DNA of 46,996 nt from contig JAGQMJ010000003.1 in the NCBI GenBank assembly GCA_020428685.1, positions 1 through 46,996 on the forward strand, in the 5' to 3' direction. The stretch comes from Candidatus Kaiserbacteria bacterium (GTDB taxonomy: Bacteria > Patescibacteriota > Minisyncoccia > Phycocordibacterales > UBA918). The notes below the pieces were generated by a model that had not been told where the DNA came from, ran no database searches, and saw only the letters and a list, made by a program, of their open reading frames with translations. Positions within the stretch are counted from its first letter, which is position 1. The number at the start of each line of letters is the position of its first letter. Below are positions 1 through 46,996 of the stretch, one piece after another. The translations under genes were made by a program, and so were the position numbers.

Positions 1-44
1 CGTATTACATATTTAGGTAATTTTGATACACTAAAGCTAAGATT

Positions 45-446
45 ATGTTAAGAAGATTTTCAGCAATCATTTTACTGTCTCTCTTTGTCTTTACTTTGTT
101 TGGAGGGTTGTTTCATATTTCTATGGGAATGGATATGGGTGACGGTGGAAGTGTGTCGGCCTGTCCGTTTATGTCGCATGGTGAGGTTGTATGTTCGATG
201 GATATTTTCGACCACCTAGCAGCTTGGCAGTCTGATTTTATGATGTTGGTGCCGGCTAGCGCTTCATTGCTTGGTTCGCTGGCAGCAATTTTACTTCTTT
301 CAATTGCACCGCACTTACTTTTTTCCTATCAAAAATTGCTTTCCCAAAGGCGGATTATTTATAGACAAACAAACCCCTCTTTGGTTTCACTCCATCCGCT
401 ACAGGAACTTTTTGCCAGGGGAATTCTAAATCCAAAACTTTTTTAA
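45..446 (+). CDS. Small membrane protein with Met/His/Cys-rich loop, first gene of copper operon
   Basis: I do not recognise a named family. The 133-residue product has a hydrophobic segment at residues 5-26, a loop at about 27-60 rich in Met, His and Cys (GMDMGDGG, then CPFMSHGEVVCSM), a second hydrophobic segment at about 66-93, and a basic C-terminal tail. The loop residues are typical soft-metal ligands. Directly downstream lie a rhodanese-DUF1573 protein, a DUF1573 protein and a multicopper oxidase, so a role in copper binding or delivery outside the membrane is a reasonable inference, not a demonstrated one. A possible -10 box (TACACT, about 26-31) sits 13 bases before the ATG. The gene is complete in the window. 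Confidence 0.7.
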   Translation: MLRRFSAIILLSLFVFTLFGGLFHISMGMDMGDGGSVSACPFMSHGEVVCSMDIFDHLAAWQSDFMMLVPASASLLGSLAAILLLSIAPHLLFSYQKLLSQRRIIYRQTNPSLVSLHPLQELFARGILNPKLF

Positions 447-488
447 CTTTAACTAGAGTAAGGTTTTACTTTAAAAGTTAAAAAAGTT
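436..488 (+). promoter_or_regulatory. AT-rich hairpin between first and second gene of the copper operon
   Basis: Perfect 15-bp arms at 436-450 and 474-488 enclose a 23-base loop. The 5' arm contains the stop codon of the upstream gene and the 3' arm ends 4 bases before the next ATG (493). The T-rich tail of a terminator is missing on the 3' side, so a processing or translation-control element is as likely as an attenuator. Confidence 0.5.
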
Positions 489-492
489 TAGA

Positions 493-1335
493 ATGAAAAA
501 GAAAATTATTTTTGTCATGCTAGCCGTACTTCTCTTGATAGGAGTAGGGTGGTATGCGGTAAAGGAAATTGGTGGTCACGGTGAAGCAGGTGAACATAAT
601 GATGTGCTTCAATCATATGAAGTAAGTCCGGCTTCTGTTGTGAAAAAAGTGCAGTCAGGCAAAGAGGTGGTTTTGCTTGATGTCCGTACATTAGAAGAAT
701 ACGAAGAATTGCATCTAGAAAATGCTCTCTTGCTACCAGTGCAAGAATTATCACAACAGTCGCTTGCTGCGATTGGTCTAGGAGAAGATGCAAAAGATAA
801 AGAGATTATCCTCTACTGTCGCAGTGGCGCGAGAAGCAAGACAGCTTACGACATTATGAAGTCACTAGGGTATACCAATATTGCCAGCGTGGCTGGCGGG
901 ATGGTGCACTGGGAAGAAGATGGTTATCCGTTGACTAAAACCGGACCGTATACCGGGCCAGCAATAAACTCAGGTGTGGACATGACTGAGGAAGTGGTAT
1001 CTGGGCCACGTGCGTCAGTAGATCGTACGCTACATGACTTTGGTGTCATTCCACAATTTGGTGGGACTGTTACAACTAATTTCACTCTCACCAACACTGG
1101 AGAAGAAACACTGACTATTGGGACACTTACAACAAGTTGTAGCTGTACGAGCGCAAGTATCACTAATCAATCGCTAGCACCGGGTGAATTTACAGCCGTA
1201 ACGGTAGTGTTTGACCCTGACTTCCATGAAGAACCATTGGATGTTTTTAAGCGTACAGTCTTTATTCCGACAAATGATCCGAATAATCCAGAGGTAGAAG
1301 TGGCTGTTCAAGTGGATATTATTGAAGGTGAATAA
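493..1335 (+). CDS. Membrane-anchored rhodanese domain fused to DUF1573 domain
   Basis: The 280-residue protein has an N-terminal signal anchor (residues 4-24), a rhodanese domain (about 40-150) and a DUF1573 domain (about 173-275). The rhodanese active-site loop is YCRSGAR with catalytic Cys109. The DUF1573 part carries the family's TSCSCT motif (Cys216 and Cys218). Rhodaneses transfer sulfane sulfur or sense thiols; DUF1573 domains are extracytoplasmic Ig-like folds often found near copper proteins. Both domains should lie outside the membrane. It is followed after 22 bases by a stand-alone DUF1573 protein and then a multicopper oxidase, which suggests a shared role in copper or thiol chemistry at the cell surface. 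The fusion order rhodanese-DUF1573 is unusual. The function is inferred from context. Confidence 0.85.
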   Translation: MKKKIIFVMLAVLLLIGVGWYAVKEIGGHGEAGEHNDVLQSYEVSPASVVKKVQSGKEVVLLDVRTLEEYEELHLENALLLPVQELSQQSLAAIGLGEDAKDKEIILYCRSGARSKTAYDIMKSLGYTNIASVAGGMVHWEEDGYPLTKTGPYTGPAINSGVDMTEEVVSGPRASVDRTLHDFGVIPQFGGTVTTNFTLTNTGEETLTIGTLTTSCSCTSASITNQSLAPGEFTAVTVVFDPDFHEEPLDVFKRTVFIPTNDPNNPEVEVAVQVDIIEGE

Positions 1336-1357
1336 TTAAAATAGTAATTAATAAACC

Positions 1358-1846
1358 ATGAACAAATTTACAATTGGAGCAATTGGATTGGTGGTAGTGC
1401 TGCTCGGATACTTAGGCCTGACTTCAGATCAAGGTAGTGACACTATGGGTCTGGCAAATGCTAAACCATCCGCTTCGAAAATTATTGTGCTCGAGCAACC
1501 ATATGACTTTGGTGATATTGAGATTTTTGACGGTAAAGTAAGTACTGACTACACTCTAAAGAATGAAGGTGCCGAAGCGGTAGTAATCAAGAAAGCTGTT
1601 ACTAGTTGTGGATGCACAGAAGGTGAGATTGCTGGATTTACTTTTGGTATGCATAGTAGTGAAGTGAAAGATGTGATTATTCCAGCTGGTGGTGAAGAGA
1701 AGGTAAAAGCTATTTACGATCCACTTGCACACGGCCCAAACGGCACTGGTCCAGTGACTCGAACACTACATCTGGAAACCAACTCAGCCGAAACGCCAAG
1801 GATTGAATTAAGGTTTAGTGCAAACGTAGTAAAAACAGAAGGTTAA
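1358..1846 (+). CDS. DUF1573 domain protein, membrane-anchored
   Basis: The 162-residue product has a signal anchor (residues 4-23) and one DUF1573 domain (about 45-160) with the typical TSCGCT motif (Cys84, Cys86). It resembles the C-terminal half of the preceding gene product and may have arisen by duplication. The two vicinal cysteines could hold a metal or form a disulfide. It lies 22 bases after the rhodanese fusion and 4 bases before the multicopper oxidase, so the three are almost certainly co-transcribed. No catalytic function is known for the family; a structural or copper-handling role at the cell surface is inference. Confidence 0.85.
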   Translation: MNKFTIGAIGLVVVLLGYLGLTSDQGSDTMGLANAKPSASKIIVLEQPYDFGDIEIFDGKVSTDYTLKNEGAEAVVIKKAVTSCGCTEGEIAGFTFGMHSSEVKDVIIPAGGEEKVKAIYDPLAHGPNGTGPVTRTLHLETNSAETPRIELRFSANVVKTEG

Positions 1847-1850
1847 AAAT

Positions 1851-3521
1851 ATGAAATACGTAACTATATTTATAGTATCAATCCTCTTGATAGGAGTGGG
1901 GTGGTATTCAGGCAATCATGATGTGAGCATCTCTCGTCACATGGATATGATGTCGGGCGAAAGAGAAGGAAAAGGAGCTGACCTAACCAAGCTTGGAGAT
2001 CATGAAGTTGATCCCATTAAACCCACTGAAATAGTGGAGCTAAAAGATGGTGACACATATGACATGGAAGCAACGATAGTGAGTCAGGAGGTGGGGAATC
2101 GGACGGTGAAGCGGCTGGCCTACAATGGCCAAATCCCTGGCCCAGTTTTGAAAGTCCAAAAAGGTGCCAAGGTAACCATAAACTTCACCAACAAAATTGA
2201 TATGGAGACGGCACTTCATTCGCATGGACTGCGTGGTGACTGGAGGATGGATGGTGCTGTCCCGATTACACCATCTATACCTGTCGGTGAAAGTTTTTCT
2301 TATGAGTTGGAATTCCCAGACACCGGTGTCTTTTGGTACCATCCTCATGTGCGTGAAGACTATCAACAAGAAATGGGTCTGTACGGAAACTTTGTTGTAG
2401 AAGAAGATGGGTATTGGAATCAGGTCGATCAGGAAGAGTATTTGATTGTCGACGATATTCTCGAGGACGGAGATTTTGTTGAAGGTGTAGTGACCAATAC
2501 TTTGATGGGGCGTTTTGGAGACACCTTGCTCATCAATGACAAAGAAGACTACAGTTTGACGGTAAAGGCGGGCGAAATCACTCGTGCTTTTATTACTAAT
2601 GTGGCCAACACACGTACTTTTCAGCTTGAATTTGAAGGGGCAGAAATGAAACTCGTGGGTGGAGATATTGGACGAATTGAACAAGAAAAAATGATTGAAC
2701 ATCAAATCATTGCTCCAGCCGAGCGGTATGTGATTGAGTTGTACTACGATACTCCTGGTATTTATGCGATTGAGCACCGAGGAAAAACTATCGGTACAGT
2801 GACGGTAGAAGCTTCTCAAGCTAACCGCAGGGCAGACTTTATGAAGCTGCGTCGAAATGAGGCGGATTATGCTGACTTGCGCTCTGGTATCGATGCACTT
2901 TTGACTAAGAAACCAGATAAAAGTCTTCGTCTTGATATCAAAATGAAAGGCATGATGGGTGAGATGATGAAAGATATGAGTGGTGGTGGGACTGGTATGG
3001 GAATGATGGGGGATGCGGCGGACGACAGTATGATGCGTGAGCACTGCAAAATGATGCCACAAATGTCCGGTTGTGAGTCTTACCTTGAAGACGCTGGAGA
3101 AGACTCTGACGAGCATGGTGAGGATGGTATCGAATGGGAAGATGATATGGCTATGATGAATAGGATGAGTACTGACGAGAATATTGAGTGGGTGATAGAG
3201 GAGGTTGATACTGGCCTCAGTAATCACCAGATAAATTGGACGTTTGAAAAAGGAGACATGGTAAAGGTTCGGATTCATAATGATGAAAACGGAATGCATC
3301 CAATGCAGCACCCGATTCATTTTCATGGACAGAGATTTGTCGTGCTAGCCGAAAATGGGGAGGTGAACGAAAATATGCAGTGGAAAGATACGGTATTGAT
3401 CCCTAAAGGACAGACATTCGATATTTTGGTTGATATGAGCAATCCAGGAAAATGGATGGCGCATTGTCATATCGCCGAGCATTTGCACTCTGGCATGATG
3501 TTTGATTTTGAGGTGAAGTAG
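1851..3521 (+). CDS. Multicopper oxidase, membrane-anchored, CueO/laccase-like
   Basis: A 556-residue multicopper oxidase with a single N-terminal anchor (residues 3-19) instead of a Tat signal. All four copper-ligand motifs are present: HSHG (His123, His125), WYHPH (His164, His166), HPMQHPIHFHG (His483-His492) and HCHIAEHLHSGM (His538, Cys539, His540, His544, axial Met549). The trinuclear and type 1 sites therefore look complete. Residues about 365-440 form a Met-, His- and acid-rich insertion before the last cupredoxin domain, comparable in position to the Met-rich segment of CueO that binds Cu(I). The likely role is oxidation of Cu(I), another metal or phenols at the cell surface. It is the last gene of the operon, 4 bases after the DUF1573 gene and followed by a strong hairpin. 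Confidence 0.93.
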   Translation: MKYVTIFIVSILLIGVGWYSGNHDVSISRHMDMMSGEREGKGADLTKLGDHEVDPIKPTEIVELKDGDTYDMEATIVSQEVGNRTVKRLAYNGQIPGPVLKVQKGAKVTINFTNKIDMETALHSHGLRGDWRMDGAVPITPSIPVGESFSYELEFPDTGVFWYHPHVREDYQQEMGLYGNFVVEEDGYWNQVDQEEYLIVDDILEDGDFVEGVVTNTLMGRFGDTLLINDKEDYSLTVKAGEITRAFITNVANTRTFQLEFEGAEMKLVGGDIGRIEQEKMIEHQIIAPAERYVIELYYDTPGIYAIEHRGKTIGTVTVEASQANRRADFMKLRRNEADYADLRSGIDALLTKKPDKSLRLDIKMKGMMGEMMKDMSGGGTGMGMMGDAADDSMMREHCKMMPQMSGCESYLEDAGEDSDEHGEDGIEWEDDMAMMNRMSTDENIEWVIEEVDTGLSNHQINWTFEKGDMVKVRIHNDENGMHPMQHPIHFHGQRFVVLAENGEVNENMQWKDTVLIPKGQTFDILVDMSNPGKWMAHCHIAEHLHSGMMFDFEVK

Positions 3522-3522
3522 G

Positions 3523-3580
3523 GGAAATCAGGCAGCAAAAAGCCGCAACTATAGTTGCGGCTTTTTGCTGCCTGATTTCC
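3523..3580. terminator. Long perfect hairpin terminator, 27-bp stem
   Basis: Arms 3523-3549 and 3554-3580 are perfectly complementary over 27 bp with a TATA loop. The stem starts 1 base after the multicopper oxidase stop codon and holds an internal A5/T5 tract, so it could terminate in both directions. Confidence 0.9.
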
Positions 3581-3616
3581 GCCACATAATCTCTCAGTTT
3601 CTGCTATAGTTTTTAG

Positions 3617-4225
3617 GTGAAATACATTCTTATTTTTGCTGGTATTAGTTTTGCATTCTTGGCTTACTTTTTCTTTAGTGGTTCAGACAGTGTTACAAAT
3701 TATCCATCAAGCGGCACTAGTGTAGTAGCCTTCGGTGACAGTTTGGTTGAGGGGGTGGGTGCGAGCGAGGGGAATGATTTTGTTGCTGTTTTGTCTAGGC
3801 AGATTGGTGAGCCAATTATCAATCTCGGAAAAAGTGGCGACACCACCAAAGACGCTCTCGCTCGAATGAGTCAGGTGGTGGACAGCAATCCAAAAATTGT
3901 GATTGTCCTTCTTGGTGGAAATGATTACCTTAAAAATGTTCCAGCTGAGGAGACATTTTCAAATCTAGAAACTATCATTGAAGAGATTCATGCGTCTGGT
4001 GCGATAGTGCTTCTGCTTGGAGTGCGCGGTGGGATATTGCACGATGGTTACGAAAGTCAGTTTGAAGATTTGGCTGAAAAGCACAATGTGGCTTATGTGT
4101 CGGATGTGCTCGATGGCTTAATAGGGAAGCCAGGACTTATGTCTGACACGATTCATCCAAATGATGCTGGTTATAAAATAATAGCTGATCGAGTGTATCC
4201 AGTTTTGGGTGAGCTACTACAGTAG
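3617..4225 (+). CDS. SGNH/GDSL-family hydrolase (TesA-like esterase), membrane-anchored
   Basis: The 202-residue protein has an N-terminal hydrophobic anchor (residues 2-20) and the SGNH hydrolase blocks: GDSL with nucleophile Ser42, a conserved Gly in GKSGDTT, GGND with Asn102 and DTIHPND with Asp177 and His180. The family cleaves esters or thioesters of lipids and cell-wall acetyl groups; the substrate here is unknown. The start is a GTG at 3617. A TGCTATAGT extended -10 box (TATAGT 3605-3610) ends 6 bases before it, so the transcript is probably leaderless. The gene is monocistronic, between the long hairpin upstream and a GC-rich terminator downstream. Confidence 0.85.
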   Translation: MKYILIFAGISFAFLAYFFFSGSDSVTNYPSSGTSVVAFGDSLVEGVGASEGNDFVAVLSRQIGEPIINLGKSGDTTKDALARMSQVVDSNPKIVIVLLGGNDYLKNVPAEETFSNLETIIEEIHASGAIVLLLGVRGGILHDGYESQFEDLAEKHNVAYVSDVLDGLIGKPGLMSDTIHPNDAGYKIIADRVYPVLGELLQ

Positions 4226-4258
4226 AATTGATTGAATTTTGAGCTTGGTATAGAAAAA

Positions 4259-4288
4259 GCCGCGGACCCAAGGGTCCGCGGCGGTTTT
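4259..4288 (+). terminator. Rho-independent terminator of the SGNH hydrolase gene
   Basis: An 11-bp GC-rich stem (4259-4269 with 4272-4282) is preceded by A5 and followed by GGTTTT. It lies 34 bases after the stop codon. Confidence 0.8.
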
Positions 4289-4318
4289 GGCAATCAATGT
4301 GTTTTTGATTATGGGGTG

Positions 4319-4361
4319 GGTGGTATGGGGCGGAAAGTTTCGCTTTCCGCCCCATACCACC
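4319..4361. repeat. GC-rich 19-bp inverted repeat upstream of tRNA-Ser
   Basis: Perfect arms 4319-4337 and 4343-4361 with a 5-base loop; pairing continues outward with one mismatch. No T-run follows on either strand, so this is not a standard terminator. It sits between the hydrolase terminator and the tRNA-Ser promoter. Confidence 0.75.
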
Positions 4362-4375
4362 TACCAACCCAAAAA

Positions 4376-4404
4376 TTCATAAATTACAATTTTTGTAGTA
4401 GAAT
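4376..4404 (+). promoter_or_regulatory. Probable promoter of tRNA-Ser
   Basis: TTCATA (4376-4381), a 17-base spacer, then TAGAAT (4399-4404), ending 8 bases before the mature tRNA 5' end. Confidence 0.6.
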
Positions 4405-4412
4405 GTGCGTCT

Positions 4413-4499
4413 GGAGGATTGGCTGAGTGGCTGAAAGCAGCAGTTTACTAAACTGCCGAACCCTAACCGGTTCCGAGGGTTCGAATCCCTCATCCTCCG
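4413..4499 (+). tRNA. tRNA-Ser with anticodon ACU
   Basis: An 87-base class II tRNA with a long variable arm. The acceptor GGAGGAT (4413-4419) pairs with ATCCTCC (4492-4498); the discriminator is G4499. The anticodon stem GCAGT/ACTGC (4440-4444 with 4452-4456) encloses the loop TTACTAA, placing anticodon ACT at 4447-4449. The usual serine isoacceptor for AGU/AGC codons has GCT, so A34 is exceptional. CCA is not encoded (CCG follows). The long variable arm and overall sequence support serine identity. Confidence 0.93.
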
Positions 4500-4508
4500 C
4501 CGTTTAGA

Positions 4509-4539
4509 GCTAGCACGAGACACTATGTTTCGTGCTAGC
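4509..4539 (+). terminator. Hairpin after tRNA-Ser
   Basis: Ten-base arms 4509-4518 and 4530-4539 with an 11-base loop and no strong T-run. It may end or process the tRNA transcript. The 3' arm runs into the TATAAT box of the next gene. Confidence 0.45.
4515..4525 (+). repeat. Left copy of 11-bp direct repeat flanking the 4563-5444 gene
   Basis: CGAGACACTAT here is identical to 5449-5459, just after the stop codon of the intervening gene. It could mark an insertion boundary; at 11 bp chance cannot be excluded. Confidence 0.4.
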
Positions 4540-4562
4540 TACGTTATAATAAGTACGATACT

Positions 4563-5444
4563 GTGAAGTTTTTAATTAACAAATTGAATAATTTTAAGGA
4601 AGCAACACTTGTTTTTTGGAGTGAGAACAAAAGTGCTATCTTGGCAGGAATTATTGTAACAGTTGTTGGCGGATATATTTTATTTGTAATTACAACCGAT
4701 AGCCCAAGTGAAAATATAAGTCAGATAAACGAACCGACATATTTCGACAGTGGAGTAGTTCCAGCGACGCATTCAGTAGATGCAACAGAGGAATATAGAA
4801 ATATTAGAGAATTAAACGCAGGTTCTCCAATAACAAAATTTGAAGATGTTTTAGGTGAATACACATTTGTAAATCAATTATCAGATGAGGTTATTGAATA
4901 TATTTTTGTAAATCCACTTTATTATGTGGAAGCAGCTGTTAACTTGAATAAAATAGTCATTTATTACTCGGTGACTACAAGAAAGTCTGGATTTAATCCT
5001 AAATTTGAATTCGGACCTTGGTACGCAGATGTAGAAAAGCCTTTGGTAGTTGAATTGGGTAAAACACTATACAGCGAGTTAGATACGATGTTCAGAGGTA
5101 ATCCTGTATACGCTACTTACTCCGCAGGTGTTAATCAGTTTTACTATTTTGAGTCGTATTATGCAGGCAGGCCTGGAAATTACCAGTCATTTATTTTTTC
5201 AACAAATCAAGCTGGGGCTGCTCCTTCTTGGCCTCCTCTAGACCCGAGTTACAACACAGTTGATAATATTGATTTGTACTCTGACACGGCAATAGATGAT
5301 GAGAATTGGATTAAATATCGTAAGGAAGCAACAATAAATACTTACACGGAAACAGTACCCTACTATGGCGTAGAAGATATTATTAATGATTTAGCAAAAC
5401 AACATTTCGGCCCAAATCTTCAGCAGGCCAGATTGGCAGATTAG
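4563..5444 (+). CDS. Membrane-anchored protein resembling the ETEC_3214 domain family
   Basis: The 293-residue protein has one transmembrane segment near the N-terminus (residues 24-44) followed by a soluble domain of about 240 residues. The stretch around residues 95-190 (an EYIFVN block, a YYVEA block, YYSVTTR, then a conserved FNP and LGKT) resembles the ETEC_3214 domain of unknown function, judged from memory only. The start is GTG 4563, with TATAAT at 4545-4550. The gene sits directly after tRNA-Ser, is flanked by an 11-bp direct repeat, and is followed by a degenerate copy of the tRNA-Ser 3' end (5513-5535). This suggests cargo inserted at the tRNA. Its codon use looks more AT-rich than that of neighbouring genes. 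Confidence 0.75.
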   Translation: MKFLINKLNNFKEATLVFWSENKSAILAGIIVTVVGGYILFVITTDSPSENISQINEPTYFDSGVVPATHSVDATEEYRNIRELNAGSPITKFEDVLGEYTFVNQLSDEVIEYIFVNPLYYVEAAVNLNKIVIYYSVTTRKSGFNPKFEFGPWYADVEKPLVVELGKTLYSELDTMFRGNPVYATYSAGVNQFYYFESYYAGRPGNYQSFIFSTNQAGAAPSWPPLDPSYNTVDNIDLYSDTAIDDENWIKYRKEATINTYTETVPYYGVEDIINDLAKQHFGPNLQQARLAD

Positions 5445-5448
5445 TGCT

Positions 5449-5459
5449 CGAGACACTAT
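5449..5459 (+). repeat. Right copy of 11-bp direct repeat
   Basis: Identical to 4515-4525; it begins 4 bases after the stop codon of the ETEC_3214-like gene. Confidence 0.4.
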
Positions 5460-5512
5460 CAATTCTAAATCTGAAAAAACTAAATCGGGCAAGCTCACCT
5501 TGACCACCCACA

Positions 5513-5535
5513 GTTCTAACTCGAGACCATCCGCC
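5513..5535 (+). repeat. Possible degenerate copy of the tRNA-Ser 3' end
   Basis: Aligned without gaps to the T-arm and acceptor end of tRNA-Ser it matches 15 of 23 positions, including the final six (TCCGCC). The similarity is weak; position, downstream of a possible cargo gene, is the main support. Confidence 0.3.
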
Positions 5536-5612
5536 AAGCTATTGATATTAAACAAGTAACAACTTTGCTCTACGAGTTAAGCTGCTCGACCATGTGTTAA
5601 TATGTCAAACAT

Positions 5613-6053
5613 ATGCCTTTTCCGGAGAAAAAATTAGAAGTGTTGCAGACTGTCGATAATGCTTTCGACATTGGAACTCGAGAAAACTACATACTAAATA
5701 ACTGGTTGCTATTGATTAATCTTCTCTTGATAGGGGTGTTTGCGCTAGATGTAGCGGAACACTTTAACTATTTTCATGCCAGTGAAAATTTTCATGATTT
5801 GATTCGCGATGCAGAAATTATTTTTGGAATGTTGTTTTTGATGGAGTTCACTTTGCGTTCGGTCTTTGTGTATATTCCAGATAAGAAATTTTTGTCTGCC
5901 TATTCCATCATAAACGCGATGGTGATTGTCTCTCTACTAGCACCGCACTTTATTGGTAATTTGGCGCTCTTGCGTTTCTTACAAATCTTTAAAGTCTACA
6001 AGGTCTACAATTTGAATAAGGATAAAAAAAGTTATCACACGGCCAATACATAA
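5613..6053 (+). CDS. Small voltage-sensor-like membrane protein without pore
   Basis: The 146-residue protein has four predicted membrane segments (about residues 29-48, 66-92, 94-112 and 114-130). The layout resembles the S1-S4 module of the ion transport (voltage-gated channel) family: acidic residues in the second segment (DAEIIFGMLFLMEFTLR) and a last segment with regularly spaced basic residues (LLRFLQIFKVYKVY). The S5-pore-S6 part is absent and no downstream gene supplies it. It could be a voltage-sensor-only protein or a degenerate channel. The ATG at 5613 follows a TAATAT-like -10 box by about 10 bases. A terminator closes the gene. Confidence 0.65.
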   Translation: MPFPEKKLEVLQTVDNAFDIGTRENYILNNWLLLINLLLIGVFALDVAEHFNYFHASENFHDLIRDAEIIFGMLFLMEFTLRSVFVYIPDKKFLSAYSIINAMVIVSLLAPHFIGNLALLRFLQIFKVYKVYNLNKDKKSYHTANT

Positions 6054-6062
6054 TTTTTCTTT

Positions 6063-6094
6063 AAAACAGACACCAAGAAAGTGTCTGTTTTTGT
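6063..6094 (+). terminator. Rho-independent terminator
   Basis: Eleven-bp arms 6063-6073 and 6081-6091, ending in a T-run, 10 bases after the stop codon of the voltage-sensor-like gene. Confidence 0.85.
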
Positions 6095-6269
6095 TTGGGA
6101 GATTTATTTTTCAAAATGTAATAAGGGAGCCATACTGGTGTAGTAATAGGTGAGGCAGAAAACGGGTAGCGGCACACTTAAAATATCGGATTATTCCTAA
6201 AACACATTTCGCCCGCTTGCTTGTTTGTCTCAACTTATAAAAACGAAAACAAATTGAACATAAATTATT

Positions 6270-6806
6270 ATGATGAAAAATATTTTAATTCCAGTAGCAG
6301 CCTTTGCTGTGACCGTGACCGGAGCAAGTGCTTTTACCGGCGGCGACTGGGCAGAAAAGTTGGATATAGATCTAACCGACACACAGCTGAGCGCTCTAGA
6401 GCAAGCTAAAGAAGTTCGTGAAGAATCGCGCGAAGAAGCTAAGCAGATTCTAGAAGATGCCGGACTCGATGAAGAAAAGATGCAGTCTATCCGAGAAGCT
6501 ATGCATGAAGCTCGAGAAGAAAATCGGGCAGAGGTAAAGGCTGCAATTGAAGCTGGAGATTATGAAGCTTTCAAAACAGCAATCGAAGATTCGCCTCTAG
6601 CAGAAAATATTACTTCTGAGGCTGACTTCGAAAAGTTTGCTGAAGCTCATGAGCTGATGGAGGCTGGCGACAGAGAGGCGGCAAAGGAAATCATGGATGA
6701 GCTAGGAATCGAAAAAATGGGGAAGGGGCATGGAAAAGGTCATGGACAAATGGGAGAAGGTGACCAAGGAGGACGAGGTGAAGGGCGACCAGGCAAGACT
6801 CGCTAG
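6270..6806 (+). CDS. Secreted helical, charge-rich protein, Spy/CpxP-like
   Basis: The 178-residue protein has a signal peptide (residues 1-21, ending ASAFTGG), then a long stretch of charged amphipathic helices (about 28-145) with an LTDTQLSALEQAKEV motif reminiscent of the LTxxQ motif of Spy/CpxP chaperones, and a low-complexity Gly/His/Lys tail (GKGHGKGHGQMG) that could bind metal. Spy/CpxP proteins bind misfolded or metal-stressed envelope proteins and are controlled by envelope-stress systems. The next gene encodes an ECF sigma factor followed by a membrane protein, which fits such a circuit. A terminator separates the two, so they are distinct transcripts. ATG 6273 is an alternative start. 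The family call is tentative. Confidence 0.75.
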   Translation: MMKNILIPVAAFAVTVTGASAFTGGDWAEKLDIDLTDTQLSALEQAKEVREESREEAKQILEDAGLDEEKMQSIREAMHEAREENRAEVKAAIEAGDYEAFKTAIEDSPLAENITSEADFEKFAEAHELMEAGDREAAKEIMDELGIEKMGKGHGKGHGQMGEGDQGGRGEGRPGKTR

Positions 6807-6822
6807 TAAATAAATAGCCAAA

Positions 6823-6850
6823 CAAAACACGACCTAGGTCGTGTTTTGTA
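6823..6850 (+). terminator. Rho-independent terminator
   Basis: Eleven-bp arms 6823-6833 and 6838-6848 around a CTAG loop, with A- and T-rich ends, 16 bases after the Spy-like gene. Confidence 0.85.
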
Positions 6851-6886
6851 ATAATAATGCTCAAACGGTGTAATAATAAAGTAACC

Positions 6887-7441
6887 ATGACTGAACTGTC
6901 AGATGAAAAAATAGCCGAAGCGATTCAGTCGGGAGAAGCCGAAGCTTTTGGTGAGATTATTTCTCGCTATGAATTGAAGTTGAAGCGTTACGCGCGGAGA
7001 TTTTTGAGTCTGAAAGAAGACGTCGACGATTTGGTACAAGATGTTTTTATTAAGGCTTATACCAATATTCAGTCCTTTGACCCTAGTCTACGTTTTTCTC
7101 CTTGGATTTACCGTATCGCTCACAATACTTTTGTTAATGAATTAAAACGAAAACAAAGAGTTGGTTTTGGGGTATTTGATGCTGATATTGTATTACCGTT
7201 TTTGCCAGCCAAAGAAACGTCTGATGCTGACACTTTGAATGAAGAGCTAAAAGTGGAGATGGAAAAGGTGATTGATAAGCTGTCCCCGAAGTATCGAGAA
7301 GTCGTAGTTTTGCATTATTATGAAGAGCTTAGTTATGCAGAAATTAGTGATGTGTTGAGAATTTCAGTTTCATCGGTTGGTGTCAGGATGACTAGAGCAA
7401 GACAAAAGTTGCGAGAATTATATAACGAAGAAAATAATTAG
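6887..7441 (+). CDS. ECF-type RNA polymerase sigma factor
   Basis: A 184-residue sigma-70 family factor with region 2 (about residues 20-90; DDLVQDVFIKAY, then WIYRIAHN) and region 4 (about 125-180; LSPKYREVVVLHYYEELSY and a helix-turn-helix ending in RARQKLREL). It lacks regions 1 and 3, as ECF factors do. ATG 6887 is preferred over the upstream in-frame ATG 6857, because a TAATAA -10-like box lies at about 6871-6876, between the two. The next gene starts 1 base after the stop and encodes a four-helix membrane protein, the usual place of an anti-sigma factor. MacA- and MacB-like genes follow in the same operon and are probable targets. Confidence 0.92.
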   Translation: MTELSDEKIAEAIQSGEAEAFGEIISRYELKLKRYARRFLSLKEDVDDLVQDVFIKAYTNIQSFDPSLRFSPWIYRIAHNTFVNELKRKQRVGFGVFDADIVLPFLPAKETSDADTLNEELKVEMEKVIDKLSPKYREVVVLHYYEELSYAEISDVLRISVSSVGVRMTRARQKLRELYNEENN

Positions 7442-7442
7442 T

Positions 7443-8222
7443 ATGAACGATTTTAAAAATAATATTCTAGAAAGAATTAAAACTGGTGAGCTAGACATGA
7501 AGCCGCATTGGCACTTTGTTTTGAAGACAGTTCTTTTTGTGCTTGGAACAATCATCGTTGCTTTGCTCGCAGTTTATCTTTTGAGCTTTTTGTTCTTTTC
7601 TTTGCATCAAACCGGAGTTTGGTTTACACCGAGTTTTGGTTTTGTCGGATTGAGTTATTTTGTAATGTCTTCTCCTTGGATATTGATATCGTTCACCTTA
7701 GTATTTTTGTTACTTCTGTATTTGTTGGTTAGTCAGTATTCATTTAGCTACAAGCGACCGCTCGTTTTTTCTATGATTGGTGTGACTGTATTTGCTCTTC
7801 TTGGCTCCCTCTTGATACAGCAGACTCCAATGCACCGCAATATTCAGAATTTTGCAGAGAGACACAATCTACCTGGTGTGGCTCCGGTGTATCGCTCTCT
7901 TGCGGGGGAAAGACCAAAGGGTCTTGTGCTTGGAACTGTTATTGAGGTTACAGACTCTGGGTTTGTGATCGAGTCTGATAAGGGAGAAATGATTCGGGTA
8001 GAGATAAGCAGTGCGACTAGGCAAAAGCCGGGGTCGGTTTATGAGGTCGGCGACACAGTATTTGTGTTTGGAAAATTAGAAAATGGAGTTATCGAGGCAG
8101 TTGGTGTACGGCCTCACACAGGAGATGAGTTGCCGCCTATGCCGGGCAGAAAGGGTGGGCAGTTTATGGAAAAAGGTGCAAACGAGCGACCAGTTTTATT
8201 TGATGAGGAGATAAAAAGATAA
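7443..8222 (+). CDS. Membrane protein, putative anti-sigma factor
   Basis: The 259-residue protein starts with a short cytoplasmic segment (residues 1-25) that could contact the sigma factor, followed by four transmembrane segments (about 26-52, 60-77, 79-98 and 105-122). A soluble C-terminal domain (about 140-235) looks like a small beta-barrel (GTVIEVTDSGFVIES, then DTVFVFGKLENGVIEAVGV), similar in flavour to DUF5666/OB-like domains. The anti-sigma role is inferred from its position one base after the ECF sigma gene and two bases before the MacA-like gene. No zinc-binding HxxxCxxC motif is visible, so it is not a classical ZAS-type anti-sigma factor. Confidence 0.75.
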   Translation: MNDFKNNILERIKTGELDMKPHWHFVLKTVLFVLGTIIVALLAVYLLSFLFFSLHQTGVWFTPSFGFVGLSYFVMSSPWILISFTLVFLLLLYLLVSQYSFSYKRPLVFSMIGVTVFALLGSLLIQQTPMHRNIQNFAERHNLPGVAPVYRSLAGERPKGLVLGTVIEVTDSGFVIESDKGEMIRVEISSATRQKPGSVYEVGDTVFVFGKLENGVIEAVGVRPHTGDELPPMPGRKGGQFMEKGANERPVLFDEEIKR

Positions 8223-8224
8223 TT

Positions 8225-9946
8225 ATGAATTTTGTAAGTTTAGTTGGGAGATTTAAGTGGCCGTTATTGTTGGCTGTAGTTGCAATCGGTGGGATTTATT
8301 ATTTTTTCTCTTCGGGTGACTCTGAGGCTGCTGACGCAAAATCATTTTATGTGGTCAGCACAGTCGAGCGGGGAGTAGTTACGTCAGGAATTCAGACTAC
8401 AGGAGATATCGTGGCAGCCCAAAAACTAGAAATCGATGTGTACAAACAACTCAGCCGGATTGATGTAGTAAATGCCAGTAACGGCGGACATGTCGAAGCT
8501 GGAGATGTTTTGATATCTTTTGATAAGAGTGATGCGTACGTCGATACTCAGTCATCTCAAGTTTCGGTTGCTTCGGCAAAGCTGGCTCTAGAAGAAGCAG
8601 AGCAAAATGTTAATGATCCAAACACTCAGATTCGTACTAAGGAAAATCAAATAACAGGATACAAGAAAACGATTGCAGATACAGAGCAAGATATTGAGGA
8701 TGCGTATCGAGATTTCTTGAATGAAGATTTAGAGGCGGCGGCGCATCAAGATAGATATACGGCACTCTACGATAGAGTAGAGCCAGCTTTATCTGGCCGA
8801 TATGTAAGTGACATTCAGGGTCAGTATGTAATCGAGGTTTACAACTCTGGTTCGGATTCGGGGCTGTCTTTCCGAGTTAGTGGACTTGAGTCTATGACAG
8901 AGCCTTTGATTTTTGGTAAAGCGATAAATCTAGGAACACGAGGTTTGAAAATTACTTTTCCAAATGGTAGTCGCGGTAATGATAAGTGGGTGGTTTATGT
9001 TCCAAATACAGAGATTGCTACTTATGGTGAAACCAAGTCTGACTACGAAAAAACCGTCTCCAACTTAGAAAAAACTATCTCTGATACAAAGGTTAGTCTG
9101 GCTAATGCTGAGCAAGAACTGGATGATTTGAAGCTAACAGATTCTGGAAGTTATCGAGATTTGAATGTCGAAAAGGCAGCAACTGCTTTGGCAGAAGCAC
9201 AGCAGAGATTGTCTAATAATTACGACGTAGTGCAGGAGCGAGATATCGTAGCGCCATTTTCTGGTACGGTCGAAGGTATGGAAAACGTAGTGGCTGGAGC
9301 TACTCCAACCGGTGGAACTAGCGACACAATAGACTTAGGAACTTTAATCTCTGATGAATTTTTAACTACATTCAGCCTGGGAGCGACCGACGTCGCCAAG
9401 GTTTCTGTTGGTCAAAAGGTAAAGGTGACAGTCACATCGTTTTCTTCACTACCGGTTTTTGAAGCGACCATCACACAGATAAGTTCATTGCCAGATTCTA
9501 GTGGTGTCGCTCAATACACTGTGCAGGCTCTGCTTGATTATGACCGCAGTAGCGCAGAGCTGATTTTGCGAGAAGGGATGCTGGCTGATATTGAAGTGGT
9601 GGAAAAAGAAAATAGTGACGCTCTTCGCGTACCAGTTTCAGCTATAAAGTATGAGCAAGGCAAAGCCAAGGTGACTGTAGTAGACAAGCTGACCGAAGCT
9701 CAGCAAGAGCAAGTAGCTAGAATGGGAATTGTTCGTACAGACAATGGTGTGACTCTTGAAACTTACGATGTGGAGGTGACACTGGGAATTGTTGGTGAAT
9801 ATTATGTAGAGATTTTGAGTGGCGTGAGTGAGGGAGATATTCTAGTCGCATCTTCATTGTCTGAGTCTGTAGAGACTACTGTAGTCGGGCAAGCTGGATT
9901 TGGTCCAGGAAGTGGTAGAAGGCCTGACAATGCTCCATCTGAATAA
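8225..9946 (+). CDS. HlyD/MacA-family membrane fusion protein with inserted domain
   Basis: The 573-residue periplasmic-adaptor-type protein has an N-terminal membrane anchor (residues 10-29), a split lipoyl domain (about 60-100 and 340-360), a coiled-coil hairpin and beta-barrel/membrane-proximal domains (370-560). The two coiled-coil helices (about 105-165 and 268-340) are separated by an extra beta-rich block (about 175-265) where adaptors normally have a short tip. It is followed by a MacB-like ATPase and permease, so it probably forms a MacAB/YknXYZ-type pump. If the cell has a single membrane, as other Patescibacteria are thought to, no TolC partner is expected. It probably exports peptides, lipids or drugs under ECF control. 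Confidence 0.9.
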   Translation: MNFVSLVGRFKWPLLLAVVAIGGIYYFFSSGDSEAADAKSFYVVSTVERGVVTSGIQTTGDIVAAQKLEIDVYKQLSRIDVVNASNGGHVEAGDVLISFDKSDAYVDTQSSQVSVASAKLALEEAEQNVNDPNTQIRTKENQITGYKKTIADTEQDIEDAYRDFLNEDLEAAAHQDRYTALYDRVEPALSGRYVSDIQGQYVIEVYNSGSDSGLSFRVSGLESMTEPLIFGKAINLGTRGLKITFPNGSRGNDKWVVYVPNTEIATYGETKSDYEKTVSNLEKTISDTKVSLANAEQELDDLKLTDSGSYRDLNVEKAATALAEAQQRLSNNYDVVQERDIVAPFSGTVEGMENVVAGATPTGGTSDTIDLGTLISDEFLTTFSLGATDVAKVSVGQKVKVTVTSFSSLPVFEATITQISSLPDSSGVAQYTVQALLDYDRSSAELILREGMLADIEVVEKENSDALRVPVSAIKYEQGKAKVTVVDKLTEAQQEQVARMGIVRTDNGVTLETYDVEVTLGIVGEYYVEILSGVSEGDILVASSLSESVETTVVGQAGFGPGSGRRPDNAPSE

Positions 9947-9953
9947 TAGTTCT

Positions 9954-10664
9954 ATGTCTATAGTAAAAGAAGAAAAAATAATCGAACTAAAGGATGTATC
10001 AAAAAGTTTCTACCTACAAGGTGGGCTGGAGGTGCCGATACTGCATCACATAGATTTGAGTGTTTATGAGGGCGACATGATTGCGATTCTTGGTCCGTCT
10101 GGTTCTGGCAAATCAACTTTGATGAATATTATTGGGGGACTCGACGTGGCTACTAGCGGTGAATATTTATTTGCTGGAAAGTCAGTCGGCAAGATGAGTT
10201 CGGATGAGTTGGCTGAATTGAGATCGACAGATATTAGTTTTATTTTTCAGTCGTTTCACCTTTTGGCCGGTAAGACTGTTTACCAAAATGTGATGCTGCC
10301 CCTTATATACCAGCACTCTTTTGCTGGCGATTATGATGAATACGTAGCCAGTGCACTAAAGCGCGCTGCTCTAGAAGAAGAACATTGGCACAAGAAACCA
10401 AATCAACTATCAGGCGGACAAAGACAGCGGGTCGCTATTGCTCGGGCCTTGGTGGCTGAGCCGAAGCTACTTTTGGCTGACGAGCCAACCGGAAACCTAG
10501 ATTCAAAAACCGGTGACAATATTATTCATTCTCTGACTTATCTAAACGAAACTTTTGGCACTACTATTGTGATTGTGACCCATGATGAATCTCTGACTGA
10601 TGTAGTGCATCGGGTAATCAATATCAAGGACGGGGTGGTTTTTGAGACTGCTGGTAAAAAATAA
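9954..10664 (+). CDS. ABC transporter ATP-binding protein, MacB/LolD type
   Basis: A 236-residue ATPase with Walker A (GPSGSGKST), Q-loop (FIFQSFHLL), ABC signature (LSGGQRQR), Walker B ([12 protein letters not shown]) and switch His (VTHD). DEPTGNLDS is typical of the LolD/MacB/FtsE group, which works with FtsX-like permeases. ATG 9954 is chosen because it lies 7 bases after the adaptor stop; the longer reading frame overlaps that gene. The permease begins 1 base after the stop. The ATPase should power the adaptor-permease complex encoded on both sides. Confidence 0.95.
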
Positions 10665-10665
10665 T

Positions 10666-11847
10666 ATGAAAACACACTTTCTTATTTCAGAATCCTTTCA
10701 AGCCTTGCGTAGCAATTTCTTGCGCTCGTTTCTAACTATCATCGGTATTGTGGTTGGTATTTTTTCTGTTACCGCTATGTTGGCTCTTGGTGAGGGTCTA
10801 TCTTCCAATGTTATGGACAGGTTTAGTTCATTCGCTAGTGGAGACTTGAGTGTTTCGGGAGAGATTACTTATACCGACTATAGCTGGATTGATGAGCAGG
10901 CATATATTTCAAAGTCCTTGGCCACTTTGTCAGTCGGGCGTTCTGATGTGATTGCTTTTGGCACAGATTTTTCTCCTACTACCCAATCGGTGGTGGGGGA
11001 TTATGAAGATTTACAGAGCTACGAGATCGTTGAAGGTGAAGTGTTTGATTGGAGTGATGTGGATTTTACGGAGTCAGTGGTAGTTGTCTCCGATGGCTTT
11101 GCCGATAGTGTACTCGAGGAAACAAGTCAGACAGTTCTCAATCAAACCATCACCATCGGAGGGCAAAAGTTTACAGTCATCGGAGTGATTGAGTCCAGTT
11201 CAATGCTTTTTACTCGTGGAGATGGAATAGTGATTTTGCCTTACGCGCGATCGGTCGGTACTTTGACAAACTCAAAGAATTTTTCATCGGTGGCGGTGTT
11301 GCTCGAAGATTCTACGTATTTTGAAATTGCTGGTCAGCATATACTCAAGTCACTAAATGCTTCTCGTCAGCTGGCTGAAGATAGTGAAGAAATATTTAGT
11401 GTCGAAACCTCGCAGTCTTTTATCGAAACGGCACAAGAGACGGTCGGAATGATTAGTACTTTTTTGGGAATTGTTGGTGGGATTGCTTTGTTTGTTGGCG
11501 GCATCGGTACCATGAACATGATGCTTACGACAGTAACCGAGCGCACAAAAGAGATTGGTTTGCGTAAGGCGGTTGGAGCGCGCGACAGAGATATCTTGTT
11601 ACAGATTCTGATTGAGTCGGTTGTTTTGACTAGCTTGGGTGGTTTGATTGGTATTTTACTGAGCTTGGGGGCAGCCAAAATCGCCAACAATATCTTTGCT
11701 GATAGCGATATTATTACCATCATAATAAACGGGCAGGTGATTGCCTTGGCGGCCTTTGTGGCGGTAGCGGTAGGGGTTTTGTTTGGTCTTTATCCAGCCC
11801 GTAATGCTTCTAAGCTGCAGCCGGTAGATGCGTTGAGGAGTGAATAG
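10666..11847 (+). CDS. MacB/FtsX-family ABC transporter permease
   Basis: A 393-residue permease with one N-terminal transmembrane helix (about residues 18-40; FLTIIGIVVGIFSV), a large extracytoplasmic domain (about 45-260) and three C-terminal helices in the FtsX domain (about 268-385), including the conserved ERTKEIGLRKAVGA block and the terminal YPARNASKLQPVDALR. This is the MacB permease layout with the ATPase on a separate chain, as in Bacillus YknYZ. ATG 10666 follows the ATPase stop by 1 base. It is the last gene of the sigma-pump operon. Confidence 0.93.
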   Translation: MKTHFLISESFQALRSNFLRSFLTIIGIVVGIFSVTAMLALGEGLSSNVMDRFSSFASGDLSVSGEITYTDYSWIDEQAYISKSLATLSVGRSDVIAFGTDFSPTTQSVVGDYEDLQSYEIVEGEVFDWSDVDFTESVVVVSDGFADSVLEETSQTVLNQTITIGGQKFTVIGVIESSSMLFTRGDGIVILPYARSVGTLTNSKNFSSVAVLLEDSTYFEIAGQHILKSLNASRQLAEDSEEIFSVETSQSFIETAQETVGMISTFLGIVGGIALFVGGIGTMNMMLTTVTERTKEIGLRKAVGARDRDILLQILIESVVLTSLGGLIGILLSLGAAKIANNIFADSDIITIIINGQVIALAAFVAVAVGVLFGLYPARNASKLQPVDALRSE

Positions 11848-11908
11848 TGCGTTGGATGTAAATGCATTTCTTCGTGTAGCTGGGGCCTGAGAGCGGCCAG
11901 GCAAAATA

Positions 11909-11936
11909 TTGACTTTTGGTATATTTGTAATATAAT
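11909..11936 (+). promoter_or_regulatory. Consensus sigma-70 promoter of the diguanylate cyclase gene
   Basis: TTGACT (11909-11914), a 16-base spacer and TATAAT (11931-11936). The start codon is 45 bases downstream, leaving a real 5' UTR, unlike the leaderless genes nearby. Confidence 0.75.
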
Positions 11937-11981
11937 ATAAGGAGATAGATTCTCGAAAACAATTCAGTTTGGGGGTGTGAC

Positions 11982-12677
11982 GTGGAAAATGTTCAGCTTG
12001 ATATATATTTGTTGGGTGGCCTGTTTGTGGCGGTCGTCCTGATTGCGGGCTTGGCTTGGGCATTTGATTCTTTGTTCAAGAAGTTGGATAAACTTAAAGA
12101 GGAGAATGAAAAGCTCAAAAAGCTGGCTTACACCGACACGCTTACTGGCTTGATGACAAGGAGAGCTTGGGAGCCTTCCTTTGAGCATATGCTCAGTATG
12201 CTAAGAGAAGCGTCTGATCGTCGCGCTGATGTCGGAGAGCATAGCGTCAGTGTGATGATGATTGATATTGATCATTTTAAGTCAGTCAACGACACTTTTG
12301 GGCATGCTGCCGGAGACGTTATTCTCCGTAAGGTGGCGCAAGCTATCAAAGACACACTTCGAAAAACTGATCTTGTGTGTCGCTGGGGCGGCGAAGAGAT
12401 TGTTGTTGCGCTCGACAACATCAGTAAAGAGTCGGTCATTGTTATGGCTGAAAAAGTCAGAGTGGCGGTAGCAAATCTGCGCTTTCCTGAGTGTGGTGAT
12501 GAGTTCAAGGTGACCGTCAGTATTGGTGTTGCGGTTTTGCATGAGCGTAATCCCAAGGTTAAGCTGGTTGACCATGCAGACGCTGCTCTCTATGAGGCTA
12601 AAGAAAGTGGCCGCGACCAGGTGATCTATCGTGAGGTGGGTCAGGGCGGTGGCTATCAAGATGAGAAGCTAAATTAA
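11982..12677 (+). CDS. Membrane-anchored diguanylate cyclase (GGDEF domain)
   Basis: The 231-residue protein has one transmembrane helix (residues 8-28), a short coiled coil (about 30-48) and a GGDEF domain (about 49-222). The active-site loop reads GGEEI, a variant of the functional GGEEF. The substrate-binding block DIDHFKSVNDTFGH is intact, and an RxxD inhibitory site (RKTD) lies 5 residues before the loop, so product feedback is likely. It converts two GTP to cyclic di-GMP. It starts with GTG 11982 after a GGGGGTG-type ribosome site. It lies upstream of the pilus locus; no PilZ or EAL protein is visible in the window, so its effector is unknown. Confidence 0.92.
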   Translation: MENVQLDIYLLGGLFVAVVLIAGLAWAFDSLFKKLDKLKEENEKLKKLAYTDTLTGLMTRRAWEPSFEHMLSMLREASDRRADVGEHSVSVMMIDIDHFKSVNDTFGHAAGDVILRKVAQAIKDTLRKTDLVCRWGGEEIVVALDNISKESVIVMAEKVRVAVANLRFPECGDEFKVTVSIGVAVLHERNPKVKLVDHADAALYEAKESGRDQVIYREVGQGGGYQDEKLN

Positions 12678-12690
12678 GTCGAGAAGTTCT

Positions 12691-12722
12691 GAGGCGTACC
12701 AAGTTGGTACGCCTCTTTTTTT
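12691..12722 (+). terminator. Rho-independent terminator of the diguanylate cyclase gene
   Basis: GC-rich 10-bp stem (12691-12700 with 12706-12715) followed by seven T residues. Confidence 0.9.
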
Positions 12723-12729
12723 GTAGAGA

Positions 12730-12778
12730 AAAAGCCCTCACACTAGATTTTGTTTTATCTATCCGTGTGAGGGCTTTT
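12730..12778 (-). terminator. Terminator of the convergent unknown gene
   Basis: Perfect 14-bp arms 12730-12743 and 12765-12778 with A4/T4 ends. It ends 7 bases from the stop of the minus-strand gene and probably works in both directions. Confidence 0.8.
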
Positions 12779-12785
12779 AAATCGA

Positions 12786-13304
12786 TCATGCCGCTCGCCG
12801 CGCATGTCGACGAAAATCAATCTGATCAAACCAGCCAATTAAAATCCTGGCTCCTTCGCTGTTCACTGAACTAGAGGTTACGTACTTATCCCAAAAGAGT
12901 TTTTCTCTTGTCGCAAAAAAATAAGTAATCATGGTGTAGAGCAGTTCTTGAGCTGTGTGGTCGGTGTTAATGTCTATGGGGAACGTGCGACTGTCTTGTT
13001 CAAACTTTGGGATTAGTCGCCAGACTATTCCATCGTTCGTAACTGATGTAAATTCTTCGTTTTTCATCCAGTCGGTATTAATTCTTGGCCCTTTGTCTCT
13101 TAGGTAGAAGATCATTTGCTTTATGGAGAGCGGAAAAATTGATACCAGTAAGTAATCGTCTTTACTGGCCTTAAGTACATCCTCACTAAATGGTATCGGC
13201 ACATCAGAATTTATAGAATCAGTTTTGACGCCAAAACAGCTGGACAATTCGGGGCCGACAAAGTTACGTCCCATAATGTGTCTGGCTTCTGCGTAGGAAG
13301 GCAT
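12786..13304 (-). CDS. Unknown protein of 172 residues
   Basis: I do not recognise a characterised family. The N-terminus reads MPSYAEARHIMGRNFVG, and similar openings recur, to my recollection, in uncharacterised Patescibacteria proteins. There is no signal peptide or transmembrane segment; the protein looks like a soluble alpha/beta domain with conserved-looking Trp and Phe residues in the second half. The ATG at 13304 is chosen over the TTG 6 bases upstream because an AGGAG ribosome site lies 6 bases before the ATG. It is transcribed convergently with the diguanylate cyclase gene and ends in a shared hairpin. Confidence 0.7.
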   Translation of the reverse strand: MPSYAEARHIMGRNFVGPELSSCFGVKTDSINSDVPIPFSEDVLKASKDDYLLVSIFPLSIKQMIFYLRDKGPRINTDWMKNEEFTSVTNDGIVWRLIPKFEQDSRTFPIDINTDHTAQELLYTMITYFFATREKLFWDKYVTSSSVNSEGARILIGWFDQIDFRRHARRAA

Positions 13305-13376
13305 GATCAACTCCTGATTGATTATGAAAGAGCCGCTGACCTACTTTTCCAAATAATAAAGATGTTGTCAAATGAT

Positions 13377-13736
13377 CTAATGACTTTTGCTACAGATACC
13401 TTTTACTGTCACTTCAATTTCATCAACCTGGAAATCTTTTAGTCCTAGTAGTTCTCTAATCTTTTCATCTGGGGCAGTGAAGTGGATTACTTTTTCACAA
13501 GAAGAGCAGAGGGCATGATGATGGGGTTGTTGTTGGTATTCGTACTGGGCTTCGTTGGTGCCGAGATTGATTTGTTTAATAATCTTTTCTTTTGTAAACA
13601 AATCTAGGTTGCGATAAATGGTAACGATATCAATTTCGGGAAGGAGTTTATGGATGTCGTTGGCTGACAGGGTACCGTCGTGACTCTTTAGAGTATTAAG
13701 AATAATCTGTCTTTTTTTAGTGAGTTTTAGATTCAT
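13377..13736 (-). CDS. Fur-family metal-responsive repressor (Fur/Zur/PerR type)
   Basis: The 119-residue protein has a winged-helix DNA-binding half (residues 1-75; LTKKRQIILNTL and DIVTIYRNLDLF) and a short metal-binding half with a HHHALCSSC motif (His cluster plus CxxC). The second structural CxxC near the C-terminus is reduced to one Cys (GICSKSH). It is divergent from a ZIP metal transporter. Two identical-pattern palindromes (13737-13753 and 13782-13798) lie in the shared promoter region; one abuts its own start codon, which points to autoregulation and control of the transporter. ATG 13736 is preferred to TTG 13742. Whether it senses Zn, Fe or Mn cannot be decided from sequence. Confidence 0.92.
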   Translation of the reverse strand: MNLKLTKKRQIILNTLKSHDGTLSANDIHKLLPEIDIVTIYRNLDLFTKEKIIKQINLGTNEAQYEYQQQPHHHALCSSCEKVIHFTAPDEKIRELLGLKDFQVDEIEVTVKGICSKSH

Positions 13737-13753
13737 ATGCAATTAATTTGCAT
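13737..13753. promoter_or_regulatory. Operator 1 for the Fur-family regulator
   Basis: Palindrome ATGCAA-N5-TTGCAT, adjacent to the regulator's start codon. Its right half overlaps a TTGCAT -35 element (13748-13753) that could serve the ZIP gene. Confidence 0.8.
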
Positions 13754-13781
13754 TTTATCAGAGATTTGCTACACTCGCAAT

Positions 13782-13798
13782 ATGCAAATCAGTTGCAT
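13782..13798. promoter_or_regulatory. Operator 2 for the Fur-family regulator
   Basis: A second ATGCAA-N5-TTGCAT palindrome, 28 bases from operator 1 and 19 bases before the ZIP start codon. A likely -10 (TACACT, about 13770-13775) places the ZIP transcription start at this site. Confidence 0.8.
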
Positions 13799-13817
13799 AT
13801 TTATTTTAACTTAATTT

Positions 13818-14603
13818 ATGATATTACAAGCTTTTGCGGCAGCCATCTTAGTAGCCCTTATTTCATTGGTAGGTGTTTTATTCTTCGGGCACGATAAAAG
13901 GTTGATTGGCTTTGAGAGATACGCTGTACCGGTTGCGGTTGGAGTTTTTTTGAGTTTGGTTTTATATGAGCTGATTCCTGAAACACTCGAAGCTTCTCAC
14001 GAATGGGGAGGTATTGTGGTGGCGATTGGTTTTATTTCTTTTTATGTTTTATCGCAAAAGTTGCACAAGCACTTCCATCATCATGAGGCTGAAGATTGTG
14101 ATCGGAAAGGGGCGGCCTTGCTACTTTTGATTGGTGACGGTGTTCACAATATTTCTGACGGAATTATTTTAGGGGGTGCGTTTTTGATCGATCCTTCAAT
14201 TGGTTTTGTGGTAGCAATTGGCCTAGCTTTGCATGAGTTACCGCAGGAGATTGTTGAGTTTGGAGTTTTGATACGAGCTGGTTATACCAGAATGCAAGCT
14301 TCGCTTTTAAACCTATTTTCTGCTAGCGGGATAATTGTAGGTCTGGTATTGGTGCTGGTTTTGTCTGAGTATGTGACGGATTATGTTTGGGTTTTGACAG
14401 GATTGGCGGCTGGTAATCTTCTCTTTTTGGCGGCTAGTGACTTATTGCCACGTATCCATGGAAATTTGAAAAACTATGGCAGTATTTGGAATTCAACGAT
14501 TGCAATTCTGATTGGTTTTTTGGTGATGACTTCGATTTTGATTTGGTCACACGAAAAGTATGAGCACGGGGTTGAAGAGATTGAGGCGGAGATGGTGGGG
14601 TAG
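13818..14603 (+). CDS. ZIP-family divalent metal transporter (ZupT-like)
   Basis: The 261-residue protein has about eight transmembrane segments. The fourth and fifth carry the ZIP metal path: GDGVHNISDGI (His, Asn, Asp) and LHELPQEIVEF (His, Glu). A cytoplasmic His-rich loop (LHKHFHHHEAED) lies between helices 3 and 4. ZIP proteins import Zn, Fe or Mn into the cytoplasm. The gene is divergent from a Fur-family repressor, with two operators in between, so uptake is probably derepressed by metal starvation. A perfect 17-bp terminator follows. Confidence 0.93.
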   Translation: MILQAFAAAILVALISLVGVLFFGHDKRLIGFERYAVPVAVGVFLSLVLYELIPETLEASHEWGGIVVAIGFISFYVLSQKLHKHFHHHEAEDCDRKGAALLLLIGDGVHNISDGIILGGAFLIDPSIGFVVAIGLALHELPQEIVEFGVLIRAGYTRMQASLLNLFSASGIIVGLVLVLVLSEYVTDYVWVLTGLAAGNLLFLAASDLLPRIHGNLKNYGSIWNSTIAILIGFLVMTSILIWSHEKYEHGVEEIEAEMVG

Positions 14604-14611
14604 AGGTGGGG

Positions 14612-14648
14612 AAATAAGGGGCGCTTCCGAAGGAAGCGCCCCTTATTT
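14612..14648. terminator. Bidirectional terminator between ZIP gene and comF
   Basis: Perfect 17-bp arms 14612-14628 and 14632-14648 with a GAA loop and AAATAA/TTATTT ends. It lies between convergent genes and touches the comF stop codon. Confidence 0.92.
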
Positions 14649-15247
14649 TAATGAGCGATTGCAACACAGCTGATGGTGGTGCCAGAGGGGAGGTGCGGCG
14701 CGAGCTTCGCTCGCGCCGCCTTCAAAGTCGCGCCGGTCGTCACCACGTCATCAATCACTACTATATGCTTTCCAGTCATCCCCCTTATGTCTTTGATCTC
14801 AAATACATTGCGCATATTTAACAATCTCTCCTTCCTAGGTAAGTGTGATTGAGGTGTAGTTTCGGTCACTCTATACAATAGATTGTTCATAATATTTAGC
14901 TGCTTAGAGCTGCTAGCAAGAATACTCTCTACTTGATTGTGTCCGCGCTCACGTTGTCTGTTACTGCCGAGTGGTATAGGTATAAAAACAATATCTTTAT
15001 CTTGCTTTTTTACCCATTCATCTAGAATCCCAGCCAAGAATTTACTTGCGGTTTTATTGTGATGAAATTTATTCTCCTTAATTGCGGCTTTGATGAAAGG
15101 GTTTTGATAGTGGCTCAAGTAGGTGACACTTTCAAACACTCCTTCGCTATATAGATTTTTCGGCTCACCCCTAAAGGAATCCAGTATTTTTTGACTAGGG
15201 GAGGGAGGGAAAAATGTATCAAAGATTACTGTGAGTAACTTCCTCAT
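14648..15247 (-). CDS. comF: ComF-family phosphoribosyltransferase-like protein
   Basis: The 199-residue protein has a C-terminal PRTase fold with the PRPP loop VVIDDVVTTGATL and the earlier block PIPLGSNRQRERGHNQ, both typical of ComF/ComFC. ComFC supports DNA uptake during natural transformation. The N-terminal zinc ribbon of many ComF proteins is missing. The start is set at 15247 (MRKLL) because a TATACT box (minus strand, 15256-15261) ends 8 bases before it and lies inside the longer reading frame, so that frame's upstream start could not be on this transcript. It is divergent from the type IV pilus locus, which supports a role in transformation. Confidence 0.88.
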   Translation of the reverse strand: MRKLLTVIFDTFFPPSPSQKILDSFRGEPKNLYSEGVFESVTYLSHYQNPFIKAAIKENKFHHNKTASKFLAGILDEWVKKQDKDIVFIPIPLGSNRQRERGHNQVESILASSSKQLNIMNNLLYRVTETTPQSHLPRKERLLNMRNVFEIKDIRGMTGKHIVVIDDVVTTGATLKAARAKLAPHLPSGTTISCVAIAH

Positions 15248-15301
15248 ATTTGCCCAGTATAACCGATTCGGCATGCTAGAATATTTAAAAGTGTATTTGT
15301 C

Positions 15302-16390
15302 ATGACATTCCTTAGTAATATATTTGCCTCCAATGAAAGTGGTTCGCCATCAAACGGCGTGGTTGGTATTGATATTGGATCATCTTCAATCAAGGTGGTC
15401 GAGCTACAAGAAAGAAAGGGGGTTATTACTTTGGTGACTTATGGAGAAGTTCAGCTTGGCCCATACGCTGCCAAGCCTTTGGGTGAATCTGTTGTTTTGG
15501 AGGCTCGTCAGGAACAAGAGGCTTTGGTGGATGTGATCCGTGAATCTGCCGTCAAGGCGCGGGGAGCTGTCTTTGCTATGCCTCTGTCTTCAAGTTTTGT
15601 TACCAATGTCAGCATCGAAGCAGACGCTGATGCCGAGCTGGGAGCTATGGTAAGAGTGGAGGCGAGGAAGGTTATTCCCGCTTCTTTGAGTGAAGTTACT
15701 TTGGATTGGGCTGAGGTAGAAACCACTTCAGCTAAAGACAAGAAAGGCGAAAAAACCAAACGAGATATCCTAATTGCTGCTATCCAAAATTCTGCCTTAG
15801 AAAGATTTAAGGTCCTGATGCAATTTGCTGGCCTAACAAAACCACCGACCGAGATAGAGTGTTTTTCAGCTATCAGGGGCTTGTTTGATAGTGATGAAGA
15901 AAATATGGTTCTGATCGATATCGGAGCTGTTTCTTCCAAGTTGTACATAGCTCGCAAGGGTCTACTGATGCGTATGCACCGCATCAGAGCTGGAGGAACC
16001 ATAGCAACCAAAAGAATTGCTGAAGTGCTAGAGATAGATTTTGAGGAGGCGGAACAACTAAAATACAACGCCAACAAAGGGATGGACAATTTTTCTGATA
16101 TGAAGCGCGCTCATAATAGTAGTTATGATCGAGCGTTCCGAGAATTCAATCAAGTTCTTCGCGAGTATGAAGATAAGACAGGAATAAAATTCTCTTCAGT
16201 TTATCTGTCTGGGGGAGGGGCGTCTTTCCCAGGTGTTGACGCTCACCTAAAAGAAGTGCTGGGAAGGGATGTTGTTACCGCTAATCCATTTTCAAAAGTA
16301 GCCTACCCAGCTTTTATGGAAGATACTATGAAAGAGATTGGCCCATCGTTCACAGTGGCTTTGGGTGCCGCTTTGCGACTGTTTGAATAG
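15302..16390 (+). CDS. pilM: Type IV pilus assembly protein PilM
   Basis: A 362-residue actin-like ATPase with the phosphate-1 motif GIDIGSSSIKVVEL near residue 22, phosphate-2 region (MVLIDIGAVSSKLYI) and adenosine motif (VYLSGGGASFPG). PilM forms a cytoplasmic ring that binds the N-terminus of PilN and links it to the assembly ATPase. It is the first gene of the pilus locus, followed by pilN after 57 bases with an internal promoter (TATAAT 16431-16436). Length and motif order are normal. Confidence 0.95.
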   Translation: MTFLSNIFASNESGSPSNGVVGIDIGSSSIKVVELQERKGVITLVTYGEVQLGPYAAKPLGESVVLEARQEQEALVDVIRESAVKARGAVFAMPLSSSFVTNVSIEADADAELGAMVRVEARKVIPASLSEVTLDWAEVETTSAKDKKGEKTKRDILIAAIQNSALERFKVLMQFAGLTKPPTEIECFSAIRGLFDSDEENMVLIDIGAVSSKLYIARKGLLMRMHRIRAGGTIATKRIAEVLEIDFEEAEQLKYNANKGMDNFSDMKRAHNSSYDRAFREFNQVLREYEDKTGIKFSSVYLSGGGASFPGVDAHLKEVLGRDVVTANPFSKVAYPAFMEDTMKEIGPSFTVALGAALRLFE

Positions 16391-16447
16391 AGTTTCCACA
16401 GCACCCACATTTTTTCTTTCGTCGGGGGCGTATAATACAAAATATAT

Positions 16448-17158
16448 ATGGCTGATCTTTCTAATAATTCTTTTATACCAAAACGTGGTCCAGCCAAGCG
16501 TCGGCAAGGACCAGCTTCAAGGCAGGTCTATGCCTTTACCTTGGTTAGCTACATTTTAATGTTTGCTACGTTGTTGGCAGTGGGTGGTGTTTACATTTAT
16601 GGCAAGCTCATTGAAAAGCAATTAAATGAAGAGATTTCACTTTTGAATAATGAGATAAACAGCTTTAGCGAAGCAGACATGCAACGCGTGACTGATTTTG
16701 ACTCACGCCTACTGCAGGCAAAGAATAGATTGGACAATAGTGTATCTATCGTATCCATATTCGAAGCACTCGAAAAAGCTACTATCGATACCGTGCAGCT
16801 AAAAGATTTTAATCTTACGAGGGAAGGGGATGAGAAGTTCGTGCTTCAGACTTCTGTAGTGACTGATTCATTTGACTCGACTATGTTCCAGCGAGGAGTG
16901 TTCCAAAGGTTGGGGACTGTGATTAGCTCAGTCGATATTAGTTCAGTTCAGACCAGTGAGTCTGATGAAAGCGGTCGTTCTCTGGTCACATTTAGTGCCG
17001 ATCTTGAGGTGCCTTTGACAGCAGTGCCATACACAGTGCAAAGCAACGTAAATCAAACCGCACCCACTTTCATCCCTGCGCCAACTACTCCAGCTCCGAC
17101 ATCAGACAGTGAGACAGCCGAAGGTGATGAAGCAGTTTCTAACGAAGAAAACATATGA
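16448..17158 (+). CDS. pilN: Type IV pilus inner-membrane alignment protein PilN
   Basis: The 236-residue protein has a short basic cytoplasmic N-terminus (residues 1-28, with KRGPAKRRQGPA), one transmembrane helix (about 32-55), a coiled coil (56-90) and a ferredoxin-like periplasmic domain (about 95-200), ending in a Pro/Thr-rich acidic tail. This matches PilN in layout, although the PilM-binding INLLP motif is not recognisable. A TATAAT box 11 bases before the ATG gives it its own promoter. The stop overlaps the pilO start by 4 bases. Confidence 0.8.
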   Translation: MADLSNNSFIPKRGPAKRRQGPASRQVYAFTLVSYILMFATLLAVGGVYIYGKLIEKQLNEEISLLNNEINSFSEADMQRVTDFDSRLLQAKNRLDNSVSIVSIFEALEKATIDTVQLKDFNLTREGDEKFVLQTSVVTDSFDSTMFQRGVFQRLGTVISSVDISSVQTSESDESGRSLVTFSADLEVPLTAVPYTVQSNVNQTAPTFIPAPTTPAPTSDSETAEGDEAVSNEENI

Positions 17159-17730
17159 TTCCTAAAGGCCTTTTTACACAACTAGCGATGATAGCACTTT
17201 CAGTTGGTATTATTACTACTCATGTGCAGCCATCTTTTGCCGAAATAGGTAAAGTGCAGGACAGTATTTCTACCTATAGTGATAAGCGAAAAGAAGTGTC
17301 GGGTGTCAATCAAAGATTGAACACTCTAGTTGATCGACTAGATAGTGTGTCCCAGACAGATAAGGTCAATCTAAACACCTACATGCCAGACAATGTGGAC
17401 ACGATTGGTGTGCCACGGGATCTACTTTTTATAGTTTTGGAGTCGGGAGTTCTATACAAGAGTGTTGATTTTGCAGGCGATAAAGATAAGAGGTCTTCCA
17501 ACTCTAATAGCGGTGAGAATGGTCCAAAGGCTTACACTTTCTCTCTTTCAATCGAAGGAACATACAGCCAGCTTAAAAATTTCTTCAAGCTGATTGAGCG
17601 AAACAATTATCCACTGGAAATTGAAAATCTTTCAATTCAATTGATTGACGGAGGTTTTCTATCTGCGAGCATGGACATAGTGACGTATTCTTATCAGAAG
17701 CCAGAGGTTAATGGCAGAATAGTTTTTTAG
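17155..17730 (+). CDS. pilO: Type IV pilus assembly protein PilO-like
   Basis: The 191-residue protein has an N-terminal membrane segment (residues 8-28), a coiled coil (about 35-70) and a ferredoxin-like domain (about 75-185) with the typical YTFSLSIEGTYSQLKNFF core of PilO. PilN and PilO form heterodimers that connect the PilM ring to the pilus. Start and previous stop overlap (ATGA), indicating translational coupling. The assignment rests on order and fold features rather than strong sequence motifs. Confidence 0.8.
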   Translation: MIPKGLFTQLAMIALSVGIITTHVQPSFAEIGKVQDSISTYSDKRKEVSGVNQRLNTLVDRLDSVSQTDKVNLNTYMPDNVDTIGVPRDLLFIVLESGVLYKSVDFAGDKDKRSSNSNSGENGPKAYTFSLSIEGTYSQLKNFFKLIERNNYPLEIENLSIQLIDGGFLSASMDIVTYSYQKPEVNGRIVF

Positions 17731-17731
17731 T

Positions 17732-18055
17732 ATGGGAAAAACAGCAACAAATCTATCTATAGTACTAGGGCTTATCACTGTGGCATTCGCTGGTTATTAT
17801 ATGTACACGATGCAGGTTTCTCCTAGTCTGAATTTTGAATCCAACGAGCAGACCACTCAAAATATGCTGAATAATACTCGTGTTTTCATTGAAAGAAGCG
17901 AAGCTCTCAATAAGGTGACTATGGACGTTAGTTTTTTTGAAGATGAGAGATTTAATTCTTTGAAGAGTTATTCTTCTCCTGTGCAGGCTCGACCAGAAGG
18001 ACGTGAAGATCCATTTGCTGAAGTTTATTCAACTTCTAGAAGCTCTAATTTTTAA
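17732..18055 (+). CDS. Small single-pass membrane protein in the pilus locus
   Basis: The 107-residue protein has one transmembrane helix (about residues 9-27) followed by an extracytoplasmic region ending in a Pro/Arg/Ser-rich tail (VQARPEGREDPFAEVYS). It occupies the place of pilP between pilO and pilB. It lacks the PilP beta-domain and lipobox, so I do not name it pilP. It begins 1 base after pilO and is followed by pilB after 6 bases, so it is part of the operon. Confidence 0.75.
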   Translation: MGKTATNLSIVLGLITVAFAGYYMYTMQVSPSLNFESNEQTTQNMLNNTRVFIERSEALNKVTMDVSFFEDERFNSLKSYSSPVQARPEGREDPFAEVYSTSRSSNF

Positions 18056-18061
18056 CATTCC

Positions 18062-19897
18062 ATGGATCCGCTACAGGCACTTCAAAAGCGTGGTGGAGTA
18101 GATGAGGCTTTCGTTAGACAAGCTGAATCTATTATTGCTGAAACAGGACGTTCTTACGAGTCGGTTTTCATAGAGCTTGGTTTGAGTAGAAAAGAGGTAC
18201 GAGATTTTATGGCTGAGTACTATCAGGTGCCAGCTTTTGATATACCTGAAGGCTTTTCAGTAAAACAAGAATTACTTAGTTATATTTCTGAAGACTCGGC
18301 TGTTCACTACAGAATGACTCCACTCAAGATTGAGGACGATGTCTTTGTGGTAGGTGCTAGCAATCCAGATGATTTGCAGATGCGGGAAGCGTTAAACTTC
18401 ATCAGCACCAAACACAATCTGCCTTACAGACTAGTCTATATGCTGGATGAAGATGTGACTCGGGTTCATAATTTTTATTCAAACCTAGAAGGGGATGTGG
18501 GAGATGCTCTTGAGACTCTCGAGACAGAGCTGGATGCAGAAATCGCCGCCAGTCTAGAGGAGACTTCTGCTGAGGCCAAAAAGTCACTCGAACACATAGA
18601 AGAAGATGCACCGGTCACAAAAATCGTGGCTACTATTCTTCGTTATGCTGTCGATGGGAATGCTTCTGATATTCATATTGAACCAAGTCCGGCCAAGGTC
18701 GGTGTGCGTTTTCGTGTGGATGGTACTTTGGCTACAAGTCTTGAATTGCCGAAAAACGTCCATATGGCTGTGGTGGCACGTGTGAAGATTTTGTCAGCGA
18801 TGCGACTGGATGAAAGAAGGAAGCCGCAGGACGGACGTTTTTCGGCAACTTTCGATGACCGCAAAATCGACTTCCGTGTTTCAGTTTTGCCAACCAATCA
18901 CGGCGAAAAAGTGGTAATGCGAATCTTGGATACCAGTAAAGGTGTTCGCACTTTGCGCGAAAGTGGAATTTCTTCTGCCAATATGGAAGTTATCAAGCGG
19001 GTGGTACAAGAACCATACGGAATCATCCTTATTTCTGGTCCAACCGGATCTGGTAAATCAACCACTCTTCGAGCGATGATTCAGGAGGTGGACACTCTTT
19101 CTAAGAACGTTATGTCTTTGGAGGATCCGGTTGAGTACAACATGGATGGAGTGAGTCAGTCACAGGTGCGGCCCGAAATCGGCTACACCTTTGCTAAAGG
19201 TCTTCGGGCTGCACTTCGCCAAGACCCCGACATCATCATGGTGGGTGAGATTCGAGATAAAGAAACTGCTCAGCTGGCTATTCAGGCTGCCCTTACTGGA
19301 CACTTGGTGCTGTCTACTATTCACACCAACAACGCTATCGGTGTGATTCCTCGATTGATAGATATGGGGGTTGACCCTTACTTGATTGCTCCGACTTTGA
19401 AAATGGCGATTGCACAAAGACTCGCTAGAACACTTTGCCCTAATACTGGTATAGAGGAGGAGATTGATGTTAGTACCAAGATGAGAATCGATGAAACATT
19501 CAAGTCACTCCCAACCAAGTACCACAAGCAAATCCCTACCAGCCAAACAATTCTTCATCCAGAGCCGACGGCGGCTTGTGCCACTGGCTACCGAGGCCGA
19601 ACCGCTGTTACTGAAGTGCTTGAGATTGATGAGGAAATGCAAGAGTTGATTTTGCGAAATGCGTCTGAAGAAGAATTCTTCCAGTCGGCTAGAAAGAATG
19701 GCTTTGTTACCATCAAAGAGGATGCGATTATTAAGGCTCTCAATCACGAAATTCCTTACGAAGAAATGAATGTCTTTAGCACCAAGATTGGTATTGATTC
19801 TCAGGTTGATGATGATGAGTTTGATACTGTCGATAACCTGCCAGAACTAGAGGTCTCAGAGGCTATAATTAAAGATGATGAAGTTACTACTAATTGA
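18062..19897 (+). CDS. pilB: Type IV pilus assembly ATPase PilB
   Basis: A 611-residue GspE/PilB-family hexameric ATPase that powers pilin polymerisation. The N-terminal domain (residues 1-150) is the T2SSE_N type. The ATPase core has Walker A GPTGSGKSTT (about residue 326), an Asp box, Walker B DPDIIMVGEIRD (about 388) and His box STIHTNN (about 418). The tetracysteine zinc site of classical PilB/GspE is lost: only one Cys remains in LCPNTG and one in ACATGYRGR. The C-terminus extends into an acidic tail (about 585-611) that overlaps the response regulator gene by about 20 bases. Confidence 0.95.
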   Translation: MDPLQALQKRGGVDEAFVRQAESIIAETGRSYESVFIELGLSRKEVRDFMAEYYQVPAFDIPEGFSVKQELLSYISEDSAVHYRMTPLKIEDDVFVVGASNPDDLQMREALNFISTKHNLPYRLVYMLDEDVTRVHNFYSNLEGDVGDALETLETELDAEIAASLEETSAEAKKSLEHIEEDAPVTKIVATILRYAVDGNASDIHIEPSPAKVGVRFRVDGTLATSLELPKNVHMAVVARVKILSAMRLDERRKPQDGRFSATFDDRKIDFRVSVLPTNHGEKVVMRILDTSKGVRTLRESGISSANMEVIKRVVQEPYGIILISGPTGSGKSTTLRAMIQEVDTLSKNVMSLEDPVEYNMDGVSQSQVRPEIGYTFAKGLRAALRQDPDIIMVGEIRDKETAQLAIQAALTGHLVLSTIHTNNAIGVIPRLIDMGVDPYLIAPTLKMAIAQRLARTLCPNTGIEEEIDVSTKMRIDETFKSLPTKYHKQIPTSQTILHPEPTAACATGYRGRTAVTEVLEIDEEMQELILRNASEEEFFQSARKNGFVTIKEDAIIKALNHEIPYEEMNVFSTKIGIDSQVDDDEFDTVDNLPELEVSEAIIKDDEVTTN

Positions 19898-20246
19898 TGA
19901 CGATGCATTTTTGCGTGACATGTACGCAATAAAGTTTTCTGAAAATGGCTACAAGGTTGAAGTGGCTGAAGGGGCGTCTGCTGCTTTGTTAAAAATTGAA
20001 CAAAACCAAGATCTAGACATAATTCTCTTAGACATGATTATGCCCGGTATGTCTGGAGTTGAACTAATAAAAGAAATCAGAACTCAGTTCCCAGACCTAA
20101 AAGCCAAGTGCATAGTCTTATCAAACCAAGGACAGCCTGAAGATATCAGAGAGGCAGAGGAGGCAGGAGCGGTCGGATACATTATCAAAGCTGAGTCAGT
20201 ACCAAGCGATGTAGTTAAAAAAGTAGAGGTGTTATCTAAAAAATAA
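19878..20246 (+). CDS. CheY-like stand-alone response regulator
   Basis: The 122-residue receiver domain has the acidic pocket (LLIDDD), phospho-acceptor Asp in ILLDMIMPGMSG and conserved Lys in GYIIKAE. There is no output domain. The start overlaps the 3' end of pilB by 20 bases and the gene lies 3 bases before pilT, so it is co-translated with the pilus motors. It probably controls pilus extension or retraction, in the way PilG/PilH receivers do. No histidine kinase is encoded in the window. ATG 19875 is an alternative start giving one extra Met. Confidence 0.92.
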   Translation: MKLLLIDDDAFLRDMYAIKFSENGYKVEVAEGASAALLKIEQNQDLDIILLDMIMPGMSGVELIKEIRTQFPDLKAKCIVLSNQGQPEDIREAEEAGAVGYIIKAESVPSDVVKKVEVLSKK

Positions 20247-20249
20247 TTT

Positions 20250-21317
20250 ATGTCAGTAGACTACAAAAAAGAATTAAACGCACTGGTGGATCTTATTTTG
20301 CAGGAACAAGCTTCCGACCTGCATCTTTCGGTGGGTGCTCATCCACTGATTCGTGTTTCTGGCACCTTGATACCCTTGGTTAAAAAACCAATCCTCACTG
20401 AGGCTGACGCCAATTCTTTTGCGAAAGTTTTGATGCGAGAAGATCAGTACGCTCGCTTCATTCAATTCAATGAAGTCGACTTTTCATACGAAAATACCAG
20501 CGGAGTTCGCTTTCGAGGAAATGCATTTCATCAAAGAGGGAAAATGGCGATTGCACTCCGGTTGATTCCAAATGTTATTCGAGATTATAAGGAATTAAAT
20601 CTCCCTCCGATTCTTGAAAGTTTCACTCAGCGTTCGCAGGGTTTCTTCCTGTGTGTGGGGCCGGTAGGGCAAGGTAAGTCTACGACCTTGGCAGCCATGG
20701 TGAATACTATCAATCGCACCAGAGCAGAGCATATTGTGACGATTGAAGACCCGATTGAGTATGTCTATCAAGAAGAAAAATCACTAATTGATCAGAGAGA
20801 AATCGGACTAGACTCTAAAGACTTCCAGACCGCCCTCAACGCAGCTTTCCGACAAGATGTGGACGTTATTCTGGTAGGAGAAATGAGAAATACCGAAACT
20901 ATTGGAGCAGCTGTAACCGCAGCTGAGACCGGACATTTGGTGTACTCTACTTTGCACACCAATGACGCCGCTCAAACCATCAACCGTATCGTCGACTCTT
21001 TTCCAGGCGATCAGCAGGCGCAGATTCGTGTCCAGCTGGCCAGTTCTTTGATTGCGATTTTCTCACAGCGTCTAATTCCTCACATCGCAGGCGGTCTAGT
21101 GCCGGCGTATGAACTTTTGATAAACAATACTGCCGTCAGTAACCTGATTCGAGAAAATAGAATTCACGAAATCCCGTCAGTGATCGAGACAGGTCTAGAG
21201 CAAGGAATGATTGATATGAATCGCTCGCTCGCTCGATTGGTACAAAATGGCGACATTACAGTTGAGAATGCATTTACTTACGCTGTAAATCCTAAGGGTC
21301 TAGAGAGACTTATTTAA
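20250..21317 (+). CDS. pilT: Type IV pilus retraction ATPase PilT
   Basis: The 355-residue protein is of normal PilT length, with Walker A GPVGQGKSTT (about residue 138), Asp box EDPIEYVY, Walker B DVDVILVGEMRN (about 203), His box STLHTND and the PilT C-terminal signature with NLIRENRIHEIPSVIETG and GMIDMNRSL. PilT depolymerises the pilus for twitching or DNA uptake. It sits 3 bases after the response regulator and 8 before pilC. Walker A has Val and Gln where PilT usually has Thr/Ser (GPTGSGKS), a mild variation. Confidence 0.95.
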   Translation: MSVDYKKELNALVDLILQEQASDLHLSVGAHPLIRVSGTLIPLVKKPILTEADANSFAKVLMREDQYARFIQFNEVDFSYENTSGVRFRGNAFHQRGKMAIALRLIPNVIRDYKELNLPPILESFTQRSQGFFLCVGPVGQGKSTTLAAMVNTINRTRAEHIVTIEDPIEYVYQEEKSLIDQREIGLDSKDFQTALNAAFRQDVDVILVGEMRNTETIGAAVTAAETGHLVYSTLHTNDAAQTINRIVDSFPGDQQAQIRVQLASSLIAIFSQRLIPHIAGGLVPAYELLINNTAVSNLIRENRIHEIPSVIETGLEQGMIDMNRSLARLVQNGDITVENAFTYAVNPKGLERLI

Positions 21318-21325
21318 TTTCTACT

Positions 21326-22543
21326 ATGTTATTCAATTACAAAGCAATCGATAATTCAAATATCCAGCGTGAAGGAACTGTCGAAGCTCCGTCTATTGAC
21401 GCAGCTATTTCAGCTGTACAAAAGCGCGGCTACACCCTCATCTCGATTGACGAAACTGGAGCGGATGATGGATTGTTTGGCGCTATCAACATTGAATTCA
21501 ATTTCTTCCAGTCAGTTTCAAATAAAGAGGTTGTTATCTTGTCTCGACAGATTGCGACTTTGTTCCAGGCGCAAGTTTCGCCGTTGCGGATTTTCCGCTT
21601 GCTGTCCGCCGAGGTAGAAAATCCGCAACTCCAACTCGCCATGAATCAAATCGTGGAAGACTTGCAGGCTGGTAGTTCTATCTCTCGAGCTCTGGGCAAT
21701 CACCCGGATATCTTCTCTTCATTTTATGTAAACTTGGTACGAGCCGGTGAAGAATCTGGTTCGCTAGAAAAATCTTTTGATTATTTAGCAGATTATCTCG
21801 ATAGACAATACGAGATTGTCTCAAAAGCCCGCAACGCCTTGGTCTACCCAATTTTCGTGGTTGGTATTTTTATCGCGGTTATGGGGCTCATGCTTACTCT
21901 GGTGATTCCAAACATCGCTGAGATTCTCATCAGTTCTGGTCAGGAGCTACCAATCTACACCAGGATTGTTATCGGAATATCAGACTTTATGGTCGACTAT
22001 ATTGGCCTTATTTTGATTTTGATTGCCGGTGGTGGTATCGGATTCTGGAAATTCTCCCAGACAGAAGTCGGTCAGCGTACAGTAGATGAGTTTTTGATTT
22101 CTGTTCCGTATCTAGGGGATCTGCAAAGGAAACTTCTTTTGACTCGTATCTGTGACAACATGGCGACGATGTTGAGTAGTGGTGTTTCAATCGTGCAGGC
22201 ACTCGAGGTAACAGCAGATGTGGTAGACAACATGGTTTTTAAAGAAATCATCGAGTCTTCTTTGGTGGAAGTGAAGGGCGGTCGTTCGTTTGCTGATGCA
22301 ATTTCTGAGTATCCGGAGATCCCGGGAGTATTGGCGCAAATGGCAAAGGTGGGTGAGGAGACTGGAAGTCTTGGCAGTATCTTGACCACTCTAGCCAACT
22401 TCTATCGTCGAGAAGTAAACAACGCTGTTGATACTTTGATTGGTTTGATTGAACCAGCGATGATCGTGATGCTTGGAGTCGGGGTAGGTGTCTTGCTCGC
22501 ATCAGTTTTGATGCCGATTTACAACATGACCAACGCTTACTAG
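21326..22543 (+). CDS. pilC: Type IV pilus inner-membrane platform protein PilC
   Basis: The 405-residue protein has two T2SSF domains (about residues 70-195 and 270-395), each ending in transmembrane segments (about 170-195, 222-243 and 375-398). Typical blocks are present: SRQIATLFQAQVSPLRI, the glycine-rich LEEGESSGSLE-like turn (GEESGSLEKSF) and its second-domain counterpart GEETGSLGSIL. PilC is the membrane platform on which PilB and PilT act. It is the last gene of the assembly operon; the pilin gene follows under its own promoter. Confidence 0.95.
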   Translation: MLFNYKAIDNSNIQREGTVEAPSIDAAISAVQKRGYTLISIDETGADDGLFGAINIEFNFFQSVSNKEVVILSRQIATLFQAQVSPLRIFRLLSAEVENPQLQLAMNQIVEDLQAGSSISRALGNHPDIFSSFYVNLVRAGEESGSLEKSFDYLADYLDRQYEIVSKARNALVYPIFVVGIFIAVMGLMLTLVIPNIAEILISSGQELPIYTRIVIGISDFMVDYIGLILILIAGGGIGFWKFSQTEVGQRTVDEFLISVPYLGDLQRKLLLTRICDNMATMLSSGVSIVQALEVTADVVDNMVFKEIIESSLVEVKGGRSFADAISEYPEIPGVLAQMAKVGEETGSLGSILTTLANFYRREVNNAVDTLIGLIEPAMIVMLGVGVGVLLASVLMPIYNMTNAY

Positions 22544-22583
22544 ACTTTTCCCCACATCAAAACTTATCAGCTTTAGAAAGTCG

Positions 22584-22651
22584 TATAATAAATGTAGCCA
22601 CGTACAACGAGGGCTGATACATTTCAGATACGCAGCTGATATCTGAAATGT
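22584..22651 (+). promoter_or_regulatory. Promoter and hairpin leader of the major pilin gene
   Basis: TATAAT at 22584-22589 gives a leader of about 85 bases before ATG 22681. The leader contains a perfect 12-bp hairpin (22619-22630 with 22640-22651) with no T-run, so it is more likely an mRNA stabiliser or control element than a terminator. Confidence 0.65.
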
Positions 22652-22680
22652 GTGATTAATTTTTAAATCAAAATAAGTTT

Positions 22681-23148
22681 ATGAAAAAGACACTACAGCG
22701 AGGCTTCACTCTTATCGAGCTCCTCGTCGTGATCGCGATTATTGGTATCTTGGCAGCCGTTGTATTGGCTTCTTTGAATGACGCACGTCAATCAGGTTCT
22801 GATGCAGCTATCCAGCAAAGTCTTGGAAACGCTCGATCACAGTCAGAAATTGTTTACAACAAAAACGGAGCTTTCTCGTACGCTGGGGTCTGTGTTGATC
22901 CTCAAGTTGTTCAGCTAATGACAGCAGCTGCCTCTAGTTCTGGAGCTACTGCAGTTGTTACTACAGGAACTGGTGCTGGAACATCAGTTACATGTAGAGC
23001 TGATGCAACTAGCTGGGCTATCACTGCACCGCTTGCAAGTACAAGTACTGTGTCTTGGTGTGTAGATAGTTCTGGAGCAGTTGGACGAGTTACAACAACA
23101 GGTTCAATCACTGTTGGGTCAGCTCCAACACAATTCACTTGTAGCTAA
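22681..23148 (+). CDS. Type IV pilin, probable major subunit
   Basis: The 155-residue prepilin has a short basic leader (MKKTLQRG), cleavage site G|FTLIELLVV with Glu5, and a long hydrophobic helix (residues 9-32) reading into LNDARQSG. The globular part (about 35-155) contains Cys pairs (VCVDP, VTCRAD, SWCVD and a terminal FTCS) and is rich in Ser, Thr, Ala and Val. It has its own strong promoter, a structured leader and a terminator, as expected for the abundant subunit. Prepilin peptidase is encoded 0.5 kb downstream. Confidence 0.93.
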   Translation: MKKTLQRGFTLIELLVVIAIIGILAAVVLASLNDARQSGSDAAIQQSLGNARSQSEIVYNKNGAFSYAGVCVDPQVVQLMTAAASSSGATAVVTTGTGAGTSVTCRADATSWAITAPLASTSTVSWCVDSSGAVGRVTTTGSITVGSAPTQFTCS

Positions 23149-23168
23149 TTCTAGTTCGTGAGTTTAAC

Positions 23169-23194
23169 AAAAAGCGCCGTTAGGCGCTTTTTGT
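23169..23194 (+). terminator. Terminator of the major pilin gene
   Basis: Ten-bp stem AAAAAGCGCC with GGCGCTTTTT (23169-23178 and 23183-23192), loop GTTA, 20 bases after the stop. Confidence 0.92.
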
Positions 23195-23238
23195 TTGTAA
23201 CAGTAAAATTTTGCAAATAATTTTGTATAATGTATGTA

Positions 23239-23655
23239 ATGAAAATTATGCAACGCGCCTTTACTTTGATCGAGCTTTTGATAGTGATTGCTATCATCGG
23301 CATTTTGGCTACGGTTATTTTGGCGGCACTTAATGACGCTCGAGTGCAGGGAATGGAAGCTAAGATGATTTCTGAAATTGACAGTATCGCAAAAACGGCT
23401 GCTATAGATGAGTCAAAATCTTTTACCTTTGATACGGTCTGTGGTTCAAATGGTAGAGCTACATCAACTACAATTCTAAATCTGATTACATCTATTAATT
23501 CTATAGCGTCTACCACCCTGACCTGCAACAGTGATACTACCGAATATGCCATTTCGGTCCCGCTACGTTCAGCTCATTGGTGCGTCGATAGTGTAGGAAC
23601 AAAAAAGGAGATACCAAATGCTTTGACCGTTGGAGTTGATTTTTCTTGCCCATAA
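23239..23655 (+). CDS. Second type IV pilin, with Ala at the cleavage position
   Basis: The 138-residue prepilin-like protein resembles the first pilin in leader, helix (FTLIELLIVIAIIGILA, then LNDARVQG) and a C-terminal region with conserved Cys (TVCGSNG, LTCNSD, HWCVD, FSCP). The residue before the cleavage point is Ala (MQRA|FTL) instead of the near-invariant Gly. ATG 23239 is chosen because TATAAT (23226-23231) ends 7 bases before it and overlaps the longer reading frame; 23248 is also possible. It overlaps no neighbour and ends 2 bases before the prepilin peptidase start. Confidence 0.88.
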   Translation: MKIMQRAFTLIELLIVIAIIGILATVILAALNDARVQGMEAKMISEIDSIAKTAAIDESKSFTFDTVCGSNGRATSTTILNLITSINSIASTTLTCNSDTTEYAISVPLRSAHWCVDSVGTKKEIPNALTVGVDFSCP

Positions 23656-23657
23656 TT

Positions 23658-24506
23658 ATGGAGGGGTCACTTTTTTCGCTGCTTGCATTTGGAGTGAGTA
23701 TGCCGTATTTGTACTTCATCGCTTTTGGATTCGGGATTATTATCGGTAGCTTTTTAAATGTATACATCTATCGCTTCCATACAGGGAAGTCGCTGGCTGG
23801 AAGCTCGCATTGTCTGTCTTGCACTACGCCGCTCAAGTGGTATGAGTTATTTCCGCTTTTCTCCTTTCTTTTTCTGCGAGCCAAGTGTCGTACTTGTGGT
23901 TGTTCTATCCCGAGTCGATACTTCCTGGTCGAGCTTCTGACCGGACTTTTATTTGCTGCAGCCCTGCTGCTTTCTCTGGACTTGGTCGAAGTGTTGATTG
24001 TTTGGTTCATCTTTTCGATATTGGTAGTCATTACCGTTTATGATTTTTATCACTACATAATTCCTGACAGTCTGACAGTCGCTCTGACTCTGGCCATCCT
24101 CATCTTGTTTGGATACCAGTATCTTTTGTTTCCATTTGAAATAAGTTTTTTACTATTTGAAGTTTTGGCGGCATTGGGTGGAGTTGGGTTTTTCTTGTTC
24201 TTGTGGCTGATTTCTAAGGGGCGCTGGCTTGGCTTCGGGGATGTGAAGTTGGCCTTTCCACTCGGACTTTTGGCGGGGTCATCGTTGGTTTTTTCGTTTG
24301 TTGTTTTATCGTTTTGGATTGGGGCGATTGTTAGTTTGCTGATTATTGGTTTTGAAAAAGTGAGCAGGGGAAAAGCTCACTTACATTTACTCGCTCCAGC
24401 CCTTACAATGAAAAGCGCAGTCCCTTTCGCTCCCTTTTTGATAGCTAGTAGTTTGGTGACCTTGCTAACAAATTTCAATGTTCTGGAACTCTTTAGTTTT
24501 GCATAA
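23658..24506 (+). CDS. pilD: Prepilin peptidase PilD
   Basis: A 282-residue polytopic aspartyl protease with an N-terminal GSFLNVYIYR motif, the cytoplasmic double CxxC site (HCLSC and CRTCGC), and catalytic Asp residues in VYDFYHYIIPD and GFGDVKLA. It cleaves prepilin leaders and methylates the new N-terminus. ATG 23658 is preferred to the upstream TTG. It lies between the pilins and the minor-pilin cluster, whose first gene starts 1 base after its stop. The C-terminal helix region is of normal length. Confidence 0.95.
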   Translation: MEGSLFSLLAFGVSMPYLYFIAFGFGIIIGSFLNVYIYRFHTGKSLAGSSHCLSCTTPLKWYELFPLFSFLFLRAKCRTCGCSIPSRYFLVELLTGLLFAAALLLSLDLVEVLIVWFIFSILVVITVYDFYHYIIPDSLTVALTLAILILFGYQYLLFPFEISFLLFEVLAALGGVGFFLFLWLISKGRWLGFGDVKLAFPLGLLAGSSLVFSFVVLSFWIGAIVSLLIIGFEKVSRGKAHLHLLAPALTMKSAVPFAPFLIASSLVTLLTNFNVLELFSFA

Positions 24507-24507
24507 A

Positions 24508-25086
24508 GTGAATAATCAAAAACAAAAACAAATTAATCAATCAGGATTTGGTTTGGTTGAGTTGATGGTTAGTATCAGTATCATGGTGATAGTGGCTTCT
24601 ATTATCATGACCAAGCAGAGCGCCTTTAATGGATCGGTGTTGCTACGGAGCCAGGCTTATGAGGTGGCTTTTGATTTGAGAGAAGTGCAGCTTAGTGCAG
24701 TAAGTGCGGCTGGTAATACCGGAGTATTTCGTTCTGTTCTGGGTGTTCATTTTGATACCGCCAATGCAGGACATTACGCTATCTTTAAAGACGCTGACGC
24801 TGACGGTTTTTATGATTCTGGTGAAGAGTATGGAATTCAGGGGGCTTTAGATTCAAGGTTCGAAGTTAGGAGTCTGCGAGCTGTTGGTGCTGCTATTACA
24901 GGTAATGATGTATCGGTTGTTTTTGTCCGTCCAAACTTCGACGCTAGATTTTTTGACAGTAGTGGAACAGAAATTAATGCGTCCAGTATCGAGATAGATA
25001 TCGCTAGAATTGGCTTTACCGGTACTGGGCCTGATGTGTTGCGTACAGTTGAAGTAACTTCAACTGGGCAGATTGCTGTAAAATAA
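24508..25086 (+). CDS. Minor pilin, GspH/FimT-like
   Basis: The 192-residue prepilin has leader VNNQKQKQINQSG and cleavage site G|FGLVELMVSISIMVIVASII with Glu5. The C-terminal part (about 45-190) has no Cys and looks beta-rich; DADADGFYDSGEEYGIQG resembles a calcium-binding loop (D-x-D-x-D-G). GTG 24508 is preferred because it directly follows the pilD stop (TAAAGTG). It is the first of four minor pilins in tandem, which as a group probably prime pilus assembly (GspH-I-J-K order or a variant). Confidence 0.88.
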   Translation: MNNQKQKQINQSGFGLVELMVSISIMVIVASIIMTKQSAFNGSVLLRSQAYEVAFDLREVQLSAVSAAGNTGVFRSVLGVHFDTANAGHYAIFKDADADGFYDSGEEYGIQGALDSRFEVRSLRAVGAAITGNDVSVVFVRPNFDARFFDSSGTEINASSIEIDIARIGFTGTGPDVLRTVEVTSTGQIAVK

Positions 25087-25093
25087 TATCAAT

Positions 25094-25750
25094 ATGTTTT
25101 TTACCAATAAACAGTCTGGCTTCACTCTAATCGAAATGATTGTTTCGTTGGCTTTGTTTTCTACTGTGATTACAGTTTCGGTGGGTGCGCTGCTTACTTT
25201 GATTGCGACCAATCAAGATTTACAAAATGAACAAACTGTCATGACCAACCTTTCTTTTGCTCTCGACAGTATGACTCGCGAGCTAAGGACGGGGACAAAT
25301 TATTATTGTGATGCACAAAACTCTAAAAACTCTGGATCAAGTGGAGAAAAAATATTTCGTGATGGTGATGCTTTAGATTTTGATCCCGTACAAGATTGTA
25401 CTAGTGGTAATTCAAACTCTCGAACTTACCAAGGTATTTCTTTTATAGAAGGGGGTAAAAGTATAACAAAAATAGCAAATACCAGAATTGTGTATTTCTA
25501 TGATTCTACAGACGGAAAAATTTATCGACGAATTAGCGGTCAGAATGCTCAACCAATAACATCCTCAGACATCTATATCCAGAAGGCAGAGTTTTTTGTG
25601 TCTGGCAGTAAGCCCCAGAGTGCTGGAGGGGCCGGTATAAACGACCAAGCTGTGATTACTGTCTATATCGAGGCTCGGGAAATAGACGGAACTGAAAAAG
25701 ATCCTTATAAGATGCAGACGACAGTCACGCAAAGAACTTTGGATATATGA
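25094..25750 (+). CDS. Minor pilin, PilW/GspJ-like
   Basis: The 218-residue prepilin has a short leader MFFTNKQSG and cleavage site G|FTLIEMIVSLALFSTVI with Glu5. The globular domain (about 35-215) shows a repeated-strand pattern typical of GspJ/PilW (ALDSMTRELRTG, later YFYDSTDGKIYRRI). The stop overlaps the next start (ATGA at 25747-25750), so translation is coupled. Assignment among minor pilin types is by position and size. Confidence 0.85.
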   Translation: MFFTNKQSGFTLIEMIVSLALFSTVITVSVGALLTLIATNQDLQNEQTVMTNLSFALDSMTRELRTGTNYYCDAQNSKNSGSSGEKIFRDGDALDFDPVQDCTSGNSNSRTYQGISFIEGGKSITKIANTRIVYFYDSTDGKIYRRISGQNAQPITSSDIYIQKAEFFVSGSKPQSAGGAGINDQAVITVYIEAREIDGTEKDPYKMQTTVTQRTLDI

Positions 25751-26331
25751 TGCAAAACAATAATCAACAATCTGGATTTACTCTGGTCGAGACTCTAGTC
25801 GCCATCACTATTTTACTGCTTGTTATCACGGGACCAATGTCTATCAGTGCTAGGGCAGCCAAAAGTACTAGTTTTTCAAGTGAGCAAGTAGTAGCATTTT
25901 TCTTGGCTCAAGAAGGGGCAGAGATAGCTCAAAAAGGAAGAGACGATATTCTCTTGGCAAACTTCACCAATCCGACTACGGCTTGGAATACTTTCACTAA
26001 CACAAGCGGCACATTTCAACATTGTTTTGGTGCAAATGGTTGTGGGCTTGAATTAAATACTAATGCGGCTGGAACTCTTAAGAATCCAGTAAATTGTTCT
26101 GGAACGAGCTGCACTTTGTATGTAGACAGCAACACTGCAAATACTCGCTCGCGGTACACACATACTTCCTCAGGGAATACTGCTACTTCTTACTTGCGGG
26201 TAATAAAAATGCAGAAGTATGGCGAAAGGGAGGTCAAGGTTACTTCGACAGTTTATTGGCGTACCGGTTCACAAAAAGAATCACAAAAGGTCGAGGTGGA
26301 AACTTACTTGTTTAACATCTATGGAAATTAG
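25747..26331 (+). CDS. Minor pilin, PilV/GspI-like
   Basis: The 194-residue prepilin has leader MMQNNNQQSG and cleavage site G|FTLVETLVAITILLLVITG with Glu5. LVETLVAI and the following AFFLAQEGAEIAQ-like block (VAFFLAQEGAEIAQKGRDD) are common in PilV/GspI-like proteins. A Cys-containing loop (FGANGCGLEL, NCSGTSC) suggests a disulfide. It overlaps the upstream minor pilin by 4 bases and is followed 1 base later by the PilX-like gene. Confidence 0.85.
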   Translation: MMQNNNQQSGFTLVETLVAITILLLVITGPMSISARAAKSTSFSSEQVVAFFLAQEGAEIAQKGRDDILLANFTNPTTAWNTFTNTSGTFQHCFGANGCGLELNTNAAGTLKNPVNCSGTSCTLYVDSNTANTRSRYTHTSSGNTATSYLRVIKMQKYGEREVKVTSTVYWRTGSQKESQKVEVETYLFNIYGN

Positions 26332-26332
26332 T

Positions 26333-28944
<2,612 letters not shown>

Positions 28945-28960
28945 GGGTGAGAATGTTATT

Positions 28961-29266
28961 ATGCCAATCATGAAAAGAGAAGATATTGAACACTTGGCAC
29001 GTTTGTCACGTTTACGTCTCACAGAAGACGAGTTGTCGCATTTTGAATCTGAACTATCATCCATCATGTCTTATGTTGGTGAAGTTTCTAGTATCGCAGA
29101 AAGCGAGGAAGACTCTGCTCCGCAAGTAGGTGTGGTTTACAACGTGTTTAGAAAAGACGAAGTTACCAATAAACCAAATGAATTCACAGCTGATATCATC
29201 GCTGAAATGCCGCACACGCAAGGTCGAATGCTGTCTGTTAAAAAGATTTTGAATACCGAAAATTAG
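28961..29266 (+). CDS. gatC: Asp/Glu-tRNA amidotransferase subunit GatC
   Basis: The 101-residue protein has the GatC pattern: an N-terminal helix (IEHLARLSRLRLTEDEL) with an invariant LARL-type motif, an acidic linker, and a tail with PNEFTADIIAEMPH and a final VKKIL. GatC wraps around GatA and GatB and stabilises the complex that makes Gln-tRNA(Gln) and/or Asn-tRNA(Asn). It lies 1 base before gatA. ATG 28970 (MKRED) is a possible shorter start. Confidence 0.93.
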   Translation: MPIMKREDIEHLARLSRLRLTEDELSHFESELSSIMSYVGEVSSIAESEEDSAPQVGVVYNVFRKDEVTNKPNEFTADIIAEMPHTQGRMLSVKKILNTEN

Positions 29267-29267
29267 T

Positions 29268-30680
29268 ATGGAAACCGTAAGTGAATTGAGAAAGAAGTTT
29301 GTGGCAGGTGAATACACTCCGACTGAGGCGATTGAAAAATCATTCTCAGTGATAAAAGAAAAAGACTCAGACATCAATGCCTTTTTGGAAGTCTATGAAG
29401 ATGCGCTCGAACAAGCCAAGGCAGCGACAGATAGATATATCAAAGAAGGGGATGCGGCGCCGGCACTACTCGGCGTACCGTTTGCGATTAAAAATAATAT
29501 TTTAATCAAAGGTAAAAAAGCAACCGGAGCTTCAAAAATTCTCGAAAATTATACCGCAGTTTATGATGCAACCATCATCAAGCGATTGAAGGCAGCTGGA
29601 GCTATTTTTGTAGGGGCAACCAATATGGATGAGTTTGCGATGGGAGGGTCAACCGAAAATTCTGCTTTTGGTCCAACCAAGAATCCGCTTGATACTGAGC
29701 GAGTGCCAGGAGGCTCATCGGGTGGTTCAGCCGCGGCGGTAGCCATGGGGGCAGTGCCAGCAGCTATTGGGACAGACACCGGCGGTTCTATTCGCCAGCC
29801 AGCCAGCTTCTGTGGTTTGGTCGGGTTTAAGCCAACATACGGCGCTGTTTCTCGGTACGGCTTGATGGCGATGGGTTCTTCGCTAGATCAGGCTGGTCCA
29901 CTGACCAACTCAGTAGCTGATGCAGAATTGATACATGGAGTAATGGCTGGAAAAGATGAGATGGATGCTACTACTTTAGAGAGTGACTCCTATCCAGAAG
30001 TGGCTGTCAAAGAGAAGATGACTTTTGGAGTGCCTCGACAATTCTTGTCTGATGGAGTTGACGAAGATGTTTTGAAAGTTTTCAACCAACACGTAGCAGA
30101 GCTAGAAGCGGCTGGTCACAAGATTGTTGATGTTGATTTGCCTATCTTTGAGAAAGGTTTGGCAGCTTACTATATCGTAATGCCGGCTGAGGTTTCTTCA
30201 AACTTGGCTCGTTATGACGGTATCCGTTATGGCTTTTCAGCTGAAGGTGACAATCTTTTGGATGTGTACGAAAAGTCTCGTGCCGAAGGTTTTGGCGCTG
30301 AAGTGAAGCGACGGATTTTGCTCGGCACGCATGTGTTGTCTTCTGGGTATTATGATGCGTATTATGGTAAGGCCGAATTGGTTCGCAAGAAAATGCGTGC
30401 CGAGCTAAATGAAGTGTTCAAGACTGTTGATATCATTCTTACTCCGACTGCTCCAACTCCGGCCTTCAAGCTAGGTGAAAAATCAGATCCGTTGGCGATG
30501 TATCGTCAGGATATCTTCACTGTACCAGTCAATCTAACTGGTGTTCCGGCACTGACATTTCCGATGGGAAGTGTAGAACGAGAAGAAAAAACTTTACCAA
30601 TTGGGGTACAATATATTGCACCACATGGCGGCGACAGTAGACTGTTTGCTGCTGGTAAAGCAATCTATGATGCTCGATAA
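29268..30680 (+). CDS. gatA: Asp/Glu-tRNA amidotransferase subunit GatA
   Basis: A 470-residue amidase-signature protein with the catalytic Ser-cisSer-Lys set: Lys in PFAIKNNIL, and serines in PGGSSGGSAAAV and GTDTGGSIRQPA. GatA releases ammonia from glutamine and channels it to GatB. Gene order gatC-gatA is normal, but gatB does not follow; it must lie elsewhere. The next gene overlaps its 3' end by 14 bases. Length and motifs are fully typical. Confidence 0.96.
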   Translation: METVSELRKKFVAGEYTPTEAIEKSFSVIKEKDSDINAFLEVYEDALEQAKAATDRYIKEGDAAPALLGVPFAIKNNILIKGKKATGASKILENYTAVYDATIIKRLKAAGAIFVGATNMDEFAMGGSTENSAFGPTKNPLDTERVPGGSSGGSAAAVAMGAVPAAIGTDTGGSIRQPASFCGLVGFKPTYGAVSRYGLMAMGSSLDQAGPLTNSVADAELIHGVMAGKDEMDATTLESDSYPEVAVKEKMTFGVPRQFLSDGVDEDVLKVFNQHVAELEAAGHKIVDVDLPIFEKGLAAYYIVMPAEVSSNLARYDGIRYGFSAEGDNLLDVYEKSRAEGFGAEVKRRILLGTHVLSSGYYDAYYGKAELVRKKMRAELNEVFKTVDIILTPTAPTPAFKLGEKSDPLAMYRQDIFTVPVNLTGVPALTFPMGSVEREEKTLPIGVQYIAPHGGDSRLFAAGKAIYDAR

Positions 30681-31305
30681 ATTAATTCAATCAGATAGTC
30701 CAATTTTTACTGATAGAGTTCTGGAAGCACCTTCTGTGAATGGTGCTTTTGGTAGTAGTGTTAACATCTTTGATTTATTTAGCAAAAGCGAGTTGCTAAC
30801 CGCTGGAGGAATATTAGGTTTTTTAGGCTTTATTTGGTCTATTTATACCGTCATTGCTTTCTTGTTGTGTATTCTAATGATGGTACTTTATGTCTACGCA
30901 TCCATCAAGAAGAATTATTACAATGATTTGATCACCCAGTCTTTGCGTGATGAAGAGCGGCTTTATGATGAACACTACCGAGGAGCGGCAAGGAACAGTC
31001 GCTTGAAAGATGTGCTGATGCACTCCGAATCAGATAATCCAAACGATTGGAAGTTGGCGATTATCGAAGCCGATATAATCCTAGATGGTTTGTTGAAGCA
31101 GCGTGGTTATGCTGGTAATTCTCTAGGGGAAAGGTTGAAGAGTATTTCATCTAACCAGCTTGGTTCAATAAATGATGCATGGGAAGCTCACAAAATACGT
31201 AATAGAATCGCACACGATGGGGCAGACTTTGTACTGACCAAGCGTATAGCACAAGAAACAATCGCTCGTTATCAAAGGATTTTTAGTGAGTTTGGTGTAA
31301 CTTAG
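30667..31305 (+). CDS. Membrane protein with HEPN-like RNxxAH motif
   Basis: I do not recognise a characterised family. The 212-residue protein (ATG 30667, overlapping gatA by 14 bases) has two hydrophobic segments close together (about residues 34-50 and 53-78) and a helical cytoplasmic domain (about 85-212). Its C-terminal part reads DAWEAHKIRNRIAHDG, matching the R-x4-H pattern of HEPN domains, with a preceding helix LAIIEADIILDGLLKQRGY typical of HEPN-like four-helix bundles. HEPN proteins are often RNases or nucleotide-binding factors. The motif is short and the nuclease role is only a hypothesis. Co-transcription with gatCA is likely. Confidence 0.7.
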   Translation: MMLDKLIQSDSPIFTDRVLEAPSVNGAFGSSVNIFDLFSKSELLTAGGILGFLGFIWSIYTVIAFLLCILMMVLYVYASIKKNYYNDLITQSLRDEERLYDEHYRGAARNSRLKDVLMHSESDNPNDWKLAIIEADIILDGLLKQRGYAGNSLGERLKSISSNQLGSINDAWEAHKIRNRIAHDGADFVLTKRIAQETIARYQRIFSEFGVT

Positions 31306-31373
31306 GTTGCCAAATGAGCAAAAATGGTGTATTTTCACAGTCTACTTAGATATTATTTAAGTATAGAAGATAG

Positions 31374-31384
31374 TATAGCGGGGT
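31374..31384 (+). repeat. Copy of the tRNA-fMet 5' end, 146 bases upstream
   Basis: TATAGCGGGGT is identical to 31520-31530, which spans the 5' end of tRNA-fMet. A second fragment, GAGGAGAGGT at 31477-31486, matches the tRNA D-arm (31532-31541). The two fragments are adjacent in the tRNA but separated here by about 92 bases. Confidence 0.6.
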
Positions 31385-31490
31385 GAAAAAGTCTGGGAGA
31401 CTTTTGCAAGACCTTGCCAGCTAGTTCTGGAGCGTGCGACAGAAATAGCGACAAGGTGTACAGATCCTGTAAGGATGAGGAGAGGTGACG
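31385..31490 (+). other. Structured non-coding segment upstream of tRNA-fMet
   Basis: Several short hairpins can be drawn: AAAAGTCT-GGG-AGACTTTT (31386-31404), an outer stem ACCTTG/CAAGGT enclosing CCAG-N6-CTGG, and ATCC-N5-GGAT. There is no convincing reading frame. It could be a tRNA leader, a small RNA or the remains of a disrupted tRNA copy; I recognise no known RNA family. Confidence 0.4.
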
Positions 31491-31522
31491 CATTCGTTGC
31501 TACAGAAGTAAAAATACAATAT

Positions 31523-31593
31523 AGCGGGGTAGAGGAGAGGTACCTCGGGAGGCTCATAACCTCCAGACCCCGGTTCGATTCCGGGCCCCGCAA
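31523..31593 (+). tRNA. tRNA-Met(CAU), probably the initiator
   Basis: A 71-base cloverleaf: acceptor AGCGGGG with CCCCGCA, D-arm GAGG/CCTC, anticodon stem GGAGG/CCTCC around CTCATAA and T-arm CCCGG/CCGGG. Position 1:72 is an A-A mismatch, the hallmark position that is unpaired in bacterial initiator tRNAs (C-A in E. coli). The anticodon stem has two G-C pairs next to the loop where E. coli fMet has three. CCA is not encoded; CAA follows the discriminator. Confidence 0.9.
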
Positions 31594-31597
31594 CAAA

Positions 31598-31633
31598 TAT
31601 AATAAAAACCAGCATTAGCTGGTTTTTATTATA
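31598..31633. terminator. Terminator after tRNA-fMet
   Basis: Perfect 15-bp arms 31598-31612 and 31619-31633 with loop CATTAG; AT-rich outer stem and CCAG/CTGG inner stem. Confidence 0.9.
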
Positions 31634-31675
31634 CTTTGGCTGCGGAGGCAAGAGAGCAAATTGATTTGCTCTCGT

Positions 31676-31686
31676 CGGAATCGAAC
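31676..31686 (-). repeat. Inverted copy of the tRNA-fMet T-loop
   Basis: CGGAATCGAAC is the exact reverse complement of 31573-31583 in the tRNA T-arm. It lies between the tRNA terminator and a direct copy of the tRNA 3' end. Confidence 0.6.
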
Positions 31687-31765
31687 AGCCGGAGTGATAT
31701 GGCTCTGCCACGAGCGAGGCCGGGGAGGAAGTTCTTATGAGCGTAGCGAATTAGAAACTTGACCC

Positions 31766-31787
31766 TCGATTCCGGGCCCCGCAACAA
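31766..31787 (+). repeat. Direct 22-base copy of the tRNA-fMet 3' end
   Basis: Identical over 22 bases to 31575-31596, covering half the T-loop, the 3' acceptor strand, the discriminator and three flanking bases. Such partial 3' copies are typical of tRNA-targeted integration sites; no integrase or element is left in the 170 bases between. Confidence 0.85.
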
Positions 31788-31789
31788 GT

Positions 31790-31832
31790 AAAAGAAAAAG
31801 GCCGCGAGCTTCGCCCGCGGCCTTTTTCTTTT
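31790..31832. terminator. Bidirectional terminator between the tRNA-fMet region and the MFS-like gene
   Basis: Perfect 17-bp arms 31790-31806 and 31816-31832, with A-rich and T-rich outer ends. The 3' arm abuts the C-terminus of the minus-strand gene. Confidence 0.9.
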
Positions 31833-32412
31833 AAAGCACTCTCCGAGGGAGAAAATAAATATAAGCAGCAGCAGTGATGGAAAGGACGCTCATGATTATA
31901 AAAAGCGGATCAAAGCCGTATCGTGATGCGATAAAGCCTCCAACAGTTGCTCCGGCTGTTATCATAAAATAATTCATAGCTTCCCAGGCACCCCAACCGC
32001 TACCGGTTTTTCCGTCGGTCAGATGTTTTGTGTAAACTGAGTCAAAGGCTGGTGAGTAGATTGCTTCACCAAGGCCAATGATTACTTGAACAAACAAAAG
32101 ATCTGCTACAGAATCAACAAACAGAAATAGAAAAAACGCAATTCCAATCAGTAGATATCCAACAACAATAATCAGTTCGCTCTCCTTAACTTTGTCTGAC
32201 CATCTGCCCATAAGTAGGGTAGTGACACCAGCCACAATAGCAAAGGTGGCAGCAGCAAAACTAGCGTCTAACAAATCGCCGCCAATGTCTTTTACAAAGA
32301 TAGCGAGAATTGGTCCCAGCATGGCGCCGGACATGAGTATGAGTGCATTGGTGGCTAATAGGATACGCAGGCTACGGTTTAAATAGTTTTCTGGAGTAAA
32401 TAAAAATTTCAT
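31831..32412 (-). CDS. Half-size MFS-type transporter (six membrane segments)
   Basis: The 193-residue protein has six transmembrane segments and the MFS loop 2-3 signature in degenerate form (GRWSDKVKES after helix 2). A normal MFS protein has twelve helices. The frame is intact, with its own promoter (TATAAT on the minus strand, 32419-32424, 6 bases before the ATG, so probably leaderless) and terminator, so it looks like a genuine half transporter that may dimerise. The substrate is unknown. Residues GLGEAIYSPAFDSVYTKH in helix 4-5 resemble drug-efflux MFS proteins. Confidence 0.85.
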   Translation of the reverse strand: MKFLFTPENYLNRSLRILLATNALILMSGAMLGPILAIFVKDIGGDLLDASFAAATFAIVAGVTTLLMGRWSDKVKESELIIVVGYLLIGIAFFLFLFVDSVADLLFVQVIIGLGEAIYSPAFDSVYTKHLTDGKTGSGWGAWEAMNYFMITAGATVGGFIASRYGFDPLFIIMSVLSITAAAYIYFLPRRVL

Positions 32413-32479
32413 GAGTAAATTATATCATTCAGTTATGTACTGTTTTGCAAATGCTGGTATCTGATATACTGTTCGGCAT

Positions 32480-33187
32480 ATGCAATGTGTAATTTTGGCG
32501 GCGGGTAAAGGAACTCGACTGCGACCACTGACAGAGAATATTCCAAAACCTCTAGTTAAGGTGGCAGGGAAAACTTTGCTTGATCATATAGTGAGTTCTT
32601 TGCCGAGTGCGGTAGATGAGCTGATTATTGTGACAGGCTATTTAGAAGAACAAATCCGAGAACATTGTGGTCAAGAGTTCTATGGGCGTAAAGTTACTTA
32701 CATTCACCAGTCTGAGCAAAAGGGTACGGCTGATGCGTTGTGGCTGTGTAAGGATTTGTTGAAGGGTAGATTTTTGTTTATGTTTGCTGATGATTTGCAT
32801 GGAGCCAATGATATTGCTCGAGCAACTTCATACACTCGCTCTATGCTCACTCTTACTACCGATACACCAGAGAAGTTTGGTATTGTGGTTCGTCACCCAG
32901 ATGGAACTTTGGCTGAAATGATTGAAAAGCCAGAGCATCCACCGTCCAATCTAGCATCGACTGGCGTGATGGTGTTGGATGATAATATCTTCAAGTTTGA
33001 TCCATTTGCCGTTGAAACAAAAGGCGAGTTTTACTTAACGGATGTTATTCAGCAATATGCAAAGGAGTTTCCGATTGCAGTAGTTGAACAAAATCTTTGG
33101 ATTCCGATTGGGTATCCAGAAGACATAGAAAAAGCGGAGGCTATACTTGGTTCATTGGTTCAGGATAGGCGGGCAAAAACCTGTTGA
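32480..33187 (+). CDS. Sugar-phosphate nucleotidyltransferase (RmlA/GlmU-N-like)
   Basis: The 235-residue protein has the nucleotidyltransferase signature LAAGKGTRLRPLTENIPKPLV at its N-terminus, the metal-binding Asp pair region FMFADDLHG, the sugar-binding EKPEHPPSN, and NLWIPIGYPEDIEKAE at the end. It transfers NMP to a sugar phosphate to make an NDP-sugar for surface glycans. There is no C-terminal acyltransferase domain, so it is not a bifunctional GlmU. TATACT (32465-32470) ends 9 bases before the ATG. It is a single gene unit; the substrate is not predictable. Confidence 0.92.
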   Translation: MQCVILAAGKGTRLRPLTENIPKPLVKVAGKTLLDHIVSSLPSAVDELIIVTGYLEEQIREHCGQEFYGRKVTYIHQSEQKGTADALWLCKDLLKGRFLFMFADDLHGANDIARATSYTRSMLTLTTDTPEKFGIVVRHPDGTLAEMIEKPEHPPSNLASTGVMVLDDNIFKFDPFAVETKGEFYLTDVIQQYAKEFPIAVVEQNLWIPIGYPEDIEKAEAILGSLVQDRRAKTC

Positions 33188-33211
33188 ATCAGATGAAAAA
33201 ATAGTGTACTC
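33184..33211 (+). promoter_or_regulatory. Possible promoter for the structured leader and elongator tRNA-Met
   Basis: TTGAAT (33184-33189) is followed after 17 bases by TACTCT (about 33207-33212). The -35 overlaps the stop codon of the preceding gene. It would give a leader of about 180 bases before the tRNA. Confidence 0.45.
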
Positions 33212-33219
33212 TGTCGCCA

Positions 33220-33398
33220 CTAGACAGGATTTGTCTGTCTGATGTCGGCGTAAGTGAAAACTTGCGACGACTGCATTCGGAGCAGGTGTAACAAAATAAA
33301 CTTTGTTACACCGCTCCTCACTTGTAAAGAAAAACATACAAGTTTCGTTTGCTCGGAGATAAAAATACAAGCATTTTTACCCCTCTCGCGCACTCACT
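33220..33398 (+). other. Hairpin-rich non-coding segment upstream of elongator tRNA-Met
   Basis: The segment holds several hairpins: AGACAG/CTGTCT, CGTAAGT/ACTTGCG, a strong stem GGTGTAACAAA/TTTGTTACACC (extended by GGAGC/GCTCC), and ACTTGTA/TACAAGT. TGTCGGCGTA at 33243-33252 is identical to the tRNA 5' end at 33399-33408. It has no reading frame of note. It could be a small RNA or a complex tRNA leader; I recognise no known family. Confidence 0.45.
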
Positions 33399-33399
33399 T

Positions 33400-33473
33400 G
33401 TCGGCGTAGCTCAGTTGGTTAGAGCACAGCACTCATAAAGCTGGGGTCGGAAGTTCAAATCTTCCCGTCGACA
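33400..33473 (+). tRNA. tRNA-Met(CAU), elongator type (or tRNA-Ile2)
   Basis: A 74-base cloverleaf: acceptor GTCGGCG with CGTCGAC (fully paired, one G-U), D-arm GCTC/GAGC, T-arm GGAAG/CTTCC. The anticodon CAT is at 33434-33436. The anticodon stem CAGCA/AGCTG has an A-A mismatch at 31:39 next to the loop. The paired 1:72 argues against the initiator. A CAU anticodon could also be lysidine-modified tRNA-Ile; sequence alone does not decide. CCA is not encoded. Confidence 0.88.
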
Positions 33474-33482
33474 CAAAGAAGT

Positions 33483-33517
33483 AAAACCGGCCGGAAACGA
33501 AGTTTCCGGCCGGTTTT
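33483..33517. terminator. Terminator after elongator tRNA-Met
   Basis: Perfect 16-bp arms 33483-33498 and 33502-33517 with a GAA loop and A4/T4 ends. Confidence 0.92.
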
Positions 33518-33531
33518 GTTATAATTACCAT

Positions 33532-33756
33532 ATGACAGAAATAATCGGGATTGTTGGTGCAACCAGTATCTTAATAGCTTTTCTTTTCAATCAGACAGGG
33601 AGGTGGACTAATGATTCCTTTGTGTATGATTTTGTTAATGCGATTGGGGCGTTACTACTAATAATCTATGCGTATTTAATTTCCAGCTATCCATTTATGG
33701 TCTTGAATACTGTTTGGTTTTTGGCAGCATTTAAGGATTTGGTGTTTAGGAAGTAA
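33532..33756 (+). CDS. Small three-helix membrane protein, CBU_0592-like
   Basis: The 74-residue protein consists of three hydrophobic segments (about residues 4-20, 33-50 and 53-70). The layout G-x-x-G-A-x-x-I-L-I-A-F, then a conserved FVNAIGALLLIIYAYLI and a final NTVWFLAAFKDL is like the CBU_0592 family of small membrane proteins of unknown function. TATAAT (33520-33525) ends exactly 6 bases before the ATG, so the first base of the mRNA is probably the A of the start codon. It is a monocistronic gene between two hairpin terminators and next to tRNA genes. Confidence 0.8.
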   Translation: MTEIIGIVGATSILIAFLFNQTGRWTNDSFVYDFVNAIGALLLIIYAYLISSYPFMVLNTVWFLAAFKDLVFRK

Positions 33757-33758
33757 TG

Positions 33759-33789
33759 AAAAGGCCGGCCCCTTCGGGGCCGGCCTTTT
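33759..33789. terminator. Terminator of the CBU_0592-like gene
   Basis: Perfect 14-bp arms 33759-33772 and 33776-33789 with a TTC loop and A4/T4 ends, 3 bases after the stop codon. Confidence 0.92.
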
Positions 33790-33798
33790 TTAAACAAA

Positions 33799-33818
33799 AA
33801 CACCCCAAGGGGTATTTT
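33799..33818 (-). terminator. Probable terminator of tRNA-Asp
   Basis: A short stem (ACCCC/GGGGT) with a T5 tract on the minus strand, just after the tRNA-Asp 3' end in that direction. Confidence 0.6.
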
Positions 33819-33823
33819 TACTG

Positions 33824-33897
33824 CGCGCCAGACGGGACTCGAACCCGCAACCTCCCGCGTGACAGGCGGGTGCTCTAACCAGTTGAGCTACCAGCGC
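33824..33897 (-). tRNA. tRNA-Asp(GUC)
   Basis: A 74-base cloverleaf on the minus strand: acceptor GCGCTGG with CTGGCGC (two G-U pairs), anticodon stem CCCGC/GCGGG around CTGTCAC giving anticodon GTC, and T-loop TTCGAGT. Discriminator G, the usual base for tRNA-Asp. CCA is not encoded. A TATACT box on the minus strand (about 33929-33934) could be its promoter. Confidence 0.95.
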
Positions 33898-34044
33898 ATA
33901 CGCGCTACTTACTGGTGTAAGTGGCAAGAGTATAGCGGTTTTTGAATTTTTTTGCAATTGTTTAGTTTAAAAAACCTGACTCCAAGATTAAAAAGCTAGA
34001 ATAATATCCCAAACTTTGCTATCCTGTTTGACGTTGCAAGATTA

Positions 34045-34117
34045 GCCATTGTAGCTCAGTTGGTAGAGCGCCGCCATGGTAAGGCGGAGGTCTCCAGTTC
34101 AATCCTGGACAATGGCT
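34045..34117 (+). tRNA. tRNA-Thr(GGU)
   Basis: A 73-base cloverleaf: acceptor GCCATTG with CAATGGC, D-arm GCTC/GAGC, anticodon stem CCGCC/GGCGG around ATGGTAA giving GGT, and T-arm with TTCAATC loop. Discriminator T. CCA is not encoded; CAA follows. Confidence 0.95.
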
Positions 34118-34204
34118 CAATATTTAAACATAGCAGCTTTTGATTTAAGTGTACTCAGGTTCATGCTAGTGCTGATGCACGCTATATATCTCAAGGAGCT
34201 TGTC

Positions 34205-34233
34205 TTGAATTCATAATGAATTTGTGGTATAAT
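34205..34233 (+). promoter_or_regulatory. Consensus sigma-70 promoter of the ABC exporter gene
   Basis: TTGAAT (34205-34210), a 17-base spacer and TATAAT (34228-34233). With a GAGGAG ribosome site (34255-34260) 7 bases before GTG 34268, this gene has a classical leader, unlike most neighbours. Confidence 0.8.
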
Positions 34234-34267
34234 TTAAATTAAATTTGTACATTCGAGGAGAAGTGTC

Positions 34268-35992
34268 GTGAACCTTACAACGTGGAAATGGTTATTCAAC
34301 CATCTTAAGCTACATACTTGGTCAATAACTGTATTGTTGCTGGTGAGTGTGGTATTTGGTCTCATTGAGATTGCTGTCCCGCTTGTTTTGCAGAGACTCG
34401 TAGATGCAGCAGCTGCGGGAACACAAGATGTTGGACTTATGGTCGGTCTAGTTGCGTTGACTATTGGTTCTGCAATCCCGTTGCCATACTGGCTGCGGGA
34501 GCGGCTACATGCTCGGTTTGGATACAAGCTGCACGGTGACTTGTTTCAAAGTCTGCTGTGTAAGGACATGTCATTTCATGATGACCGCGGGAGTACTATT
34601 CTTGCGATGCAAGCAGTAAACGGAGTGAAGGCTGCTGGCGGTTTACTTAATATCCTTACAGGCAACCATGTTTTTTTGCATATCCCTGTCGCAATTTTTG
34701 CGATTTTCTATCTGGGTCAATACAGTGTTTACGCTGTGGTGCTTCTGATTGGGTTCTTAATTTGCTTCGTCGTCTGCAGCAAATTCCTCGGCCGAAAAAT
34801 CTCTACCGAAGAAGAAGCTTATCAAGAGATTAATAACGAGCTCACTCATCGACGACGTGAAGCGGTTCATCAGATCCAGACAGTGAAGGTGAATAATGCC
34901 GTTGCGCATGAGCTAGGGTACTACTGGCGAGAAGGGAAAGGTGCACTCCAGCACAGGCTTCGGATAATCAATTTGCACAACGCCTTCAATCTGATGAGTA
35001 GCAGTGCACAAGGTTTTGCACTCATTGTTGTGGTTGCATTTTTCATTCCGCAGGTGGTGAGTGGCGACATTACGGTCGGGGTCTTCCTTGCACTAGTAGT
35101 GTTCGCTTCCCGTATTGTCGGGCCGGTGGAGTTCCTGGGTGATGTTTATGCTGAGATAAAGGAAGCAAGCGCACTCCTAAAGCCAGTGATGGAGATACTG
35201 GAAAACAAGCCTCAGGTAATTGAACAGTCGAGTCCTCTTCAGCTCAATCCAGTCCGAGGTTCCATAAGTTTACGTGGTGTAAGTTTTCGATACCCTGGTA
35301 GGGAAAACTTTATCCTCAAGGACATTTCACTAACCATTCCGGCGGGGAAGAAAACAGCTATCGTGGGCCGATCAGGCTCTGGGAAATCAACGTTAGCGCG
35401 ACTGCTAACCCGCCTGTATGACCCTAGCGCAGGAGTTATTGAGTATGACGGAACTGACCTACGTAACGTAGGTTTCAAATCACTTTACCGTGAGGTAGCG
35501 TATCTGACTCAAGAGGTAGCAATCTTCACAAGTACCATTGCTCAGAACGTCGCTTATGGTCTTGATGACTTTAAGTCCGAGGATGTCGCTCATGCTCTTT
35601 TCCGTTCATCTGCTCACTTCGTTGAGCATTTGGAGAACGGGCAGGATACAATGGTCGGCGAACTTGGTAAGAAGCTGTCTGGTGGTGAGCGGCAACGGCT
35701 GGTGATTGCGCGGCTGTTTATACGTAATCCTTCAGTTGTAATTCTTGATGAAGCTACTTCAGCACTCGATAATGTGACTGAGTCTGAAGTGCATCAAGCT
35801 TTCGAGGAGCTAGGTAAGCAAAACGGTGGGAAAACGATGATAGTCATCGCTCATCGCCTGTCGACAGTCATGAGTGCCGACCAGATTGTCGTGATGGATA
35901 ATGGGGAGGTGCTCGACGTCGGAACTCATGGTGAGTTAATAGGCCGGTGTCAGCTCTACTATGATCTTAATAAAACATTGGTCACCGCTTGA
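34268..35992 (+). CDS. ABC exporter, fused membrane and ATPase domains
   Basis: A 574-residue type IV ABC half-exporter: six transmembrane helices (about residues 16-300) and a C-terminal ATPase with Walker A (GRSGSGKST), signature (LSGGERQR), Walker B ([12 protein letters not shown]) and switch His (IAHRLS). It would work as a homodimer exporting lipids, peptides or drugs. It starts with GTG after a GAGGAG ribosome site and a consensus promoter, and ends at a terminator, so it is a stand-alone unit. The regulatory style and codon choice differ from adjacent core genes, suggesting acquisition from another bacterium. Confidence 0.94.
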
Positions 35993-36008
35993 TTGCGTAG
36001 GCAAGTAT

Positions 36009-36038
36009 GAGGTCCCGCCTAGTGTGGGACCTCTTTTT
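36009..36038 (+). terminator. Terminator of the ABC exporter gene
   Basis: Ten-bp stem (36009-36018 with 36024-36033, one G-U pair) followed by six T residues. Confidence 0.9.
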
Positions 36039-36119
36039 TATGCGTGGCAATGTAACGTTATTTCTTATCATGAGTTTTTAGGTCTGCGGCGGATTATTAT
36101 TTTTGTTATACTCATGGCT

Positions 36120-37001
36120 ATGTCAGAAAACGGCGATGTATCTAAACGAATTGCAGAAATTGAAGCGGCGATGCTTTTGCCGACTTTTTGGTCCAATCCG
36201 CAAGAGGCACAGTCAATGATAAAAGAATTGCAGGAGCTAAAAGATGTTGCTGAAGGTAAGGGGAAGTATGATCGAGCTGATGCTGTCTTCACGATTGTGG
36301 CTGGTGCTGGCGGTGATGATGCAGAAGATTTTGCACGGATGCTAGTCGAGATGTATCAAAAATATGCTGAGAGAAAAGGTTGGGGAGTGATGGTGGTCGA
36401 TAGTAATACCAATGATCAGAATGGTTATCGAAATATCACTTTTGAAATACAAGGTAAGGGTGCCTATGGAACTTTGTTAAACGAATCAGGAGTTCATCGG
36501 CTGGTGCGTATTTCACCATTCAATGCTAATGGTAAAAGGCAGACCTCTTTTGTTTTGGTGGAAGTGTCTCCACGTATGGAAGATGTGACAGCAGTTCAGC
36601 TGAATGAAGATGATTTGGAGATTTCTTTTGCTCGTTCAGGTGGGGCCGGTGGACAGAATGTAAACAAGCGCGAAACTGCCGTCAGAATAGTCCACCGGCC
36701 CACCAACATCTCAGTCAATATTTCTTCAGAGCGATCCCAACAACAAAACCGAGAAAAGGGCATGGCACTTTTGGCGGGTAAGATTTTTGCTTTTGAAGAG
36801 GCTCAGCGAGCTAGGGAGCTGCAAGGGCTTTCGGTAGAGAAAACTCTCAAGATTGAGTGGGGTAGTCAGATTCGGTCATATGTTTTGCATCCGTATCAGC
36901 TGGTAAAAGACCATCGAACCAATACAGAGGTTAGAAATATAGAATCAGTGCTCGGCGGTGATATAGAGCCGTTTATAGCGGCTTCGGCTAATTTAAACTA
37001 G
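36120..37001 (+). CDS. prfB: Peptide chain release factor 2, short form
   Basis: A 293-residue class I release factor with the catalytic GGQ motif ([11 protein letters not shown]) and the RF2 stop-codon recognition tripeptide SPF ([16 protein letters not shown]), so it should read UAA and UGA. RF2 proteins are normally about 360 residues; here the N-terminal helical domain 1 is reduced to about 60 residues. There is no in-frame UGA or CTTTGA frameshift site. ATG 36120 is chosen because TATACT (36107-36112) ends 7 bases before it; ATG 36114 would lie before the transcription start. ftsE follows after 18 bases with its own promoter. Confidence 0.93.
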
Positions 37002-37019
37002 CATGATATACTGACCAAT

Positions 37020-37703
37020 ATGATTTACTTCGACAACGTTTCTAAGGTATACAACGATGGCCGGTCGGCTGCTTTGCAAGAGGTTACGTTTCAGGTCGCT
37101 CCGAAAGAGTTCGTTTCAATTGTTGGACATTCTGGTGCTGGAAAAACCACTCTCCTCAAGATGATTATTGCTGAAGATCACCCTTCACACGGGCAAGTTT
37201 TCTTTGAGTCGTTAGATGTACACAGAATTCCCAAGACTCGACTGCCTCATTATCGTCGCAAGATCGGTACGGTTTTTCAGGATTTTAAATTACTCCCTCA
37301 CAAGACCGCTTACGAAAACGTAGCTTTTGCTATGGAAGCCAATGGTCGTACTGATGAAGAAATTGCAGAAAACGTACCGCAGGCATTGGCTCTCGTGGAT
37401 CTAGAAGATAAGATTTGGAATTTTCCAAATGAACTCTCTGGCGGAGAAAAGCAGCGAGTAGCGATAGCGCGCGCAATCGTCAATCAGCCAGACATTATTA
37501 TTGCCGACGAGCCAACCGGAAATCTTGACCCGATTGCAACTTACGAAGTCGTACAGATCTTAAGAAAAATCAACGACCTTGGCACCACTGTTATTATGAC
37601 GACTCACAATAAGGGGGTAATCGATGAGATTGAACGTCGAGTGATTACAATGGATGATGGAAGAATTGTTCGTGATGATGCAACTGGTAAATACGTCTTA
37701 TAA
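37020..37703 (+). CDS. ftsE: Cell division ATP-binding protein FtsE
   Basis: A 227-residue ABC ATPase with Walker A (GHSGAGKTTL), Q-loop (TVFQDFKLLP), signature (LSGGEKQR) and Walker B ([12 protein letters not shown]). FtsE with FtsX recruits and activates peptidoglycan hydrolases at the division site. TATACT (37007-37012) ends 7 bases before the ATG, so the mRNA is probably leaderless. ftsX begins 5 bases after the stop. Sequence and length are typical. Confidence 0.96.
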   Translation: MIYFDNVSKVYNDGRSAALQEVTFQVAPKEFVSIVGHSGAGKTTLLKMIIAEDHPSHGQVFFESLDVHRIPKTRLPHYRRKIGTVFQDFKLLPHKTAYENVAFAMEANGRTDEEIAENVPQALALVDLEDKIWNFPNELSGGEKQRVAIARAIVNQPDIIIADEPTGNLDPIATYEVVQILRKINDLGTTVIMTTHNKGVIDEIERRVITMDDGRIVRDDATGKYVL

Positions 37704-37708
37704 TAATT

Positions 37709-38629
37709 ATGTTAACTGGATTTAGAAGAGTAGTAAAAGCTGGGTTTGTAGGTTTTTGGAGAAACGCTTATGTTTCTCTAGCTTCAATTTTTGTGCTTAC
37801 AGTTGCACTGTTTGTGATTGGTTCGACGATGTTTGTCGATCAGCTTTTGGCTACGTCACTCAATACTTTGCAGTCAAAAGTAGATATCAATGTCTACTTC
37901 GTGCCAGATGCTCCAGAAGATGAAATCGAACGTATTAAAAACGCTGTCGCTGCTTTGCCTGATGTCGCTTCTGTTCAGTTCACTTCTCGCGAAGACGCAC
38001 TCCGTATTTATCGTGAAAATAACCAAAATGACGAGATTTCTCTACAAGCTCTAGAAGAGCTGGAAGAGAACCCTCTGGGGGCAAATATCGCGATCCAAGC
38101 AAAAGAAACTTCTCAATATGAAAGCGTAGCTCGTTTTCTTGAAGAACAGCGAGCGCTTGAAAAGCCAAGTGTGCCCGTAATTGACGAAGTAAACTTCGCC
38201 CGCAACAAAGAATCAATCGACACTCTGACATCTATCATCAAGGCAACTGAGCGAGCCAGCTTCATTATTATGATTGCTCTCTTGATTGCAGCGGTTTTGA
38301 TTACTTTCAATACTATTAGATTGGCAATTTACACTTCGCGAGAGGAAATCGCCATCATGCGTTTGGTGGGAGCGAGCAATATGTTCATCCGTGGGCCATT
38401 TATGTTGCAAGGTATTATGTACGGCTTTATTTCAGGAGTGTTAGCGTTATTATTTTTCTACCCAATTCTGGTCTGGGTTGGTCCAGAAACAGAGTCATTC
38501 TTTGAGATTAATTTGTTCACCTACTATATTTCAAACTTCGGTGAGATATTTGGTATTTTAGTTGGGATTGGAGTGGTTCTCGGTTTGGTCTCAAGTACAT
38601 TAGCAGTGGCGCGGTATTTACGAACATAA
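37709..38629 (+). CDS. ftsX: Cell division membrane protein FtsX
   Basis: The 306-residue protein has four transmembrane segments (about residues 23-45, 180-200, 230-255 and 275-300) and an extracytoplasmic domain between the first and second (about 50-170) with the FtsX pattern VDINVYFVPDAPEDEI and FTSREDAL. It transmits ATP-driven movement of FtsE to cell-wall hydrolases. It is translated 5 bases after ftsE and followed after 14 bases by pyrG. Confidence 0.95.
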   Translation: MLTGFRRVVKAGFVGFWRNAYVSLASIFVLTVALFVIGSTMFVDQLLATSLNTLQSKVDINVYFVPDAPEDEIERIKNAVAALPDVASVQFTSREDALRIYRENNQNDEISLQALEELEENPLGANIAIQAKETSQYESVARFLEEQRALEKPSVPVIDEVNFARNKESIDTLTSIIKATERASFIIMIALLIAAVLITFNTIRLAIYTSREEIAIMRLVGASNMFIRGPFMLQGIMYGFISGVLALLFFYPILVWVGPETESFFEINLFTYYISNFGEIFGILVGIGVVLGLVSSTLAVARYLRT

Positions 38630-38643
38630 TTTTCTGAATTGAT

Positions 38644-40311
38644 ATGAAGAAAGCAGCAAACAAAACGACGGCCAAGAAAGTGGCTCCGAAGTACATTTTT
38701 GTGGTTGGTGGTGTGATGAGCGGTGTAGGGAAGGGTGTAGCCTCATCTTCAATCGCGACTGTCCTGCAGGCGCGCGGACATAAGGTGACGGCGATGAAGA
38801 TTGATCCGTACATCAACGTAGATGCTGGGACCATGAATCCAACCGAGCACGGCGAAGTTTTTGTTTTGAAAGACGGTCTTGAGACAGATCAAGATATGGG
38901 AAATTATGAAAGATTCCTCAATACTGACCTGCCAAGAATAAACTACATGACCACAGGAAGTGTCTACTTGTCTGTGATTGAGAAAGAAAGAAATTTGGAA
39001 TACAAAGGAAAGAATGTTGAGGTGGTGCCAGACATCCCGCTTGAGGTAATTCGTCGGATTAAAGAAGCTGGAGAAACAGCCGGAGCGGATGTGGTGCAGA
39101 TTGAGGTCGGAGGGACTGTGGGTGAGTATCAAAATGTACTTTTCTTGGAAGCAATTCGTATGATGAAGAGTGACCAGCCGGATGATGTTGCTGTCGTGAT
39201 GGTGAGCTATTTGCCGGTGCCGGGCAGTATCGGTGAAATGAAAACAAAGCCGACTCAGACGGCGGTACGGATGCTCAACAATGCCGGTGTTTTTGCAGAC
39301 ATGATAGTTTGCCGTAGTCCAATCGGAGTTGATATCAAGCGCAAAGAAAAGATTGCCAAGTTCTGTAACGTAAAAGTTGAGAATGTTATTTCAGCTCCTG
39401 ATGTGGAAAGTATTTATGATATTCCTTTAAATTATGAGGAAGACAAACTCTCTTTCCAGCTTTCAGGTATTCTTAATTTACCAAACAAAAAATCCACTGA
39501 CTTAAAAGAGTGGAAGAAGTTTGTAAGTCGATCAAAGTCAGTAACTGTGCCGGTCAAGATTGCGGTGGTTGGCAAGTATTTTAATTCTGGTGATTTCATT
39601 TTGTCCGACGTTTATTTGTCTGTGCTAGAAGCCATCAAATATTCTGCCTATAAACTAAATCTAAAACCAGAAATTTCTTATCTATCTGCTCAAGAATTTT
39701 CTGATAAAAAGCAGCTGAAAAAATTGAAGGACTACGATGGTATCTTGGTGCCTGGAGGATTTGGGTTGACTGGTATAGATGGAAAGCTGAATGTAATTGA
39801 GTATGCCCGCAAAAACAAGATTCCGTATTTTGGAATTTGTTATGGTATGCAGCTTATGGTGCTTGAATACGCCCAAAATGTGGCCAAGCTAAAAAATGCC
39901 AGTACAGCTGAGATTGATGCCAAGGCTGAGCATTTGGTGATTGGAATAATGGATGAGCAGAAAGAAAAGCTGGCACAAAAGAATATGGGTGGCAGTATGC
40001 GTCTTGGTCAGTATCCAGCCAAGCTGACAAAAGGCTCAGTAGCTGCAAAAGCATACAAGGCTGAATTGATTGAGGAGCGGCACAGACATCGGTATGAAGT
40101 CAACCCTGATTACGTGCCGCTCCTCACCGAAAAAGGCCTACGTTTCTCTGGTGTTTCGCCTGATGGTACATTGATGGAAATCGCCGAACTGCCAAAAGAA
40201 GAACATCCATTTTTTGTTGGTGTACAGTTTCATCCAGAATTAAAGGCACGTCCACTCGATCCACACCCGTTGTTTACTGCTTTTATAAAAACCGCTTACG
40301 AGGCAGATTAG
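38644..40311 (+). CDS. pyrG: CTP synthase PyrG
   Basis: A full-length 555-residue CTP synthase: an N-terminal synthetase domain with the P-loop GGVMSGVGKGVASSS and IDPYINVDAGTMNP, and a C-terminal class I glutaminase domain with nucleophile Cys in FGICYGMQ and catalytic His-Glu in GVQFHPE. It converts UTP and glutamine to CTP. A lysine-rich extension (about 15 residues) precedes the conserved start. Stop at 40309-40311 is followed by the tRNA-Gln leader. Confidence 0.97.
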   Translation: MKKAANKTTAKKVAPKYIFVVGGVMSGVGKGVASSSIATVLQARGHKVTAMKIDPYINVDAGTMNPTEHGEVFVLKDGLETDQDMGNYERFLNTDLPRINYMTTGSVYLSVIEKERNLEYKGKNVEVVPDIPLEVIRRIKEAGETAGADVVQIEVGGTVGEYQNVLFLEAIRMMKSDQPDDVAVVMVSYLPVPGSIGEMKTKPTQTAVRMLNNAGVFADMIVCRSPIGVDIKRKEKIAKFCNVKVENVISAPDVESIYDIPLNYEEDKLSFQLSGILNLPNKKSTDLKEWKKFVSRSKSVTVPVKIAVVGKYFNSGDFILSDVYLSVLEAIKYSAYKLNLKPEISYLSAQEFSDKKQLKKLKDYDGILVPGGFGLTGIDGKLNVIEYARKNKIPYFGICYGMQLMVLEYAQNVAKLKNASTAEIDAKAEHLVIGIMDEQKEKLAQKNMGGSMRLGQYPAKLTKGSVAAKAYKAELIEERHRHRYEVNPDYVPLLTEKGLRFSGVSPDGTLMEIAELPKEEHPFFVGVQFHPELKARPLDPHPLFTAFIKTAYEAD

Positions 40312-40359
40312 TCATTTTTTGACTCTAGAGTAACCAGAAAAAATATGCTATGGTAGTGG

Positions 40360-40386
40360 ACGCCTGCATGATTTAAGTGCAGGCGC
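40360..40386 (+). promoter_or_regulatory. Hairpin in the leader of tRNA-Gln
   Basis: CGCCTGCA pairs with TGCAGGCG around a 9-base loop (about 40361-40385), between a TATGCT-like -10 (about 40346) and the tRNA. It may mark processing of the pre-tRNA. Confidence 0.45.
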
Positions 40387-40397
40387 AGTCTACCTTT

Positions 40398-40468
40398 TAC
40401 CCGATCGTCTAATGGTAGGACGACTGGTTTTGGTCCAGTTAATCGGGGTTCGAGTCCCTGTCGGGTAG
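40398..40468 (+). tRNA. tRNA-Gln(UUG)
   Basis: A 71-base cloverleaf: acceptor TACCCGA with TCGGGTA, anticodon stem ACTGG/CCAGT around TTTTGGT giving TTG, and T-arm CGGGG/CCCTG around TTCGAGT. Discriminator G. CCA is not encoded; CAA follows. A gatCA operon in the window suggests that Gln-tRNA(Gln) may be made by the indirect route. Confidence 0.95.
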
Positions 40469-40471
40469 CAA

Positions 40472-40515
40472 ACACAAAAAACAGTCCGAGCGAAAGCTTG
40501 GACTGTTTTTGTGTA
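40472..40515 (+). terminator. Terminator after tRNA-Gln
   Basis: An imperfect long stem (ACAAAAAACAGTCCGAGC with GCTTGGACTGTTTTTGT) around GAAA, ending in a T5 tract. Confidence 0.85.
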
Positions 40516-40557
40516 ACCTGCTTCGGAGACAAGAAATAATCCGGGGGATTATTTCGT

Positions 40558-40567
40558 GGGACTCGAA
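40558..40567 (-). repeat. Inverted copy of the tRNA-Gln T-loop
   Basis: GGGACTCGAA is the exact reverse complement of 40449-40458 in tRNA-Gln. Its position after the tRNA terminator matches the inverted T-loop copy after tRNA-fMet. Confidence 0.45.
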
Positions 40568-40668
40568 AAGCTTTTGATGTAGATTCGACTGGAAGGAGAA
40601 TATATCCAAAAGGTATACTGGTCATGTAATGACCGATACTCCCTGTACGGCAGCACTTAGCATAAGTT

Positions 40669-41169
40669 TTATTTGTTTAAAGAGTAAGTTTCAATATCTA
40701 TTAAGACATCATTTTTTGTAAATAGGTTCTTCAGCTCTCCAGCTTTTTGGAAACCTAATTGTTTGTATAATTTTATTGCAGTCTCATTGCTTTTAGCAAC
40801 GTCAAGATAAATATTTTTTATCTTTGGATTACTCTCTAAAGCATTGATAACTTCAGTTAGTAGTAATAATCCCACACCTTGTCCTCTTTTGCTGGGTAAA
40901 ACAGAAATCGCATTGATTTTAGCACCACTGTTAAAGTTAGCTGACTGTGCTTTGTATATTATTTGACAATAAGCAATCGGAGTCTTGTCTTCGTATGCAA
41001 TGAAGTGTATTAAATCATTATGCTGTAATATCTTCCTCAGTGCTTCAGTGTCAATAATCTCTTGAGATGCCATGAAATCCTCTTCTGAGTAAGAATTTAT
41101 AAACATATAAAGAAGTGACTCTATTTCAGAATCAGATTGTGTTTTGTAGTTTAATTCTAATATATGCAT
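40669..41169 (-). CDS. GNAT-family N-acetyltransferase
   Basis: The 166-residue protein has the GNAT acetyl-CoA loop (LPSKRGQGVGLLLL, the R/Q-x-x-G-x-G pattern), the strand before it (INAISVLP) and the typical C-terminal block YLDVAKSNETAIKLYKQLGF. It transfers an acetyl group to an amine; the substrate is unknown. On the minus strand TATAGT (41176-41181) lies 6 bases before the ATG, so the mRNA is probably leaderless. It is the first gene of the tRNA-Gln island and runs opposite to most neighbours. Confidence 0.9.
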   Translation of the reverse strand: MHILELNYKTQSDSEIESLLYMFINSYSEEDFMASQEIIDTEALRKILQHNDLIHFIAYEDKTPIAYCQIIYKAQSANFNSGAKINAISVLPSKRGQGVGLLLLTEVINALESNPKIKNIYLDVAKSNETAIKLYKQLGFQKAGELKNLFTKNDVLIDIETYSLNK

Positions 41170-41182
41170 AGTCTAACTATAG

Positions 41183-41218
41183 TATAAAAAAAGCACCTAG
41201 CCAATTTGTGGCTAGGTG
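41183..41218 (-). terminator. Terminator of the 41240-41806 gene
   Basis: Ten-bp stem CACCTAGCCA/TGGCTAGGTG (41194-41203 with 41209-41218), followed on the minus strand by seven T residues. Confidence 0.88.
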
Positions 41219-41239
41219 TTATCTACGTGTACTTGAGAG

Positions 41240-41806
41240 TTAGGTGTGGATTGGTACGAGATCGAATGGACCGCTATTTCCTACACAGCTGACCGATGAA
41301 GGTTTACACGAGCCAGCAGTTACAGCGTCCACATGCACTTGAAGTTTGGGGTGCAGTTCATTCCCCCATGTTTGTGTAAGGAGGTGTGCTGTAAAAAAGG
41401 CTGCATTCATGACCATATCATCGCTCATGTCCATTTCATCAATTGGCTCATGGTGGGTATAAACCCCAGTGGTATTGTAGCAGAAGCTCATGTACCATTT
41501 GCTGTTGAGAATCATTTCATGCATCACAGAGTCCACTTCTCCGACAAACATCACATACGACTTTTTGACGGTGACAGATCCCGTGGCATACCACTGAACG
41601 AAGGCCTTGATGAGTTGGTCTGCCTCAGCGTGGTCTTTTGCAATTTTTTCACGCAACAGGCCACGGACAATTGGACTAAAGTCCTGGCTCGCTATGATTT
41701 TTGCAAAAAGAGATTTTGCGTCAGGACAGCTCGGCAGTTCCTTCAAAGGGACTACGGGTTCTGTGTATTGCTGTTCACTAGTTGAGCGTGCATTTATTGC
41801 GGTCAT
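41240..41806 (-). CDS. Protein with GRDP/DUF1399-like motif
   Basis: I do not recognise a characterised bacterial gene. The 188-residue soluble protein contains YVMFVGEVDSVMHEMILNSK, then a FCYNTTGVYTHHEP block. This pattern (D-x-x-x-H-x-x-I-L, FC, then HHxP) resembles the repeat of glycine-rich-domain (GRDP/DUF1399) proteins, usually written DEVWHxHIL...FC...HHxP, from memory. A role as metal or ligand binder is possible but unproven. ATG 41806 is preferred because a GGAG ribosome site lies 7 bases before it. The C-terminus has a Cys pair (AGSCKPSSVSCVG). Confidence 0.7.
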   Translation of the reverse strand: MTAINARSTSEQQYTEPVVPLKELPSCPDAKSLFAKIIASQDFSPIVRGLLREKIAKDHAEADQLIKAFVQWYATGSVTVKKSYVMFVGEVDSVMHEMILNSKWYMSFCYNTTGVYTHHEPIDEMDMSDDMVMNAAFFTAHLLTQTWGNELHPKLQVHVDAVTAGSCKPSSVSCVGNSGPFDLVPIHT

Positions 41807-42053
41807 GATATTTCTCCGTATGACAATATTCACAAAGAGTGTAAATTAATACATCAAAGTGGCTTGAAAAGTCAAAGAACGGTGTTCTTTGTAACTATCC
41901 ATACATAAATTTAACATGGACATTTCATAAGTAAAGACAACGTTAAGGTTCAATAGCTTGGAAACACTTTGTAAGTAAATGCTAAATGTAAATAGGGACA
42001 GGGACAAATAATAATAAAAACATTTATGGCAAGAAATGTTAAATATTTTATAC

Positions 42054-42085
42054 AAAAGTTATAACATCGTCCCAGACAGCTAGCA
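42054..42085 (+). repeat. Island repeat copy 1 (precedes the 42371 gene)
   Basis: AAAAGTT-NN-AACATCGTCCCAGAC, then AGCT and TAGCA. The first 28 bases match copy 4 (43918-43945) at 25 positions. The 3' part (42069-42085) matches 13 of 17 bases of the tRNA-Gln 3' end. It is followed by a hairpin. Confidence 0.7.
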
Positions 42086-42087
42086 TA

Positions 42088-42132
42088 ATTTAGTTTGACC
42101 CCAATGCGCATGTATTGGGGTCTTACTAAATT
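42088..42132. terminator. Hairpin downstream of island repeat copy 1
   Basis: Inner stem GACCCCAAT/ATTGGGGTC (42097-42105 with 42114-42122) within an outer AATTTAGT/ACTAAATT repeat. It has no T-run, but occupies the same relative position as the terminators after the tRNA genes. Confidence 0.5.
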
Positions 42133-42142
42133 ACCTGACCGT

Positions 42143-42288
42143 AGGGACTCGAACCGAGACGGCGCAAAGCCCGACGTAACGAAGTGGAGTCGGAGCCGTC
42201 GAGTGGGGGTCTAGGGAGTGAGATATTTTGGAGTTCGTAGAACGAACAAAGTATCCACGAGAGTGACCGAGTCCCTATCGAGTAGTAA
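42143..42288 (+). repeat. tRNA-Gln-like remnant: inverted T-arm plus direct 3' end
   Basis: 42143-42155 is the exact 13-base reverse complement of the tRNA-Gln T-arm (40447-40459), and 42268-42288 matches the tRNA-Gln 3' end (40451-40471) at 18 of 21 positions. The 112 bases between hold no reading frame. The order (hairpin, inverted T-arm, direct 3' end) is the same as after tRNA-fMet. The 540-base gap 41807-42370 otherwise shows no gene. Confidence 0.75.
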
Positions 42289-42370
42289 GTATTGACAAGC
42301 GTCACTTATTGTGCTATTTTGCTGTAAGCACGTTTGAGTATTTCAAAAATTAAGTTAAGGAGTAGAAGGT

Positions 42371-42646
42371 ATGAAGTTTTTCGTTTTGGTACTGTGTCTG
42401 TTGCTTTCAAATGTTTCAGCAGCGGAAGGGAATACGATTGAACGCAATTGGGATGGTTCAATAACAATCATTCGGGACATCGAGGAATATACCGAAGAAG
42501 AATATAAGGCCTTGGTGGCTATTTGTAAGGAGGTGCGGGAAAAACACTGCCGGCCAAACGACTGTGACGCTATCTCTGTACCTAGTTGTCCGTACAATGA
42601 TTTTCAACCTCCAGTAATCCTTAAGATCTCGCCGTCAAAAAAATAA
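42371..42646 (+). CDS. Small secreted Cys-containing protein
   Basis: I do not recognise a family. The 91-residue protein has a clear signal peptide (residues 1-18, MKFFVLVLCLLLSNVSAAEG), so the mature form is about 72 residues. It is acidic in the middle (REIEEYTEEEY-like) and has four Cys in the second half (ICKEV, KHCRPNDCDAI, PSCPY), likely forming two disulfides. An AAGGAG ribosome site lies before the ATG. It is cassette gene 1 of the island, preceded by a repeat copy and followed by a hairpin terminator. Confidence 0.75.
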   Translation: MKFFVLVLCLLLSNVSAAEGNTIERNWDGSITIIRDIEEYTEEEYKALVAICKEVREKHCRPNDCDAISVPSCPYNDFQPPVILKISPSKK

Positions 42647-42657
42647 ACGGCGACATG

Positions 42658-42697
42658 GCCAGCAAGAATAGTCAGAGTACATCTTGTTGGCTATTTT
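42658..42697 (+). terminator. Terminator of the small secreted protein gene
   Basis: Ten-bp stem GCCAGCAAGA/TCTTGTTGGC (42658-42667 with 42682-42691, one G-U pair) followed by a T5 tract. Confidence 0.85.
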
Positions 42698-42705
42698 TGT
42701 GTCAA

Positions 42706-42737
42706 AAAAGTTCTAATATCGTCCCTGTCGGGTAGCA
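42706..42737 (+). repeat. Island repeat copy 2 (precedes the NYN gene)
   Basis: AAAAGTT-CT-AATATC, then a 17-base segment (42721-42737) identical to the tRNA-Gln 3' end (40454-40470), including the discriminator and CA. It lies 77 bases before the NYN start codon. Confidence 0.85.
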
Positions 42738-42813
42738 GCATATTTTGGTTAAATACAACCGCGTAAAAATTTCTGCTTCTGATAAGAAGTTGTTTTTTGA
42801 TATACTGTATATC

Positions 42814-43338
42814 ATGAAGAATATAGCCTACATAGATGGTCAGAATCTGTTTATGGGAACTACTAAACGAGATCCAGAATGGAATGTGGATCTTTATCGC
42901 TTTAGAGTTTATCTGCAAGATAAATACAATGTAGATAAAGCGTATTACTTTTTGGGATATGTACAAGAGGGTAATAAAAGTGAGGAGCTTTATGAGGCAA
43001 TACAATCTGCTGGGTTCATACTTGTATTTCGTCAGCATAACTCAGCCATGATTGGTCAAAAGAAAGGTAACGTAGACTCTGACATTATATTTTCAATTAT
43101 GAAGAAAATGTATCACAAAGAAGAGTTTAATAAGATCGTCTTAGTTTCCGGTGATGGTGATTATAAAATGTTAGTTGATTTTCTTCTTGAAGAAGAAAAG
43201 TTAGAGAAAATCCTTTTTCCAAAGCAGCGTTTTGCCTCTTCTTTGTATAAGGCTATTGATTCTAGATATTTTACTGATTTATCTAACGAAGGAGTAAGAA
43301 GAAAAATTGCAAATGAAAGGGGCTCCTTAGGTAATTAA
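42814..43338 (+). CDS. NYN-domain (LabA/DUF88) protein, putative RNase
   Basis: The 174-residue protein is a single NYN/PIN-like domain with its acidic sites: YIDGQNLF near residue 8, GNVDSDIIFSIM in the middle, and VLVSGDGDYKMLVDFL. NYN domains bind metal and cleave RNA; LabA/DUF88 members occur widely, some in defence or RNA decay. ATG 42814 is chosen because TATACT (42801-42806) ends 7 bases before it, so the mRNA is probably leaderless. Cassette gene 2 of the island, with repeat copy 2 upstream and a hairpin over its 3' end. The target is unknown. Confidence 0.9.
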   Translation: MKNIAYIDGQNLFMGTTKRDPEWNVDLYRFRVYLQDKYNVDKAYYFLGYVQEGNKSEELYEAIQSAGFILVFRQHNSAMIGQKKGNVDSDIIFSIMKKMYHKEEFNKIVLVSGDGDYKMLVDFLLEEEKLEKILFPKQRFASSLYKAIDSRYFTDLSNEGVRRKIANERGSLGN

Positions 43339-43356
43339 CCGTTTGGAGCCCCTTTC
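43315..43356 (+). terminator. Terminator overlapping the 3' end of the NYN gene
   Basis: Perfect 12-bp arms 43315-43326 and 43345-43356 around an 18-base loop that contains the stop codon; the stem is therefore partly coding. It ends in CTTTC rather than a long T-run. Confidence 0.75.
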
Positions 43357-43411
43357 GTCGTGATATCTATATTATACGTATGTACGCTAAAAGATCAAGG
43401 GTGTGAACTAA

Positions 43412-43443
43412 AAAAGTTCCAGCTTCATTCTTGTCGGTCAGCA
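43412..43443 (+). repeat. Island repeat copy 3, degenerate (precedes the 43566 gene)
   Basis: AAAAGTTCC followed by a segment matching copy 2 at 14 of 23 positions, including TGTCGG and the final AGCA. The weakest of the four copies; supported mainly by position. Confidence 0.5.
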
Positions 43444-43526
43444 CCGAGTTTTAGCTATATTCAATAACAGATAAACGGTTGTCTTGTGCGCCAGTCGTAT
43501 CATTTTTTAGTAGAATCAAAACTTAG

Positions 43527-43555
43527 TTGCGAAACTCGCTATTAGGTTGTACTCT
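43527..43555 (+). promoter_or_regulatory. Promoter of the 43566 gene
   Basis: TTGCGA (43527-43532), a 17-base spacer and TACTCT (43550-43555), 10 bases before the ATG at 43566. Confidence 0.6.
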
Positions 43556-43565
43556 GATATATACA

Positions 43566-43853
43566 ATGGGAATCATTCAAGAACAAGGATTGAAAGTGGA
43601 AGCAGAAATGAAGAAGCTCGAAGAAATGGGAGGTTCGGTTTCAGGAAGATTCAAGAATTTACGCAACTCAGCTTTTACTCGGTTTCCGATGTTGTTTGTT
43701 CTGCTAACTTCTTTTGGGTTGGTCGCAACATTCTATGGTTTTGAAAAGGTGATTGACCAGATTCCGTACTTTACTGAAAATCCACACATGATATTGGTAA
43801 CAGGTGTTAGTATCTTGCTTTTTACTGGTGCTCTATATAAGAAACTTAGTTAG
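43566..43853 (+). CDS. Small membrane protein with two helices
   Basis: I do not recognise a named family, though similar proteins are, to my recollection, common in Patescibacteria. The 95-residue product has a charged N-terminal helix (residues 1-35; GLKVEAEMKKLEEMGGSVSG) and two transmembrane helices (about 43-60 and 73-92) with a short loop. ATG 43566 fits the promoter upstream, which overlaps the longer frame. Cassette gene 3 of the island, preceded by repeat copy 3. The function is unknown. Confidence 0.75.
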   Translation: MGIIQEQGLKVEAEMKKLEEMGGSVSGRFKNLRNSAFTRFPMLFVLLTSFGLVATFYGFEKVIDQIPYFTENPHMILVTGVSILLFTGALYKKLS

Positions 43854-43917
43854 GTGTTGTTCGGCTTAGATGCCTTTATTCTTGAAGAAAAGATATTTAG
43901 GTATGATTCTTTCTCGT

Positions 43918-43948
43918 AAAAGTTCCAACATCGTCCCAGACGGCTTAT
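43918..43948 (+). repeat. Island repeat copy 4 (precedes the 44020 gene)
   Basis: AAAAGTTCCAACATCGTCCC, then AGACGGCT: 25 of 28 bases as in copy 1. It is followed by a 7-bp palindrome GCTTATG/CATAAGC (43943-43949 and 43963-43969). Confidence 0.7.
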
Positions 43949-44019
43949 GGATTGCGGCAGTTCATAAGCTTGTGATAAGGTTGAGTGGGTATATGTGATA
44001 GTTTCACGAGGGGAAGGAA

Positions 44020-44400
44020 ATGGAAATCATATCTGCGTTGTTCTCTGACTATCTTCAGCTGCTGAATTCTTGGTGGTGGTTACTGCTAGGAGGGGTGACG
44101 ATGGTGAGTACTGTCGTCTATGTGTTGAGGGATTTTGATAAGAGTCTGTCTTTTCTTAAATCTCTGCAGCTTACCATTGTGGGTTTAGCTGACTTTTTAC
44201 CAGGTTTTCGTAATTTTTTCCCTAGAGAAATAAGAGCTGATTTTAGAAAGCTTTGGATTGCTACTGGTCTAGATAGCCCTCGGCTGTTTATTCTGATTTT
44301 GTTCGCACTGTCCTTTCTGATGGCGCCTCTGTCCTTCTTGATTTGTTTTGGTCTATTGGTGAATGATTATTTTACTTTCCAAACAAAAAACCGCCGGTAA
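44020..44400 (+). CDS. Small membrane protein
   Basis: I do not recognise a family. The 126-residue protein has an N-terminal hydrophobic segment (about residues 14-36, containing WWWLLLGGV), a basic central region (about 40-88) with a shorter hydrophobic stretch, and a C-terminal transmembrane segment (about 90-118). It has a GGGGAAGGAA ribosome site directly before the ATG. Cassette gene 4 of the island, preceded by repeat copy 4 and closed by a terminator overlapping its 3' end. Confidence 0.7.
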   Translation: MEIISALFSDYLQLLNSWWWLLLGGVTMVSTVVYVLRDFDKSLSFLKSLQLTIVGLADFLPGFRNFFPREIRADFRKLWIATGLDSPRLFILILFALSFLMAPLSFLICFGLLVNDYFTFQTKNRR

Positions 44401-44418
44401 CGGCGGTTTTACTTTTTT
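44387..44418 (+). terminator. Terminator of the 44020 gene
   Basis: Ten-bp stem (44387-44396 with 44401-44410) around GTAA, followed by ACTTTTTTT; it covers the last codons and stop of the gene. Confidence 0.88.
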
Positions 44419-44439
44419 TAATCAGTTTTGTACAAGTGA

Positions 44440-44835
44440 TTACTCCTTGCTTCGCTTGAAACAATCAAGACACTTCAGATTACTTGTGTCGCGCGGATTG
44501 AAGGGGAGTGATGTGATAGCTCCGCCACAGCCGGCACAGCTCCAGTTGCCTTCAATTTTTTGTCGTTCACCAGGGGTGATAGGTGTAGCATCAAAACCAT
44601 CGTCAGCTGGCATTGGTTCACTAGCTAGTCCTGCTTCATCGGGGATATCGTAGGGTTCTTCAGCCGGCATAGATGCTTCAGCTGGTACTGCTCCTCCACC
44701 AGAATGAGAGCTGCTTGAGCCTTTAGACTTGGCATAGCAAGTGCGGCAAGTTAGTCCTGACTCACTTCTTGGTTGAAATGGAAGTTCCGTAATGGCTCCT
44801 CCACAAGTGCTACATTTCCAATTTCCTTGATGCAT
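44440..44835 (-). CDS. Protein with two zinc-ribbon modules
   Basis: The 131-residue protein has two copies of one zinc-ribbon module, at residues 5-38 (WKCSTCGGAITELPFQP, then CRTCY) and about 95-128 (WSCAGCGGAITSLPFNP, then CLDCF), linked by an acidic, low-complexity spacer rich in Pro, Ala, Ser and Glu. Each module has two CxxC pairs that should bind one zinc. Such ribbons bind nucleic acid or protein. The divergent neighbour carries a third copy of the module, so the two genes are probably related in function. No enzyme domain is present. Confidence 0.85.
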   Translation of the reverse strand: MHQGNWKCSTCGGAITELPFQPRSESGLTCRTCYAKSKGSSSSHSGGGAVPAEASMPAEEPYDIPDEAGLASEPMPADDGFDATPITPGERQKIEGNWSCAGCGGAITSLPFNPRDTSNLKCLDCFKRSKE

Positions 44836-44958
44836 AATCTTGTTTATTTTATTTAATGGGATTCAGTATACATCATCAACCTTTTTGTGTTGAGAAAGTA
44901 TGATTTTTGATGTGTATTGCCTATTGCTAATAGCTGTAAAGTAAAGCATAGTAGCGGT

Positions 44959-45639
44959 ATGAAAAACTTTAAGAAAGGTGGATTTAAGAAAGGGGGCAGA
45001 GATTTTGGCGGCCGGCCAAAATTTGGAGGTAATAAATTTGGTGGAGGAAGGCCAGGTGGAAAGTTTGGTGGAGACAGAAACGAGCGTTCGTCTGAATCCT
45101 TCCCAGCTGTTTGTTCAGAGTGTAGTAAATCTTGCGAGGTGCCATTTAAGCCAAGTAGTGATAAGCCGATTTATTGTAGTAATTGTTTTGGTAAGAAAAA
45201 GAATAGCAATGAACAAAATGATCGACCAAGCTTCAATCGACATCAGTCAGACAATCGACCAGTGAAGTCAGAGCGTCCTCATGTCCATAATGATTCTGGG
45301 TTGGAAGATGTGAAGCGACAGCTAGCAGTAATCGAATCAAGGTTGAATAGAATTCTGGATTTGATTAATCCGCCGATGCCAGCTGTAAAAGCAGTGGTAG
45401 AGCTTGAAAAGAAAGAGGTAAAAAAGGCGGTGGAAGCAAAACCGAAGAAGGCGGCAAAGAAAGCATCGGCTAAAGCAGTGGCGAAGAAGGTTGTGAAAAA
45501 AGCAGTGGTCAAGACGGCGGCGAAAAAAGTTGCTAAGAAAGTCGTAAAAAAGACTCCTGTAAAAGTAGCTAAAAAAGCTCCAGTGAAAAAGGTGGCAAAG
45601 AAAGCAGTAAAGAAAGCAGTAAAGAAAGTGGTTAAGTAA
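44959..45639 (+). CDS. RGG-like, zinc-ribbon and histone-H1-like tail protein
   Basis: The 226-residue protein has three parts: a Gly/Arg/Phe/Lys-rich N-terminus (residues 1-48; repeats such as GGRPKFGG and FGGGRPGG), a zinc ribbon (about 52-85; CSECSKSCEVPFKP and YCSNCF), a predicted short coiled coil (about 120-140; DVKRQLAVIESRLNRILDLI) and a lysine/alanine-rich tail (about 150-226) with KKAVKKA, KKVAKK and APVKKVAKK repeats like bacterial H1-type proteins. It should be strongly basic and bind DNA or RNA. ATG 44959 is preferred. It is divergent from the two-module zinc-ribbon gene. A perfect 17-bp terminator follows. Confidence 0.88.
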   Translation: MKNFKKGGFKKGGRDFGGRPKFGGNKFGGGRPGGKFGGDRNERSSESFPAVCSECSKSCEVPFKPSSDKPIYCSNCFGKKKNSNEQNDRPSFNRHQSDNRPVKSERPHVHNDSGLEDVKRQLAVIESRLNRILDLINPPMPAVKAVVELEKKEVKKAVEAKPKKAAKKASAKAVAKKVVKKAVVKTAAKKVAKKVVKKTPVKVAKKAPVKKVAKKAVKKAVKKVVK

Positions 45640-45649
45640 ATAAAGAAAA

Positions 45650-45686
45650 CAAAAAGGCTGGGAAGCGAAGCTTCCCAGCCTTTTTG
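45650..45686. terminator. Terminator of the H1-like gene
   Basis: Perfect 17-bp arms 45650-45666 and 45670-45686 with a GAA loop and CA5/T5G ends, so active in either direction. Confidence 0.93.
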
Positions 45687-45726
45687 TTTGACTCGGTACA
45701 TCTAAGCAAGTAGTCTTTAGGTAATT

Positions 45727-46995
45727 ATGGATTCTAATAATGAAGATTATGTTTGGTCGGTAGTGGTAATCGGTGGTGGTCCGGCTGGTATGATGGCCGC
45801 CGCCACAGCAGCGCGCCAAGGTGTCGAAGTGTTACTTCTAGAGAAGAACCTAAACCTCGGCAAGAAGCTACTAATCACTGGCGGCGGCCGCTGCAACGTG
45901 ACCAACAACAAGCCGGTTGTAAGAGACATGATTGCTTCATATAAAGAAGATGGAAAATTCCTTTTTTCTACCTTCATGCAACATGGGGTAAAAGAAACGA
46001 TTGATTGGTTTGCTGAAAGAGGAGTTGATTTTAAAGAGGAGAATGAGGGTAGGCTTTTTCCTGGTACGGAAAAAGCCGAGACCATCAACGATGCTTTGGT
46101 GAGTGAATTGATTAAAACAAAAGTAACGGTTGAAACGGGTCAGTCTGTAGAAGGTATAGAGTTTGATGGGTCAAAAAAACAATTTCAAATCAGGCTAGCA
46201 TCAGGGCGGAAAATTGTAGCTAAAGCCTGCATCGTGGCCACAGGAGGAAAGGCGCGACCAGAAACAGGGTCGACCGGAGAAGGTTTTTTGTGGCTGGAAA
46301 GCCTGGGTCATACAGTCTTGTCCAGCAGTAGTGCACTAGTTCCATTAGCGATTAAGAATCATTGGGTGAAGACACTAAGCGGTGTGACTCTGCCGAGTGT
46401 GAAGCTGACAGTTTTTGTGGACGGAGTAAAAGTTTTGGTAAAAAAAGGAAAGTTGCTTTTCACTCATTTTGGTATTACTGGCCCAACTGTTTTGAATATG
46501 AGTAAGCAGGTGGGGGACTTTTTGCTGGAAGGTGAAACGGTTATCAGGCTAGATTTGTTTCCAGAGAAAGATGCTGGTGAATTAAAAAAGTATCTAAATC
46601 AATTGTTTTCATCAGAGTCAAACAAAAAGCTAAAAAACGTCTTGATGCATGACCTGCCACTTTCCTTAGTTGAAGTGATTTTGTCTGAATTGAATATTGA
46701 TGGTGAAACCCCGTGTCATAGTGTTTTGAAGCACGATAAAATTAGTTTGCTAAATTATTTGAAAGCCGTACCGCTTGAGGTAAAGGGTTTACTTGGAGCC
46801 GATAAGGCAATTGTTTCAAACGGGGGAGTAGACCTGACCGAGATAGATTTTAAAACCATGGAATCGAAGAAAGTGGACGGTTTGTTTTTGGTGGGGGATG
46901 TACTGAATATCAATCGCCCGTCTGGAGGATACAGTCTGCAACTTTGCTGGAGTACTGGGTCGGTCGCTGGTCTGCATGCATCTAATAAAATTTAA
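45727..46995 (+). CDS. HI0933/BaiN-family FAD-dependent oxidoreductase
   Basis: A complete 422-residue flavoprotein: N-terminal FAD-binding GGGPAGMMAAATAARQG, the family motif GKKLLITGGGRCNVTN, a second ATGG (ATGGKARPETGSTGEGF) and a C-terminal FAD block DGLFLVGDVLNINRPSGGYSLQLCWSTGSVAG. Members are found in nearly all bacteria; the physiological substrate is generally unknown, although related BaiN proteins reduce steroid-like substrates. The gene stops 1 base before the end of the window. Sequence length is normal. Confidence 0.94.
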   Translation: MDSNNEDYVWSVVVIGGGPAGMMAAATAARQGVEVLLLEKNLNLGKKLLITGGGRCNVTNNKPVVRDMIASYKEDGKFLFSTFMQHGVKETIDWFAERGVDFKEENEGRLFPGTEKAETINDALVSELIKTKVTVETGQSVEGIEFDGSKKQFQIRLASGRKIVAKACIVATGGKARPETGSTGEGFLWLESLGHTVLSSSSALVPLAIKNHWVKTLSGVTLPSVKLTVFVDGVKVLVKKGKLLFTHFGITGPTVLNMSKQVGDFLLEGETVIRLDLFPEKDAGELKKYLNQLFSSESNKKLKNVLMHDLPLSLVEVILSELNIDGETPCHSVLKHDKISLLNYLKAVPLEVKGLLGADKAIVSNGGVDLTEIDFKTMESKKVDGLFLVGDVLNINRPSGGYSLQLCWSTGSVAGLHASNKI

Positions 46996-46996
46996 A

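Follow-up and report, generated by a model that had tools for sequence, protein, structure and literature searches.

We propose that the window, the whole 46,996-nucleotide stretch of DNA analysed here, likely holds a gene-cassette array with tRNA-Gln as its anchor and with attP-type arms of large serine integrases as its boundaries. A recurring site in a single orientation, one-gene units, anchoring at tRNA genes with matching site tails and varied cassette contents were observed directly. Also observed were an array-free allele, integrase-bearing elements that end in the same site, and a 5-bp difference in spacing between the site and the tRNA.

A probable cassette array behind tRNA-Gln

The features of the array are collected in Table 1. 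The initial annotation had described a motif that recurs in this region, with one degenerate copy, each copy preceding one small gene. All of this held. The motif AAAAGTTNNAAYATCGTCCC was matched at 42054, 42706 and 43918, three strong copies against the 0.10 expected from dinucleotide shuffles, and the weaker copy at 43412 was recovered with the profile built from relatives. One main small ORF was found after each of the four sites. The product of the first of these carries, by inspection, an apparent signal peptide and several cysteines, and a homologue of the NYN-domain ORF in G031 also lies between two sites. It was noted that site 3 is followed by GAGTTTTAGCTATATTCAAT, which resembles a proposed right half-site discussed below.

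The second copy had been said to end in the 3' end of tRNA-Gln, and this was confirmed, with GTCCCTGTCGGGTAGCA common to both. Together with the next bases, AGCAT, site 2 reproduces the junction between tRNA-Gln and its flank in the relative G027. The wider claim that the site is derived from tRNA-Gln was refined: the tail alone is tRNA-like, and the site core carries its GTTC 5 bp further out than the tRNA does. The description of the array as four gene-plus-repeat units was corrected: the array begins at tRNA-Gln, and 40470-42058 is probably cargo as well because its ORF at 41240 is homologous to a cassette ORF of G036. The tRNA itself is inferred to be the left arm of attB and the anchor of the array.

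Comparison of the locus among relatives had been suggested as a check. Within the genus, about 25 genomes have pyrG followed by tRNA-Gln, and DNA synteny of pyrG with other species stops near the tRNA; beyond it, the locus carries different genes in different species. In G027, which has no insertion, tRNA-Gln is followed directly, within about 60 bp, by the zinc-finger (zf_Tbcl_2) gene that lies after the last cassette in the window. With the locus content varying and G027 array-free, a single fixed block conserved across relatives was excluded. The BaiN-side flank was rejected as an anchor, since BaiN moves around and the array adjoins it in only three species.

Table 1. Features of the tRNA-Gln locus and its cassette array (positions in the window)
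Feature	Position	Strand	Basis
pyrG (CTP synthase), conserved left flank	38644..40311	+	DNA synteny, neighbouring tRNA-Gln
tRNA-Gln(TTG)	40398..40469	+	ARAGORN; GTTC 22 nt before its 3' end
GNAT acetyltransferase, probable head cargo	40669..41169	-	PF00583
Hypothetical protein, probable head cargo	41240..41806	-	Homologous ORF lies between two sites in G036 (L041)
Site 1, 44 bits, core and tail AGACAGCTAGC	42052..42084	+	Profile scan, pattern
Cassette ORF, small protein	42371..42646	+	No Pfam match
Site 2, 39 bits, core and exact tRNA-Gln tail	42704..42736	+	20-nt exact match TCCCTGTCGGGTAGCAGCAT to the G027 junction
Cassette ORF, NYN-domain nuclease	42814..43338	+	PF01936, E=1.9e-15
Site 3, 24 bits, degenerate	43410..43442	+	Profile built from relatives
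Cassette ORF, small membrane protein	43566..43853	+	
Site 4, 40 bits, final site of array	43916..43948	+	Pattern, profile scan
Last cargo ORF, membrane protein	44020..44400	+	
Zinc-finger protein (zf_Tbcl_2), right flank	44440..44835	-	PF23477

Sequence and distribution of the site

The site was defined as 32 bp, AAAAA-GTTCYAACATCGTCCCAGACGGCCAGC, with conservation limited to about -6 to +26. A further element, TTTTAGCYTTATTTTNCAA, which we propose as the right half-site of a two-part attP, could be made out about 6 bp after the tail in only some 15 of 106 sites. The site profile gave 199 matches of at least 18 bits in 922 kb, a set that includes the training sites, while the reversed profile gave none. 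Recurrence of the motif between unrelated small genes in relatives, another suggested check, held across the family, in which 29 of 49 genomes carry the site. In a scan of named genomes every hit was a MAG, and all except two carried the label of a Patescibacteria group. The phylum-wide search found the site in 13 of 380 genomes, with a matching tRNA in view in few, and the evidence for site arrays outside the order is thin. Separately, 27 exact copies of the core on viral contigs were set aside as coincidence: in the eight that were inspected, the core runs antisense to an apparent C5 DNA methyltransferase gene, inside it or next to it, and the gene was recognised by inspection from WDDVxTF.

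Array architecture across relatives

All consecutive site pairs (54/54) share one orientation, at a median spacing of 669 bp, and arrays reach up to 11 sites in a row. A single ORF of at least 60 aa was contained in 37 of the 54 units, and in 42 of 78 cases a stop codon lies no more than 30 bp from the site. The cassette content is diverse, with 190 ORFs and nine groups shared between genomes. For 49 cassette proteins, 25 Pfam families were listed, none of them a recombinase family.

We found a same-strand tRNA within 7.5 kb upstream of 24 of 36 site clusters; tRNA-Gln heads 18 of the 36, and others are headed by tRNA-Val or tRNA-Ser. About 1% each would be expected, and the binomial probability stays below 1e-17 even at 3%. 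The 3' tail of the site fits the 3' end of the tRNA at the head of its array, and nearly all tails are of the Gln, Val or Ser type. Some arrays, such as G096 C1, have no tRNA nearby.

Serine integrases and the 5-bp spacing

In large serine integrases, the motif bound by the zinc domain is shifted by 5 bp between attB and attP (PMC3783163). The offset of GTTC, 22 nt before the tRNA end and 27 nt before the site end, matches this published shift. Elements that run from a tRNA through an integrase to a site were identified at tRNA-Gln (L152) and at tRNA-Ser (L198, with a 12-nt exact tail, and L271), and a search by the +5 spacing added examples at tRNA-Gly (L260) and tRNA-Ser (L269). Complete elements, with tRNA, integrase, Rep, cargo and site, measure 3.3 to 6 kb. 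The integrases match PF00239 and PF07508, most also PF13408, and two proteins neighbouring integrases match G2P-type Reps (PF23343, PF05144), only these two having been scanned. From the Val-type tails of G022 and the Ser-type tails of G012, tRNA-Val and tRNA-Ser were forecast at the integrase end, and both were then found.

The assignment is not uniform. Integrases that bear the label of a far-end site belong to several scattered lineages (4 changes over the tree, with 5 of 500 shuffles as low), so that a single integrase clade for all sites is unsupported. In the tRNA-Val case an exact 18-nt copy of the tRNA lies nearer than the first site, and that integrase may therefore not own the sites. 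Nothing convincing as a site turned up in searches behind the integrases at tRNA-Glu, -Asn, -His and -Leu, and no large serine integrase was detected in several site-bearing genomes (G004, G017, G023, G040, G051, G063).

The initial annotation had reported no recombinase in the window and had suggested a tyrosine recombinase as partner. The only large serine recombinase match in this genome lies on another contig, and a PF00589 search found no tyrosine recombinase in the genome, which is 88.5% complete. Among 98 relatives, 94 have a tyrosine recombinase, mostly a single one of Xer type regardless of arrays, and this candidate was rejected as the obvious partner; apart from the query's own, no Xer match occurs among the ORFs of array loci. 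The likely enzyme is a large serine integrase of the kind that sits at the tRNA heads in other genomes.

Proposed mechanism and rival explanations

In the mechanism we favour, the 3' end of the tRNA, comprising the T-arm and acceptor end, would serve as attB. The right end of each cassette would consist of an element-side arm (GTTCYAACATCGTCC...) followed by a tail that fits the tRNA 3' end around the crossover, where a serine integrase would join circular DNA. Repeated events at one tRNA would line up units in a row, with core and tail as the boundary of each. Rep-bearing elements that occupy the same kinds of tRNA would encode the integrases, and the one-gene cassettes, which carry no integrase, would be non-autonomous passengers moved in trans. 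The earlier claim of repeated recombination at the site is supported, but no recombination event was observed; the enzymatic step, the circular intermediates, the mobility of single cassettes and the position of the crossover dinucleotide are inferences. It also counts against this explanation that attL with attP is not a pair that standard serine integrases recombine, which leaves the growth of rows unexplained.

Another possibility is that the units are accretion scars, remnants of larger integrase-bearing tRNA insertions that lost integrase and Rep, with the sites as old attR scars and single cassettes never mobile alone. Complete elements do exist, several arrays sit in genomes without a detected serine integrase, and tails and cores are often degenerate. 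We consider this reading unlikely, however, as the uniformly small units hold tightly packed single ORFs that end at the site, the listed cassette families include no recombinase, and the genes of the element are all absent from the successive units in G096. It is less plausible still that another recombinase, such as each genome's single Xer-type enzyme, owns the sites and that serine integrases merely share tRNA hotspots. The wide occurrence of that enzyme and the common use of tRNA ends as tyrosine-integrase targets (Islander, PMC4383910) favour it, but the sites lack the clear inverted arms of dif-type sites, the serine-integrase elements end in the same site with tRNA types that match the tails, and the 5-bp spacing rule is characteristic of serine integrases.

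We give even less credence to a regulatory or structural intergenic repeat, such as a promoter element or a terminator-linked repeat, in place of a recombination site. Some sites do lie just after terminators and just upstream of promoter-like sequence. Others adjoin convergent genes (L048:6596), the tail follows the type of the head tRNA, and a promoter or regulator box was rejected on these two grounds; in addition, integrase elements terminate in such sites and an array-free allele exists. A divergent integron, in which the sites are attC acted on by an integron integrase, can be almost entirely ruled out. The one-gene cassettes, single orientation, diverse contents and ORF ends near the site speak for it. 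Against it, no IntI was found, the anchor is a tRNA and not attI, and the relatives mostly have single Xer-type tyrosine recombinases, none of them seen at an array. The initial annotation's statement that no attC structure is recognisable also held: no attC-like hairpin was found, with a mean folding z of about -1.0/-1.1 on both strands, and inverted partners (R/L boxes) are at chance level (9 versus 12 in shuffles).

Comparison with known systems

The serine-integrase cassette array shares with integron arrays its rows of single, mostly same-sense and diverse genes with one short site per gene in one orientation, and the counts of 54/54 for shared orientation and 37/54 for a single ORF fulfil this integron criterion. 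It differs in the absence of the attC hairpin and integron integrase and in its tRNA anchor and serine-integrase spacing. Phage and island large serine integrases of the A118/LI type (PMC3783163) have the same Resolvase, Recombinase and zinc ribbon domains and the same attP/attB spacing rule, and their hallmark of an integrase-bearing element bounded by two sites is met in the five elements above. Here, by contrast, attB would be the tRNA T-arm and 3' end, and the sites stand in rows of integrase-less cassettes.

SCC and ECC cassette chromosomes (Ccr at rlmH; PMC6222049) are alike in that large serine recombinases target a single conserved gene, insert at its 3' end and leave remnants at the locus; tandem composites of them are known. 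They are tens of kb long and target rlmH, a criterion not met here, where the target is a tRNA and the units are about 0.7 kb with one gene. Tycheposons and Islander-type islands likewise use the tRNA 3' end as integration point and have tRNA-like repeats at the far end. Islander-type islands are mostly tyrosine-recombinase elements (PMC4383910), as are tycheposons, and run from kilobases to tens of kilobases; here, serine integrases stand at the tRNA ends. Inoviruses (PMC6813254) resemble the integrase elements in their G2P-type Rep and in small satellites beside helper elements, and the CTX/RS1 satellites are known to stand in rows at dif. They differ in that no morphogenesis gene was identified here (within the two Rep proteins scanned), the cassettes lack Rep, and integration would be by a serine integrase at tRNA.

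We found no earlier description of an integron-like, tRNA-anchored cassette system. A bolder reading, which could as easily prove wrong as right, is that this is an integron-analogous platform for gene capture built on large serine integrases, with attP-arm one-gene cassettes behind Patescibacteria tRNA genes moved in trans by the integrases of small Rep-bearing elements.

Implications

The genomes of Patescibacteria are very small, and little is known about how these bacteria acquire genes. If the proposal is true, a system of cassettes at tRNA genes would account for hypervariable loci, and it would give a list of mobile single genes that includes NUDIX, HD, GNAT, NYN, toxin-antitoxin, peptidases and many unknowns. 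With the T-arm as a common attB half-site, tRNA-targeting serine integrases could be predicted by rule, together with their sites. The proposal would also mean that an integron-like collection of genes can be built on an unrelated class of recombinase.

Site conservation and array structure

The repeat was found in the window as three copies without mismatch (0.10 expected in dinucleotide shuffles) and one degenerate copy, which nonetheless scored 24 bits with a profile derived from related genomes. The initial annotation had placed the motif at these four positions, and all four held. Its descriptions of the accompanying genes, as a small apparently secreted protein, an NYN-domain protein and two small membrane proteins, also held. 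The window is contig 33 of a 64-contig genome (808 kb; 88.5% complete).

Features of the window and of integrase elements in other loci
Feature	Locus	Position	tRNA	Length	Remark
tRNA-Gln	window	40398-40469	Gln
Site 1	window	42054			no mismatch
Site 2	window	42706			no mismatch
Site 3	window	43412			degenerate
Site 4	window	43918			no mismatch
Zinc-finger gene	window	44440-44835
tRNA-integrase-...-site element	L152		Gln	3.3 kb
tRNA-integrase-...-site element	L198		Ser	5.0 kb
tRNA-integrase-...-site element	L271		Ser	5.8 kb

The motif was present in 32 of 99 genomes (the window's own and its relatives), with the reversed pattern almost missing. Among 63 good copies, conservation of the consensus AAAAA-GTTCYAACATCGTCCCAGACGGCCAGC begins at -6 in an A-rich run and ends around +26; nothing is conserved outside these limits. 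A sequence-only model detected the site in 29 of the 49 genomes of the family and in 13/380 of a phylum-wide sample, including two genomes that share the genus of the window. Public genome contigs searched with a 30-base pattern yielded 18 stretches, every one from a MAG, of which 16 carried Patescibacteria-group names (Parcubacteria, Paceibacterota, Kaiserbacteria or similar) and two were named only 'bacterium'. Viral contigs (L290-L316) contain the core as well, on the antisense strand of apparent C5 DNA methyltransferase genes (WDDVxTF motif); this match was rejected as coincidence and is a pitfall for site searches.

All 54 consecutive site pairs (sites within 3.5 kb) shared one orientation, with a median spacing of 669 bp. 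Exactly one ORF of at least 60 aa lay in 37 of the 54 intervals, 57 of 67 such interval ORFs ran in the same sense as the site, and a stop codon fell no more than 30 bp from the site in 42/78 cases. Rows of 11 and 5 sites were found in a genome of another family (G096), and six sites stand behind tRNA-Gln in Parcubacteria bacterium C7867-008. Array contents vary: 190 ORFs gave only nine groups common to more than one genome, including the window NYN protein, whose G031 relative also lies between two sites, and an alpha/beta hydrolase-like protein from three different arrays. Cargo families include NUDIX, HD, GNAT, peptidase S51, NYN, deformylase and RelB/YafQ. The 25 families listed for 49 cassette proteins include no recombinase.

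Anchoring at tRNA genes

A same-strand tRNA was located at most 7.5 kb upstream in 24 of 36 clusters (18 tRNA-Gln, two tRNA-Val, two tRNA-Ser, one tRNA-Pro and one tRNA-Met), counting only clusters that had a tRNA in view or at least 5 kb of sequence ahead of them; eight others were cut by the locus end. By chance, a tRNA-Gln would be expected at roughly 1% of clusters (binomial, <1e-17 even at 3%). The site tail follows the tRNA type, ending ...CAGC or ...TAGC for Gln, ...GTGCAC for Val and ...CCCGC for Ser. Exact tail copies were less frequent than type-matching tails: window site 2 and one G040 site copy their tRNA-Gln, and the site ending the L198 element shares an exact 12-nt tail with its tRNA-Ser. 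In two loci (L159, L145), about 50 bp downstream of the tRNA is repeated after a site.

Several further features were observed around these tRNAs. Behind tRNA-Gln (window 40470-40580; L210, L216, L234, L238), the tRNA 3' end or T-arm often recurs in inverted orientation after a terminator-like hairpin (for example GGGACTCGAA, window ~40560 and 42150); the inverted piece and the tRNA form a long palindrome. Window 42150-42290, which lies after site 1 and ahead of the first cassette ORF, is GC-rich with tRNA-arm-like pieces in both orientations. In L145 (reverse-complemented, 5950-6010), a second partial tRNA-Gln 3' piece occurs about 50 bp after tRNA-Gln(CTG), and the flank behind this tRNA recurs after the last site.

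Cross-species DNA synteny of pyrG and its neighbours stops near tRNA-Gln(TTG), and the ORFs behind this tRNA hardly ever recur among the 24 genomes with it in view. In the relative G027, which carries an array-free allele, a homologue of the window zinc-finger gene follows the tRNA within ~60 bp; in the window the gene is ~4 kb from tRNA-Gln. The G027 tRNA end and flank (TCCCTGTCGGGTAGC followed by AGCAT) match window site 2 and its right flank exactly. Fifteen of these 20 bases are tRNA, and the informative part is the five beyond (chance ~1 in 1000). An attR left by insertion at the tRNA would be expected to look like this junction.

Serine integrases and the 5-bp spacing

Large serine recombinases were found in 59 of 98 relatives, and tyrosine recombinases were mostly one Xer-type each. 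In about twenty of the loci examined, the large serine recombinase gene ends antisense within or beside a tRNA (Gln, Ser, Gly, Arg, Leu, Glu, Tyr, Asn, His or Val). From Val-type tails in G022 and Ser-type tails in G012, tRNA-Val and tRNA-Ser were predicted at the respective integrases, recorded before inspection, and both were then found. Five scanned integrases carried PF00239 and PF07508 in 5/5 and PF13408 in 4/5; G2P-type Rep matches were noted in two proteins adjacent to integrases. It was also observed that the tRNA-Ser integrase element of L271/L147 (G012 contig 19) holds an apparent C5 methyltransferase (by inspection); in the cassette after it, a RelB-YafQ toxin-antitoxin pair has a site on either side.

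When tRNAs and sites are aligned by their 3' ends, the start of GTTC is 22 nt from the end in tRNAs and 27 nt from the end in sites, including in exact-tail cases. For serine integrases, attB has its zinc-domain motif 5 bp nearer the crossover than attP does (Rutherford et al. 2013, PMC3783163). Because the GTTC offsets match this shift, the T-arm of the tRNA would serve as the attB arm and the site core as the attP arm. From the spacing the crossover is inferred, though not shown, to fall close to the final bases of the tail; only some sites have a visible right half-site (TTTTAGCYTTATTTTNCAA). A search for the +5 spacing, limited to the tRNA tail plus six bases at GTTC and leaving out the middle core bases, recovered GTTCGAACATCGT... 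behind the tRNA-Gly of L260 and two sites behind the tRNA-Ser of L269, with no convincing site behind Glu, Asn, His or Leu tRNAs.

Cassettes or scars of larger elements

It is possible that the rows are scars left by larger elements and are not mobile cassettes. The rows would require repeated insertion at one tRNA, and their growth is unexplained, since attL is not a substrate for standard serine integrases. Arrays persist in genomes without a detected serine integrase, and the integrase tree ties the site to several lineages. At the tRNA-Val locus L270, the tRNA 3' end is repeated exactly over 18 nt at 6452, between the integrase and the first site, and the Val integrase element may end there, ahead of that site. 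Together these points leave the scar reading open, although small unit size and ORF packing favour cassettes without being decisive. Separately, the 18-nt copy suggests two stacked insertions at one tRNA.

On the cassette reading, the array works like an integron array, but it fails two integron tests (linked integron integrase; attC hairpin folding). SCC/ECC chromosomes (PMC6222049) are similar in enzyme class and conserved-gene target, whereas the patescibacterial arrays occupy another target and are at most a tenth of the size. The parts have precedents (serine integrase, tRNA target, tandem accretion), and no description of such arrays in Patescibacteria was found in the open-access literature searched. 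If single cassettes were shown to move, these arrays would represent a new kind of gene-capture system.
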